From the IMG/VR virus record IMGVR_UViG_3300034957_000044, positions 1-36,451 of that record: DNA of 36,451 bases. The stretch is one strand, 5' to 3'. Position numbers and translations under genes: made by a program. The DNA comes from a virus. Below are positions 1-36,451 of the stretch, in pieces (positions within the stretch are counted from its first letter, which is position 1; the number at the start of each line of letters is the position of its first letter). The notes beneath the pieces are model-generated. The model made no database searches. It worked only from the letters and a program-made list of their open reading frames with translations, and was not told the DNA's origin.

Positions 1-127
1 ACCGGCTGGTGCAGTGGCGGGACGCGGTGGATCCGGTGGCGGTGGGCATGGGCCGCGGCACGTACGAGTCGCTGAAGACGGACCTGAAGGAGGCCGGTTT
101 CGTGCGGCCGCAGGACCGGCCCGCGGT
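1..127. repeat. Terminal direct repeat (copy 1), circular-contig overlap
   Basis: These 127 bases are identical to positions 36325-36451, and the terminase reading frame continues unbroken across the join. A 127-base exact overlap equals a common largest assembly k-mer. I therefore read it as an assembly overlap of a circular or circularly permuted molecule, not a biological terminal repeat. Unique length would be 36,324 bp. Confidence 0.95.
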
Positions 128-452
128 GCCTGTGCGTGGTGAGGACGACGACCCGCACCCGCCGCAGCGTGGGGACCTGGCGGTGCTGACCGGCGTCGAC
201 ATGGCGGCCGCGTGCGGGCAGCTGGTCGACGCGGTGCGCGAGCGGACGTTCCGCCACGTGCCATCGCAGCAGCTCGATGATGCGGTCGCGGTGGGGCGTA
301 CGCGTAAAGTGGGTGAAACGATCTTGTGGGCGAGGGCCGGCACGGACACGGATGTGACCGGGCTGGTGGTGGTGACCGAGGCGCGGTGGGTGTTCTACGC
401 CCGGCAGGGCGTGACGGTCGAGGTGGAATGGGATCCGATCGGCGTGTGGTGA
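1..452 (+). CDS. terL: Terminase large subunit, C-terminal part (continues from 35193-36324)
   Basis: This is the C-terminal end of the large terminase, open from the first base because the contig was cut inside the gene. Joined to 35193-36324 it gives a 527-aa protein in one frame (1584 nt including stop). The part here belongs to the RNase H-fold nuclease domain that cuts the concatemer during packaging. It ends in a beta-rich stretch before the stop at 450-452. A strong GAGGAGG ribosome site for the next gene overlaps the stop. An internal ATG at position 9 is not a real start. See the other half for the ATPase motifs. Confidence 0.93.
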   Translation, partial: RLVQWRDAVDPVAVGMGRGTYESLKTDLKEAGFVRPQDRPAVPVRGEDDDPHPPQRGDLAVLTGVDMAAACGQLVDAVRERTFRHVPSQQLDDAVAVGRTRKVGETILWARAGTDTDVTGLVVVTEARWVFYARQGVTVEVEWDPIGVW

Positions 453-462
453 GGAGGCGACG

Positions 463-675
463 GTGACGGTGTTGTCGGCGCGGTGGCGTCCACGCTGGGA
501 TGTGGCCGTCGCCCGGGCGGCCGGCCTCGCTGGCGCCGGCGTACGGCTGGTCGGCCGCGGCCTGCCGGGAACCGCGGGCCCGCTGATCGTGTCGTTGGGG
601 TTGTGGATGGCGTGGCGGCCGCTCGGCGTGGTGTTCGCCGGCGCCGTGCTGTGGGCTCTCGATCGGAGGGTCTGA
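463..675 (+). CDS. Small membrane protein between terminase and portal
   Basis: 70 aa, GTG start 5 bases after the GAGGAGG ribosome site at 451-457. The basic N-terminus is followed by two hydrophobic segments (roughly residues 16-35 and 38-66, rich in G, A, V, L) and a short basic tail, so a small integral membrane protein is likely. Its TGA overlaps the ATG of the next ORF (TGATG), implying translational coupling. Small unknown ORFs at this position between terL and portal are common in actinophages. No function is recognised. Confidence 0.6.
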   Translation: MTVLSARWRPRWDVAVARAAGLAGAGVRLVGRGLPGTAGPLIVSLGLWMAWRPLGVVFAGAVLWALDRRV

Positions 676-791
676 TGGAGATGTCCGCGGTGAGCCCGGG
701 GGTCGCTGCCCGGGCAAGGAAACGCGGTGGCGCCCCGGCGGTGTCGGCGAGCGACCGACCCGGCCGGGGACCGTCAAGGCGAGCGAACTGA
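675..791 (+). CDS. Short basic peptide, hypothetical
   Basis: 38 aa, rich in Ala, Arg, Gly and Ser, with no recognisable domain. The only support is context: its ATG overlaps the preceding stop (TGATG at 673-677) and its own stop overlaps the portal start in the same way (TGATG at 789-793). The ORF therefore fills the gap exactly as a translationally coupled link would. It could be only a ribosome-delivery leader for portal, or non-coding sequence. Confidence 0.4.
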   Translation: MEMSAVSPGVAARARKRGGAPAVSASDRPGRGPSRRAN

Positions 792-2026
792 TGGGCATCT
801 GGTTCGGCACCAAGCCGGCGCAGGAACGCCGCTACAACGGCTTCTCCGTCTCGTCGTGGGGGAACACCGCCCCACCGGCGCCGGCCGGCGTCCGTGACTC
901 GCTGACCGCGCTGACCGCCTCGTCCGAGGTGAGCCTGCAGACGGTCGCGATGTGGGCCGCCGTCGACCTCGTCAGCTCGCTGGGCAGCGAACTCCCGATC
1001 GACGTCATCCGCGGGTCCGGATCGTCGAAGAAGATCTTGCCGCTACCGGCCTATCTGCAGGACCCGGGCGGCGACGGGTACGGCATCGAGGACTGGATCG
1101 CCCAGCTGCTCGTGAACTGGATGCTGCGGGGCAACAACAACGGGAAGATCCTCGGCTGGTCGCGGGACTCCAATTCGGCGTGGCCCACGCAGATCCAGCT
1201 CATCCACCCCGACCGGGTGAGCGGCTGCTACGACGAGAATGGCCGGCCCGAGTGGCGGGTATCCGGCATGGACGTCGCGCCCGGGCAGATGTGGCACCGC
1301 CGGGTGCACACGATCTCCGGCCGGCTGATGGGCTTGTCTCCGGTGCAATACCAGGCATCCACCCTCGGCCTCACCCTGTCCGCGACCAGGTTCGGGCTTG
1401 ACTGGTTCTCCGAGGGCGCGCACCCGTCCGCGATCCTGCAGTCGAGCACGCCGCTGAACGAGACAAGGACGAAGGGCGCGAAGGCAGCGTTCTTGCGCGC
1501 GGTCCGCGGCCGCGAACCGGTGACGCTGGACGGGACCTGGGAGTACAAGACGATCCAGGTCAACCCGGAGGAGTCCCAGTTCCTGGAGACGAACAAGTTC
1601 TCCCAGGCGCAGGTGGCCAGGATCTTCGGGCCGGGCATGGCCGAGGTTCTCGGTTACGAGTCCGGCGGCTCTCTGACCTACAGCACGGTGGAGGGCCGCT
1701 CCCAGCACCTGCTCGTCTACGCGCTGAACAAGTGGCTGCGCCGGGTTGAGCGGGTCCTGACATCGATGCTGCCCCGCGGCCAGTACGCCCGCCTCAACCG
1801 GTCCGCGCTGCTGGAGCCGACCGTGCTCGACCGGTGGCGCGTCTACCAGCTGCAGCTGTCCACGAAGGCGCGCACCGTCAACGAGGTCCGCGACGATGAG
1901 GACTGGCCGCCGGTGCCCTGGGGCAATGAGCCGCCGGCCGCGCCCGCCCCGATCCCGGCGCCGGCCGATCCGGCGAACCCGCCAGCAGACCCGACGATGG
2001 GAGACCCCGGTGCACAACAAGGCTGA
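791..2026 (+). CDS. Phage portal protein, HK97 family
   Basis: 411 aa, a usual length for the HK97-type portal family. The portal forms the dodecameric ring at the unique capsid vertex through which DNA is packaged and to which the connector binds. Family-typical stretches include a SLQTVAMWAAVDLVSS-like N-terminal helix (about residues 48-65), a G-rich NNNGKI segment (about 115-122), a stem-like central region with RFGLDWFSEGAHPSAIL (about 200-216), and an F-Q-AQVARIFGP segment (about 270-280). The tail is Pro/Ala-rich. Start ATG overlaps the preceding stop. The 3' end overlaps the protease start by 17 bases. Confidence 0.93.
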   Translation: MGIWFGTKPAQERRYNGFSVSSWGNTAPPAPAGVRDSLTALTASSEVSLQTVAMWAAVDLVSSLGSELPIDVIRGSGSSKKILPLPAYLQDPGGDGYGIEDWIAQLLVNWMLRGNNNGKILGWSRDSNSAWPTQIQLIHPDRVSGCYDENGRPEWRVSGMDVAPGQMWHRRVHTISGRLMGLSPVQYQASTLGLTLSATRFGLDWFSEGAHPSAILQSSTPLNETRTKGAKAAFLRAVRGREPVTLDGTWEYKTIQVNPEESQFLETNKFSQAQVARIFGPGMAEVLGYESGGSLTYSTVEGRSQHLLVYALNKWLRRVERVLTSMLPRGQYARLNRSALLEPTVLDRWRVYQLQLSTKARTVNEVRDDEDWPPVPWGNEPPAAPAPIPAPADPANPPADPTMGDPGAQQG

Positions 2027-2687
2027 CCGCGCGACCCGCCGCGGGACGGAGACACGCGCCTACCCGGTCCGCCTGGAGGTCCGCGCCGCCAGCGCCGAGC
2101 AGGCCACGATCGAGGGCTACGCGTCGGTGACCGAAGCCCCGTACGAGATGTACGACTTCCTCGGCTCGTACACCGAGGTGATCCGGAACGGCGCGTTCGC
2201 GAAGACCCTCGCCGAGAACCCGCAGGTGCAGCTGCTACTCAACCACGGCGGCCTGTCGATGGCCTACACCCGGGCCGGGACGTTGCGCCTGGCCGAGGAC
2301 TCCACCGGTCTGCACATCGCCGCCGACGTGAACACGGGCCGTTCCGACGTGCGGGACATGGTGGCGGCGCTCGCCGACGGCAACGTCGACGAGATGTCGT
2401 TCGCGTTCCGTGTGCCGGCGGGCAAGTCGCAGTGGTCCCCGGATTACGACCAGCGGGACATCCTCGAGGTGGACATGCACCGCGGTGACGTCTCGGTGGT
2501 GAACTTCGGGGCGAACCCGGCCACCGCGGCGGCGGTGCGCGGGCAGGACCTCGACGCCATGGACGAGACGGCGGCGCGGGAGTTGTACGAGCGGCTCGGC
2601 CGCCGCCTCGCCTCGCCGGCGTCGGCGGGGCCGCGGGGATTCGAGCTTGATCTTTTCCAGACCGAGCTGGATATGCTTGCGTCCTGA
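2010..2687 (+). CDS. HK97-type prohead protease (U35-like)
   Basis: 225 aa from a GTG at 2010 with GGGAG 7 bases upstream. A longer reading upstream would lie wholly inside portal and has no ribosome site. The serine protease matures the prohead by removing the capsid protein's N-terminal delta domain and then itself. Visible family features are an IEGYASV start of the core (about 35-41), the catalytic histidine in LLLNHGG (H79) and the catalytic serine in DEMSFAFRV (S130). A DVSVVNFGANPAT segment follows (about 160-172). It sits between portal and capsid as in HK97. The C-terminal 45 aa are a variable helical tail. Confidence 0.93.
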   Translation: MHNKADRATRRGTETRAYPVRLEVRAASAEQATIEGYASVTEAPYEMYDFLGSYTEVIRNGAFAKTLAENPQVQLLLNHGGLSMAYTRAGTLRLAEDSTGLHIAADVNTGRSDVRDMVAALADGNVDEMSFAFRVPAGKSQWSPDYDQRDILEVDMHRGDVSVVNFGANPATAAAVRGQDLDAMDETAARELYERLGRRLASPASAGPRGFELDLFQTELDMLAS

Positions 2688-2821
2688 AACAACTGAACAT
2701 TTGTCTGTGCGGCTAGCCGGGCCGCGAGCCGGACCCCGAACGTAGGGGCACCACTCGCAGGAACCACTCGACGTGAGCAGACCCACCGAACCCGATCGAC
2801 AAGAGGGGGGTGGGGACTCTC
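2688..2821 (+). other. Intergenic gap before major capsid gene
   Basis: About 130 bases without an ORF, unusual in this otherwise overlapped structural operon. It ends in a purine-rich AAGAGGGGGG ribosome site at 2801-2810. I see no convincing -35/-10 pair or terminator hairpin. A structural-gene promoter or mRNA processing site is possible but not shown. Confidence 0.4.
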
Positions 2822-4318
2822 ATGCTGGAGTTCCTGCGGCAGCAGCTCGCGAAGCTGCTCGAACGGCGGGCCGCGCTGCGGTCCGACCTGGACAAGGTGA
2901 TCGCCGAGGCACGCTCGGCGAAACGTGACCTGACCGACGACGAGAAGACCCGGTTCACGGCCGGCACCGAGGAGCTGCGCAAGCTCAACGGCGACGAGGA
3001 CGACCTCAAGCGTCAGATCGCCGATGCCGAGGAGACCGAGCGGCGCGAGCAGGCAGCCGCGTCGGGCCGGGCCGAGACCGGGCAGACCGGGCAGCAGCGC
3101 ACCGGCGGCGCGACCATCACCAGCGAGCCGCAGGTGTACGGGCGCGGTTCCGGCCGGTCCTACTTCCACGATCTCGCCCTCGGGCAGCTGCGCCACGACC
3201 CGGCCGCCCTCGGCCGGCTGGATCGCCACGCGGCCGAGCTGCGCGTCGAGCTGCCCGCCCGGGAGGCGCGCCGCGAGGCGCGGTCCCGCGAGCAGATGGA
3301 TGACCTCGGGTCGTCCGAGCGGTGGCGTGACGAGCAGCGGGCGGCCGCGTTCGAAACCCGCGTCAACCCGAACCGCACCGACGGGCAGGGCGGCTACTTC
3401 GTGCCGCCGCTGTGGCTGATCGACCAGTTCGTCGGGCTGCCCCGGTTCGGGCGGCCGTTCGCCGACAGCGTGCGCGGCATGGAACTGCCGGCCGGCACCG
3501 ACTCGATCAACCTGCCGAAGGTGGCGACCGGCACGGCGACGGGCGCGCAGACCGCCGACGGTGCTGCGGTCACCTCGACGGACCTGACCGACACCAGCGT
3601 CTCCGCGTCGGTGTACACGGTGGCCGGTCAGCAGGACGTGGCGATGCAGCTGCTCGACCAGTCGCCCGCGCCGGGCTTCGACCAGATCATCTTCTCGGAT
3701 CTGCTCGCCGACCTGGCGCTGCGGCAGGACGTGTATGCGCTGAACGGTTCCGGGTCGTCCGGGCAGCCGACCGGCGCCCTCAACGTCTCCTCACCGAACT
3801 CGGTCACGTACACCGATGCGTCGCCGACGCTGCCGGAGATGTACGTGCCGTGGGTCCAGTCCGTGAGCCAGATCTTCTCCAACCGGAAGATGCCGGCGAC
3901 CGCGACGTTCGTGATCCCGGCGATCTGGTACTGGGCATGCGCGAACCTCGACACGACGGGCCGCCCGCTCATCCAGCCGGTGCAGGGTGCCCCGTTCAAC
4001 CCGATGGCGCTGCAGACGGGTGAGATCGCCGAGGGCCCGGTCGGGAACCTGACCGTCGGTACGCCGGTGATCCTCGACGGGAACATCCCGACGAACCTCG
4101 GTGGCGGCACGAACGAGACGCGGATCCTCACCGCCCGCACCTCCGACCTGTACCTGTGGGAAGGGCCGATCCAGAGTCGCGTCCTGACCGAGGTGCTGTC
4201 CGGGACGCTGCAGATCCGGTTCCAGACCTTCCGATACGCGGCGTTCATGGCCAACCGGCTCCCGAAGGCGATCAGCATCGTCTCGGGCACCGGCATGATC
4301 CCGACGTCCGGCTACTGA
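2822..4318 (+). CDS. Major capsid protein, HK97 fold with N-terminal delta domain
   Basis: 498 aa from the ATG at 2822. An in-frame GTG at 2810 lies inside the ribosome site and is less likely. Residues about 1-85 are a charged coiled-coil delta domain (LERRAALRSDLDKVIAEA, then EELRKLNGDEDDLKRQI) expected to act as internal scaffold and be cleaved. A linker rich in Gly and Thr follows (85-115), and an Arg/Glu-rich helical stretch (130-180) before the HK97 core beginning near GGYFVPPLWL (about 193). The core shows the GMELPAGTDSINLPKV N-arm and the usual C-terminal FRYAAFMANRLPKAISIVSGTGM. Its position after the protease confirms the call. Confidence 0.95.
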   Translation: MLEFLRQQLAKLLERRAALRSDLDKVIAEARSAKRDLTDDEKTRFTAGTEELRKLNGDEDDLKRQIADAEETERREQAAASGRAETGQTGQQRTGGATITSEPQVYGRGSGRSYFHDLALGQLRHDPAALGRLDRHAAELRVELPAREARREARSREQMDDLGSSERWRDEQRAAAFETRVNPNRTDGQGGYFVPPLWLIDQFVGLPRFGRPFADSVRGMELPAGTDSINLPKVATGTATGAQTADGAAVTSTDLTDTSVSASVYTVAGQQDVAMQLLDQSPAPGFDQIIFSDLLADLALRQDVYALNGSGSSGQPTGALNVSSPNSVTYTDASPTLPEMYVPWVQSVSQIFSNRKMPATATFVIPAIWYWACANLDTTGRPLIQPVQGAPFNPMALQTGEIAEGPVGNLTVGTPVILDGNIPTNLGGGTNETRILTARTSDLYLWEGPIQSRVLTEVLSGTLQIRFQTFRYAAFMANRLPKAISIVSGTGMIPTSGY

Positions 4319-4333
4319 TCGGCGGCCCTGATC

Positions 4334-4699
4334 ATGGCTGACCTTCTCGCCGAACTGGGCGGCTACCGAGCCGAGCTCGCCCGCTACGACCGCCTCGGCC
4401 GGACCGAGCGGGCCGCGGCCGTCCGCGACCAGATCGACCGGCTGATCACCACGGTCAGCGCCGAGGCCGACCGTCTCGACGCGGTCTCGGACAACCACAT
4501 GAGCGCCGGCCAGGACCTGCAGGCCGCCCGGGCGACCATCGAGGCGCGCCGGCTGCGGGCCGCGCTCGCCGACCTAGGCGTCGCCCAGCCCGGGGCAGCC
4601 GAGCCCGAGGTGGCCGAGCTGGGCGTGCCCGAGACGGCCGCCGACAGCACGCCGCGGGAGACCGCGGTAACGACCAGGAAGGGGCGGGCCAATGCCTGA
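4334..4699 (+). CDS. Hypothetical protein, helical N-terminus, acidic tail
   Basis: 121 aa. The N-terminal 40 residues are a charged helix resembling small head-region ORFs of the form 'AELAGYRAELARYDRLGRTERAAAVRDQIDRL'-type. The rest is Ala/Glu/Pro-rich and probably disordered. It starts 15 bases after the capsid stop with only a weak ribosome site, and its last 8 bases overlap the next gene. Such proteins often follow the capsid gene in actinophages. Function is unknown; a head accessory role is a guess from position only. Confidence 0.65.
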   Translation: MADLLAELGGYRAELARYDRLGRTERAAAVRDQIDRLITTVSAEADRLDAVSDNHMSAGQDLQAARATIEARRLRAALADLGVAQPGAAEPEVAELGVPETAADSTPRETAVTTRKGRANA

Positions 4700-5273
4700 C
4701 CTCGTCAACGGCGTCTACCCGGTCAAGAACCCGCAGTGGCTGTCCAACGGCCAGCCGTCCGGCGTGTTCCGCGAGTCGCTGCCGCTCGGCCGCCTGCAGG
4801 CGGTGTCCAACATGGCGTCGCCCGGCACCGGCGTGATGCTGTCGGTGGCGTTGCCGCTGCAGGCCGGCGACGTCGTGACGTCGCTGACGTTCCTGTCCGG
4901 GGCGACCGCGGCCGCCACCCCGACGAACTGGTGGTTCGCCCTCTACGACACCAGCGCGACGGCGGTGCTGCTGCGGCAGAGCGCCGATCAGCTGACCGCG
5001 GCGTGGGCGGCGAACACCGCCAAGACGCTCGCGCTGGCCACCCCGTACACGGTGCCGGCGACGGGCGTGTACCGGGCGGCCGTGATGGTCGCCGCGGCCA
5101 CCCCGCCGACGATCGCCGGGCTGAGCCTGGAAGCCGCGGCGGCCGCCGGCGCGGTGGCGTCCGGGCAGCTGATCCTGGCGCAGACCTCCGGGTCCGCGCT
5201 GACCGGCACGGCCCCGGCCACGATCGCGACCCCGACGACGGTCGCGACCGTGGCGTACTGCGCCGCTACCTGA
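4692..5273 (+). CDS. Putative capsid decoration / head fibre-like structural protein
   Basis: 193 aa, rich in Ala, Thr, Val and Pro, with alternating hydrophobic beta-type stretches and no signal peptide. NWWFALYDTSATAVLLRQS (about 77-95) and TPYTVPATGVYRAAVMVAAATPPTIAGLS (about 117-145) look like strands of a jelly-roll or beta-sandwich. Similar low-complexity beta proteins encoded just after the capsid gene are virion components in many actinophages. The exact role (decoration, fibre) is inference. A strong hairpin follows the stop at 5294-5325. Confidence 0.6.
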   Translation: MPDLVNGVYPVKNPQWLSNGQPSGVFRESLPLGRLQAVSNMASPGTGVMLSVALPLQAGDVVTSLTFLSGATAAATPTNWWFALYDTSATAVLLRQSADQLTAAWAANTAKTLALATPYTVPATGVYRAAVMVAAATPPTIAGLSLEAAAAAGAVASGQLILAQTSGSALTGTAPATIATPTTVATVAYCAAT

Positions 5274-5293
5274 CCGCACGGGGCCGGGGAAAC

Positions 5294-5325
5294 GCCGGCC
5301 CGGGCACCCCAGGGCCCGGGCCGGC
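5294..5325 (+). terminator. Perfect 12-bp hairpin after decoration gene
   Basis: Arms GCCGGCCCGGGC (5294-5305) and GCCCGGGCCGGC (5314-5325) are exactly complementary around an 8-base loop. There is no T-tract, as is common in GC-rich actinobacteria. It could be a partial terminator that lowers expression of downstream genes relative to capsid, or an mRNA stabiliser. Confidence 0.5.
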
Positions 5326-5348
5326 CGACCCGCACGAGGGAGGTGCGC

Positions 5349-5948
5349 ATGGCCAGCAACCTGTACGCCGACCTGGAAGAGCTGAAACGAGCTCGGAAGG
5401 TCACCGACACCAACGACGACGTCGACCTCACCGCCGCGCTGCAGCGCGCCTCCCGCGCGCTCGACGAACGTTGCCGCGGCCTGGGCGGCCACTTCTACGC
5501 CGACAGCGTGGCGTCGGCGCGCGGCTACTACACCGCCGACGACGCGTACTACACCCGCAAGGGCGAGGTCCTGGCCGTCGACGACATCTCGTCGGCCGCC
5601 GGCCTGGTCGTGGAGGTCGGCGACGGCACCACCTGGGTGACGGTCACCGGCTACGACCTGGCCCCGGACAACGCGCTCGTGAAGGGCCGCGCCGTCGAGG
5701 GTCTGATCCGGCCGCTGGGCTGCTGGTCGACGTCGCCGCGGGTGCGGGTGACCGCCCTGTGGGGGTGGCCGGCGGTGCCGGACAACATCGCCCAGGCGAC
5801 GCTGCTGCTGGCCAACCGCCGGTTCATGCGCCGTAACTCGCCCGAAGGCGTGGCCGGCTGGGCTGACCAGGGGGCGATCCGGGTGTCCCGGTTCGACCCC
5901 GACATCGAAGACCTGGTCGCCGACTACGTGCTCCCGGGGATCGGCTGA
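5349..5948 (+). CDS. Head-tail connector (gp6-like adaptor)
   Basis: 199 aa from the ATG at 5349, 5 bases after GAGGGAGG (5336-5343). A GTG at 5343 overlaps that ribosome site and is rejected. HK97 gp6-like adaptors attach beneath the portal ring. Features are an N-terminal helix with DDVDLTAALQRASRALDERC (about 22-41), a beta-rich centre, and a C-terminal ALWGWPAVPDNIAQATLLLANRRFMRRNSPEG (about 134-165) typical of the family. The protein ends DLVADYVLPGIG. Its stop overlaps the next start. Confidence 0.75.
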   Translation: MASNLYADLEELKRARKVTDTNDDVDLTAALQRASRALDERCRGLGGHFYADSVASARGYYTADDAYYTRKGEVLAVDDISSAAGLVVEVGDGTTWVTVTGYDLAPDNALVKGRAVEGLIRPLGCWSTSPRVRVTALWGWPAVPDNIAQATLLLANRRFMRRNSPEGVAGWADQGAIRVSRFDPDIEDLVADYVLPGIG

Positions 5949-6358
5949 TGAACCTCGACGACGTGATGGACGAGGTCGCGGCCGTGCTCGCCCAGATTTC
6001 CGGGCTGCGTGTGCACGCCTACCCGCCGGACTCGCTGACCGACCCGGCCGGCTACGTGTCGTACCCGCAGAGCGTCGACTTCGACCAGACGTACGGCCGC
6101 GGCGAGGATCAGTTCACCGACCTGCCGATGGTGCTGGTCGCGTCCCGGGTGACCGACCGGGCGGCCCGGACCACGGTCTCCCGCTGGGCGGCCGGTTCCG
6201 GCGCGCAGTCCGTGAAGGCCCACATGGAAGCCCACACCTGGCAGTCGTGTGACGACCTGACCGTGACGTCGTGCGAGTTCGACATCGAAACGATCGCAGG
6301 CCAGCCGTATCTCGCCGCGGTCTTCAAGGCAACTGTCGTAGGCCCGGGAGAGGACTGA
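5948..6358 (+). CDS. Putative tail terminator / head-tail joining protein
   Basis: 136 aa. ATG at 5948 overlaps the previous stop (TGATG). The order connector, then a ~135-aa alpha/beta protein, then tail tube matches the position of tail terminator proteins that cap the tube and join it to the head. N-terminal helix NLDDVMDEVAAVLAQISGLRVHAYPPDSL (2-30) and central strand LPMVLVASRVTDRAA (58-72) resemble that family. Assignment is by size, order and general pattern, without a diagnostic motif. Confidence 0.6.
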   Translation: MNLDDVMDEVAAVLAQISGLRVHAYPPDSLTDPAGYVSYPQSVDFDQTYGRGEDQFTDLPMVLVASRVTDRAARTTVSRWAAGSGAQSVKAHMEAHTWQSCDDLTVTSCEFDIETIAGQPYLAAVFKATVVGPGED

Positions 6359-6867
6359 TGGCCACCACCCTGAACGCGATCGTCACGGCGTCGATAACGA
6401 CGACGTTCCGCAACATTCTCGACCTGTCCACACCGGTCGACACCCTGTCCGAGATCAAGAAGATCGAGCTGGCCAACGGCACGTCGGCGAACCAGGCCGA
6501 CCTGTGTTTCCACGACCAGCGCACCGTCGCCGCCTCGGGTACCGACGCCATCGACCTCGCCGGGTCGCTGGCCGGGCCGTTCGGCGCGGCGCAGGTGTTC
6601 GTGGAGCTGCGCGCCGTCTTCGTGTTCGCGGCGGCGGCGAACACCAACAACGTCCGGGTCAACAGGCCAGCGAGCAACGGCGTGCCGCTGTTCCTGGCCG
6701 CGTCCGACGGCATCGACGTCCCGCCCGGCGGGCTGTTCATGTGGGCCTGCCCGGCCGACGGCAAGGTCACCGTGACGGCGGCCACGGGCGACCTGCTCAA
6801 CATCGACAACTCGGGTGCCGGCACGAGCGTCACGTACGACGTCGTGATCCTCGGCTGCTCGGCCTGA
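6358..6867 (+). CDS. Putative virion structural protein
   Basis: 169 aa from ATG at 6358, coupled to the previous gene through TGATG. The sequence is beta-rich and Ala/Thr-rich: TTTFRNILDLSTPVDTLSEIKKIELANGTSANQADL near the start and a C-terminal TVTAATGDLLNIDNSGAGTSVTYDVVILG. No enzyme motif is visible. It lies between the terminator-like and tail-tube genes, so a tail or head surface role is likely. I do not recognise the family with certainty. Confidence 0.6.
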   Translation: MATTLNAIVTASITTTFRNILDLSTPVDTLSEIKKIELANGTSANQADLCFHDQRTVAASGTDAIDLAGSLAGPFGAAQVFVELRAVFVFAAAANTNNVRVNRPASNGVPLFLAASDGIDVPPGGLFMWACPADGKVTVTAATGDLLNIDNSGAGTSVTYDVVILGCSA

Positions 6868-6880
6868 GAGGGGGCTCGTC

Positions 6881-7282
6881 GTGGCGCGCAAGCACTCCAA
6901 GCTGACCGTGATCATCATCGCGGGCAACAACATCTCCACGGACTGCACGGACTCTCAGTGCGAGCAGAGCAGCGGCACCGAGGACACGACCACGTACGGC
7001 AAGAACGCCGTCGTCAAGGACCCGACCCTGCTCGACGGGGCGTTCTCCTGCAGCGGCAAGTACGCCGATGGTGCGACTGGCCCGCGGGCCGTCCTCAAGC
7101 CGCTGGTCGGCACGAAGGTCAACGTGAAGTACCGCCCAGAGGGCACCGGCTCGAACCTGCCGCAGGACAGCTTCGACGCGGTCATCACCAAGTACGCCGA
7201 AACCGCGCCGGTCGCCGGCTACCGCTCGTGGGCCCTCGAAACCGAGCCGTCCGACGTGTGGGACCCGACCCCGCAGACCTGA
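6881..7282 (+). CDS. Major tail (tube) protein
   Basis: 133 aa from a GTG at 6881 with GAGAGGGGG upstream (6865-6874). Residues GTEDTTTYGKNAVVKDPTLLDGAFSCSGKYADGATGP (about 31-67) carry the pattern of a small siphovirus tail-tube protein: a charged, Asp-rich loop followed by a beta strand and a Gly-Pro turn. The end YRSWALETEPSDVWDPTPQT is also tube-like. The next gene is the tail assembly chaperone, which is the expected order. Hexamers would stack along the tape measure to form the tail tube. Confidence 0.72.
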   Translation: MARKHSKLTVIIIAGNNISTDCTDSQCEQSSGTEDTTTYGKNAVVKDPTLLDGAFSCSGKYADGATGPRAVLKPLVGTKVNVKYRPEGTGSNLPQDSFDAVITKYAETAPVAGYRSWALETEPSDVWDPTPQT

Positions 7283-7293
7283 GGAGCAGCAGC

Positions 7294-7638
7294 ATGACCG
7301 AATACGCCAGCTTCGACGACCTCGTCTCCGGCGTCCTCGAGGACGGCGCCGAGGACCTCACCCTGCCCTCCGGCAAGGTGGTCCGGGTGCGCGGTCTGTC
7401 CCGGCACGAGCTGATCTTCAACGGTAAGGGCACCGAGGACACCGCGCTGATCGAGCGCCGCAACGTCGTCGCCTGCCTCGTCGAGCCGAAGCTCACCCTT
7501 CCCCAGGTGGAGCAGTGGCAGCGCACGTCCCCGGCCGGCGGAGACCTCCGGGTGCTGTCGGAGAAGATCCGCGACCTGTCCGGGCTCGGCGAGGGGGCCG
7601 ACAAAAGCGATCTACGAGAGGTTCGAAGAGAGGCCTGA
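7294..7638 (+). CDS. Tail assembly chaperone, short form (gpG-like)
   Basis: 114 aa with GAGGAGC ribosome site at 7281-7287. It begins ASFDDLVSGVLEDGAEDLTLPSGKVVRVRGLSRHEL and contains the NVVACLVEPKLTLPQVEQWQ segment typical of actinophage gpG-like chaperones, which hold the tape measure during tail assembly. The 3' end overlaps a second frame that encodes the gpT-like extension, see 7294-7795. Confidence 0.88.
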   Translation: MTEYASFDDLVSGVLEDGAEDLTLPSGKVVRVRGLSRHELIFNGKGTEDTALIERRNVVACLVEPKLTLPQVEQWQRTSPAGGDLRVLSEKIRDLSGLGEGADKSDLREVRREA

Positions 7639-7795
7639 CGAGGAGTTCGACCACTTCCTGGTGCTGAAGCTGGGCTGGCGGTCGGTGGCGGAGATGCGCC
7701 GCGGCATGTCGGCGGCCGAGTGGCAGCGGTGGAGCCTCTACTTCCAGCGGCGCAACCAGGAACGCGAGTTGGCGATCGAGCAGGCGAAGAGGTGA
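7294..7795 (+). CDS. Tail assembly chaperone, frameshifted long form (gpG-T-like)
   Basis: After the zero-frame GAC AAA (7600-7605), the frame one base downstream opens and reads AIYERFEERPDEEF, then LKLGWRSVAEM and AAEWQRWSLYFQRRNQERELA to the TGA at 7793-7795. This is a classic gpT-like domain with no start of its own at a suitable place. Reaching it needs a +1 (166 aa) or -2 (167 aa) shift; the -1 frame hits TGA after about 20 codons. Candidate slip sites are the five-G run 7592-7596 and the AAAA run 7603-7606. The fusion is inferred from homology pattern and position before the tape measure gene. Confidence 0.8.
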
Positions 7796-7799
7796 GCAG

Positions 7800-8228
7800 G
7801 TGGCGGGGAAAAGCTGGACCGATACGAAGATCTCCGTTGAAGGCCTCGCCCAGGTCAACCGCGCCCTCCGGCAGATCGACAAGGACGCTCCTAAAGAGCT
7901 ACGCCTTGCCCTGAACTCCGCGGCCCAGCTGCTCGTGGACCGCACCCGGCCGAAGATCCCCGAGCGGTCCGGCGCGGCCCGCCGGTCCCTGGTGGCCCGG
8001 TCGACGCGCACGTCCGCCCGCGTCGGTATCGGCGGCAAGAAGGCGCCGTATGTGCCGTGGCTCGACTTCGGCGGGAAGACAGGCCGGGACCGGTCCGTGG
8101 ACCGCCCCTTCTTCAAAGAGGGCCGCTACCTCTACCCGACCCTGCGTGAGGTGCGCCCGGAGATCGAGAAGCAGCTCCAGGGCGCGCTGACCGCGGTGAT
8201 CCGCGGCGCCGGGCTTCAGGAGAGTTGA
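7800..8228 (+). CDS. HK97 gp10-like tail completion protein
   Basis: 142 aa from a GTG at 7800, five bases after the chaperone stop. The pattern VEGLAQVNRALRQIDKDAPKELRLALNSAAQLLVDRTRPKIPERSGAARRSL (about 13-65) and the later GIGGKKAPYVPWLDFGG (about 76-92) match the HK97 gp10-like head-tail/tail completion family. In most siphoviruses this gene precedes the tail tube; here it lies between chaperone and tape measure. The stop overlaps the tape measure start. Confidence 0.75.
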   Translation: MAGKSWTDTKISVEGLAQVNRALRQIDKDAPKELRLALNSAAQLLVDRTRPKIPERSGAARRSLVARSTRTSARVGIGGKKAPYVPWLDFGGKTGRDRSVDRPFFKEGRYLYPTLREVRPEIEKQLQGALTAVIRGAGLQES

Positions 8229-9667
8229 TGGGCAACGTCGTCACCCTGGAGTTCGCCGGGGACGCCACCAAGCTCCAGCAAGCCTCGAAGGACTCGGTCA
8301 AGGCCACCGACGATGTCGTGGATGCGGCGAAGAGCGCCGGGCAGACGTTCCAGGACTCCGGCAAGGAATCGGCCAGCTTCACCGACAAGATCGGCAAGCT
8401 CGGCGCCGGCATCACCGGCATGGGCGACGCCGTCGATGATGCGAGCGGGGCACTGCAGGGCCTGGCGGACATCCAGAACGCGAACGTGGAACGCGCGGCC
8501 GCGCTGGCCCGCGCCCAGGGCGACGTCGAGCAGGCGCAGCTCGACGGAAAGCAGGCCGCCAGGGATCTGCGGCAGGCGCAGCTGGACGTCAACCAGGCGC
8601 AGCGCGACGGCCGGCAGGCCGCGATCGATATCGAGGGCGCCCAGAACAACGTCAACCGGGCCCAGTTCGAGGCCCAGCAGGCGGGCGACGCGCTCGCGAA
8701 GGCGATCAAGGAGCACGGCAAGGGCAGCGACGAGGCCAAGGCCGCGGCCCTCGACTACGCGGATGCGCAGACGGCGGTCAAGCAGGCCAACGAGGATGTG
8801 CGGCAGGCGCAGCAGGACGCGCAGCAGGCCGTGGAGGACGGCAAGCAGGCCAACCAGGATGCGGCCCAGGCCGTCCGTGACAGCAAAGATTCCCAGCTCG
8901 ATCTGAATGACGCGATGCGGGAGGCGCATCCGCCGCAGCTGCAGCAGTGGGCCAACGACCTGAACACGATCACCCCGCTGGTGACCGGCATCATCGGCTT
9001 GACCGGGCTGGCCACCGCCGGCCAGTACGCGTGGACGGCGGCGACCAACGCCGCGTCGATCGGGGCGAAGATATGGGCGGCCGCGCAGTGGGTGATGAAC
9101 AGCGCCCTGTGGGCGTCCCCGATCACCTGGATCGTCGCCGCGGTCGTCGCCCTGGTCGCGGTGATCGTGCTCATCGCCACCAAGACGGACTGGTTCCAGA
9201 AGCTGTGGCGCGCGTCCTGGGGTTGGATCAAGTCCGCGGCCAGCAACACCTGGGACTTCATCAAGAAGATTCCGGGCTGGCTGGGCGACGCCTTCAAGGG
9301 CATCGCGAAGGTGCTGACCTGGCCGTTTAGGACCGCCTTCAACCTGATCGCGGACATCTGGAACAACACGATCGGCTCGCTGTCGTGGTCGGTGCCGGGC
9401 TGGGTTCCGGTCATCGGCGGCAACACGATCAGCGTGCCGCACATCCCGAAGTTCCACACTGGCGGCGTCGTGCCCGGCGCGCCCGGCTCCGAGATGCTCG
9501 CCGTGCTGCAGGCCGGCGAGACCGTCACCCCGGCGGGCGGGAGCACGGTCATCGAGATCCGGTCCGGAGGGAGCCAGCTTGACGATCTGCTGGTGGAGAT
9601 CCTGTCGCGTGCTGTTCGCCGTCGCGGCGGCAATGTGCAGCTCGCTCTCGGCGGCCGCAATGCCTAA
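8228..9667 (+). CDS. Tape measure protein (short)
   Basis: 479 aa from the ATG at 8228, overlapping the previous stop (TTGATG). Residues about 75-240 form a long Gln/Ala/Asp-rich coiled coil with repeated (Q/N)QAQxDxxQA units. Two hydrophobic segments follow (about 250-275 and 298-320, the latter ITWIVAAVVALVAVIVLIA) and a Trp-rich region with WGWIKSAASNTWDFIKKIPGWL, all typical of tape measures. The conserved FHTGGVVPGAPGSEMLAVLQAGETV (about 412-436) is the usual C-terminal signature. Tape measure length sets tail length; at about 0.15 nm per residue this suggests roughly 70 nm. Confidence 0.92.
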   Translation: MGNVVTLEFAGDATKLQQASKDSVKATDDVVDAAKSAGQTFQDSGKESASFTDKIGKLGAGITGMGDAVDDASGALQGLADIQNANVERAAALARAQGDVEQAQLDGKQAARDLRQAQLDVNQAQRDGRQAAIDIEGAQNNVNRAQFEAQQAGDALAKAIKEHGKGSDEAKAAALDYADAQTAVKQANEDVRQAQQDAQQAVEDGKQANQDAAQAVRDSKDSQLDLNDAMREAHPPQLQQWANDLNTITPLVTGIIGLTGLATAGQYAWTAATNAASIGAKIWAAAQWVMNSALWASPITWIVAAVVALVAVIVLIATKTDWFQKLWRASWGWIKSAASNTWDFIKKIPGWLGDAFKGIAKVLTWPFRTAFNLIADIWNNTIGSLSWSVPGWVPVIGGNTISVPHIPKFHTGGVVPGAPGSEMLAVLQAGETVTPAGGSTVIEIRSGGSQLDDLLVEILSRAVRRRGGNVQLALGGRNA

Positions 9668-11801
9668 GAACAACGTGGCGCTCGAGCTCTACTACGACGG
9701 GGCGTGGCACGACCTGGTCGCCAACGACGATGTGTTCGCCGATACGCCGATCACGATTACGCGCGGCCAGGGCGACGAGGGCGTCGCCCCGCGGCCCTGC
9801 ACCATCGGGTGCAGGCTGGCCAACGACGACGACATGTACCGCACCAGCAACCCCGAATCGCCGCTGTGGGGCAAGGCTGGCGTCAACACGCCGATGCGCG
9901 TATCCGTCGGCGGCGTCGTGCGCGGCCAGGCGGAGGCCTCGAGCTGGCAGGCCGGGCAGACTCGCGACTTCCGGGCCCGGCCGAAGCGGGGCAAGGCCTG
10001 GGTGGATGTGCAGGCTGGTGGGCTGCTGCAGCGGATCAACCAGTGGACCGAGCCTCTGAAGAGCGCGTTCCGGCAGTACAACGAGGGCCTCTCGCATGTG
10101 ACCGGCTATTGGCCAGGCGAGCAGGTGCGCGGCTCGACCGAGCTGATCAGTGTCACGCCGGGCACTCAGCAGATCTTCTTCCAGAGCATCGCCCCGGAAT
10201 CGCAGTACCGGCCGCTGGGCTCGGCGCCGCTGATGGACATGGGCAGCAGCGACGACGCCGAGGTCGGTGGCCGCTTCGCCCCGAACACCAGCGCGGACCC
10301 GACCGCAGGGTGGCAGCTGTCCTGGGCGGGCCGCTACGAACCGCTCGTGGACGGCGAGCAGGACATCATGGACTGGGCGACGACCGACGGAACCCAGTAC
10401 GGGCTGTATCTGAACCCGACCACCGGGCAGATCCTGATCTACTCGACGAAGAGCGGCGTGCAGATCCTCGCCAGCGGCGGCTCGTACGGCTCGTACGACT
10501 GGTCGCAGTGGACGCTGTTCAGCATCGATGCCCAGTATTCTGCCGGGACGACCACGGTGTGGATCAACTGGACCAACGCCGACAACACGCAGAGCGGATT
10601 CTTCGCCCCGTCGTTCTCCGGTGCCCCGGAACAGCTGGTCTGGTGGGACATGAGCGTGTTCGCCGGCGTGCCGGGCGGCAGCACGTTCGGGCACGTCCTC
10701 GGCGCGAACGTGTCCAGCCTGGGCGGCGTGAACCTGTTCAGCGTTGCACGTATCTTCGCGTGGACCGGCTACCTCAGGGAGACCGCCGGGGCCCGGTTCG
10801 TTCGGCTGTGCAACCTGAAGAACATCGCCTACGTCGTCAGTTCCGGCTACACCGGGTCGACGCCGATGGGCCCGCAGCCGGTGGCGACGTTCGCCGAACA
10901 GCTGCGGGAGATATCCGCGACCGACGATGCGCTCATCCTCGATCACCGAACCGCGTTGCGCCTGTACATGCTCTGCGGAGTCGACCGGTACAACCTGAAC
11001 TCGGTGCTGACCCTGAACGCGGCGGACAACCCGACCGGGATGCCGGCCCTGCCGACCGAGGTGACCGACGACCTCGGCGTGCACAACATCATCACCGCGT
11101 CGCAGCGGGACGGCGGCGAGTACGTGCTGCGCGATGACACCAGCGTGATGGGCACCCAGCCGCCGCCCAACGGCCGCGGCGAGTACGAGCAGCGGGTCGA
11201 CGTGAACGTCGCCGACGAAACCACCGACCTGCCTCAGGTCGCGTCGTGGTGGTTGAACAAGGGCACCCTCACCCAGGCCCGCTTCCCGCAGGTGACCGTC
11301 AACCTGGCCGCCCTCGACCCGGCCGGCGTGGCCGAGGTCGAACAGGCCGACGTCGGCAGCATCATCACGATCATCAACTTCCGTGAGTACACGGTCAGGT
11401 TGTGGGTGCTCGGCTACACCGAGACGATCGGCTGGCCCAACACGCGCACCATCACGTTCACGTGCGCCCCGGACGAGATCTACGGCACCATCGCCGTCCT
11501 CGATCAGTTCCGGCTCGACTCGGCGACCACCATCCTCAAGGCCGCCGTCACCCAGTCCGACACCGCGGTCACGTTCCGCACCACCAACATCCTCGACGTG
11601 TGGGACACCGGGTCCGCCCCGTTCGACGTGAAGATCGCCGGCCAACGCAACCGGGTCACCAGCGTCGGCGCGGCATCGCTCGTCTCCGGCGCCTACGACC
11701 AGGCCGTCACGCTCGTCCGCGGCGTCGACGGCATCCGCAAGCAGCTCGCCGCCGGCGAGCCCGTACGGCTCGCCGCCGGCTACGGCCGGCTGGCGCTGTG
11801 A
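9660..11801 (+). CDS. Large minor tail protein (distal tail/baseplate hub candidate)
   Basis: 713 aa from the ATG at 9660, which overlaps the tape measure stop by 8 bases; an upstream reading from 9579 lies inside the tape measure gene. The N-terminus (NNVALELYYDGAWHDL, then ITITRGQGDEGVAPRPCTIGCRLAND) is the usual opening of actinophage minor tail proteins. Residues about 200-390 are a Trp/Tyr/Gly-rich beta region resembling a concanavalin/LamG-like sandwich. The C-terminal third (GSIITIINFREYTVRLWVLGYTETIGWPNTRTITFTCAP) looks like a hub domain. It is the only large tail gene after the tape measure, so it may combine Dit and Tal functions. Confidence 0.8.
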   Translation: MPKNNVALELYYDGAWHDLVANDDVFADTPITITRGQGDEGVAPRPCTIGCRLANDDDMYRTSNPESPLWGKAGVNTPMRVSVGGVVRGQAEASSWQAGQTRDFRARPKRGKAWVDVQAGGLLQRINQWTEPLKSAFRQYNEGLSHVTGYWPGEQVRGSTELISVTPGTQQIFFQSIAPESQYRPLGSAPLMDMGSSDDAEVGGRFAPNTSADPTAGWQLSWAGRYEPLVDGEQDIMDWATTDGTQYGLYLNPTTGQILIYSTKSGVQILASGGSYGSYDWSQWTLFSIDAQYSAGTTTVWINWTNADNTQSGFFAPSFSGAPEQLVWWDMSVFAGVPGGSTFGHVLGANVSSLGGVNLFSVARIFAWTGYLRETAGARFVRLCNLKNIAYVVSSGYTGSTPMGPQPVATFAEQLREISATDDALILDHRTALRLYMLCGVDRYNLNSVLTLNAADNPTGMPALPTEVTDDLGVHNIITASQRDGGEYVLRDDTSVMGTQPPPNGRGEYEQRVDVNVADETTDLPQVASWWLNKGTLTQARFPQVTVNLAALDPAGVAEVEQADVGSIITIINFREYTVRLWVLGYTETIGWPNTRTITFTCAPDEIYGTIAVLDQFRLDSATTILKAAVTQSDTAVTFRTTNILDVWDTGSAPFDVKIAGQRNRVTSVGAASLVSGAYDQAVTLVRGVDGIRKQLAAGEPVRLAAGYGRLAL

Positions 11802-11811
11802 GGAGGCGACC

Positions 11812-12522
11812 ATGACTCTCGGCGCAGGCGCCATCGTCACCGGCAGCGAGCTGATCGCCGCCCTGGGCGCCCCGGCGGAGCAGGTCTTCACGTCGTCCGG
11901 CACGTGGACCAAGCCCGCGAACGCCACCCTCGTCAACGTGCAGGTCGTCGGCGGCGGAGGCGGCGGAGGCGGCGCCGCCACCACGTCGGCGTCCTGGTCG
12001 TTCGGCGACGGCGGAGGCGGCGGGGAATACGCGAGCGGCTGGTTCACCGCCGCGTCGCTGGGCGCCACCGTCTCAGTCACGATCGGCGCGGCCGGCGCCG
12101 CCGGTACGCCGGGCGTGAGCGGCGGCAACGGCGGCACCACATCGTTCGGGAGCAGCATCACGGCCGCCGGCGGGACCGGGGGCAGCACCCGCGGGTCGAG
12201 CACGACGGCCCAGTTCTCCAGCGGCGGGCACGGCGGCACCGGCGGCACCGGCGGGACCGGCGGGACCATCCGCATCCCCGGATCGGTCGGCGGATCCGGG
12301 CTCGGTATCTCCGCCACCGCCGGCACCGGCCAGCGCGGCGGCGACGGCGGCCCGTCAGCCCTCGGCGGCGCCGCCGGCGGGAACTCCAACGGCGCCGGCA
12401 CCAACGGGCTCGCCTACGGCGGCGGCGGATCGGGTGCCTCACTCGGCGGCACCAACACCGGCGTCAACGGCGGTACCGGGGCCGCCGGAGTCTGCATCGT
12501 CACCACCTACTACCAGATCTAG
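11812..12522 (+). CDS. Glycine-rich tail-tip protein, putative receptor-binding adhesin
   Basis: 236 aa with GAGGAGG at 11800-11806. It begins with the recognisable segment VFTSSGTWTKPANATLVNVQVVGGG (about 25-49), the opening of glycine-rich domains of phage tail fibres. Glycine clusters (GGGGGGGG, GGGGGEYASGW, GGTGGTGGTGG, GGGGSGASLGG) alternate with short Ser/Thr/Asn loops to the hydrophobic end VCIVTTYYQI. Polyglycine-type adhesins of this design pack as PGII-helix sandwiches whose loops bind the receptor. Position between the minor tail and lysis genes supports a tip adhesin. Receptor is unknown. Confidence 0.75.
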   Translation: MTLGAGAIVTGSELIAALGAPAEQVFTSSGTWTKPANATLVNVQVVGGGGGGGGAATTSASWSFGDGGGGGEYASGWFTAASLGATVSVTIGAAGAAGTPGVSGGNGGTTSFGSSITAAGGTGGSTRGSSTTAQFSSGGHGGTGGTGGTGGTIRIPGSVGGSGLGISATAGTGQRGGDGGPSALGGAAGGNSNGAGTNGLAYGGGGSGASLGGTNTGVNGGTGAAGVCIVTTYYQI

Positions 12523-12531
12523 GAAGCCGCC

Positions 12532-12894
12532 ATGACTAACAAGCTCACCTGGCCCAGCGTCGTCCTGGTCGCCGCGCTCGGCGCGGTGGCCTGCGTGCTC
12601 GCGGTGGCCACCACCATGTCGGCCGGCGACATCATCGCCGTGCTCGGCATCCTCGGCGCCGTCGGCGGCGGCGCCGTCGCCGGCGGGGCACTCGCCGGCG
12701 GCGTCGGCGCCCGCGTCGAACAGCTGCACGCCGAGACCACCGCCCAGACCACCACCCTCAACGCCCAGACGAGCACCCTCAACACCGTCGCGCAGCGCGT
12801 CAACGGCGAGCTGGACGCCCGGATCGAGGCCGGCATGCACGCCGCCGCCGACCGGGTCCTGACCGAGCTACGCACCCAAGGCGTGATCCGCTGA
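12532..12894 (+). CDS. Holin-like membrane protein with C-terminal coiled coil
   Basis: 120 aa. Two hydrophobic segments (about 7-27 WPSVVLVAALGAVACVLAVA; about 32-60, very Gly/Ala-rich GILGAVGGGAVAGGALAGG) precede a soluble Thr/Gln-rich coiled-coil region (about 62-118). It lies immediately upstream of the endolysin and their stop/start overlap (TGATG at 12892-12896). A holin role is inferred from topology and position. Confidence 0.6.
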   Translation: MTNKLTWPSVVLVAALGAVACVLAVATTMSAGDIIAVLGILGAVGGGAVAGGALAGGVGARVEQLHAETTAQTTTLNAQTSTLNTVAQRVNGELDARIEAGMHAAADRVLTELRTQGVIR

Positions 12895-13652
12895 TGACCG
12901 ACCCGATCCTGATCGCCTGCCTCGTCCAGCTGCGCGCCGAGTTCAACGCGATCGCGCCAGCCCGGGACAAGACCTCGGACGGCTGGATCGGCGACACCGC
13001 CCACCAGGCCGAGGTCTCCGACCACAACCCGGACGAGACCGGCAACGTGCCGATCCACGACGCCGACAGCATCAACGAGGTCCACGCCGTCGACGTCGAC
13101 TCCACGGGCCCGTGGCCGTTCGACGGCGGCATGGAAACGATCGTCCAGCACCTGCTCGCCCGGTGCCGGTCCGGCGCCGAAACCCGGCTGCGCTACCTCA
13201 TCTACCGCCGCCGGACCTGGTCGGCCAGCTCGAGCTGGGTCGAGAAGGCCTACACGGGCGCGAGCCCGCATGAAGAGCACGCGCACTTCAGCGCGTCCTA
13301 CAACACCGGCAAAGAGGCCTCGACAGCCTCGTGGCACCTGGAGGAACTCGTGGCACTCACCGACGACGACATCACCCGCCTCGTCAACGCGATCAAGGGC
13401 GCCGACATCAACCCCGCGGACGACAGCAGCTACAGCCTCGGCGGCGCCCTGTGGACCATGCTGGGCCGCAGCAGCGCCCTGAACTCGCTGCCCGCCCAGG
13501 TGGACGCGGTCGGCGCGAAGGTCGACCACGTCCTCGCGCTCCCGGCCACACCAGTCGACGTCGCCGCTCTGGCCACCCAGCTCGCGGAGGCCCTGCCGCC
13601 GGCACTGGCGGCGCAGCTCGCCAACGAGCTGGCCGCCCGACTCGCGGCGTGA
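12894..13652 (+). CDS. Endolysin, M15-type peptidase
   Basis: 252 aa. The N-terminal domain (about 1-140) has the zinc-ligand layout of M15 carboxy/endopeptidases: H44 in VSDHNPD, D67/D69 in HAVDVDS, and the HxH in HEEHAHFS (H129/H131). Such enzymes cut peptide cross-bridges of peptidoglycan. No signal peptide is present, so export through a holin is expected. The C-terminal part (about 150-252) is an Ala/Leu-rich helical region ending in AAQLANELAARLAA, often seen in actinophage lysins; it may multimerise or bind the wall. Flanked by membrane proteins on both sides. Confidence 0.85.
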   Translation: MTDPILIACLVQLRAEFNAIAPARDKTSDGWIGDTAHQAEVSDHNPDETGNVPIHDADSINEVHAVDVDSTGPWPFDGGMETIVQHLLARCRSGAETRLRYLIYRRRTWSASSSWVEKAYTGASPHEEHAHFSASYNTGKEASTASWHLEELVALTDDDITRLVNAIKGADINPADDSSYSLGGALWTMLGRSSALNSLPAQVDAVGAKVDHVLALPATPVDVAALATQLAEALPPALAAQLANELAARLAA

Positions 13653-13656
13653 CCGG

Positions 13657-13902
13657 ATGAGCATCTGGACGTGGCTGTGGCTCGGCTGGGGCATCTACTT
13701 CGCCGCCGTCGAGGGCGCGGCCCTGATGAATTCCCGCTCCGGGGACACCCTGTCCGAGCACGTGTGGGCGTGGCTCGGCTACGCGATGACCGGCCGCGGC
13801 GCGCTCCGGCAGCCGTCTGGATGGACACGGCTACGCCGGTTCACGCTGCTCGCGTTCCTGGCGTGGCTGGTCGCGCATTTCCTGACCGGTGGCGTGTTTT
13901 GA
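13657..13902 (+). CDS. Small two-helix membrane protein after endolysin
   Basis: 81 aa. Hydrophobic segments at about 3-24 (WTWLWLGWGIYFAAVEGAALM) and 64-80 (FTLLAFLAWLVAHFL) flank a polar loop with HVWAWLGY. It starts 5 bases after the endolysin stop. Similar two-helix proteins follow the endolysin in many Streptomyces and related phages; a second holin, antiholin or spanin-like accessory role is possible. It is the last gene of the rightward structural/lysis block. Confidence 0.65.
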   Translation: MSIWTWLWLGWGIYFAAVEGAALMNSRSGDTLSEHVWAWLGYAMTGRGALRQPSGWTRLRRFTLLAFLAWLVAHFLTGGVF

Positions 13903-13921
13903 GCGGGGGCCAGCGGGGCGA

Positions 13922-14386
13922 TCAGTTCGAAGGCAGGACAATGCCGTGGCTGGCGCAGGCCGCCTGCAGCCCGGTGACCGCCTCCATCAGCGGCCCCATG
14001 TAGGCGGAGGCCTTCGACTGGTCCGGGCCGATCTTCCAGACGATGTCGATCATCTTGGTGCCGTTGTCTCGGATCGAGGTGTCCTGGGAGTCCTGGAACT
14101 GGGTCCTCAGCTCGCGGTAGCGCTGCTCCGTGAGCGGCTCCTTGTTCTGGGCGACCGGTGTGTCTCGCAGACTCTCGCACGCCGTGACGCCCGTATCGGC
14201 CGCGGCCGGGGAGGGCGAGTCGAGTGCGGCGGGTGCGACGGCTGGCCGCGTGGTCGAGGTGATCCTGTTGTAGGCGATTTTGGCGAGCGCACCGAGCATC
14301 ATCGCCGCAAGGCCGACCGCAATGCAGATGACGATGATCTTCCAGCGGCTCACAGGGCGCATGGCGGGCTGCTGCGGGTAGGTCAC
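13922..14386 (-). CDS. Membrane-anchored extracytoplasmic protein, reverse strand (possible lysogenic conversion gene)
   Basis: 154 aa from a GTG at 14386 with GGGAGC just upstream; a longer reading to 14584 adds an Arg-rich, unlikely N-terminus. One N-terminal TM segment (about 15-37, IIVICIAVGLAAMMLGALA) follows a short basic cytoplasmic end. A Pro/Ala/Thr linker and a helical domain with TACESLRDT and LQAACASHG, whose two cysteines could pair outside the cell, complete it. It is convergent with the lysis operon and transcribed opposite to nearly all genes. That orientation, next to the lysogeny genes, is typical of morons expressed from a prophage. Function unknown. Confidence 0.65.
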   Translation of the reverse strand: MTYPQQPAMRPVSRWKIIVICIAVGLAAMMLGALAKIAYNRITSTTRPAVAPAALDSPSPAAADTGVTACESLRDTPVAQNKEPLTEQRYRELRTQFQDSQDTSIRDNGTKMIDIVWKIGPDQSKASAYMGPLMEAVTGLQAACASHGIVLPSN

Positions 14387-14520
14387 GACGCTCCCTGATC
14401 GACGGTGACGAGGCCATGACAGGGTGAGGCATCGACGCAACAGGCGGTAGCGGTCAGGCGACACAATCGGATGATCGTCGCGCCGAAGTGGACGATCGGG
14501 CGCCCGCGCCAATGGCCATA

Positions 14521-14538
14521 CCCCCGGCCGGCCGGGGG
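14521..14538. promoter_or_regulatory. 18-bp GC palindrome upstream of XRE-TPR regulator
   Basis: CCCCCGGCCGGCCGGGGG is a perfect palindrome in the 224-bp space between two divergent genes. It may be an operator or a hairpin. Confidence 0.4.
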
Positions 14539-14546
14539 GTACGGTG

Positions 14547-14565
14547 GAACCGGCGCGACCGGTTC
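14547..14565. promoter_or_regulatory. Inverted repeat GAACCGG-N5-CCGGTTC, operator candidate
   Basis: Perfect 7-bp arms (14547-14553 and 14559-14565) with a 5-base spacer, 46 bases upstream of the XRE-TPR regulator ATG. TAGCGG (14566-14571) and CCGCTA (14591-14596) form another nested pair. Placement fits autoregulation of the downstream gene; untested. Confidence 0.4.
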
Positions 14566-14610
14566 TAGCGGGCCGGTCCGCCACCCCTGACCGCTAGCAG
14601 GGAAGTGACG

Positions 14611-15801
14611 ATGGATCGCGCCTTCGGCGAAGAGCTTCGCCGTCTCCGCTGCGCACGCCGAATGTCCGTGCGCGATCTCGCCGAGGTCACGCACCATTCG
14701 AAGTCCAACCTCAGCGACTGGGAGACCGGCCGGAAGCCGCCGCCATCGGCCTCGATAGCTGCCGCGCTGGACACCCATCTGGCCGGCGGTGGCCGGCTCA
14801 AGGCGCTGCAGGCGGCAAGCGAGGCAATCGCCCGCCAGGAGCGCCTGCGTCGCGAGTCCGAGCGTCTCTGTGGCCAGCTCGCCGCAGTGGGGGCGGGCGA
14901 CGCCGTCGATCGGGTAGGCAGCGAAGCGGCACGGCTGGCGGTCAGCTATCTGTCCAGCCCCGGCGCGGCCCTGATCGAGGAACTGACCGTGGCTCGCCGG
15001 GCCGCGATGGGCCAGCTCCGTGCGCGCAAGCTGCTCTCGACGTTTCAGATGCACAGCCTTGCCGCCGAGGTCGGCTACCTGTCGGGCGTGATGTCGTATG
15101 CGGCGCTCGACGACGGGCATCCGGAGCATGCGCTGGCCCATGCCGACGCGGCTTGGGAGGCTGCCGACCTGGCGGGTTCGGATCAGCTTCGGGCGTGGAC
15201 GCGTGGCACGCAGTCGCTCATCCTGCGCTTCGGTCAGCGCTTCGGCGAGGCTCTCGACTACGCCCAGGATGGTCTCCGGTACGCGGGTACGGGTACGGCG
15301 CGTGCCCGGCTATTGGCCGGCGTCGGTCAGTCGTCGGCCAATCTGGGGGATGCGCGAGCAGCTCGACGGGCTCTCAGCGATGCGGAGGTGGCGTTCGACG
15401 AGCAGCGCGGCCGCGATGAGGTCGAGGGGGTCTTCACCTTCTCCCGCGCGAAGCTGCTGTACTACTCGGGATCGGCGCTGATCTGGCTGTCGGGCGACGA
15501 GGATGCCGAGCGCGCTCGGACTCAGGCGCACGCTGCGATCGGGCTCTGGATGCATGCGGGACCGGAGCGGTCCGTCGCGGATGAGGCTCTGGCGCACGTC
15601 TACGCGGCTACCGCGTCGCTGCAGTTGCGCGACTTGGAGAGCGCGGCTGTCGAGCTGGTTCCGATCTTGTCGATGCCGGAGGAGGGCCGGGTTTCGTGGA
15701 TCGGGAAGCGGATGGATCGGATTGTTGGGATGCTGGTCGAGCCGCCATATGCGGGGGATCCGCTGGCCGCTGATCTCCTGGAACAGATCCGGTCTTACTG
15801 A
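14611..15801 (+). CDS. XRE-family HTH regulator with TPR-like domain
   Basis: 396 aa from the ATG at 14611, 7 bases after AGGGA; a GTG at 14605 is also in frame. Residues about 3-57 are a Cro/CI-type HTH: FGEELRRLRCARRMSVRDLAEVTHHSKSNLSDWETG with clear recognition helix. A helical linker follows, then TPR-like repeats (about 140-390; HALAHADAAWEAADLAG, GEALDYAQDGLRY, AARRALSDAEVAF). This architecture is common among chromosomal regulators of Streptomyces and relatives, where some sense peptides or control development. In a phage it is unusual, and could be a host-derived moron or an additional lysogeny regulator. Confidence 0.82.
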   Translation: MDRAFGEELRRLRCARRMSVRDLAEVTHHSKSNLSDWETGRKPPPSASIAAALDTHLAGGGRLKALQAASEAIARQERLRRESERLCGQLAAVGAGDAVDRVGSEAARLAVSYLSSPGAALIEELTVARRAAMGQLRARKLLSTFQMHSLAAEVGYLSGVMSYAALDDGHPEHALAHADAAWEAADLAGSDQLRAWTRGTQSLILRFGQRFGEALDYAQDGLRYAGTGTARARLLAGVGQSSANLGDARAARRALSDAEVAFDEQRGRDEVEGVFTFSRAKLLYYSGSALIWLSGDEDAERARTQAHAAIGLWMHAGPERSVADEALAHVYAATASLQLRDLESAAVELVPILSMPEEGRVSWIGKRMDRIVGMLVEPPYAGDPLAADLLEQIRSY

Positions 15802-15864
15802 TCCTTCGCGTGTCCGCGCTTCGCTGACGGACCATTCGCGGACAGCCGCCTACTCCACAACGCG

Positions 15865-15939
15865 TGATCGTCCGCGCACGATCAGGTCTTGCGGCGGCGG
15901 GCGTGAGGGTTGACTGATCCCGGATCCGCCCGCCGCCGC
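15865..15939 (+). terminator. Two hairpins after XRE-TPR regulator
   Basis: TGATCGT (15865-15871) pairs with ACGATCA (15878-15884), and GCGGCGGCGGGCG (15891-15903) pairs perfectly with CGCCCGCCGCCGC (15927-15939). The second, with 13-bp arms, looks like a factor-assisted or GC-rich terminator separating the regulator from the small ORFs downstream. The intergenic gap 15802-15966 holds nothing else I can support. Confidence 0.5.
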
Positions 15940-15966
15940 CCAGACTCCACGCTGGGAGGCGAACGG

Positions 15967-16137
15967 ATGCGCCTGCTCTACCTGCTCCCGCCCATACGTC
16001 GCTGGCGGTACCGCCGCCAGGTCGCCGCGCTGCACGCCGAGCAGCGTGCCTGGCGGCGCCAGGCCACGCAGCACAACGCCGCGGTGGCCCGGATCATCGC
16101 CCAGCCGCACCCGGACCCATGCCGGAACCGGCGATGA
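15967..16137 (+). CDS. Small basic protein, hypothetical
   Basis: 56 aa with a good GGGAGG ribosome site at 15954-15959. Starts MRLLYLLPPIRRWRYRRQVAAL and continues as an Arg/Gln/Ala-rich helix. Its stop overlaps the next ATG (ATGA at 16134-16137), making a three-gene coupled unit. Not recognised. Confidence 0.6.
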   Translation: MRLLYLLPPIRRWRYRRQVAALHAEQRAWRRQATQHNAAVARIIAQPHPDPCRNRR

Positions 16138-16379
16138 GCGAGCCGCTGCACGAGCCTCGCCAGCCGGAGTGGGATTGCAACTCCTGCGAGAAGCCATGGC
16201 CGTGCGATCCAGCACGCGAACGGCTGACTAGCGAAACTGGCGGCGGCACTCTGCTGGCGACGCTGATGGGCGTCCACCTCGAGCACTACGTCGCCGATCA
16301 CCCTGAGGTGCTGGTCGGCGAGGCCTTCGACCGGTTCATTGCGTGGACGCGGCCGATGCCCTTGGGCGGCATGCGGTGA
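16134..16379 (+). CDS. Small CxxC protein with WPC motif
   Basis: 81 aa. Residues about 13-25 carry DCNSCEKPWPC followed by DPARERL, a CxxC-x4-C pattern frequent in small proteins of actinobacterial phages and integrative elements, probably a metal or redox site. The remainder is a helical segment (about 38-70). Coupled by ATGA to the gene before and by GTGA to the gene after. Function unknown. Confidence 0.65.
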   Translation: MSEPLHEPRQPEWDCNSCEKPWPCDPARERLTSETGGGTLLATLMGVHLEHYVADHPEVLVGEAFDRFIAWTRPMPLGGMR

Positions 16380-16687
16380 GCGCCGAGACGGACCGGTTCC
16401 TCGCCGAGCGTGCGGTGCAGCAAGCCGCCGAGCATGCTGAGCGGTTTGCGCTGATGCGGCACAACCGCCGCTTGTTCGCCGAGCGGCTCCATTGGGCCGA
16501 TGGCGTGCTGGCCGCATGCGAGCGGCTCGATGAGGAGTTCCCGGATTGGGTGGCGTTGTGGCGGCCGGCGAATCCTTATCCGGGCTTCGAGCGGCCGGCG
16601 GGCTACGTGATCACCAATGGCGATAGAACGCGGTGGGCGGCCACGCTGGAGGAGCTGGCGTCCTCGCTGCGGTCCTTACCCGGCTAG
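16376..16687 (+). CDS. Hypothetical protein of lysogeny region
   Basis: 103 aa from GTG at 16376 (GTGA overlap with previous stop). The first 60 residues are a charged helix (ETDRFLAERAVQQAAEHAERFALMRHNRRLFAERL). The C-terminal half is a small alpha/beta piece with PDWVALWRPANPYPGFE and a WAATLEELASSLRSL helix. No motif recognised. Its last 12 bases overlap the convergent excisionase-like gene. Confidence 0.6.
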   Translation: MSAETDRFLAERAVQQAAEHAERFALMRHNRRLFAERLHWADGVLAACERLDEEFPDWVALWRPANPYPGFERPAGYVITNGDRTRWAATLEELASSLRSLPG

Positions 16688-16891
16688 GGTCTCGGGCTCG
16701 TCGGGCGGCGGCCGGTGCTCGGCGATCCAGGCCTCGATTTGGTTGCCGTCCCAGATGTATCCGGCGGTCAGTTGCTTGATCGGTTGCGGGAAGTTGGGAC
16801 GGCGCATGAGTTCAGCTAGACGGGTCCGGCCGATGCCGAGACGGTCGCAGACCTCCGCCGCGCCCATAAGCTTGTCGCCCTCGACCAACAC
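16676..16891 (-). CDS. xis: Excisionase-like MerR/AlpA-type HTH protein
   Basis: 71 aa from a GTG at 16891. Residues about 9-62 have the winged-helix pattern of phage excisionase/AlpA proteins: LMGAAEVCDRLGIGRTRLAELMRRPNFPQPIKQL, then GYIWDGNQIEAWIAEH with the conserved W-x(5)-I-x-x-W. Such proteins bend DNA and, in serine-integrase elements, may act as recombination directionality factor or as an activator. Reverse orientation, 260 bp from the next rightward gene, with inverted repeats in between. The role in excision is inferred; serine-integrase RDFs are diverse. Confidence 0.72.
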   Translation of the reverse strand: MLVEGDKLMGAAEVCDRLGIGRTRLAELMRRPNFPQPIKQLTAGYIWDGNQIEAWIAEHRPPPDEPETLAG

Positions 16892-16916
16892 TGCGTGACC
16901 GTATTGGGCGATCTGG

Positions 16917-16947
16917 CTGCATGATCGTGCAGTGCAAGGTCATGCAG
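16917..16947. promoter_or_regulatory. Inverted repeat CTGCATGA-N15-TCATGCAG
   Basis: Perfect 8-bp arms at 16917-16924 and 16940-16947, with further TGCA units inside the spacer, directly upstream of the excisionase-like gene. It could be its operator or part of the recombination region. The local sequence is visibly lower in GC than the genes around it. Confidence 0.4.
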
Positions 16948-16976
16948 TTGACGGGCGACATTGTGTGCTGAGAGCG

Positions 16977-17005
16977 TTGATCGCGCAACTGAGAGTAGAC
17001 AGAAT
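16977..17005 (+). promoter_or_regulatory. Possible promoter TTGATC-N17-CAGAAT
   Basis: -35 TTGATC at 16977-16982 and -10 CAGAAT at 17000-17005 with 17-bp spacing, directed toward the resolvase-like and integrase genes. The -10 matches consensus at 4 of 6 positions. Confidence 0.35.
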
Positions 17006-17020
17006 TAGATGATCGTCTTC

Positions 17021-17045
17021 GTAACATGATCATGCAGAATGTTAC
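17021..17045. promoter_or_regulatory. Inverted repeat GTAACAT-N11-ATGTTAC
   Basis: Perfect 7-bp arms (17021-17027, 17039-17045); the interior contains CATGATCATG, itself a palindrome. It sits in the 261-bp non-coding region between xis-like and resolvase-like genes. Candidate regulator site or part of attP; not resolved. Confidence 0.4.
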
Positions 17046-17152
17046 GCCACCATAACGGGGAGTACCACGCACGGAGGCTAGTACACGAGAGTGAGAGCTT
17101 CCAAGAAATGTGGCTGTGGCGGCAGCTGTGACGGTGTGACATGGGGGAATGC

Positions 17153-17575
17153 ATGATCCGCGCTGTTATCTACATCCCGCCCTACGACGACCTTGACGGC
17201 TACTTCGCGACGAAATGCCAGCGGTACGCCGAGCGCCGCGGCTACCGGGCGCCGGCCCTGATCGCACGGTCCTGGGACACGGTGGAGCGCCTCCTACTCA
17301 ACGGCTGGGCCCAGGTGGCGATCGTGGCCCGGTACGAGCATCGGGAGGGCGCCAGGCTGATCGAACCCGAGGTCGTCGAGCAGGAAGAGCTTGCAACGGT
17401 TGTGATCCTCGACCGTCGGCGTTCGCAGCCGGGACGACACCGGGCTCCCGAAGCCGCCGGCTGGTGCCCGAACGAGCGGCCGAGTCTCGCCGAGCGCATC
17501 ATCGATGACGCGATGCGGCGATGGCGATTCGGCGTCTCGGCGATCCATGTGACCCCGGATAGACGTAACCGTTAA
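17153..17575 (+). CDS. Resolvase-like protein lacking the catalytic serine
   Basis: 140 aa from the ATG at 17153, 4 bases after GGGGGA (17143-17148); an upstream ATG at 17141 sits on that ribosome site. The N-terminus RAVIYIPPYDDLDGYFATKCQRYAERRGYRAPALI and the following WDTVERLLLNGWAQVAIVARYEH can be laid over a serine-recombinase catalytic fold (YxRxS strand, CxxYAxRRGW helix, LLxxxxxGxxDVVVV strand). However, the YxRxS motif is replaced by IYIPPY, so the nucleophile and arginine are absent. It lies 46 bases upstream of the integrase. The fold assignment is tentative; it may be an integrase partner or regulator. Confidence 0.6.
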   Translation: MIRAVIYIPPYDDLDGYFATKCQRYAERRGYRAPALIARSWDTVERLLLNGWAQVAIVARYEHREGARLIEPEVVEQEELATVVILDRRRSQPGRHRAPEAAGWCPNERPSLAERIIDDAMRRWRFGVSAIHVTPDRRNR

Positions 17576-17621
17576 CGACACTTAACCCAGCATCTGTGCC
17601 GTTAGGGGGTACGCTCGGGCC

Positions 17622-19067
17622 GTGACGATGAAGCGGGCTGGCATCTACGGGCGCAACAGCAGCGCGAACGAGAAGAGCATCGCCGACCAGCTGACCCTCG
17701 GCCGTGCCGCCGTCAGCCGCAACGGGTGGATCCTGGCGGGGGAGTACTCCGACGACTCCTCGGCGTCGCGGTACCGGTCGAAGGAGCGCGACGACTGGGC
17801 ACGCCTACTCGCCGACCTGACTGCGGGACAGCTCGATGTCCTCGTCCTCTGGAAGTCGGCCCGCGGGTCGCGTGACGAGGTCGATTGGTTCCTGCTGCTG
17901 CGGGCCTGCCGGGAACGCGGTGTCCTGATCCACGTCATGGCCGACAGGCGCAGCTATGACCCGCGCCTGTCGCGCGACTGGAAGACCCTCGCCGAAGACG
18001 GCGTCGCCTCGGCGTACTACTCCGAGGAGCTGAGCGAGAACGTCCGGCGCGGGATCCGTGAGGCCGCGGTCGCCGGCACTCCACACGGCCGGCCCTCCTT
18101 CGGCTACGACCGGAAGTACGACGGCGATGGCCGACCGCTGCGGGTGCCGAACGAGCACGTGCCGATCGTCCGCGAGCTGTTCGACCGTCTCGACATGCTC
18201 ACCCCGATCAGCGTGTTGGAGAAGGACTTCCAGGCCCGCAACCTTCCCTCCCCGCGCGGCAAATGGAGTCGCCGGACGATCCGCGTTATCGCTGGCAATG
18301 TCGCCTACATCGGCAAACGCCTCTTCGACGGCGAGATTCGCGACGCGCAGTGGCCGGCGATCGTCGACGAGGACGTCTTCTGGCGCGTGCAGCAGCTGCT
18401 CAGCGCGCCGGAGCGGAAGACCACCAGGCCCGGATCGGGGAAGTACCTGCTGTCGTACATCGCCGTCTCGTCGTGCGGCGGCCACGTCGCGCTCGGGTCG
18501 AGGGACCGCTACGGGTGCGACGCCGACGGCTGTACCTATATCCGGCGCGCTGACGCGGATGCTGTGGTCACCGCGCTTATCCTGGCGCGACTCGGCCAGC
18601 CGGATGCTCGCCAGCTCTACGCGCAGAACGACGCTCTAGTCAAGGCGGCCAGGGCGGAGGCGGACCGGTACCGCGTCCAGCTGGAGGAGGCCCGGCGCTC
18701 GTTCGAGCTTCCGGACGGCATTTCGGCAGAGGCGCTGGCACGCAAGGAACATGCGCTCCTGCCGCTGATCCAGGATGCAGACCGCCGATCCCGGGGCGCA
18801 GGCGTGAACGCAGCCCTCGACGAGCTGATCGACGCCGACGACAAGGCGGCGGCGTGGGCGCGGCTGGAGGTGGCGGCACGACGGCAGGTCGTCAAGACAC
18901 TAGCGCGCGTCGTGGTCGGCCGGCCCGCGGGGCGCCTCCGTCGATCGGCCGATGCGGGCGCACGCCTGACCGAGGCGGCGGTCCGGCTCGACGGCAGCAC
19001 CTGGGTCGGCGACTCCCGTACGTGGCGCGAGCTAGGAGGCTTGGTCCTGCCCGAAGAGTCGGCGTAA
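17622..19067 (+). CDS. int: Large serine integrase
   Basis: 481 aa. It integrates the phage at attB and acts with a directionality factor for excision. The catalytic domain (about 1-150) has the nucleophile S13 in IYGRNSS, then DDSSASRYRSKERDDWARLL and LVLWKSARGSRD typical of the actinobacterial group. The recombinase domain (about 165-290) includes GRPSFGYDRKYDGDGRPLRV and GNVAYIGKRLFDGEIRDAQWPAIVDEDVFWRVQQLL. A zinc-ribbon region (about 285-315) has SSCGGHVAL and YGCDADGC; one cysteine of the common four is missing. A coiled coil lies near 340-400. GTG 17622 sits 6 bases after TACGCT, fitting leaderless initiation; ATG 17628 is the alternative. Confidence 0.93.
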   Translation: MTMKRAGIYGRNSSANEKSIADQLTLGRAAVSRNGWILAGEYSDDSSASRYRSKERDDWARLLADLTAGQLDVLVLWKSARGSRDEVDWFLLLRACRERGVLIHVMADRRSYDPRLSRDWKTLAEDGVASAYYSEELSENVRRGIREAAVAGTPHGRPSFGYDRKYDGDGRPLRVPNEHVPIVRELFDRLDMLTPISVLEKDFQARNLPSPRGKWSRRTIRVIAGNVAYIGKRLFDGEIRDAQWPAIVDEDVFWRVQQLLSAPERKTTRPGSGKYLLSYIAVSSCGGHVALGSRDRYGCDADGCTYIRRADADAVVTALILARLGQPDARQLYAQNDALVKAARAEADRYRVQLEEARRSFELPDGISAEALARKEHALLPLIQDADRRSRGAGVNAALDELIDADDKAAAWARLEVAARRQVVKTLARVVVGRPAGRLRRSADAGARLTEAAVRLDGSTWVGDSRTWRELGGLVLPEESA

Positions 19068-19514
19068 ATGCTTGTACTCCTCACGACGCCGCTGGAGATC
19101 GGCGTCGATCCGTTCGATCTGGATCTGCACCAGCTCGGCGCGCTGTCGTTCGGTGAGTCCGGGATCGTTCAGGATCTGCCGGATGACATCGTCCTTGTAG
19201 GGATCGGGGACCGCCGGCTCGACTGCATGGTGGACCGCGAACGACATTGCGCCGGCCTCGACGTACCCCACTCGCGTGAGCAGCTCGATCTGCTCGCTCT
19301 GGGGCAGGCCGAGGCTGTCGAGGACCTGCCTGGCGGACTCGGTGCTGATTTCGGTAGCGCGATTTGCCCAGCGTTCGAGGGTCTTCGTGGTCAGGCCGAC
19401 GCGGCGCGCGAAGGCGCTCTTGTTTCCATGGCCCCTGGGTCCGGGGTCGAACCGGACGATGAGGGCGTTGATCTCCTCAGCCCACGCGTCTCGGTCAATT
19501 CGGCCGCCAAGCAT
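19032..19514 (-). CDS. Phage repressor (CI-like, HTH)
   Basis: 160 aa from the ATG at 19514. The reading frame stays open upstream to 19646, but that extension covers a promoter and operator half-sites, so I reject it. HTH at about 31-56: NKSAFARRVGLTTKTLERWANRATEIS, then STESARQVLDSLGL. The C-terminal half is helical and charged (LTERQRAELVQIQIERIDADLQRRREEYKHL), likely for dimerisation. There is no LexA-type Ser/Lys protease domain, so induction would not be by RecA-driven self-cleavage. A TATAGT -10 ends 6 bases before the ATG, i.e. a leaderless message. Its 3' end overlaps the integrase 3' end by 36 bp, tail to tail. Confidence 0.85.
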   Translation of the reverse strand: MLGGRIDRDAWAEEINALIVRFDPGPRGHGNKSAFARRVGLTTKTLERWANRATEISTESARQVLDSLGLPQSEQIELLTRVGYVEAGAMSFAVHHAVEPAVPDPYKDDVIRQILNDPGLTERQRAELVQIQIERIDADLQRRREEYKHLRRLFGQDQAS

Positions 19515-19520
19515 GGCCAG

Positions 19521-19526
19521 ACTATA
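19521..19526 (-). promoter_or_regulatory. Repressor promoter -10 (TATAGT), leaderless
   Basis: On the reverse strand TATAGT is followed by six bases and then ATG, so transcription would begin at the A of the start codon. No good -35 is present at 17 bp (AATGTC), which suggests a weak, possibly activated promoter. Operator half-sites lie just upstream at 19529-19536 and 19551-19558. Confidence 0.65.
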
Positions 19527-19528
19527 CG

Positions 19529-19562
19529 CGACATGCGTGCCGCGACATTCCGACATGCGTGC
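19529..19562. promoter_or_regulatory. Two operator half-sites (GACATGCGTGC) at repressor promoter
   Basis: GACATGCGTGC occurs at 19530-19540 and again at 19552-19562 (22-bp spacing, about two helix turns). Each shares the CGACATGC half of the palindromic operators at 19662-19760. Position immediately upstream of the repressor -10 fits auto-regulation. Confidence 0.6.
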
Positions 19563-19661
19563 AAGTCGCTGATCAAGGGCTAGATACGGCATTGGTCGAC
19601 CCCTGGCCTTGCGTTGCCGTCGCTTTCTGACGTCGCGGATCGTCATGCATCGAAGAGTAAC

Positions 19662-19677
19662 CCGACATGTATGTCGG
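19662..19677. promoter_or_regulatory. Operator O1: CCGACATGTATGTCGG
   Basis: Perfect 7-2-7 palindrome. The same pattern recurs at 19705 and 19745, defining a consensus CCGACATGyATGTCGG. It lies upstream of the rightward promoter -35. Confidence 0.75.
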
Positions 19678-19701
19678 ACTCAACTCATACGTTCAGGCTA
19701 G

Positions 19702-19730
19702 TTGCCGACACGCATGTCGGGGCCTAGACT
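19702..19730 (+). promoter_or_regulatory. Rightward early promoter TTGCCG-N17-TAGACT, leaderless
   Basis: -35 TTGCCG at 19702-19707 and -10 TAGACT at 19725-19730 with exact 17-bp spacing. The GTG of the Cro-like gene begins 7 bases after the -10, so the transcript would be leaderless. Operator O2 fills the spacer and overlaps the -35, so bound repressor should block RNA polymerase. Confidence 0.75.
19705..19720. promoter_or_regulatory. Operator O2: CCGACACGCATGTCGG
   Basis: One mismatch from a perfect palindrome, located between the -35 and -10 of the early promoter, 43 bp centre to centre from O1. An extra half-site CGACAT is at 19732-19737. Confidence 0.75.
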
Positions 19731-19737
19731 GCGACAT

Positions 19738-20034
19738 GTGAGTACAGACATGCATGTCGCAACTGCCGAGACTCGGGCGGGGGTGTTCCTCAAGACCGAA
19801 CACTTCGCCCTGGTCGCGCGGCTGCTGAACCTGACCTCCGACGTCGCGCTCGGCCGCGCCGTCGGTCTGAACCCGATGACCATAAGCCGCGCACGAGAGG
19901 GCGTCATCGGCGAAAAGTTCATCGCCGCCGTCCTGTCGTACTTCGCCGGCCGCGCCGAGGAACTGGCCAAGTACGGCGTCGGCGCTCGGTTCGACGACCT
20001 CTTCGAGATTGCGCCGAAGCAGGCCGCGGCATGA
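19738..20034 (+). CDS. Cro-like HTH regulator, first gene of early operon
   Basis: 98 aa from the GTG at 19738, chosen because it is 7 bases after the TAGACT -10; a TTG at 19702 would lie inside the promoter. HTH at about 34-57: SDVALGRAVGLNPMTISRAREGVIG, a Cro/XRE pattern. The preceding helix is EHFALVARLLNL and the C-terminus ends YGVGARFDDLFEIAPKQAAA. Divergent from the repressor and leading the early operon, it occupies the Cro position. Operator O3 lies within its first codons, so self-repression is plausible. Confidence 0.78.
   Translation: MSTDMHVATAETRAGVFLKTEHFALVARLLNLTSDVALGRAVGLNPMTISRAREGVIGEKFIAAVLSYFAGRAEELAKYGVGARFDDLFEIAPKQAAA
19745..19760. promoter_or_regulatory. Operator O3: CAGACATGCATGTCGC
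   Basis: Inner 12 bases GACATGCATGTC (19747-19758) form a perfect palindrome matching the operator core. It covers codons 3-8 of the Cro-like gene, 40 bp centre to centre from O2. Confidence 0.7.
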
Positions 20035-20234
20035 CCGGCCCCGTCACCGACCCGCCGCCGAGCGGACCCGGCAAAGACCTGTTCGGCGACTATGCCGAGC
20101 AGCTCGCCACGGTCGGCAGCGAGGTCATCGAGCCGCTCGCCGAGTATCTCGAGCGCGTCGCCGCTGCAGCGCCCCGACTGACCGACGACCAGTACGCGAA
20201 GCTGATTCCGCTCTTCGCACGGAGAGCCGCATGA
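20031..20234 (+). CDS. Small early protein, hypothetical
   Basis: 67 aa; ATGA overlap with the Cro-like stop. Pro-rich N-terminus, then a single helical segment (EQLATVGSEVIEPLAEYLERVAAAAPRLTDDQYAKLIPLFARR). Not recognised. Ends with an ATGA overlap with the next gene. Confidence 0.6.
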   Translation: MTGPVTDPPPSGPGKDLFGDYAEQLATVGSEVIEPLAEYLERVAAAAPRLTDDQYAKLIPLFARRAA

Positions 20235-20692
20235 CCCGCGTCGCTCTGCTCGCCGAGTTCTTCACGCTCGGCCGTGACCAGCTTGCCGCCGTGCGCGTCG
20301 ATTCGGACCCGTACCGCCGTGCCCTGCTGGACATCGCCGTCTCCCGCGCCGAGGACGTGCTGGCGACGCTGACCCAGCTCGGCGCCGAGTCTCCGGCCCG
20401 CCGGGATTCCTTGGCCCCGCCCCAGGGCCTCGGGGTCGCTACGCCCGGCGGGCCGGTCGACTCCGGCCGGGGCGGGGAGGGACCGGGGTCAGAGCCGGTC
20501 CGCCCCGGCCGGTTCTCCCTGCCGCTGCGCCCGGCGGTGCCGCGTTTCGAGTCGGACCCGCCGATGCCGCTGCCGCCGCCCTCACCTGGCCCGCCGCCGC
20601 CTCCGGTACCGCCGCCGCCGAGCGCGATCCCGCTGGGCGTCGGCGCGCTGTACGACCCGCTGATCGGCGCCCGACGGGCGCCGACGACCTGA
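20231..20692 (+). CDS. Early protein with Pro-rich tail, hypothetical
   Basis: 153 aa from the ATG at 20231. N-terminal ~55 residues are helical (MTRVALLAEFFTLGRDQLAAVR, then LLDIAVSRAEDVLATL). The C-terminal 60% is disordered and Pro/Gly-rich, with PMPLPPPSPGPPPPPVPPPPS near 116-136. The Pro-rich stretch resembles ligand segments for WW- or SH3-like domains or a simple linker. Unknown function. A long hairpin follows the stop. Confidence 0.6.
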   Translation: MTRVALLAEFFTLGRDQLAAVRVDSDPYRRALLDIAVSRAEDVLATLTQLGAESPARRDSLAPPQGLGVATPGGPVDSGRGGEGPGSEPVRPGRFSLPLRPAVPRFESDPPMPLPPPSPGPPPPPVPPPPSAIPLGVGALYDPLIGARRAPTT

Positions 20693-20700
20693 ACGAAGAA

Positions 20701-20729
20701 GCGGGCCGACCCCTCGCCGGGCGGCCCGC
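20701..20729 (+). terminator. Hairpin GCGGGCCG / CGGCCCGC
   Basis: Perfect 8-bp arms at 20701-20708 and 20722-20729 directly after the stop at 20692. No T-tract. It may attenuate between the immediate-early genes and the longer early operon. Confidence 0.5.
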
Positions 20730-20770
20730 CAACCGGATCAAGACCTCCCCGATGAGAAAGGACCGATCCG

Positions 20771-21685
20771 ATGACCACGACGGTACGCGAGACCCGGCGG
20801 GCCGCCGAGCTGAAGCCCGGCGACTGGCTGATCGACGACGAGAAGGGCAACCGGAACCCCAACGAGGTGATGGCCGCGTTCCAATACCCGACCGCGGACG
20901 GCATGTGCGTGCATCTGACGACGCAGGTGCCGGGCGAGAACCCGTACTCCGCGGGCAACATCCCGCTCGACTTGGCGTTCGAGTTGGCCACCGAGGCTGA
21001 GCTGGCCGCGCTGCGCGAGGCGGCCGACCGCGCCAGGTTCGCTGCTGGTCTGCGGGAGTTCGCCGACTGGATTGGGGCCAACGGGTGGGCGCCGGTCGGG
21101 TGGGACGGCTGCGGATTCCAGCACGCCCGGGTCCAGGTCGACCTGCATGGATCCGACGAAGATGCCACCGCCGCGACGGTGTCCAGGATCCGTGATCTCG
21201 CGGATCGGCTCGGCGTGAAGACGCAGGAGTTGGATGACCGCACCGACGCGAGCGTCGTGATCGGCGCCGTCTCGTACTCGGTGATCGCCTGGCACAGGAA
21301 CGGACGCCCGGCTGAGCCGAACAGGTGCGTGGCGTCGCTGCACATTACGGCGCAGACCGCTGACGCGCGCTGCTTTCGTTGCGGTGCTGCCGGCGTTGTC
21401 GCGGCGTATGAACCCGCGGCGGACCCGACCGGCCTGGCCTACTCCCGCGCCGACGACGAGGCCGACGACCCGACGCCGGTGTCCCCGGCCCGGGTGCCGC
21501 TGCACACCGGCGGCGTGGTGGACGGCGTCGGCCTGGTCGACGAGACCGACGCGCCGCTTCCGAAGTGCCTGCCCGGTTGCCGCCGCACGGACGAGGAGTA
21601 CGGCAAGGGCTCAAGCACTCACGCCGACGGTTGTCCGGAGTGGGCGGCGATGAAGGCGCGCGAGACCGAGAGCGAGGCCCGCTGA
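20771..21685 (+). CDS. Hypothetical early protein with two Cys motifs
   Basis: 304 aa with AGAAAGGA ribosome site at 20754-20761. N-terminal domain (about 1-75) begins TRRAAELKPGDWLIDDEKGN, a small beta-rich pattern. A middle alpha/beta region (about 95-175) reads HARVQVDLHGSDEDATAATVSRIRDLADRLGV. Near 195-210 is a CFRCG motif, and near 280-295 CLPGC...HADGC, both possible metal sites. Acidic linkers join them. I recognise no function. First gene of a chain of overlapping early genes after a hairpin. Confidence 0.7.
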   Translation: MTTTVRETRRAAELKPGDWLIDDEKGNRNPNEVMAAFQYPTADGMCVHLTTQVPGENPYSAGNIPLDLAFELATEAELAALREAADRARFAAGLREFADWIGANGWAPVGWDGCGFQHARVQVDLHGSDEDATAATVSRIRDLADRLGVKTQELDDRTDASVVIGAVSYSVIAWHRNGRPAEPNRCVASLHITAQTADARCFRCGAAGVVAAYEPAADPTGLAYSRADDEADDPTPVSPARVPLHTGGVVDGVGLVDETDAPLPKCLPGCRRTDEEYGKGSSTHADGCPEWAAMKARETESEAR

Positions 21686-22119
21686 TGGCCGCCTTCCTGG
21701 TCTGGTCGAACGATCACCGCATGTGGTGGCGGCCAGGCCACCGCGGCTACACCGAGTTTATCGACGAGGCCGGCCGCTACGCCCGGGCCGAAGCGGAGAA
21801 GATCGTCGCCGGCGCCACCATCAACGGGCAGCTCACCGTCCGGCGGACGGACCCGGTGACCGGCCGGGAGTACAGCCAGCTGTCCGAGGTGCTGGTGGCC
21901 GCCCCCGAGGACATCCCCCTGGCGACCGCCATTCGGCTGGTGATCGTCCGGACCGACGACGAGCACCTGACCGTCGAGGTCGACGGCGCCGAGGTCGCCC
22001 ACGCCAACCACGACGAGCACGGCTGGTCCGGCATGGACGCCGTCGAGAAGACAGCGCGGGGCATTGCCGAGGCGGCCGGGCTGGCCATCAACGAAGAGTG
22101 GCGGGAGAGCGAGTCCTGA
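21685..22119 (+). CDS. Hypothetical early protein
   Basis: 144 aa, TGATG overlap with the previous gene. Starts MAAFLVWSNDHRMWWRPGHRGYTEFIDEAGRYARAEAEKI, a pattern often seen in actinophage small proteins. The rest is a beta strand/helix mix with acidic DDEHLTVEVDGAEVAHANHDEHGWSG. No catalytic motif visible. Confidence 0.65.
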   Translation: MAAFLVWSNDHRMWWRPGHRGYTEFIDEAGRYARAEAEKIVAGATINGQLTVRRTDPVTGREYSQLSEVLVAAPEDIPLATAIRLVIVRTDDEHLTVEVDGAEVAHANHDEHGWSGMDAVEKTARGIAEAAGLAINEEWRESES

Positions 22120-22352
22120 TGCCCGCCGAGGTGAAGCGCGATCCGCTCGGGATCGTCTACGACACCAGCTACGAGGACGCCGACGGAACCGTGCACTACA
22201 CCCGGCACCAGGCGGGCGGCACCGCGGGCGGCCCGGCGCGCTGGTCGTCAGAGCACGACTGCAACCCGATCTGCGGCTGCCACCTCGCCTCGAAGTGCCT
22301 GGGCTGCGGGGTGTGCATGACCTGCGACGGCTGCTACTGCGGGGAGGTCTGA
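22119..22352 (+). CDS. Cysteine-rich small protein
   Basis: 77 aa. The last 35 residues hold nine cysteines, from HDCNPICGCHLASKC through LGCGVCMTCDGCYC, consistent with a multi-zinc or iron-sulphur-type site. The N-terminal half is beta-like (KRDPLGIVYDTSYEDADGTVHYTRH). Overlaps neighbours by TGATG at both ends. Function unknown. Confidence 0.65.
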   Translation: MPAEVKRDPLGIVYDTSYEDADGTVHYTRHQAGGTAGGPARWSSEHDCNPICGCHLASKCLGCGVCMTCDGCYCGEV

Positions 22353-22573
22353 TGGCGCCCGAGCGGTGCGAGATCGCGACGCTGGACGGCCTCGCCCGGA
22401 TCGCCGACGACGCGGTCGACGTCCGGCAGTGCACCGATCCGCCGACGCACGACGTGACCGTGCGACGCAGCAGTGTCCTCGTCCACGCACGGATCTGCGA
22501 CAGCCACACCGCGGCGTTGCGCGGGGAGGACGGCTACATCTGCGCGGTCCGGCTGGACGCCTGCATCACCTGA
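22352..22573 (+). CDS. Hypothetical small protein
   Basis: 73 aa with a good GGGGAGG ribosome site at 22340-22346. Contains four spaced cysteines (C6, C27, C49, C64) and a histidine in DSHTA, possibly one zinc. Overlaps the previous stop. Two strong hairpins follow. Confidence 0.6.
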   Translation: MAPERCEIATLDGLARIADDAVDVRQCTDPPTHDVTVRRSSVLVHARICDSHTAALRGEDGYICAVRLDACIT

Positions 22574-22577
22574 GACC

Positions 22578-22626
22578 CGGCGCGGCGGGACGAGTCACCT
22601 CTCAACTGTTCGATCCCGCCGCGCCG
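22578..22626 (+). terminator. Perfect 13-bp inverted repeat, first of two
   Basis: Arms CGGCGCGGCGGGA (22578-22590) and TCCCGCCGCGCCG (22614-22626) with a 23-base loop, immediately after the stop at 22573. GC-rich stem without T-tract. Confidence 0.5.
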
Positions 22627-22674
22627 CCCAAACCGCCGGACGGGTCACGGCCCCCGATTCCGCCCGGCACCTCC

Positions 22675-22715
22675 GGCCCGGGGCGCGTTTTCCGCCAGAC
22701 TCCGCGCCCCGGGCC
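22675..22715 (+). terminator. Perfect 13-bp inverted repeat, second of two
   Basis: Arms GGCCCGGGGCGCG (22675-22687) and CGCGCCCCGGGCC (22703-22715) with a 15-base loop. Together with the preceding one it fills most of the 177-bp gap before the next gene. Confidence 0.5.
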
Positions 22716-22750
22716 ACCCCACCAGCAAGAACGGCTTGAAGGACATAGAG

Positions 22751-23101
22751 ATGACCGACATCATCGAGCGCGCCAACGCCGACTGGCTGATCACGGCGCA
22801 GCTCACCCAGGCGATGACCCCCTACCGTGACGGCCTGCCGCCGCTGCTGCGCCGGCCCGACGCCGTCGACACGCTGATCCTGCCGCCGTTGCCCGAGCCC
22901 GCGCCGGTGCGCGAGCCGGTCACGGTGGTCTACCGCACGGCCGGCGCCGAGCCGGTCGCCGAGCGGCGGCCCGCCCTGTATCGGGGCAGGCGGCGGCGGG
23001 GACTGCCGTTCTGGGCGGACCTGGCGGTGCGGCTCGGCGCGAACCTCGTCGGTGCCGGGCTGGGCACGGCGACGGTGCTGTTCTGGGCGGTGACCCGGTG
23101 A
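22751..23101 (+). CDS. Hypothetical protein with C-terminal TM segment
   Basis: 116 aa from the ATG at 22751, 7 bases after AAGGA; the upstream TTG at 22736 is not needed. A helical N-terminus (IIERANADWLITAQLTQAM) and a Pro-rich centre lead to a basic stretch RGRRRRGLPFW and a hydrophobic end LAVRLGANLVGAGLGTATVLFWAVTR, suggesting C-terminal membrane anchoring with cytoplasmic bulk. Unknown role. Confidence 0.65.
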   Translation: MTDIIERANADWLITAQLTQAMTPYRDGLPPLLRRPDAVDTLILPPLPEPAPVREPVTVVYRTAGAEPVAERRPALYRGRRRRGLPFWADLAVRLGANLVGAGLGTATVLFWAVTR

Positions 23102-23418
23102 TCCCCGCATACGTGACCAAGGTGACCGACGTCGAGGGCGACTCCTGGACCCGTGAGGGCGACCTGTGGGCACTCGATATCGACCCCGACCTGAAGTTGT
23201 CCCTGGAGAAGCTGAACGCCGACTACGGCCCGCTGACCGCCGTCGGCCCAGCCACGGTCGAGGTCACCGACGCGATGGTGTCCGCCGCGTACGCCGAGCT
23301 GCCGTCGGCCGCGCAGGAAGCGCTGGAGGGTGGTGGCGAGCGGCTGGGCAACGCGCTCATCGCCGCGCTGAAGACGGCCGGGTTCACGGTCGTCGACGGG
23401 GACGGTGAGGTCCGGTGA
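23098..23418 (+). CDS. Hypothetical early protein
   Basis: 106 aa, GTGA overlap with the previous gene. Small alpha/beta protein: EGDSWTREGDLWALDIDPDLKLSLEKLNADYGPL, then TVEVTDAMVSAAYAELPSAAQEALEGGGERLGNALIAALKTAGF. No motif recognised. Confidence 0.6.
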   Translation: MIPAYVTKVTDVEGDSWTREGDLWALDIDPDLKLSLEKLNADYGPLTAVGPATVEVTDAMVSAAYAELPSAAQEALEGGGERLGNALIAALKTAGFTVVDGDGEVR

Positions 23419-23711
23419 CCGCGCCGACCCGCGCCGACCTGAGCGCCTCCCTGATCGACCTCGTCCGCAAGGACGCCCGCCGGAAGTCCCGCCGAGCGGC
23501 GCTCGGCAAGTTTCTCGGCGTGCTCGTCCTGGTCGTGCTCTACGCGCTGGCGAACGGCTTCTACCTGATGATCGCCGTCGAGCTGATCCACGAGCACTGG
23601 ATGCCGCAGGTACCGGGGCTGGGCTACTGGTGGGCGGTCCTGATCGCCTTCACGCTCCGGGCCGCGCTAGCGCCGAACACCTCGTCGAAGAAGAGCGAGG
23701 CCGTCCGGTGA
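23415..23711 (+). CDS. Small two-helix membrane protein
   Basis: 98 aa, GTGA overlap. A basic N-terminal helix (KDARRKSRRAALGKF) precedes a TM segment at about 34-56 (LGVLVLVVLYALANGFYLMIAV) and a second hydrophobic stretch at about 67-84 (GLGYWWAVLIAFTLRAAL). Early membrane proteins of this kind could serve superinfection exclusion or host takeover; that is guesswork. Confidence 0.6.
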   Translation: MTAPTRADLSASLIDLVRKDARRKSRRAALGKFLGVLVLVVLYALANGFYLMIAVELIHEHWMPQVPGLGYWWAVLIAFTLRAALAPNTSSKKSEAVR

Positions 23712-24133
23712 CCGCGCCGCTCTACTACGTCGCCTACCCGTGCACGCCGATGCCCCGCAAGCTGCGCCTCGGCCGCTGGACGTGGACGATCCGCGACGGC
23801 GCCACCGGCCCCGTCCTCGCCTCCGGCACCGCGTGGACCGAGCGCGGCGCCCTGCACTGCCGGGACCGGGCCGCCGCCCGGGCCGTGCCCATCACCGGCG
23901 TGTGCCGCGACGACCGGCCCGTCCTGCACCCCCTCGGCCCGGTCGAGGCCTACCGGCTGACCTGCCGCCTGGAACTGGACGACGTGCCGGTCACGGTGAA
24001 GGTCGACGGGCCCGGCACCGTCGTGCTGTGGCCCGCGGTGGCGCTGACCACCAAGCAGGAAGTCCACGCGATGCACGTGGTGCTCGACGCCACGGACGCA
24101 CCGGTGCGTTGGGCGGGGGTCGCGCCGTGCTGA
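23708..24133 (+). CDS. Hypothetical early protein, beta-rich
   Basis: 141 aa, GTGA overlap. Two halves: about 1-60 with LRLGRWTWTIRDGATGPVLASGTAWTERGALHCRDRAA, and about 75-140 with AYRLTCRLELDDVPVTVKVDGPGTVVLWPAVALTTKQEVHAMHVV, both beta-rich. Sequence order resembles small DUF-type proteins of actinobacterial mobile elements. Its end overlaps the sigma factor start by 7 bases. Confidence 0.6.
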   Translation: MTAPLYYVAYPCTPMPRKLRLGRWTWTIRDGATGPVLASGTAWTERGALHCRDRAAARAVPITGVCRDDRPVLHPLGPVEAYRLTCRLELDDVPVTVKVDGPGTVVLWPAVALTTKQEVHAMHVVLDATDAPVRWAGVAPC

Positions 24134-24693
24134 CCCTCGACCAGCCCACCTCGCGGGAGCTGATGGGCCGCGCCCAGGCGGGCGACCCGGACGCGTTCGC
24201 CGACATCTACCGCCGCCACCGCGGCGAGGTCCACGGCTACATCGCCCGCCGGCTGCCCGGCGCTGTCGAGGACCTCACCGCCGAGACGTTCGCCCGCGCC
24301 CTGCGGTACCTGCCCCGCTGGCAGGACCAGGGCCGCGAGCCGATCGGCTGGCTGCTCGTCATCGCCGGGAACCTGTGCCACTCCCACGCCCGGTCCGTGC
24401 ACCAGCGGATCGTCGAGCCCCGGGAGGACGCCGGCGCCGACCTGGTCGCCGACCCGGCGCAGTCCGATCCGGCGCTGCTGGCCGCGACCCGCCTCGACCG
24501 GGAGGCGCTGCTGGCCGCGATGCGGCCGCTCACCCCGGTGCAGCAGCAGGCGATCGTCTTGCACTACCTGGAGGATCTGTCGCTGGTCGACATGGCCCAG
24601 CGGATGGGCCGCAAGCGGCAGGCGGTGGCCAGCATCCTCATGCGGGCACGCCGCGCCATGAGGTGCCAGCTCGCGGGGGTAGCCGATGCGTGA
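24127..24693 (+). CDS. ECF-like sigma factor
   Basis: 188 aa from the GTG at 24127. Region 2 (about 20-92): DPDAFADIYRRHRGEVHGYIARRL, then AEDLTAETFARALRYLPRW-like and GWLLVIAGNLCHSHAR. Region 4 (about 128-182): MRPLTPVQQQAIVLHYLEDLSLVDMAQRMGRKRQAVASILMRARRAMR with a clear helix-turn-helix. The linker is short and regions 1 and 3 are absent, the sigma-70 family group 4 layout. It could redirect host RNA polymerase to phage middle or late promoters or to host genes. No adjacent membrane anti-sigma gene is obvious. Overlaps neighbours on both sides. Confidence 0.88.
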   Translation: MLTLDQPTSRELMGRAQAGDPDAFADIYRRHRGEVHGYIARRLPGAVEDLTAETFARALRYLPRWQDQGREPIGWLLVIAGNLCHSHARSVHQRIVEPREDAGADLVADPAQSDPALLAATRLDREALLAAMRPLTPVQQQAIVLHYLEDLSLVDMAQRMGRKRQAVASILMRARRAMRCQLAGVADA

Positions 24694-24988
24694 CCAACTC
24701 GCCATCGTCCGCTGGGAGAAGCCGCCGCCGCCCCGGTTCAACGGCGGCCGGCGGCCGCCGTTCAGCCGGTTCCAGGCCATCGCCGAGCAGCTACGCGCGC
24801 GCCGCGGCGAGTGGGCGGTCGTCGAGGAGCGCCCGGGCCGCGCCCGCGGGCTCGCCGCTCACATCCGCATGGGCCACATGGACTGCTTCCAGCCTGCCGG
24901 CGACTTCGACGCGGTCACCCGGCACCGCGGCGGCGTCTCCACCACCTACGCCCGGTTCGTGGGCGATGGGGAGGACGGCGATGTCTGA
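24686..24988 (+). CDS. Hypothetical actinophage-type protein
   Basis: 100 aa, 8-base overlap with the sigma gene and 8-base overlap with the next. Pattern AIVRWEKPPPPRFNGG, then FQAIAEQLRARRGEWAVVEE and AAHIRMGHMDCFQPAGDFDAVTRHRG is familiar from many actinobacterial phages as an uncharacterised protein. It may be small nucleic-acid-binding; no evidence for more. Confidence 0.7.
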   Translation: MRDQLAIVRWEKPPPPRFNGGRRPPFSRFQAIAEQLRARRGEWAVVEERPGRARGLAAHIRMGHMDCFQPAGDFDAVTRHRGGVSTTYARFVGDGEDGDV

Positions 24989-25991
24989 GCAGGCCACGGT
25001 TACCGGCCGCCGGGTCACGCCGACCGCCGTGCGGGTGCTCCCGTTCGACGCCGACCGCGACGCGTGGCTCGCCGCCCGCCGGCAGGGGATCGGCGCCTCC
25101 GACGTGCCCGCCATCCTCGGCGTCTCCGACTACACCACCGCCGTGCACGTCTACCACGACAAGCGCGGCGACCTGGTCGACGCCGCCGGCGAGGCCGCGC
25201 TGTGGGGCACGCTGCTCGAAGCGCCCGTCGCGGACGAGTGGAAGCGCCGGCAGCGGTCGGTGATCCAGCGCGTCGGCCTGGTCGCGCACATCCGGGAACC
25301 CTGGGCGCTGACCACGCTGGACCGGCAGGTCCTGGAATGCCCGATGGACCGGACGGTCCGGACCCGGTGCGCCCTTGAGGTGAAGTGCCGCTCGGCGTTC
25401 AAGGCCTACCGGTGGCACGCGGATGTCCCCGACGACGTTCTCGCCCAGGCCGTGTGGCAGATGTACGTCACCGGCTACGACCACATCCACGTGGCCGTGC
25501 TGATCGGCGGCAACGAGCTGAAGCTCGCCACGGTGTTCCGCGACGGCGAGATCGAGCAGTACGTGCTCGGCGCCGTCCGGGCGTTCCGCGACAACCACCT
25601 GATCCCCGGTGTCGAGCCGGACTGGGACCTGTCGAAGGCCGAACGGCTCATCGAGATGGACACGCTGATGCACGCCGAACGGACCGGGGAGATCGGCCTG
25701 CCCGACGCCGACGCGGTCCTCGAGTACGTGCAGCGGTCCAAGGCGAAGTCGGCCGCGGAGAAGGCGCTCAAGGAGTCCGCGGCGACGCTGCGCCGGCTCG
25801 CCGGCGGCAAGGAACTGGTCACGTTCGGCGGCGAGCTGGCCTACCGGTACACGACCACGACCCGCTCCAGCTGCGACTTCGAGCGGCTGAAAGAGCAGTT
25901 CCCGGGCGCCTACCAGGCGTGCGTGTCCGAGACGAAATCGCCGCGGCTGAACGTGTCGGCGGCGTTCAAGAAGATGGCGGAGGAGTCCTGA
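24981..25991 (+). CDS. YqaJ-type recombination exonuclease
   Basis: 336 aa from the ATG at 24981 with GGGGAGGAC upstream; a reading 600 bases longer upstream is only an open frame over the previous genes. PD-(D/E)XK nuclease of the YqaJ/lambda-Exo type, which resects DNA ends for annealing. Visible core: RRQGIGASDVPAILGVSDY (about 33-51), GTLLEAPVADEW with E80, a D in TTLDRQVL (D114) and the LEVK motif (E133, K135), followed by VLAQAVWQMYVTGYDHIHVAVL. The C-terminal third is helical and ends with a charged region. Followed immediately by the ERF gene, its usual partner. Confidence 0.88.
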   Translation: MSEQATVTGRRVTPTAVRVLPFDADRDAWLAARRQGIGASDVPAILGVSDYTTAVHVYHDKRGDLVDAAGEAALWGTLLEAPVADEWKRRQRSVIQRVGLVAHIREPWALTTLDRQVLECPMDRTVRTRCALEVKCRSAFKAYRWHADVPDDVLAQAVWQMYVTGYDHIHVAVLIGGNELKLATVFRDGEIEQYVLGAVRAFRDNHLIPGVEPDWDLSKAERLIEMDTLMHAERTGEIGLPDADAVLEYVQRSKAKSAAEKALKESAATLRRLAGGKELVTFGGELAYRYTTTTRSSCDFERLKEQFPGAYQACVSETKSPRLNVSAAFKKMAEES

Positions 25992-25993
25992 CC

Positions 25994-26773
25994 GTGGGGT
26001 TGAGAGAAGACGCCAGGGCCGCCACCGCGGCCACGGCCGGCACGACGGCGGACGCGCTCGAAGAACATGCCGCGGCGATCCAGCCGGAGCCGCTGCCGGA
26101 CATCGAGTACACCGATCCGATCACCGACGTCGACCAGGTGCCCGTGCACATCGCGTGGGTCCGGGTGATGCGCGACGTGAAGGCCGTCCGCAAGGACAAG
26201 GTCGCCGACATCAAGACCGACAAGGGCGGCTACCGGTTCAACTTCCGCGGTATCGACCAGGTCCTCAACGCGGTCGGCCCGGCACTGCGCCGGCACGGCG
26301 TGACGGTGTGGCCGATCGCGATCGACCTGACCCGCTCCGGCGGCCGGATGACCGAGTCCCTGGTGAAGGTCACCTACGAGATCACCGGCCCGATGGGCGA
26401 CATCAAGCACGTCGCGTCGGCCGGCGAAGGCCTCGACGTCGGCGAGCGCGGTCTCGCGAAAGCGCTGACGACCGCCTACCGCAACATGCTGATCGTCGCG
26501 CTGACGATCCCCACGGACGACCCGAAGATGGACCCGGACGTTGTCGACATGCGACGGGAGGAGCCCGTCGCCGCCGACCCGAACGCCTACCGGGACGAGA
26601 TCACCGACCCGCGGACGTCGCTCGGCCGGCTGCGGCAGCTCTACGGCGAGCTGTCCCAGCACCGGATCGCGGGCGCGATCGTCGTGAACGAGGTCGGCGA
26701 CGACGAGGCGCTCGGGAAGCTGTATCAGCGGATCGTCGCCGAGCGGCGCGCGGCTGCGGGCGGTGAGGGCTGA
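25994..26773 (+). CDS. ERF-family single-strand annealing protein
   Basis: 259 aa from GTG at 25994. Core (about 50-185) contains IAWVRVMRDVKAVRKDKV, the signature GGYRFNFRGIDQVLNAVGPALRRHGV (about 78-103) and GERGLAKALTTAYRNMLIVALTIPT, all typical of ERF single-strand annealing proteins. It would bind ssDNA generated by the YqaJ nuclease and anneal homologous strands. The N-terminal 35 residues are Ala/Thr-rich; the C-terminus is a separate helical region. Stop overlaps the next start. Confidence 0.9.
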   Translation: MGLREDARAATAATAGTTADALEEHAAAIQPEPLPDIEYTDPITDVDQVPVHIAWVRVMRDVKAVRKDKVADIKTDKGGYRFNFRGIDQVLNAVGPALRRHGVTVWPIAIDLTRSGGRMTESLVKVTYEITGPMGDIKHVASAGEGLDVGERGLAKALTTAYRNMLIVALTIPTDDPKMDPDVVDMRREEPVAADPNAYRDEITDPRTSLGRLRQLYGELSQHRIAGAIVVNEVGDDEALGKLYQRIVAERRAAAGGEG

Positions 26774-26940
26774 TGCCGCGCCCGCTGCGCCCCACCGACC
26801 CGCGGCCGGCCGTCGCCCACTGCACCTGCCGCCACGCGGTCACCTCGCACCGGATCGACAGCCGCGGTTACCGGGCCCGGTGCCAGGCGGGTAGCTGCGG
26901 CTGCCGCCTGTTCGTCTCGGCGAAGGCGGCCGGCGGATGA
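26773..26940 (+). CDS. Small zinc-binding protein (55 aa)
   Basis: ATG overlaps the ERF stop (TGATG at 26771-26775) and its own stop overlaps the RuvC-like start. The peptide holds CTCRH (about 18-22) and CQAGSCGC (about 37-44), a plausible single zinc site, and a C-terminal FVSAKAAGG. Similar tiny Cys/His proteins appear in recombination modules of actinophages. Unknown role. Confidence 0.6.
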   Translation: MPRPLRPTDPRPAVAHCTCRHAVTSHRIDSRGYRARCQAGSCGCRLFVSAKAAGG

Positions 26941-27530
26941 TGCGCCCGCTGCGCCTGGTCGCGCTCGACCTGTCCCTGACCGCCACCGGCATCGCCGTCA
27001 CCCACGACCAGGCCGGCCAGCCCCGCCTGTCCTGCCGCACCGTCTCGCCGCGCCGCCGCCCCACCGAGACCGTCATCGACCACCAGCGGCTCCATGAGAC
27101 CTTCCAGGCCGTCGCCGCTGCCCTGGCCTGCCTGCCCGACCTGGTCGTCATCGAGTTCCTGCCCAGCGTCACCGGCACCGGCGGCGTACCGCTGCGCCTC
27201 GCCGAGCTGCACGGCGCGCTGAAGCACTTCATGTGGGCCAAAGGCCACCGGTACAAGGACGTCGAACCGCAGCACCTGAAGACGTACGCCACCGGCAACG
27301 GCAACGCCAAGAAGGAACTCGTCCGCGCGGAGGCGACCGCCCGGTACGGCGGCCGGCTGCACATCGGCTCGACCGACGAGGCCGACGCGGTAACGCTGCT
27401 CGCGCTCGCGCTCGACGGGTACGGGCAGCCGCTGACCGACCGGGACGGCGCGCCGATCGTGGTGCCGCCGAAGAATCGGGCGGCGGTCGGCAAGGTCGCC
27501 TGGCCCGTCCTCGAGGACGGTGGTCGGTGA
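26937..27530 (+). CDS. RuvC-like Holliday junction resolvase
   Basis: 197 aa; start ATG at 26937 or 26940. RNase H-like fold with the acidic residues expected: D11 in LVALDLSLTATGIA, E73 in DLVVIEFLP, and D147/D150 in GSTDEADAVTLLALAL. The middle helix GNGNAKKELVRAEATARYGG (about 120-139) is the usual region near the active site of phage RuvC-like nucleases. It follows YqaJ and ERF, completing an exonuclease-annealase-resolvase set that would resolve recombination intermediates or branched concatemers before packaging. Confidence 0.87.
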   Translation: MMRPLRLVALDLSLTATGIAVTHDQAGQPRLSCRTVSPRRRPTETVIDHQRLHETFQAVAAALACLPDLVVIEFLPSVTGTGGVPLRLAELHGALKHFMWAKGHRYKDVEPQHLKTYATGNGNAKKELVRAEATARYGGRLHIGSTDEADAVTLLALALDGYGQPLTDRDGAPIVVPPKNRAAVGKVAWPVLEDGGR

Positions 27531-27787
27531 TGTGGCGGTTCTGGCCGCGAGGCACCGGCAAGGTCGAGCCCGGCCTGGTCGCGCCGATCGCCGAGGTCAA
27601 CGAGATGCGGCTGCTGCAGCTGCAGGCCCGCGTGCAGGACGCAGAACAGATCATCCGCGACCAGCTCGCCGACCCGCCGCTCAGCCGCGGCGCCGTCACC
27701 GACCTGCTGCTGGAAGTCATGGTCGCGCTGGGCGTCATGCCCGCAGCCGAACCCGACCCGCCAGTGATCCCCGGGAGGAAGCCGTGA
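27530..27787 (+). CDS. Hypothetical helical protein
   Basis: 85 aa, TGATG overlap with the RuvC-like gene. N-terminal MWRFWPRGTGKVEPG then a helix EVNEMRLLQLQARVQDAEQIIRDQLADPPLSRGAVTDLLLEVMVALGV. Possible coiled coil. Function unknown. Confidence 0.6.
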   Translation: MWRFWPRGTGKVEPGLVAPIAEVNEMRLLQLQARVQDAEQIIRDQLADPPLSRGAVTDLLLEVMVALGVMPAAEPDPPVIPGRKP

Positions 27788-28029
27788 CGCTGACTTTGCT
27801 GCGGCCTGTCGACGATCCGCCCGCGGTCAACGCGGGCGGCGACGACGTGCACATGGTGTGCTGCCGCCCGACCGTCGCGCTCTGCGGCGACCAGCTCGAC
27901 GGCGATTTCGATGACGACGGCGACTCGCCAGTGTGCGTCGCGTGCGTGGTGCGGCTCGACGCGGGCGATCCGTGCGGGGCGCGATTCTGCCGCTTGCGGA
28001 GCTGGTGGCGAGAGCGGTGGTCGTCGTGA
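27784..28029 (+). CDS. Cysteine-rich small protein
   Basis: 81 aa, GTGA overlap. Contains CC at about 26-27, then LCGDQLDG, CVAC (about 51-54), and two more Cys toward the end (PCGARFC). Asp-rich loop DFDDDGDSP. The arrangement suggests a zinc ribbon. Followed by a GTGA overlap. Confidence 0.6.
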   Translation: MTLTLLRPVDDPPAVNAGGDDVHMVCCRPTVALCGDQLDGDFDDDGDSPVCVACVVRLDAGDPCGARFCRLRSWWRERWSS

Positions 28030-28271
28030 CCGAGGTGACGATCCGCCCGAACCGCCACGGCGAGCCGGTCATGACGATCCGCGTGACCGGCGACGGCGAG
28101 ATCTTCCGGTTCGCCTTCTACATGGCCCACGGCCCGGTGGAACACCTGACCCACGCGCAGAGGGCGTTCCGCTACCTGCGGCGCCGGTGGGGGATCGCGC
28201 GGTTCAAGGAGCACGACCGGCGGATCACGGGCGGCAAGGTCATCGAGCATGGCTGGCAGGTGGACCGGTGA
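28026..28271 (+). CDS. Hypothetical small protein
   Basis: 81 aa from GTG at 28026. Beta-strand start (TEVTIRPNRHGEPVMTIRVTGDGEIFRFAFYM) and a basic helical end (QRAFRYLRRRWGIARFKEHDRRI). Basic charge suggests nucleic-acid contact. Not recognised. Confidence 0.6.
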   Translation: MTEVTIRPNRHGEPVMTIRVTGDGEIFRFAFYMAHGPVEHLTHAQRAFRYLRRRWGIARFKEHDRRITGGKVIEHGWQVDR

Positions 28272-28354
28272 GCGCGGGTGAGGCGATCCTGCTCATCGTC
28301 GTCGCGGTCGCCCTGGTCCTGCTGTGGAACGGGAGCAGCAATGGCCGCCGCTGA
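28268..28354 (+). CDS. Tiny single-TM peptide (28 aa)
   Basis: GTGA overlap with the previous gene. Sequence is essentially one TM helix, AILLIVVAVALVLLW, with a short basic tail. It overlaps the next gene's start by 14 bases. Real or not, the ribosome path and hydrophobicity are consistent. Confidence 0.45.
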   Translation: MSAGEAILLIVVAVALVLLWNGSSNGRR

Positions 28355-29036
28355 GCTGGACTGCAGGTGCGGGCACCCGCAGAGCCAGCACGCCGGTGGC
28401 CGGCGGGGCTGCCGGAACTGTGACCTCGGCTGCAGCCGCTTCGAGCCCGACGAGGCCGCCGCCGCAGCGGAGCGCACGCGGGTGCTGGAGGCCGTCGCGA
28501 CCGTGTGCGCGTCGCAGGCCGACCAGGCGCGCATGGAGCTGGGCCAGCAGCCGACCTCGGCGCGGCTCCAGCTCGTCGAAGCCGAGCTGTCCTCGGCCCG
28601 GCAGGAGATCGCCGCCTGCGAGGCCGAGCGCGCCGGGGCGCAGGAACGGCTGGCCGAGGTCGAGCACGAACGCGACGAGCTGGCGCGGGCGGGTGACCGG
28701 CTGCAGCAGCGACTCGACGAATTCAGCGACCTGTTCACCGGGAAGCGGGCCGAGCTGGAGGAGATGCGCCGGTCCCGCGATCACCACCGGCGCCGCGGCG
28801 ACCAGGCCCACGCCCAACTCGACGACCTGCGCCGCGGACGAGACGAGGCTGTCGATCGCGCGCTGGAACTGGCCGCCGAGCTGGAACGCGTCCACAAGGC
28901 AGGCGATGCCATCGTCTCGGCGCTGGCCCAGCACTGCCCGCCGTGCCGCTGGACCGGCGGCCGCCACGAACCCCACCCCCACCCGACCGAGCCGGTGCGG
29001 GTGGTCATTCACCGAACTGAGGGAGTCACCACGTGA
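28341..29036 (+). CDS. Zinc-motif plus long coiled-coil protein
   Basis: 231 aa from the ATG at 28341 with GGGAG upstream (28331-28335). N-terminal ELDCRCGHPQSQHAGGRRGCRNCDLGCSRFEPDE (about 5-38) is a CxCxHx...CxxC type zinc motif common in actinophage proteins. Residues about 45-205 are a long Glu/Arg/Ala coiled coil, and the C-terminus carries CPPCRW. Could bridge nucleic acids or proteins; no catalytic motif. Confidence 0.7.
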   Translation: MAAAELDCRCGHPQSQHAGGRRGCRNCDLGCSRFEPDEAAAAAERTRVLEAVATVCASQADQARMELGQQPTSARLQLVEAELSSARQEIAACEAERAGAQERLAEVEHERDELARAGDRLQQRLDEFSDLFTGKRAELEEMRRSRDHHRRRGDQAHAQLDDLRRGRDEAVDRALELAAELERVHKAGDAIVSALAQHCPPCRWTGGRHEPHPHPTEPVRVVIHRTEGVTT

Positions 29037-29659
29037 GCGACGGCACGATCACGGTCAACGTCATGGGGACGTTCAGCGAGAAGCAGCGCCCCCAGAACGG
29101 TCTCGACCGCATCGCCGACTACATGATCGAGAACCGGCTGGCACACGTGCCGATCGTCGCCGAGATCGGCTTCCACAAGAACTCGGAGAGCCTGACCGGG
29201 CACACCCTGACGGTGAAGCTCCTCGCCGTCGAGACCGGTTTCAGCCCGGACGGGTCGGACCCAAGCGGGTGGGGCCGACGGATGCGGGAGCTGCTCGACG
29301 AGATCCGCAAGGGGGCCGGGAAGGGCGCGGTCGAGGAGACGCTGTTCTCGGTGGCGCGGGAGGCCTTCGACTTCGACGGTCCGGCGTCGTCGGATGGGCT
29401 GCCGGGCCAGGACGAGATCCCGGGCGTGGACGGCGGCGGCGAGGCGGAGACCCGGCTCGGTCCGGACGGTGAGCACCAGGTTCCGCCGCCGTCGGGTGAG
29501 GAGATCCTCGCCGAGCGCGCCGAGGCTGCGGCCACCGCGACGCCGGACGCCGACGAACCGTCGGCAGCGCCGCCCGAGGCGGCCGCCGAGCCGCGCCGGA
29601 AGCGTGCCCGGCCGGCCACCGCCGACCCGTTCACGCCGGACGGAGGCGACGCCGCATGA
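29033..29659 (+). CDS. Hypothetical early protein with acidic tail
   Basis: 208 aa from GTG at 29033 (GTGA overlap). N-terminal ~105 residues are a folded alpha/beta domain: TITVNVMGTFSEKQRPQNGLDRIADYMIENRLAHVPIVAEIGFHKNSESL then LTVKLLAVETGFSPDGSDPSGWGRRMRELLDEIRKG. The C-terminal half is acidic and Pro/Ala-rich, ending in a basic RRKRARPATADPF. An ssDNA- or DNA-binding role is conceivable by analogy with acidic-tail proteins; unproven. Confidence 0.65.
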   Translation: MSDGTITVNVMGTFSEKQRPQNGLDRIADYMIENRLAHVPIVAEIGFHKNSESLTGHTLTVKLLAVETGFSPDGSDPSGWGRRMRELLDEIRKGAGKGAVEETLFSVAREAFDFDGPASSDGLPGQDEIPGVDGGGEAETRLGPDGEHQVPPPSGEEILAERAEAAATATPDADEPSAAPPEAAAEPRRKRARPATADPFTPDGGDAA

Positions 29660-29922
29660 CCGGGCCGGAGCACTACAAGGCGGCCGAGCAGCTCCTCCAG
29701 CCGCGCACCACGCACGCCATCCCGTCCGGGGAACCGCGCCAGTCTCCGCCGACCACCGACATGATCCTCCAGGCGCAGGCTCACGCCACGCTGGCGCTCG
29801 CCGCCGCCACCGCTCTCCAGTCGCCGGCTGGCGAGGACGGCGGGATGCACATCGCGGACACCAGGGCGTGGGAAGCGGTGTGCTCGGCTGTGGGCGGAGC
29901 TGCGAGCGGAGACGACGCATGA
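29656..29922 (+). CDS. Hypothetical small protein
   Basis: 88 aa, ATGA overlap. Contains a conserved-looking helix DMILQAQAHATLALAAATALQ and a C-terminal TRAWEAVCSAVG. Such short proteins (MTGPEHYKAAEQLL start) are familiar in Streptomyces phages. Function unknown. Confidence 0.65.
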   Translation: MTGPEHYKAAEQLLQPRTTHAIPSGEPRQSPPTTDMILQAQAHATLALAAATALQSPAGEDGGMHIADTRAWEAVCSAVGGAASGDDA

Positions 29923-30119
29923 CGCGCCGCCGCGCCAACTTGATTGCCTGCCTGCTGCTGGCTGTGCTCGCCGTCGCCCTGGGCGTCGCCGTCGCGGCCA
30001 GCGGCGGGCCCCGCCCCGGCGTCGCGCCGACCCCGACGCCGGGGCCGTGCGCGGGAGGCCGGCCGCAGCTGGTCGTCACCCCGCACCCGGCGCCGGCCCC
30101 GTCGGGAGGTGGCCGCTGA
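29919..30119 (+). CDS. Small TM/secreted protein with Pro-rich tail
   Basis: 66 aa, ATGA overlap. Basic start MTRRRANL then hydrophobic IACLLLAVLAVALGVAVAASG (about 9-29), then Pro/Gly-rich extracytoplasmic tail. Either a membrane anchor or an uncleaved signal. Unknown role. Confidence 0.6.
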   Translation: MTRRRANLIACLLLAVLAVALGVAVAASGGPRPGVAPTPTPGPCAGGRPQLVVTPHPAPAPSGGGR

Positions 30120-30322
30120 TGGTCGCCCAGTTCACCGCGACCTCCGACCAGCTCGACGGCCTCTCCGCCTTCCTTAACCGGCTCACCGAGGCCTCAGACC
30201 ATCGGGGAGTCCGGATTGTCGACACCTTCACGATCCAGCTGTCCGAGGACGGCAGCACCATCGACGCCGCCTGGGATGACGACCGCAGCCAGTACGTGCT
30301 CAGCGACCGGGTCGGTGCCTGA
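30119..30322 (+). CDS. Hypothetical small protein
   Basis: 67 aa, TGATG overlap; AGGTGG upstream. Compact alpha/beta pattern: SDQLDGLSAFLNRLTEAS, then VRIVDTFTIQLSEDGSTIDAAWDDD. Function unknown. Confidence 0.6.
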   Translation: MVAQFTATSDQLDGLSAFLNRLTEASDHRGVRIVDTFTIQLSEDGSTIDAAWDDDRSQYVLSDRVGA

Positions 30323-30567
30323 TGGCTGACGAGCACCCCGACACCTGGTACGCGCTCGCCGTCGACCTCGACGCCGGCCGCGTCCGCGAGGACGACGCCG
30401 GCACCGTCTGGCTCCACCTCCCTGACGACGACCAGCCCGCCGACGTCTCCGAGCTCGCCTGGGCCATGTACCGCGCCAAGCTGGCCGACGTCGGCGCCGA
30501 CGAGCGCGGCTGGAAACTGACCGCCGCCGGCGAGCAACTGTTCCCGCAGGAGGCCGACCGTGGGTGA
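30322..30567 (+). CDS. Hypothetical acidic small protein
   Basis: 81 aa, TGATG overlap. Acidic, with VDLDAGRVREDDAGTVWLHLPDDDQPADVSELAWAMYRAK. Shows no motif. Its last 8 bases overlap the next gene, whose ribosome site AGGAGG is at 30548-30553. Confidence 0.6.
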   Translation: MADEHPDTWYALAVDLDAGRVREDDAGTVWLHLPDDDQPADVSELAWAMYRAKLADVGADERGWKLTAAGEQLFPQEADRG

Positions 30568-30958
30568 ACACAACCGCCCCATCAACTGCCCGTGGTGCCG
30601 CAGCAGCCACGGCCGCCGCTTCCTGTGCGACGCCGCGAAGGCCTACCTCGACGCCACGATCGCCAAGGGCGAGGCCAACAACATGCCGACCACGGAGTTC
30701 GAGGAATTCGTGGCCGGCGGCCCGCTCGGCGGCGGCCAGCTCGTTCAGCAGCTCGTCGTCCAGGCCGCCCTCATCGAGGCCGGCGGCGTGCACCATCCCG
30801 CGCTCGTGTTCGGCGCACGCGGCCTGACCGCGCCGCTGCAGAACTGGGTGTACCCGGGCCGGGACGAGGACCTGAGGGCTGCGGCCCGGCTGGTGCACGA
30901 CATCACCGAGATGGTGATCCGTCGCGCCAACGTCGCGAATGGAGGCCGTCGTGGCTAA
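30560..30958 (+). CDS. Hypothetical protein with CPWC motif
   Basis: 132 aa from GTG at 30560, 6 bases after AGGAGG. N-terminal CPWCRSSHGRRFLC (about 10-23) is a single zinc-like site. The remaining ~100 residues are helical with Gly/Val-rich turn FGARGLTAPLQNWVYPG. Similar N-terminal CPWC proteins occur in actinophage early operons. Function unknown. Confidence 0.62.
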   Translation: MGEHNRPINCPWCRSSHGRRFLCDAAKAYLDATIAKGEANNMPTTEFEEFVAGGPLGGGQLVQQLVVQAALIEAGGVHHPALVFGARGLTAPLQNWVYPGRDEDLRAAARLVHDITEMVIRRANVANGGRRG

Positions 30959-31442
30959 GCGATCCGGTGCCCGCCGATACGGCAACCCCGCCAAACGTCG
31001 CCCCGTCACCGGCGACCTCGCCCGCCTCGCCCAGCCCACAGGCGTCGCCGACCCGCGCCAGCTCGGCGGCGACATGGCCGGCCCCGGCGGATCCCACGAC
31101 CGCGGCGCCGTGTTCCTCGACCTCACCGACGTCGTGCTGCTGGAGAGCACCGACGTGTGCGTCGTCGACGCTGTCCGCCGCGGCGCGCTCAACGAGCCGG
31201 TCATCTTCATGGTCCTCGACGGCCGGATCAACAAGCGCACCGACCGGGCCCGGGTCGGGTACACCTTCGGCCCGGACGGCGCGGCGGCACTCATCACCGA
31301 ACTACTTGCGGTCGCGGACCGGTTCGGCGCCGAGCTGCTCGACGACGTCACGCGACGCCTGACCGAGCTGCATCAGGGTAAACACGTCGACCTGACGTTC
31401 CTGCGCGCCGCGATCGACAACGCGATCGAGGCCACCGGATGA
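30951..31442 (+). CDS. Hypothetical early protein
   Basis: 163 aa from GTG at 30951, 5 bases after GGAGG (30941-30945); an ATG at 30939 overlaps that site. Basic start MAKRSGARRYGNPAKRRP, then about 55-120 a beta-rich part (LDLTDVVLLESTDVCVVDAVRRGALNEPVIFMVLDGRINK) and a helical end. No motif. Confidence 0.65.
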   Translation: MAKRSGARRYGNPAKRRPVTGDLARLAQPTGVADPRQLGGDMAGPGGSHDRGAVFLDLTDVVLLESTDVCVVDAVRRGALNEPVIFMVLDGRINKRTDRARVGYTFGPDGAAALITELLAVADRFGAELLDDVTRRLTELHQGKHVDLTFLRAAIDNAIEATG

Positions 31443-31867
31443 AGCTGCACCCGCGCACCCAGCCCGTCGCGGCCGCCAGCGCCGCCATCCGCCAGGCCCT
31501 CGTCGAGCTGCAAACCGAGCACGACCTGACCTGGGTCGAAATGCTGCGCATCCTCGGCGAACACCAAGAACGGCTCACCAAGCAGCTACTGCGCAGCGAG
31601 CGCCACCCAGACAACCCGGGCCGCAAAGGCGACGAGGCATGCGACGCACTGTGCTGCCACGACCTGCCCGAGCCGGCCGACGCGTGCTCCGACTGCGGCC
31701 GGGCCGCCCGCGGCCTGCAGCCGTGGCATGAGGACGTCGACGGGACCAACCAGATCACCGCCTGGCTCGGCCCGTCCTGCTACCGGCGGCGGCTGGACGC
31801 GCTGCGGGATGAGGCGACGGGCGGCCACGTATGCCAGCCGTTCCCGATCGGCGGTGGGTCCCGGTGA
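31439..31867 (+). CDS. Hypothetical protein with C-terminal Cys motifs
   Basis: 142 aa, ATGA overlap. Helical N-terminus (ASAAIRQALVELQTEHDLTWVEMLRILGEHQERLTKQLLRSER) resembling a short HTH-like region, then CDALCCHDLPEPADACSDCGRAARG, a likely zinc site, and a C-terminus with WLGPSCYRRRLDALRDE. Resembles DNA-binding regulators found in actinobacterial mobile elements; tentative. Confidence 0.62.
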   Translation: MKLHPRTQPVAAASAAIRQALVELQTEHDLTWVEMLRILGEHQERLTKQLLRSERHPDNPGRKGDEACDALCCHDLPEPADACSDCGRAARGLQPWHEDVDGTNQITAWLGPSCYRRRLDALRDEATGGHVCQPFPIGGGSR

Positions 31868-31971
31868 TCGACCGGCTGGCCCGGGCCATCGCGTGGGCCG
31901 ATCGCCGCCACGTCGCGTTCTTCCTCGGCGCCCTCGGCCTGCTGCTACTCGCCACCTGCGGAGGCTGCTGA
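31864..31971 (+). CDS. Tiny TM peptide (35 aa)
   Basis: GTGA overlap at 31864. Basic/aromatic start then a TM helix FFLGALGLLLLATCGGC. Stop overlaps the next ATG (TGATG at 31969-31973), supporting its reality. Role unknown. Confidence 0.5.
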   Translation: MIDRLARAIAWADRRHVAFFLGALGLLLLATCGGC

Positions 31972-32225
31972 TGATCGAGCCGACCGACGAGATGGTCTAC
32001 GCCTATGTGGAGGCCGCCCAGCACCCCGAATGGCTCGCCAAGGACGACATCCGCGCGGGTCTGGCTGCCGTGCTCGCGATCGCCGAACGGAACCAGGCGG
32101 CACAAACGGCGGCCGCCGAGGAGGTCGTTCGGGCGTTCCGAAAGTCGAAGGCCAAGGGCTTCTTCCGGTTCCCGCGCGGCCCGGTCGCGCGGGCCATCAT
32201 GCGGCTCGACGAGGCGACGCCATGA
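31971..32225 (+). CDS. Hypothetical small protein
   Basis: 84 aa. EPTDEMVYAYVEAAQHPEWLAKDDIRAGLAAVLAIAERN is the family-like N-terminus seen in many actinophage genes. A basic segment AFRKSKAKGFFRFPRG follows. Unknown function; overlaps the next gene by 4 bases. Confidence 0.65.
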   Translation: MIEPTDEMVYAYVEAAQHPEWLAKDDIRAGLAAVLAIAERNQAAQTAAAEEVVRAFRKSKAKGFFRFPRGPVARAIMRLDEATP

Positions 32226-32488
32226 CCCAGCCTGCCCGGGAGCACCGCCGCGAGATCTACGCCCGCCTCTGCCTCTCCTACGGCGTCATCTCCGACATCC
32301 TCTGGCGCGACGCCATGGACACCCACCACCCCGTCGGCAACTGCTCCCGCTGCCCAGGGCTGATGAAACCCCGCGAGCCGCAACAGCGCGGCCGCCGCAT
32401 GTTCTACGAGGCGTACTGCGCCCTCTGCGGCCACGAAGTCGAGGGCCAAGGCCCCCGCCCGGCGAAACAGCAGAAGGGAGCCGCCTGA
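32222..32488 (+). CDS. Small zinc-ribbon-like protein
   Basis: 88 aa, ATGA overlap. Helix YARLCLSYGVISDILWRDAM, then CSRCPG (about 42-47) and CALCG (about 66-70), a two-knuckle zinc-ribbon layout, and a Lys-rich tail. Placed just before the HNH gene. Confidence 0.62.
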   Translation: MTQPAREHRREIYARLCLSYGVISDILWRDAMDTHHPVGNCSRCPGLMKPREPQQRGRRMFYEAYCALCGHEVEGQGPRPAKQQKGAA

Positions 32489-32564
32489 CACCGACCGCCC
32501 GCCCCGAGCACCACCGCGGCCCCCGCCGCGCACCAGACCCCATACAGCACAAAGGAACACGCAG

Positions 32565-33155
32565 ATGGCCAAGCTCACCAAGCGGCTCCGCTTCGAGATC
32601 CTCCGCCGAGACCAGTTCCGCTGCCGCTACTGCGGCGCGACGCCGGCCGAGACTGCGCTGCGCGTCGATCACGTCGTTCCAGAGGTTCTCGGCGGCGTCA
32701 CCGAGCCCGCGAACCTGGCCACCAGCTGCGAACCCTGCAACAACGGCAAGGGCTCGACCAAGCTGGACGACCCGGTCGTCGACGACGTCGCCCGGGACGC
32801 ACTCCGCTGGGCCAAGGCCATGGAGATCGCTGCCGCCGGCCAGCGAACCACTCGTGCAGAAAGGGATCAGAATCGCGCGAGTTTCATCGACGCATGGCAA
32901 TGCTTCTGGTACGAATGGCGCGGCGAAAAAAACTACATGCCACTGCCGGACGACTGGCCGCAAAGCATTGACGCCTTCATTCGCGCGGGGCTCAACGACG
33001 ATGATTTGTACGACGCCGTCAATATCGCGATGAGCAAAAAGCACATCAAGATGGAAGCGCTGTTCAAGTACTTTGCCGGGGTCTGCTGGCGCATGATCGA
33101 AGAACGTCGCGAGACGGCCGCCACCCTCGTACACCTCGTCGACGAAGGGCTCTGA
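32565..33155 (+). CDS. HNH endonuclease
   Basis: 196 aa with AAAGGA at 32551-32556. HNH signature with zinc cysteines: C20/C23 in FRCRYCG, D35-H36 in RVDHVVP, N50 in EPANL, C55/C58 in SCEPCNNGKG. The C-terminal half (about 90-190) is helical with WQCFWYEWRGEKNYMPLPDDWPQSIDAF. The DNA from about 32860 to 33060 is markedly less GC-rich than the genes around it, pointing to recent acquisition. It could be a homing-type endonuclease or a replication/recombination nuclease. Confidence 0.85.
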   Translation: MAKLTKRLRFEILRRDQFRCRYCGATPAETALRVDHVVPEVLGGVTEPANLATSCEPCNNGKGSTKLDDPVVDDVARDALRWAKAMEIAAAGQRTTRAERDQNRASFIDAWQCFWYEWRGEKNYMPLPDDWPQSIDAFIRAGLNDDDLYDAVNIAMSKKHIKMEALFKYFAGVCWRMIEERRETAATLVHLVDEGL

Positions 33156-33157
33156 CC

Positions 33158-34162
33158 ATGGCCCGCAGCGAAGCCCGCATCTCGGTATCGATCTGGGACG
33201 ACGCCGACTTCCTAGTGCTGTCCAGCGATGCCCAGCGCCTATTCCTGTTCCTGTGCTCACAGAGCGACCTGGCCCACGACGGCGTCATCGCGCTGCGCGA
33301 ACGCCGCTGGTCGAAGAAGGCGGCCGGCCTCACCCTCGCCGCGATCACCCGCGCGCTCACCGAGCTGGAGAGCGCGCGCTTCGTCGTCATCGACGAGGAC
33401 GCAGAGGAACTACTCGTGCGGTCCTTCATCCGCCGCGACAAGGTCTACCGGCAGCCGAACGTCCTACGCGCTGCAGCGGACCATCTGAAGAGCATCACGA
33501 GCCACCGGATCCTCACCGAGCTGGCCGTCGAACTCGAGCGGATCGCGGCCGGCGCCGACGTTCCATCGGCCTGCGGCGGCATCCTCGCGGAGATGCGCAG
33601 CACGGTCGGGAAGGGTACGCCGAACCCTTCCGGGAACCCTTCGCCCGGCACTCCCGGGGATGGCGAGGGTTCCGGGAACCCATCCGGGATCCCTACGCCC
33701 AACCCTTCCGGCCGGACCGGGAATCCTGCGGATGACAACGTTTCCGCAGGTGTTGAGGGTTCCGGAAACCCTTCCCGGAAGGGTATCGGGAACCCTACGC
33801 CCGGCACCCTCGGGGAAAGGGGAATGGTTACGGCCGTAAGTAGTGCTTCCCCTTCCCCCGTACCTCGAGCCTCGGGTCCCCGCCCCCGACCTTCGGCCGG
33901 GGGCCGCGCGAGCGCGCGCGAAGCCGAGCCCACCACCGCGCCGCCGGCACCCCCCTCCGACCGATGCCCGAAACACCTCGACGACCCCGACCCGCCCAAC
34001 TGCGGCCGCTGCGCCGGCGCCCGCAAAGCCCGAGCCCGCTGGGAAGTCGCGAACGCCGAACGCCGACGCACCTCGCCGCAATGCCGCACCCACCGGGGCC
34101 AGCCCGCTCACAACTGCGCGCTCTGCCGCGCCGACCAACTCGCCGCCGAGGAGACACCTTGA
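33158..34162 (+). CDS. Replication initiator-like protein with winged-helix N-terminus
   Basis: 334 aa. N-terminal ~125 residues are a replisome-organiser-like winged-helix domain: ISVSIWDDADFLVLSSDAQRLFLFLCSQSDLAHDG, then LAAITRALTELESARFVVID and RRDKVYRQPNVLRAAADH. A low-complexity Gly/Pro/Ser/Asn linker (about 150-235) is encoded by clustered palindromes (see 33615-33805). The C-terminus has two zinc-knuckle-like repeats, CPKH...CGRC (about 270-285) and CRTH...CALC (about 309-323). Function by analogy with lambda O-type initiators. No helicase, primase or polymerase gene was recognised nearby. Confidence 0.75.
   Translation: MARSEARISVSIWDDADFLVLSSDAQRLFLFLCSQSDLAHDGVIALRERRWSKKAAGLTLAAITRALTELESARFVVIDEDAEELLVRSFIRRDKVYRQPNVLRAAADHLKSITSHRILTELAVELERIAAGADVPSACGGILAEMRSTVGKGTPNPSGNPSPGTPGDGEGSGNPSGIPTPNPSGRTGNPADDNVSAGVEGSGNPSRKGIGNPTPGTLGERGMVTAVSSASPSPVPRASGPRPRPSAGGRASAREAEPTTAPPAPPSDRCPKHLDDPDPPNCGRCAGARKARARWEVANAERRRTSPQCRTHRGQPAHNCALCRADQLAAEETP
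33615..33805. repeat. Iteron-like palindrome cluster inside initiator gene (candidate origin)
   Basis: Repeated cores AACCCTTCC (33623-33631, 33711-33719), AACCCTTCG (33635-33643), perfect 7-1-7 palindrome GGGTTCCGGGAACCC (33667-33681), near-palindrome GGGTTCCGGAAACCC (33757-33771) and perfect 8-1-8 palindrome ACCCTTCCCGGAAGGGT (33768-33784). CCCTACGCCC occurs twice. These lie in the linker-coding part of the initiator gene, as origin iterons lie within lambda-type O genes. Confidence 0.65.
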
Positions 34163-34329
34163 GCCCAAAGCCGTTCGCGCGCGCCGCCGCCGTCTTCGGC
34201 GCCCTGGTCCTCGTCCTCGCCTGGGCCGCCGCGCTGCAGGCCCACACCGTGCCCGTCGTCGCCGTTTGCACCGTAGGCGGTCTTGCGGTTGGCGGGCTGC
34301 TGCTCAAGGCGATGCGGAACCGCTCATGA
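34159..34329 (+). CDS. Small two-TM protein (56 aa)
   Basis: TTG start overlapping the initiator stop (TTGA at 34159-34162). Two hydrophobic segments, FARAAAVFGALVLVLAWAAALQA (about 6-28) and VPVVAVCTVGGLAVGGLLLKA (about 32-52), with a basic C-terminus. ATGA overlap with the next gene. Function unknown. Confidence 0.55.
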   Translation: MSPKPFARAAAVFGALVLVLAWAAALQAHTVPVVAVCTVGGLAVGGLLLKAMRNRS

Positions 34330-34568
34330 AACTCGACGACGTCCACACCATGCTCGCCGCCAGCATCAACGTCGATGCGCTCAAGGCCAACCTGCCCAGC
34401 CCCGCCGAGTTCGAGCGCATCCTCCGCGAGCGATACGCGCCGCTGCTCTCCGCCGAGGACTACGCCCGCCTCCGCACGATGTGCGGCCTCGGCCAGATCC
34501 TCGACGGCGAGGTGGTCACACCCCGACCCGCGCTGGCGCAGCAGACCGACGATGCACCGCACACCTGA
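34326..34568 (+). CDS. Hypothetical helical protein
   Basis: 80 aa from the ATG at 34326. LDDVHTMLAASINVDALKANLPSPAEFERILRERYAPLLSAEDYARLRTMCGLGQIL resembles small head-proximal proteins of actinophages. The 3' end overlaps the HNH gene by 17 bases. Upstream open frame is not coding. Unknown role. Confidence 0.6.
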   Translation: MKLDDVHTMLAASINVDALKANLPSPAEFERILRERYAPLLSAEDYARLRTMCGLGQILDGEVVTPRPALAQQTDDAPHT

Positions 34569-34875
34569 CCCCGCCAACATCGGCCGCCGCGGCACCCGCT
34601 GGCGCAACGCCAAAGCCGCCGCGTTCCAACTGTGGGGCACCGACTGCTGGTGGTGCCACCACCCCGGCGGCTACGAAGGCGACCACCTCATCAGGCTCGC
34701 CGACGGCGGCGACCCCTACGACCCCAACAACATCCGGCCGGCCCACGGCAGCAACTACCCCTGCCCCGTCTGCATCAGCCCGTCGACGGGCAAGCCACGC
34801 TGCTGCAACCAGGAACGCAACCGCAGGTCAAAGCCAACACGAACCACGATCATGATCGACCCAATTACGATCTGA
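34552..34875 (+). CDS. HNH endonuclease adjacent to terminase
   Basis: 107 aa from the ATG at 34552. Zinc cysteines C32/C35 (DCWWC) and C71/C74 (CPVC), and HNH core D44-H45 in EGDHLIRLADGG, N60 and H65 in NNIRPAHG. HNH proteins next to terminase genes are known to be part of the packaging machinery of many cos-type phages, where they help cut cos. Position directly before terS and an AT-richer repeat region at 34874-34946 supports this. Confidence 0.85.
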   Translation: MHRTPDPANIGRRGTRWRNAKAAAFQLWGTDCWWCHHPGGYEGDHLIRLADGGDPYDPNNIRPAHGSNYPCPVCISPSTGKPRCCNQERNRRSKPTRTTIMIDPITI

Positions 34876-34946
34876 GCCAGTTTTTTGAGGAGAGGACGAG
34901 CCAGTTCACCCGCCGACGTGAATCTTTTTGTGTGCACGGCGTGAAT
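34874..34946. repeat. Direct and inverted repeats between HNH and terS (candidate cos/terminase site)
   Basis: GAGCCAGTT at 34874-34882 and 34898-34906 (24-bp spacing); GACGTGAAT at 34915-34923 and GGCGTGAAT at 34938-34946 (23-bp spacing); inverted TTCAC (34905-34909)/GTGAA (34918-34922). This 103-bp gap is much less GC-rich than its surroundings. Confidence 0.5.
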
Positions 34947-34978
34947 AACCCAAGCCTTGATCGTCACGGAGAGCAGTT

Positions 34979-35269
34979 ATGACTGTGAGTGAAGCACTTC
35001 GCGACGAACTTGCCGGAATGCCGAAAGCCGTGCAGGAGAGCACGCTCGCCGCGGGCGCACGGGTGGCCGCGAAGATCCTCGACCACAATCCTGGCGCGCG
35101 TGATGCGGCCTCGCTGCTCAAGGAGTTGCGTGCCACGATGGCCGAGTTGAAGATCTTGGCCGAGCAGGCGCCGGAGGAGGCTGACCCGATCGATGAACTC
35201 AGCGAGCGCCGTGCTGCTCGGGTCGCAGACCCCGCGGGTGCGGACCGTACCGCAGGGGGCGGTCAGTAG
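34979..35269 (+). CDS. terS: Terminase small subunit
   Basis: 96 aa with GGAGAG upstream (34968-34973). Helical, TVSEALRDELAGMPKAVQESTLAAGARVAAKILDHNPGARDAASLLKELRATMAELKILAEQA, the usual pattern of small actinophage TerS proteins that bind the packaging site and recruit TerL. Its 3' end overlaps terL by 77 bases in a different frame. Confidence 0.75.
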   Translation: MTVSEALRDELAGMPKAVQESTLAAGARVAAKILDHNPGARDAASLLKELRATMAELKILAEQAPEEADPIDELSERRAARVADPAGADRTAGGGQ

Positions 35270-36451
35270 CTGGGGGCCGGAGGCGATCGACCTGGCGGCG
35301 TCGATCGGGATCGCCCTCGACCCGGGCCAGGCCGACCTGATCACCGACGGGATGAGCGAGCGCGCCGGCGGGAAGTGGCTGGCGCCGACCGTGGTCGACA
35401 ACGAGCCGCGGCAGAACGGCAAGGGCGTCGTGCTCGAGGTGCGGGCGCTGGCCGGTGTGCTGCTGGTCCGGGAGCCGCTGGTCGTGTGGACCGCGCACGA
35501 GTTCAAGACCGCCCACCAGGGCTTCCTGCGGATGAAGGAGCACGTCACCAATTGGGATCACATCCGCAAGCGCGTCCGGGCGATCCGCTCGAGCACCCAC
35601 GCGACGGAGATCGAGTTCTGGAACCCGACGCGGCGCATCGCGTTCCTGGCGCGGTCCGGCGGATCGGGCCGGGGCTTCGCCGGGGTCGCGCCGCTGTTCT
35701 TGGACGAGGGCTACGCGCTGACGCAGGAGCAGTTGGCGGCGTTGCAGTTCGCCACGTCGGCGCACCCGAACCCGCAGGTGTGGAACATGTCGTCGGCTCC
35801 GTTGGCCGACTCGGAGGTGTTCCGCGGGATCTGCGCGCGTGGCCGTAAGGGCTCCCGGCTGATGGTCTACTACGAGTGGTCGGCCAGTGGGAAGCTGAGC
35901 GAGCTCCGGAAGCTGGTGACCGACAACAAAGCCCTCAGCGAAGCCGACTTGGCCACGGACCGTGGCCGACAGTTGCGGGACCAGCTGCTGGCGAAGGCTG
36001 CTGAGGCGAACCGGTCGTTGGGCCGGCCGGGCGACGTCGGGGTGTCCGTGACATCGATCGAGTCGGAGCTGGAGAACGTCGGCGTCGAGCAGTTCCTCCG
36101 CGAGCGGCTCGGCGTGTATTCGGAGCTGGAGGCTGGCGGGAAACTCGATCCGGAGGTGTGGGCAGACCTCGGCGATCCGCAGTCGCGGCGGGCGGGAGAT
36201 GTGGCGATCGCGGTGGACATCTCCCCGGAGCGGGACTGGGCGGCGATCGGCCTGTTCGGGCACCGGGAAGACGGGCTCGGCCACCTGCAGCTGGTCTACT
36301 ACGGGCCGGTGCCGGCGCTCGTCGACCGGCTGGTGCAGTGGCGGGACGCGGTGGATCCGGTGGCGGTGGGCATGGGCCGCGGCACGTACGAGTCGCTGAA
36401 GACGGACCTGAAGGAGGCCGGTTTCGTGCGGCCGCAGGACCGGCCCGCGGT
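35193..36451 (+). CDS. terL: Terminase large subunit, N-terminal part (continues at 1-452)
   Basis: ATG at 35193, inside terS; a later GTG at 35238 is an alternative. ATPase domain: Walker A-like NEPRQNGKG (R73-G78), VVWTAHEFKTAHQGF, Walker B PLFLDEG with D171-E172, and SSAPLADS coupling motif (about 200-207). The nuclease domain begins near AIAVDISPERDWAAIGL with metal-ligand candidate D342. Reads through the contig end without a stop and into position 3 of the start in frame, giving 527 aa. Powers DNA packaging. Confidence 0.95.
   Translation, partial: MNSASAVLLGSQTPRVRTVPQGAVSSWGPEAIDLAASIGIALDPGQADLITDGMSERAGGKWLAPTVVDNEPRQNGKGVVLEVRALAGVLLVREPLVVWTAHEFKTAHQGFLRMKEHVTNWDHIRKRVRAIRSSTHATEIEFWNPTRRIAFLARSGGSGRGFAGVAPLFLDEGYALTQEQLAALQFATSAHPNPQVWNMSSAPLADSEVFRGICARGRKGSRLMVYYEWSASGKLSELRKLVTDNKALSEADLATDRGRQLRDQLLAKAAEANRSLGRPGDVGVSVTSIESELENVGVEQFLRERLGVYSELEAGGKLDPEVWADLGDPQSRRAGDVAIAVDISPERDWAAIGLFGHREDGLGHLQLVYYGPVPALVDRLVQWRDAVDPVAVGMGRGTYESLKTDLKEAGFVRPQDRPA
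36325..36451. repeat. Terminal direct repeat (copy 2), circular-contig overlap
   Basis: Identical to positions 1-127; see copy 1. Remove one copy to obtain the unique circular sequence. Confidence 0.95.

What the first reader, a model, noticed from the sequence alone, without database searches (positions are those of the whole stretch)
19514..19760. Divergent immunity switch with palindromic operators and two leaderless promoters
Three near-identical 16-bp palindromes with consensus CCGACATGyATGTCGG (19662, 19705, 19745) lie between a repressor and a Cro-like gene. O2 sits inside the 17-bp spacer of TTGCCG-N17-TAGACT. Both genes start 6-7 bases after their -10 hexamers, so both messages would be leaderless. 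Leaderless repressor mRNA is known from lambda pRM; a switch leaderless on both sides with this operator looks distinctive.
Basis: partly seen in the sequence, partly recalled or inferred. Interest (0 to 1): 0.85.

Follow-up and report, generated by a model that had tools for sequence, protein, structure and literature searches.

The report
Phage switch with two-start leaderless repressor
This is the lysis-or-lysogeny switch of an unnamed, GC-rich (probably actinobacterial) phage: its control sites are real and conserved, and in at least four phage lineages the repressor gene carries two tandem promoters, each placed exactly at a start codon, so the phage probably makes a long and a short repressor from messages that have no leader.

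Summary
The sequence observation holds. The palindromes at 19662, 19705 and 19745, the TTGCCG-N17-TAGACT promoter with O2 in its spacer, and both start codons 6-7 nt after a -10 hexamer are all present. The operator core occurs nowhere else in the contig.

The reading needs three corrections.
(1) O3 lies inside the cro gene, and two weaker operators (19528-19543, 19550-19565) sit at the repressor promoter.
(2) A third leaderless promoter was missed. O1 fills the spacer of TTGAGT-N18-TACTCT, 7 nt before ATG 19646, the start of an in-frame 204-aa repressor. ATG 19514 starts a 160-aa form from its own promoter and operators.
(3) A switch leaderless on both sides is not new: phage PY54 has one mapped by RACE.

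Four homologous contigs (three further lineages, 26-34% repressor identity) keep all three starts (15 of 15; background about 0.3-1%). A position weight matrix made only from two of them ranks the window's three operators top. The 43-47-codon extension is conserved as protein in three of four lineages.

Best explanation: a cI/Cro-type divergent switch whose repressor is made as two isoforms by tandem, separately operated leaderless promoters. This is a new variant of a known kind. Transcription starts and DNA binding are untested.

The parts
17622..19067 (+). Serine integrase; its 3' end overlaps the repressor 3' end by 36 bp (convergent)
   Evidence: Pfam Resolvase 1.2e-16 and Recombinase 3.4e-07; phrog_95 integrase 6.5e-64
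19032..19646 (-). Repressor, long form (204 aa, ATG 19646) with a basic 44-aa N-terminal extension
   Evidence: Homologues at 26-34% identity that include the extension; phrog_3949 'transcriptional repressor' matches all 5 members, best 1.2e-10 (window member alone only 0.013)
19032..19514 (-). Repressor, short form (160 aa, ATG 19514)
   Evidence: TATAGT-N6-ATG; the equivalent in-frame internal start has TANNNT-N6 in all 5 contigs and in pMLP1
19521..19526 (-). -10 (TATAGT) of the internal repressor promoter P2
   Evidence: no clear -35
19528..19543 (.). O4, degenerate operator one nt upstream of the P2 -10
   Evidence: ranks 5th in the whole window with a PWM made from other phages
19550..19565 (.). 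O5, degenerate operator 22 bp from O4 (L018 has the same 22-bp tandem pair)
   Evidence: 14th in the window, weak on its own
19654..19659 (-). -10 (TACTCT) of the outer repressor promoter P1, 7 nt before ATG 19646
19678..19683 (-). -35 (TTGAGT) of P1, 18-nt spacer
19662..19677 (.). O1, operator in the P1 spacer
   Evidence: tied second in the window
19702..19707 (+). -35 (TTGCCG) of P_cro
   Evidence: TTGC conserved in L018, L036, L108
19705..19720 (.). O2, operator in the P_cro spacer, 4 nt upstream of the -10
   Evidence: same 4-nt gap in L018 and L036
19725..19730 (+). -10 (TAGACT) of P_cro
19738..20034 (+). Cro-like HTH protein (98 aa, GTG start 7 nt after the -10)
   Evidence: phrog_3642 HTH 2.3e-06; homologues at 26-47% identity
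19745..19760 (.). O3, operator inside cro codons 3-8 (encodes part of DMHV, conserved in L018)
   Evidence: top hit in the window
20031..20234 (+). Small ORF overlapping the cro stop codon, function unknown
   Evidence: phrog_24177 5.3e-05

Best explanation
This is a cI/Cro-type lysis-lysogeny switch. Repressor and a small Cro-like HTH protein are divergently transcribed and (inferred) bind a palindromic operator, CCGACATGYATGTCGG. Three promoters each carry the operator just upstream of the -10, across the spacer: P_cro (O2, plus O3 inside cro), P1 (O1) and P2 (O4/O5). Each -10 lies 6-7 nt before a start codon, so all three messages should begin at or next to the start codon. P1 makes the 204-aa repressor. 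P2, inside the reading frame, makes a 160-aa repressor without the basic N-terminal arm. A bound protein should exclude RNA polymerase from P_cro (lysogeny) and from P1 and P2 (negative autoregulation by the repressor, or takeover by Cro), so the two isoforms can be set separately by operator affinity. Shown here: sequence elements, homology, conserved spacing, conservation of the extension as protein. Inferred: transcription starts, who binds what, and the role of each isoform.
For: Three further lineages (L018; L036; L108 and its near twin L109) share divergent repressor and cro genes. A scan for TANNNT-N5..8-RTG opening at least 50 aa finds exactly three starts per contig in all five, all with N6 or N7. 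The background for N6/7 is 22 of 2144 ORF starts including those 15, so about 0.3% without them. A PWM from L018 and L036 operators ranks the window's O3, O2 and O1 as its top three sites, 18-20 bits against 11.7 for the next. GACAYNNRTGTC occurs only in the switch in three phage records (3, 5 and 3 sites). L108 and L109 were found by protein, not by operator; their sites have drifted to CGGGCAYGTATGCCCG but sit in the same places. Residues 2-27 of the extension are conserved between window, L018 and L108 (z 5.6-7.9 against shuffles). L108 against L109 differ there by 4 synonymous and 1 conservative change (dN/dS about 0.08).
Against: No transcript or binding data. P2 has no clear -35. O4 and O5 are degenerate in the window. 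The extension of L036 is basic but not alignable (z below 1.5), and its second start is GTG. A weak 3-nt Shine-Dalgarno match precedes ATG 19646. L018 and L036 were found with an operator pattern, so their having operators is partly by construction (their -10s, starts and proteins are not). The structure models have no significant PDB match.
Confidence: 0.7

Rival explanations
1. Only the short repressor (P2, ATG 19514) is made; P1 drives a leadered message for the same protein and the upstream open frame is incidental.
For: Cluster F mycobacteriophage repressors have one leaderless-type start at the equivalent of the short form. The extension is poorly conserved in L036.
Against: ATG1 lies exactly 6-7 nt after a -10 in all five contigs. 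The extension is conserved as protein in three lineages outside the operators and looks under purifying selection between L108 and L109 (only five changes).
Confidence: 0.15
2. Only the long repressor is made; the operators inside its 5' coding region act as an internal roadblock to elongation (stoperator-like) and the TANNNT before ATG 19514 is incidental.
For: O4 and O5 lie downstream of P1 inside the transcribed region; P2 has no good -35. Roadblock repression is known for the L5 repressor (PMC4557955).
Against: TANNNT-N6-[AG]TG in frame is kept at the homologous place in all five contigs and in pMLP1. The short start matches the only start of the cluster F repressors.
Confidence: 0.1
3. 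The messages are not leaderless: transcription starts farther upstream and the -10-like hexamers are chance.
For: No 5' ends mapped; the strict sigma-70 scan reports none of these promoters.
Against: 15 of 15 starts against about 0.3% background; TTGC..-N17/18-TA...T is kept for P_cro in four lineages with operators in the spacer.
Confidence: 0.05

Closest known systems
Yersinia telomere phage PY54 immB (PMC4488713)
   Same: Divergent cI and cro, both with RACE-mapped leaderless mRNAs; 16-bp palindromic operator.
   Different: Gammaproteobacterial lambda-like proteins; one species of cI mRNA; no internal promoter or second isoform reported; Cro binds one site only.
Mycobacteriophage BPs int-rep-cro cassette (PMC4557955)
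   Same: Integrase-repressor-Cro gene order; operator CGACATATGTCG has the same CGACAT half-site and lies between the -35 and -10 of PR.
   Different: Two repressor forms there differ at the C terminus through attP inside rep, not at the N terminus; sites are also dispersed in the genome; integrase direction relative to rep differs from the window.
Streptomyces phage phiC31 repressor (three isoforms: PMC4557955; that they are in-frame and differ at the N terminus is from memory)
   Same: One repressor gene makes several in-frame proteins that differ at the N terminus.
   Different: Binding sites dispersed over the genome; repressor not in a divergent repressor/Cro arrangement. Whether those messages are leaderless was not checked.
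Cluster F mycobacteriophages (Spartacus, Avani, Frankie)
   Same: Weakly related repressor (32-34% over half the protein); operator abuts TAGACT-N6/7-GTG of a leaderless-type repressor start.
   Different: One repressor start only; the annotated cro start has no leaderless geometry; different operator (GCTTGCGTGCACGCAA).
Micromonospora phage pMLP1
   Same: Distant repressor and cro homologues; leaderless-type cro; in-frame internal TACGGT-N6-ATG inside a longer repressor frame.
   Different: The outer repressor start is not 6-7 nt after a TANNNT hexamer; different operator.

Membership tests
cI/Cro-type divergent immunity switch | Divergent HTH repressor and small HTH Cro with shared operators between them | tested here: met
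   Gene order and operators; conserved in four other contigs. The HTH assignment of the window repressor alone is weak (YdaS_toxin 0.014, HTH_3 0.069)
cI/Cro-type divergent immunity switch | Repressor and Cro bind the operators and repress each other | not testable with these tools
   needs EMSA/footprint and reporters
Switch leaderless on both sides (as PY54) | -10 6-7 nt before both start codons, no Shine-Dalgarno | tested here: met
   (sequence only; a 3-nt SD match precedes the long-form start)
Switch leaderless on both sides (as PY54) | 5' ends mapped at the start codons | not testable with these tools
   no transcript data
BPs-type integration-dependent immunity | int and rep co-directional with attP inside rep, so integration removes a C-terminal tag | tested here: inconclusive
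   In the window int is convergent with rep and overlaps it by 36 bp; in L018 and L108 int follows rep co-directionally. attP was not located
phiC31-type repressor | Many operator sites dispersed over the genome | tested here: not met
   All GACAYNNRTGTC sites lie in the switch in three records
phiC31-type repressor | Several in-frame N-terminally different repressor proteins | tested here: inconclusive
   Two conserved starts with their own promoters; proteins not observed

The most novel reading that the evidence does not exclude
A lineage of high-GC, probably actinobacterial, phages controls lysogeny with a two-isoform repressor made by two nested leaderless promoters, each with its own operator. 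The start codon used is then chosen entirely by promoter choice, and the basic N-terminal arm gives the long form a separate role, for example establishment against maintenance.
Probability: 0.5. Interest if true: 0.62.

Novelty: new variant of a known kind. Interest (0 to 1): 0.48.

Why it matters
Leaderless translation ties the start codon to the transcription start. Nesting two leaderless promoters in one frame would let a phage make two repressor proteins without any translational choice, and let each be tuned by its own operator. If true, it is a compact natural switch in which the isoform ratio is directly readable from 5' ends, and it explains why gene callers may miss or misplace repressor starts in such phages.

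Tried and rejected
Close relatives of the window proteins: none in phages, plasmids or 85k genomes by single-sequence search, except a 100%-identical contig with no comparative value and one weak Rhodococcus plasmid hit to cro. Integrase relatives L007-L009: no homologous immunity genes. The first pattern hits other than L018: paired 20-bp palindromes in large phages and other sites, not divergent switches. Most hits of the looser pattern: arrays of GACATGGGTGTC and other sites without rep or cro homologues; only L036 kept. Structure: repressor model pLDDT 67, Cro 77; no significant PDB match, so no structural claim is made. L036 extension as a conserved sequence: rejected. ARAGORN found no tRNA near L036, L108 or L018.

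Full report
What was checked. The window is a 36,451-bp virus record with portal, major head protein and a serine integrase. GACAYNNRTGTC occurs three times, all within 100 bp, and shuffled windows average 0.17 with no cluster of three.

What was missed. O3 is inside cro, not between the genes. On the minus strand the repressor frame is open from 19514 up to ATG 19646. That ATG has its own promoter, TTGAGT-N18-TACTCT-N7-ATG, and O1 fills its spacer. The ATG at 19514 has TATAGT-N6 and two degenerate operators just upstream (O4 19528-19543, O5 19550-19565). So there are three promoters, not two, and two in-frame repressor starts 44 codons apart.

Relatives. Single-sequence protein searches found no informative relative. 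A two-operator DNA pattern over viral contigs found L018, with homologous cro (45%) and repressor (32%) and a serine integrase after the repressor. A looser pattern found L036, where the repressor and cro again diverge and an integrase that looks like a tyrosine recombinase lies downstream (by eye, not scanned against a library). A profile of the three repressors found L108 and L109, near twins with what looks like a tyrosine integrase right after the repressor (also by eye). L108 and L109 were found by protein alone, and their operators have changed to CGGGCAYGTATGCCCG at the same places.

The leaderless pattern is conserved. A scan for TANNNT, 5-8 nt, then ATG or GTG opening at least 50 aa finds exactly three starts in each of the five switch regions: repressor long, repressor short and cro, all with 6 or 7 nt. 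Across all sequence from these phages that was scanned, 22 of 2144 such ORF starts have this geometry, 15 of them these. None of the searches used -10 hexamers or start positions, so this is an independent test. Spacing between operator and -10 is also kept: 2 nt at P1 in window, L018 and L036; 4 nt at P_cro in the same three.

The operator is conserved. A matrix built only from L018 and L036 operators ranks O3, O2 and O1 as the best three of the whole window (18-20 bits; next 11.7), O4 fifth and O5 fourteenth. In three records GACAYNNRTGTC occurs only in the switch. In L018 the internal promoter also has two operators 22 bp apart, as in the window.

The extension is a protein. Residues 2-27, outside the operators, are alike in window, L018 and L108 (z 5.6 to 7.9), with a shared pattern M-x-[IM]-R-x-[VL]-R-[KR]-R ... 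R-P-x-P-x-L. L108 and L109 differ there by four synonymous and one Lys-Arg change. L036 keeps the length and basic character but not the sequence.

How it most likely works (inferred). A protein bound at O2 and O3 blocks P_cro, giving lysogeny. Binding at O1 blocks P1, and at O4/O5 blocks P2. As the message of each promoter should start at or next to its start codon, P1 yields the 204-aa repressor and P2 the 160-aa one. Different operator strength at P1 and P2 would set the isoform ratio. Which protein binds which site, and what the basic arm does, is unknown.

What is known. PY54 is leaderless on both sides by RACE (PMC4488713). [quoted passage not shown] coli messages encode prophage regulators (PMC4681348). 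BPs has the same gene order and the CGACAT half-site (PMC4557955). phiC31 makes three repressor isoforms (same paper). Annotated cluster F mycobacteriophages have a leaderless-type repressor start with an abutting palindrome, and pMLP1 and a Rhodococcus plasmid show leaderless-type starts on both sides. No paper describing that was found in eight searches of the open-access library, which is not proof that none exists.

Limits. Host is inferred only from GC content and the hosts of distant relatives. No whole-genome survey was possible. L018 and L036 were selected for operators. The twelve independent starts come from only four lineages.

Noticed in passing
L010, L012, L013, L015, L016, L017, L021: GC-rich contigs (up to 157 kb) carry pairs of near-perfect 20-bp palindromes CTGTGACATGCATGTCACAG about 37 bp apart, apparently near gene ends, and single copies elsewhere in L012 and L015; same GACATGCATGTC core but not at a divergent repressor junction.
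   Followed up: partly
L035, L042, L051, L058, L060, L075, L078, L099 and others: Many unrelated viral contigs carry arrays of GACAYGGNTGTC-like units, often spaced 22-24 bp; nature unknown.
   Followed up: no
L022 5947-6240 (Rhodococcus sp. DMF-1 plasmid plas-2): The annotated cro start (5995) is probably 16 codons too late: an in-frame ATG at 5947 lies 7 nt after TACAGT.
   Followed up: partly
L028 3460-4029 (Micromonospora phage pMLP1): The matching reading frame lies in a record region annotated 'excisionase'/integrase in AY150027, but it is a repressor homologue next to a divergent cro-like gene.
   Followed up: partly
window 19032-19067: Serine integrase and repressor genes are convergent and overlap by 36 bp; in L018 and L108 the integrase instead follows the repressor in the same direction, and the integrase type differs between lineages.
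   Followed up: partly
L036 255-340: A sequence resembling part of a tRNA lies between the tyrosine-type integrase and the repressor, perhaps attP; ARAGORN calls no complete tRNA.
   Followed up: partly
window 16035-22646: 100% identical over 6.6 kb to another IMG/VR contig, 3300035084_000014.
   Followed up: yes

Follow-up and report, generated by a model that had tools for sequence, protein, structure and literature searches.

The replication initiator gene and its product

The window (the whole stretch of viral DNA that was analysed, 36,451 nucleotides, IMG/VR record IMGVR_UViG_3300034957_000044) comes from a temperate phage of a high-GC bacterium and contains a portal gene, an integrase gene, a repressor-like gene, and genes for RecE, an Erf-like annealing protein and RuvC. 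The integrase matches phrog_95 and a DNA invertase, and is probably a serine integrase because of the latter match. A replication initiator of 334 aa is encoded at positions 33158–34162. Directly upstream of it lies an HNH endonuclease gene (32565–33155), and downstream (34375–34875) another gene encodes a protein whose PHROG matches of HNH type are weaker. HNH genes are also found next to the initiator in several relatives.

The initiator matches phrog_3171, ‘replication initiation protein’, over residues 1–330 (E 2.2e-59), and phrog_8064 (E 3e-36). No Pfam family was found in it at E <= 1; neither the RepA_N domain nor the phage replication protein O family was matched by the window protein or by 16 aligned N-domains, and the Pfam scans gave no match to the DnaG-primase-binding C-terminal domain. 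The protein consists of a winged-helix N-domain (about residues 1–149), an iteron-encoding linker (about 150–230) and a Cys-rich C-terminal part with CPKHLDDPDPPNCGRC at residue 270. The AlphaFold2 model of residues 1–149, for which the input alignment consisted of the window and IMG/VR loci only, has a pLDDT of 94.4. Its top VIA-align rows are 4pql, 4pt7 and 5kbj (Z 6.6–6.9 over 85 residues), whose titles refer to a DNA-binding protein N-domain, an initiator and a Rep-DNA complex, and which we take to be staphylococcal RepA N-domains. This structural likeness to initiator/Rep proteins is only suggestive, since unrelated winged helices score around 6 (as the CRP-type rows do), and values of Z below 8 may mirror merely a common winged-helix arrangement. 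With the same model, Foldseek found nothing in the PDB at E <= 0.001, while the viral models returned were family members and ‘Replisome organizer’ proteins. A sequence search of the PDB with the initiator gave nothing better than E 0.1.

An array of 11-bp sites in the linker-coding region

The initial annotation had pointed to at least six iteron-like copies in the linker-coding region and to two perfect palindromes of 15 and 17 bp. Both palindromes are present, and the number of copies turned out to be an undercount: about 12 copies of an 11-bp directional word, GGAACCCTTCC, are found in both orientations at 33609–33811. The sites detected with at most 3 mismatches make up the start (cluster 1), the middle (cluster 2 and a lone copy) and the end (cluster 3) of the array, and weaker sites of the same type are also found at 33801 and 33821 (minus strand). 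The features of the region are as follows (R, minus-strand site; F, plus-strand site).

33158–34162, plus strand: replication initiator gene, 334 aa (phrog_3171 and phrog_8064 matches, AlphaFold2, translation)
33609–33655: iteron cluster 1, with R 33609, F 33621, F 33633 and weak F 33645 (site scan; weak site from sequence)
33663–33709: iteron cluster 2, with R 33663, F 33675, F 33687 and F 33699 (site scan; 15-bp palindrome 33667–33681 at its start)
33720–33730, plus strand: degenerate lone iteron GGAATCCTGCG (site scan)
33725–33750: inverted repeat CCTGCGGA-10-TCCGCAGG, between clusters 2 and 3 (sequence; pairs in predicted fold; GC profile)
33753–33811: iteron cluster 3, with R 33753, F 33765, R 33777, F 33789 and weak F 33801 (site scan; weak site from sequence; includes 17-bp palindrome 33768–33784)
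33812–33824, plus strand: purine tract GGGGAAAGGGGAA (sequence; counterpart of the 6-bp-period tract of relatives)
33827–33841: GTTACGGCCGTAAGT box (identical in locus L022; related boxes in other relatives)
33846–33859, plus strand: pyrimidine tract CTTCCCCTTCCCCC (sequence; compare the tracts in relatives)

Neighbouring sites are mostly exactly 12 bp apart and in a single codon phase, and each of the three clusters (starting at 33609, 33663 and 33753) has a minus-strand copy in first place and a plus-strand copy in second. The 15-bp palindrome, GGGTTCC-G-GGAACCC, is the divergent abutment of two GGAACCCTTCC sites, and the 17-bp palindrome, ACCCTTCC-C-GGAAGGGT, is the convergent abutment of two such sites. 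All three exact copies of AACCCTTCC in the 36 kb of the window are inside the array, as are 8 of the 9 copies with at most 1 mismatch.

The iteron array exceeds codon-preserving nulls. When codons were redrawn from the phage's own usage, neither the core count nor the number of 7-mers shared with the reverse complement was reached (0/1000 for each). Permuting synonymous codons within the linker only is a harsher null, because the odd codon choice of this region is retained; here 1/1000 permutations matched the reverse-complement sharing and 13/1000 the core count. Scored over the whole gene, the repeats reach 129, while the maximum under the null averages 52 (0/400).

These values bear on the possibility that the DNA pattern is a by-product, either of selection for a repeated Gly/Asn/Pro/Ser linker peptide or of repeat slippage. 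The strong forward copies in the window do share one codon phase and spell GNPS-like peptides, as a peptide repeat would, but the excess of reverse-complement copies over the synonymous nulls does not fit such an origin. The relatives of the gene carry this comparison further.

Conservation of the DNA word among relatives

A tblastn search located the protein in 332 annotated phage records, from phages of Gordonia, Mycobacterium, Arthrobacter, Rhodococcus, Microbacterium, Thermobifida and Corynebacterium. In Gordonia, Mycobacterium and Arthrobacter phages it is annotated as ‘RepA-like replication initiator’, and it is the same family as phrog_3171 / phrog_8064. No direct DNA relatives of the window were found in the phage collection. 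The annotated phages and 80 IMG/VR loci were reduced to 67 non-redundant genes with N-domains less than about 90% identical. Among these 67 relatives, several alternative C-terminal parts (Cys-rich or of other types) stand behind the one N-domain, as would be seen if C-termini were exchanged at the origin-coding linker.

The closest kin (L020–L022) are 60–64% identical to the window in the N-domain alignment and have linkers of other lengths and peptide sequences. If up to 2 mismatches are allowed, a threshold at which chance matches are included, they have 12 (L020), 5 (L021) and 6 (L022) candidate sites, mostly in the linker. The 67 genes contain 69 exact copies of ACCCTTCC, where synonymous permutation leads one to expect 10.5. 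In the origin segments it was found 72 times in 33 kb (2.18/kb), and in the flanks 7 times in 397 kb (0.018/kb), which makes it about 120 times denser in the former. Ten exact cores are present in Thermobifida phage P1312, and the M. smegmatis phage Jeon, whose predicted origin lies in gene 56, has three tandem sites at 11–12 bp steps.

Across the 67 genes, ACCCTTCC is read in all six combinations of strand and phase, and the peptides obtained are unrelated: NPS or DPS (37), TLPE/D (10), EPF (7), EGF/EGS (9), KG (3) and GRVR (3). The site spacings peak at 11–12 bp, a step which is close to the helical repeat of B-DNA. Spacings between similar 9-mers, counted without reference to a motif, point to the same grid, with 660 pairs at 12 bp (null 235) and 125 at 11 bp (null 12), together with 433 at 6 bp (null 117). 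An 11-bp period, which many arrays have, shifts the codon frame from each copy to the next, and one array accordingly reads NPxGTLPEP.

In a set which is skewed to well-sampled phages, at most 40 of the 67 relatives have three or more sites of the GGAACCCTTCC-type word at 2 mismatches, some of these sites being scattered. The remaining 27 or so have fewer than three sites of the window word, and some of them clearly have a different word, as in L023 and L104, while in others no word was recognised. In L023, which is 52% identical to the window in the N-domain alignment, another repeat word, GACCCTGCGCGC, occupies the same place (3450–3535), which makes this locus a candidate for a linked change of recognition helix and iteron. 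Plasmid homologues of the initiator number two only. The one inspected in full, from plasmid phiM2 of Streptomonospora litoralis (L100:2995–3633), has its winged-helix domain directly fused to an HNH endonuclease, without linker or array.

Split genes in Arthrobacter phages

In the Arthrobacter phages Mufasa8 (L014) and Vibaki (L105) and in the related contigs L088, L090 and L098, the reading frame closes at the place expected for the start of the linker, and the window-type word is found in non-coding DNA directly after the stop codon. In Mufasa8, where the predicted origin comes directly after gene 49, it recurs at 12-bp steps in two blocks, followed by a ACTCCTTA repeat. The arrangement is also split in BarretLemon (L104), with another repeat word. 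Beyond the array, L088, L090, L098 and L014 have an ORF that shares homology with the C-terminus encoded by L085, a fused gene (33% identity, E 2e-11; hhalign probability 97%). A tree of 72 N-domains places the seven rows with a non-coding origin and five fused genes in one strongly supported group of 12; three changes between coding and non-coding origins are needed on this tree, which is poorly resolved. The hypothetical protein annotated as gene 50 of Mufasa8 (L014:2944–3252) corresponds to the non-coding array read as an ORF, and is probably not a real gene.

Since the same word is read in any of six frames, or lies in no gene, what is conserved is DNA and not protein; for this the sequences provide strong evidence. 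The initial annotation had taken the low complexity of the linker for a by-product of constraint on the DNA, which is supported by one word giving different peptides in six phases, and had suggested comparing the conservation of repeats and protein in relatives. That comparison comes out strongly for the repeats, by the six phases, the 11-bp period and the non-coding copies in most of the split-gene Arthrobacter phages. Plain NPS or TPS repeats do occur in several relatives and would agree with selection on the peptide, but unrelated peptides from one word, arrays that change frame at every copy and an array outside any gene would not. A selected peptide repeat or slippage is therefore a very improbable explanation, and a peptide repeat as the main cause is ruled out by phase, period and non-coding copies.

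Elements beside the array

In the relatives, a tract of purine or pyrimidine hexamers with a 6-bp period usually adjoins the array, and in a subset of them a box of the GTTACG..CGTAAGT type is found next to it. The box shared by the window and L022 is GTTACGGCCGTAAGT; L010 has CTTACGTTGGTAAGT, and L009, L018, L082 and L101 have TTACGTAAGT. The box patterns were found 0 times in about 400–410 kb of flanking DNA. In 19 of 28 relatives, the 36 bp with the lowest GC fall between −20 and +150 nt from the end of the array, and along the linker third-position GC drops from roughly 0.88 to 0.60. In the window, the low-GC element is modest, with a 40-bp GC of 0.55–0.57 compared with a mean of 0.70 and with lower spots elsewhere in the window. 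The lowest 40-bp GC within the array (0.55) is at 33725–33750. A single-strand-type origin was considered because of the hairpin at this position, but the inverted repeat is given no role beyond that of a spacer.

The inverted copies could also act in the transcript, as an RNA structure controlling gene expression. The predicted fold of the segment has an energy of −122.8 kcal/mol, compared with −110.7 kcal/mol for dinucleotide shuffles (z −2.4), which is just modestly unusual and is what a series of inverted repeats would give in any case. The copies are for the most part direct and spaced on the 11–12-bp grid, and arrays mainly of one orientation exist (L066, L070, L073), neither of which agrees with a function in RNA, so we regard this explanation as highly unlikely.

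Another possibility is that the repeats are sites for the initiator or a phage regulator which serve gene regulation or partition rather than forming the origin itself. Arrays of short sites also form operators and parS loci, and the position of the array is compatible with autoregulation of the initiator. The parS loci of RedRock, for instance, contain eight direct 8-bp repeats each (PMC7157519). Against these functions, every relative that has an array has its sites downstream of the start, either in the initiator gene or immediately behind it, and a low-GC tract often adjoins them. Partition is further disfavoured in that no ParA or ParB was found among the annotated neighbours or the scanned window ORFs. 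Regulation or partition thus seems unlikely as the function of the repeats, if less so than a role in RNA.

The probable origin and a proposed mechanism

Based on these comparisons, segment 33607–33860 is very probably the replication origin of this temperate phage, located inside the gene for its own initiator. The initial annotation had proposed origin iterons at such a place, and the conservation of the repeats as DNA across relatives supports this. The GC-skew check suggested there gave a cumulative minimum near 35 kb, which is uninformative since the genes in that part run one way.

We infer the following course of initiator binding, DNA opening and recruitment. The winged-helix N-domain would bind the sites, probably first at the divergent R–F pairs which open each cluster, and the initiator would then occupy the neighbouring sites. 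The filled array would melt the adjacent purine/pyrimidine tract and GTTACG..CGTAAGT box; an alternative opening point in the window is possibly the 33725–33750 spacer. The C-terminal part would recruit the host replication machinery, its likely role being to contact a helicase, a loader or a primase, as neither a phage helicase nor a phage polymerase turned up among the window ORFs scanned. The linker peptide would act as a flexible tether, its sequence dictated by the iterons.

Comparison with known origins

The initial annotation had cited lambda gene O as precedent. The design is indeed similar, although the pSK41 RepA_N origin is functionally as near. The lambda ori lies in gene O, so that in both cases the iterons are inside the initiator gene, and it has an adjacent easily melted stretch (PMC6022878), while the low-GC stretch is weak in the window. 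The four lambda iterons each contain an 18-bp inverted repeat and are accompanied by an AT-rich stretch of 39 bp, whereas here directional 11-bp sites in both orientations are found on an 11–12-bp grid beside a GC-rich hexamer tract. The proteins are not linked to lambda O by any Pfam match.

In the pSK41 replicon of Staphylococcus, ori is central in rep and is bound by the N-domain, and proteins without the linker still act in trans (PMC5703833). As here, the boxes are in the linker-coding centre of the initiator gene, between a DNA-binding N-domain and a C-domain which recruits host proteins (PMC5703833), box binding being presumed in the present case. The best VIA-align rows of our N-domain model, which are initiator/Rep structures, may reflect a further likeness. 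The differences are that pSK41 has four Rep boxes and not about twelve 11-bp sites, that the present family has no RepA_N Pfam match, and that it is found in phages of high-GC actinobacterial hosts, with several alternative C-terminal parts and with relatives split around a non-coding origin. The element thus appears to work like the pSK41 and lambda origins, yet belongs to neither by sequence.

No published origin for the phrog_3171 / phrog_8064 family was found in the open-access literature searched. For other mycobacteriophages, Wetzel et al. state that the RepA origins are presumably ‘within or immediately adjacent to repA’ (PMC7157519). The extrachromosomal mycobacteriophages Miko and Jeeves are therein similar, having a phage initiator and an origin thought to be in or beside repA, but an iteron array is not described for them in the passages covered (PMC7157519).

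Taken together, it is more plausible than otherwise that these sequences form one replicator family across phages of many actinobacterial genera, marked by iterons on an 11–12-bp grid, by a purine/pyrimidine tract of 6-bp period and, in a subset of members, by a GTTACG..CGTAAGT box. The word would be kept while its coding is optional: in Arthrobacter phages it lies outside coding sequence, between two genes, and elsewhere it is read through as a domain-joining linker in whatever frame the repeat phase allows. The array allows the origin to be predicted from sequence in most of the 332 annotated records that have this initiator, among them phages of the laboratory strains M. smegmatis mc2 155, Gordonia terrae and Arthrobacter, for which no origin description was found. 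It also represents a natural experiment on overlapping constraint, in which one DNA word passes through six frames and loss of coding while the protein bends, and the differing words in close homologues such as L023 make a co-change of recognition helix and iteron testable. A near-identical contig, IMGVR_UViG_3300035084_000014 (L002:1–428), stops within the iteron array, as if the assembly had broken at the repeats.
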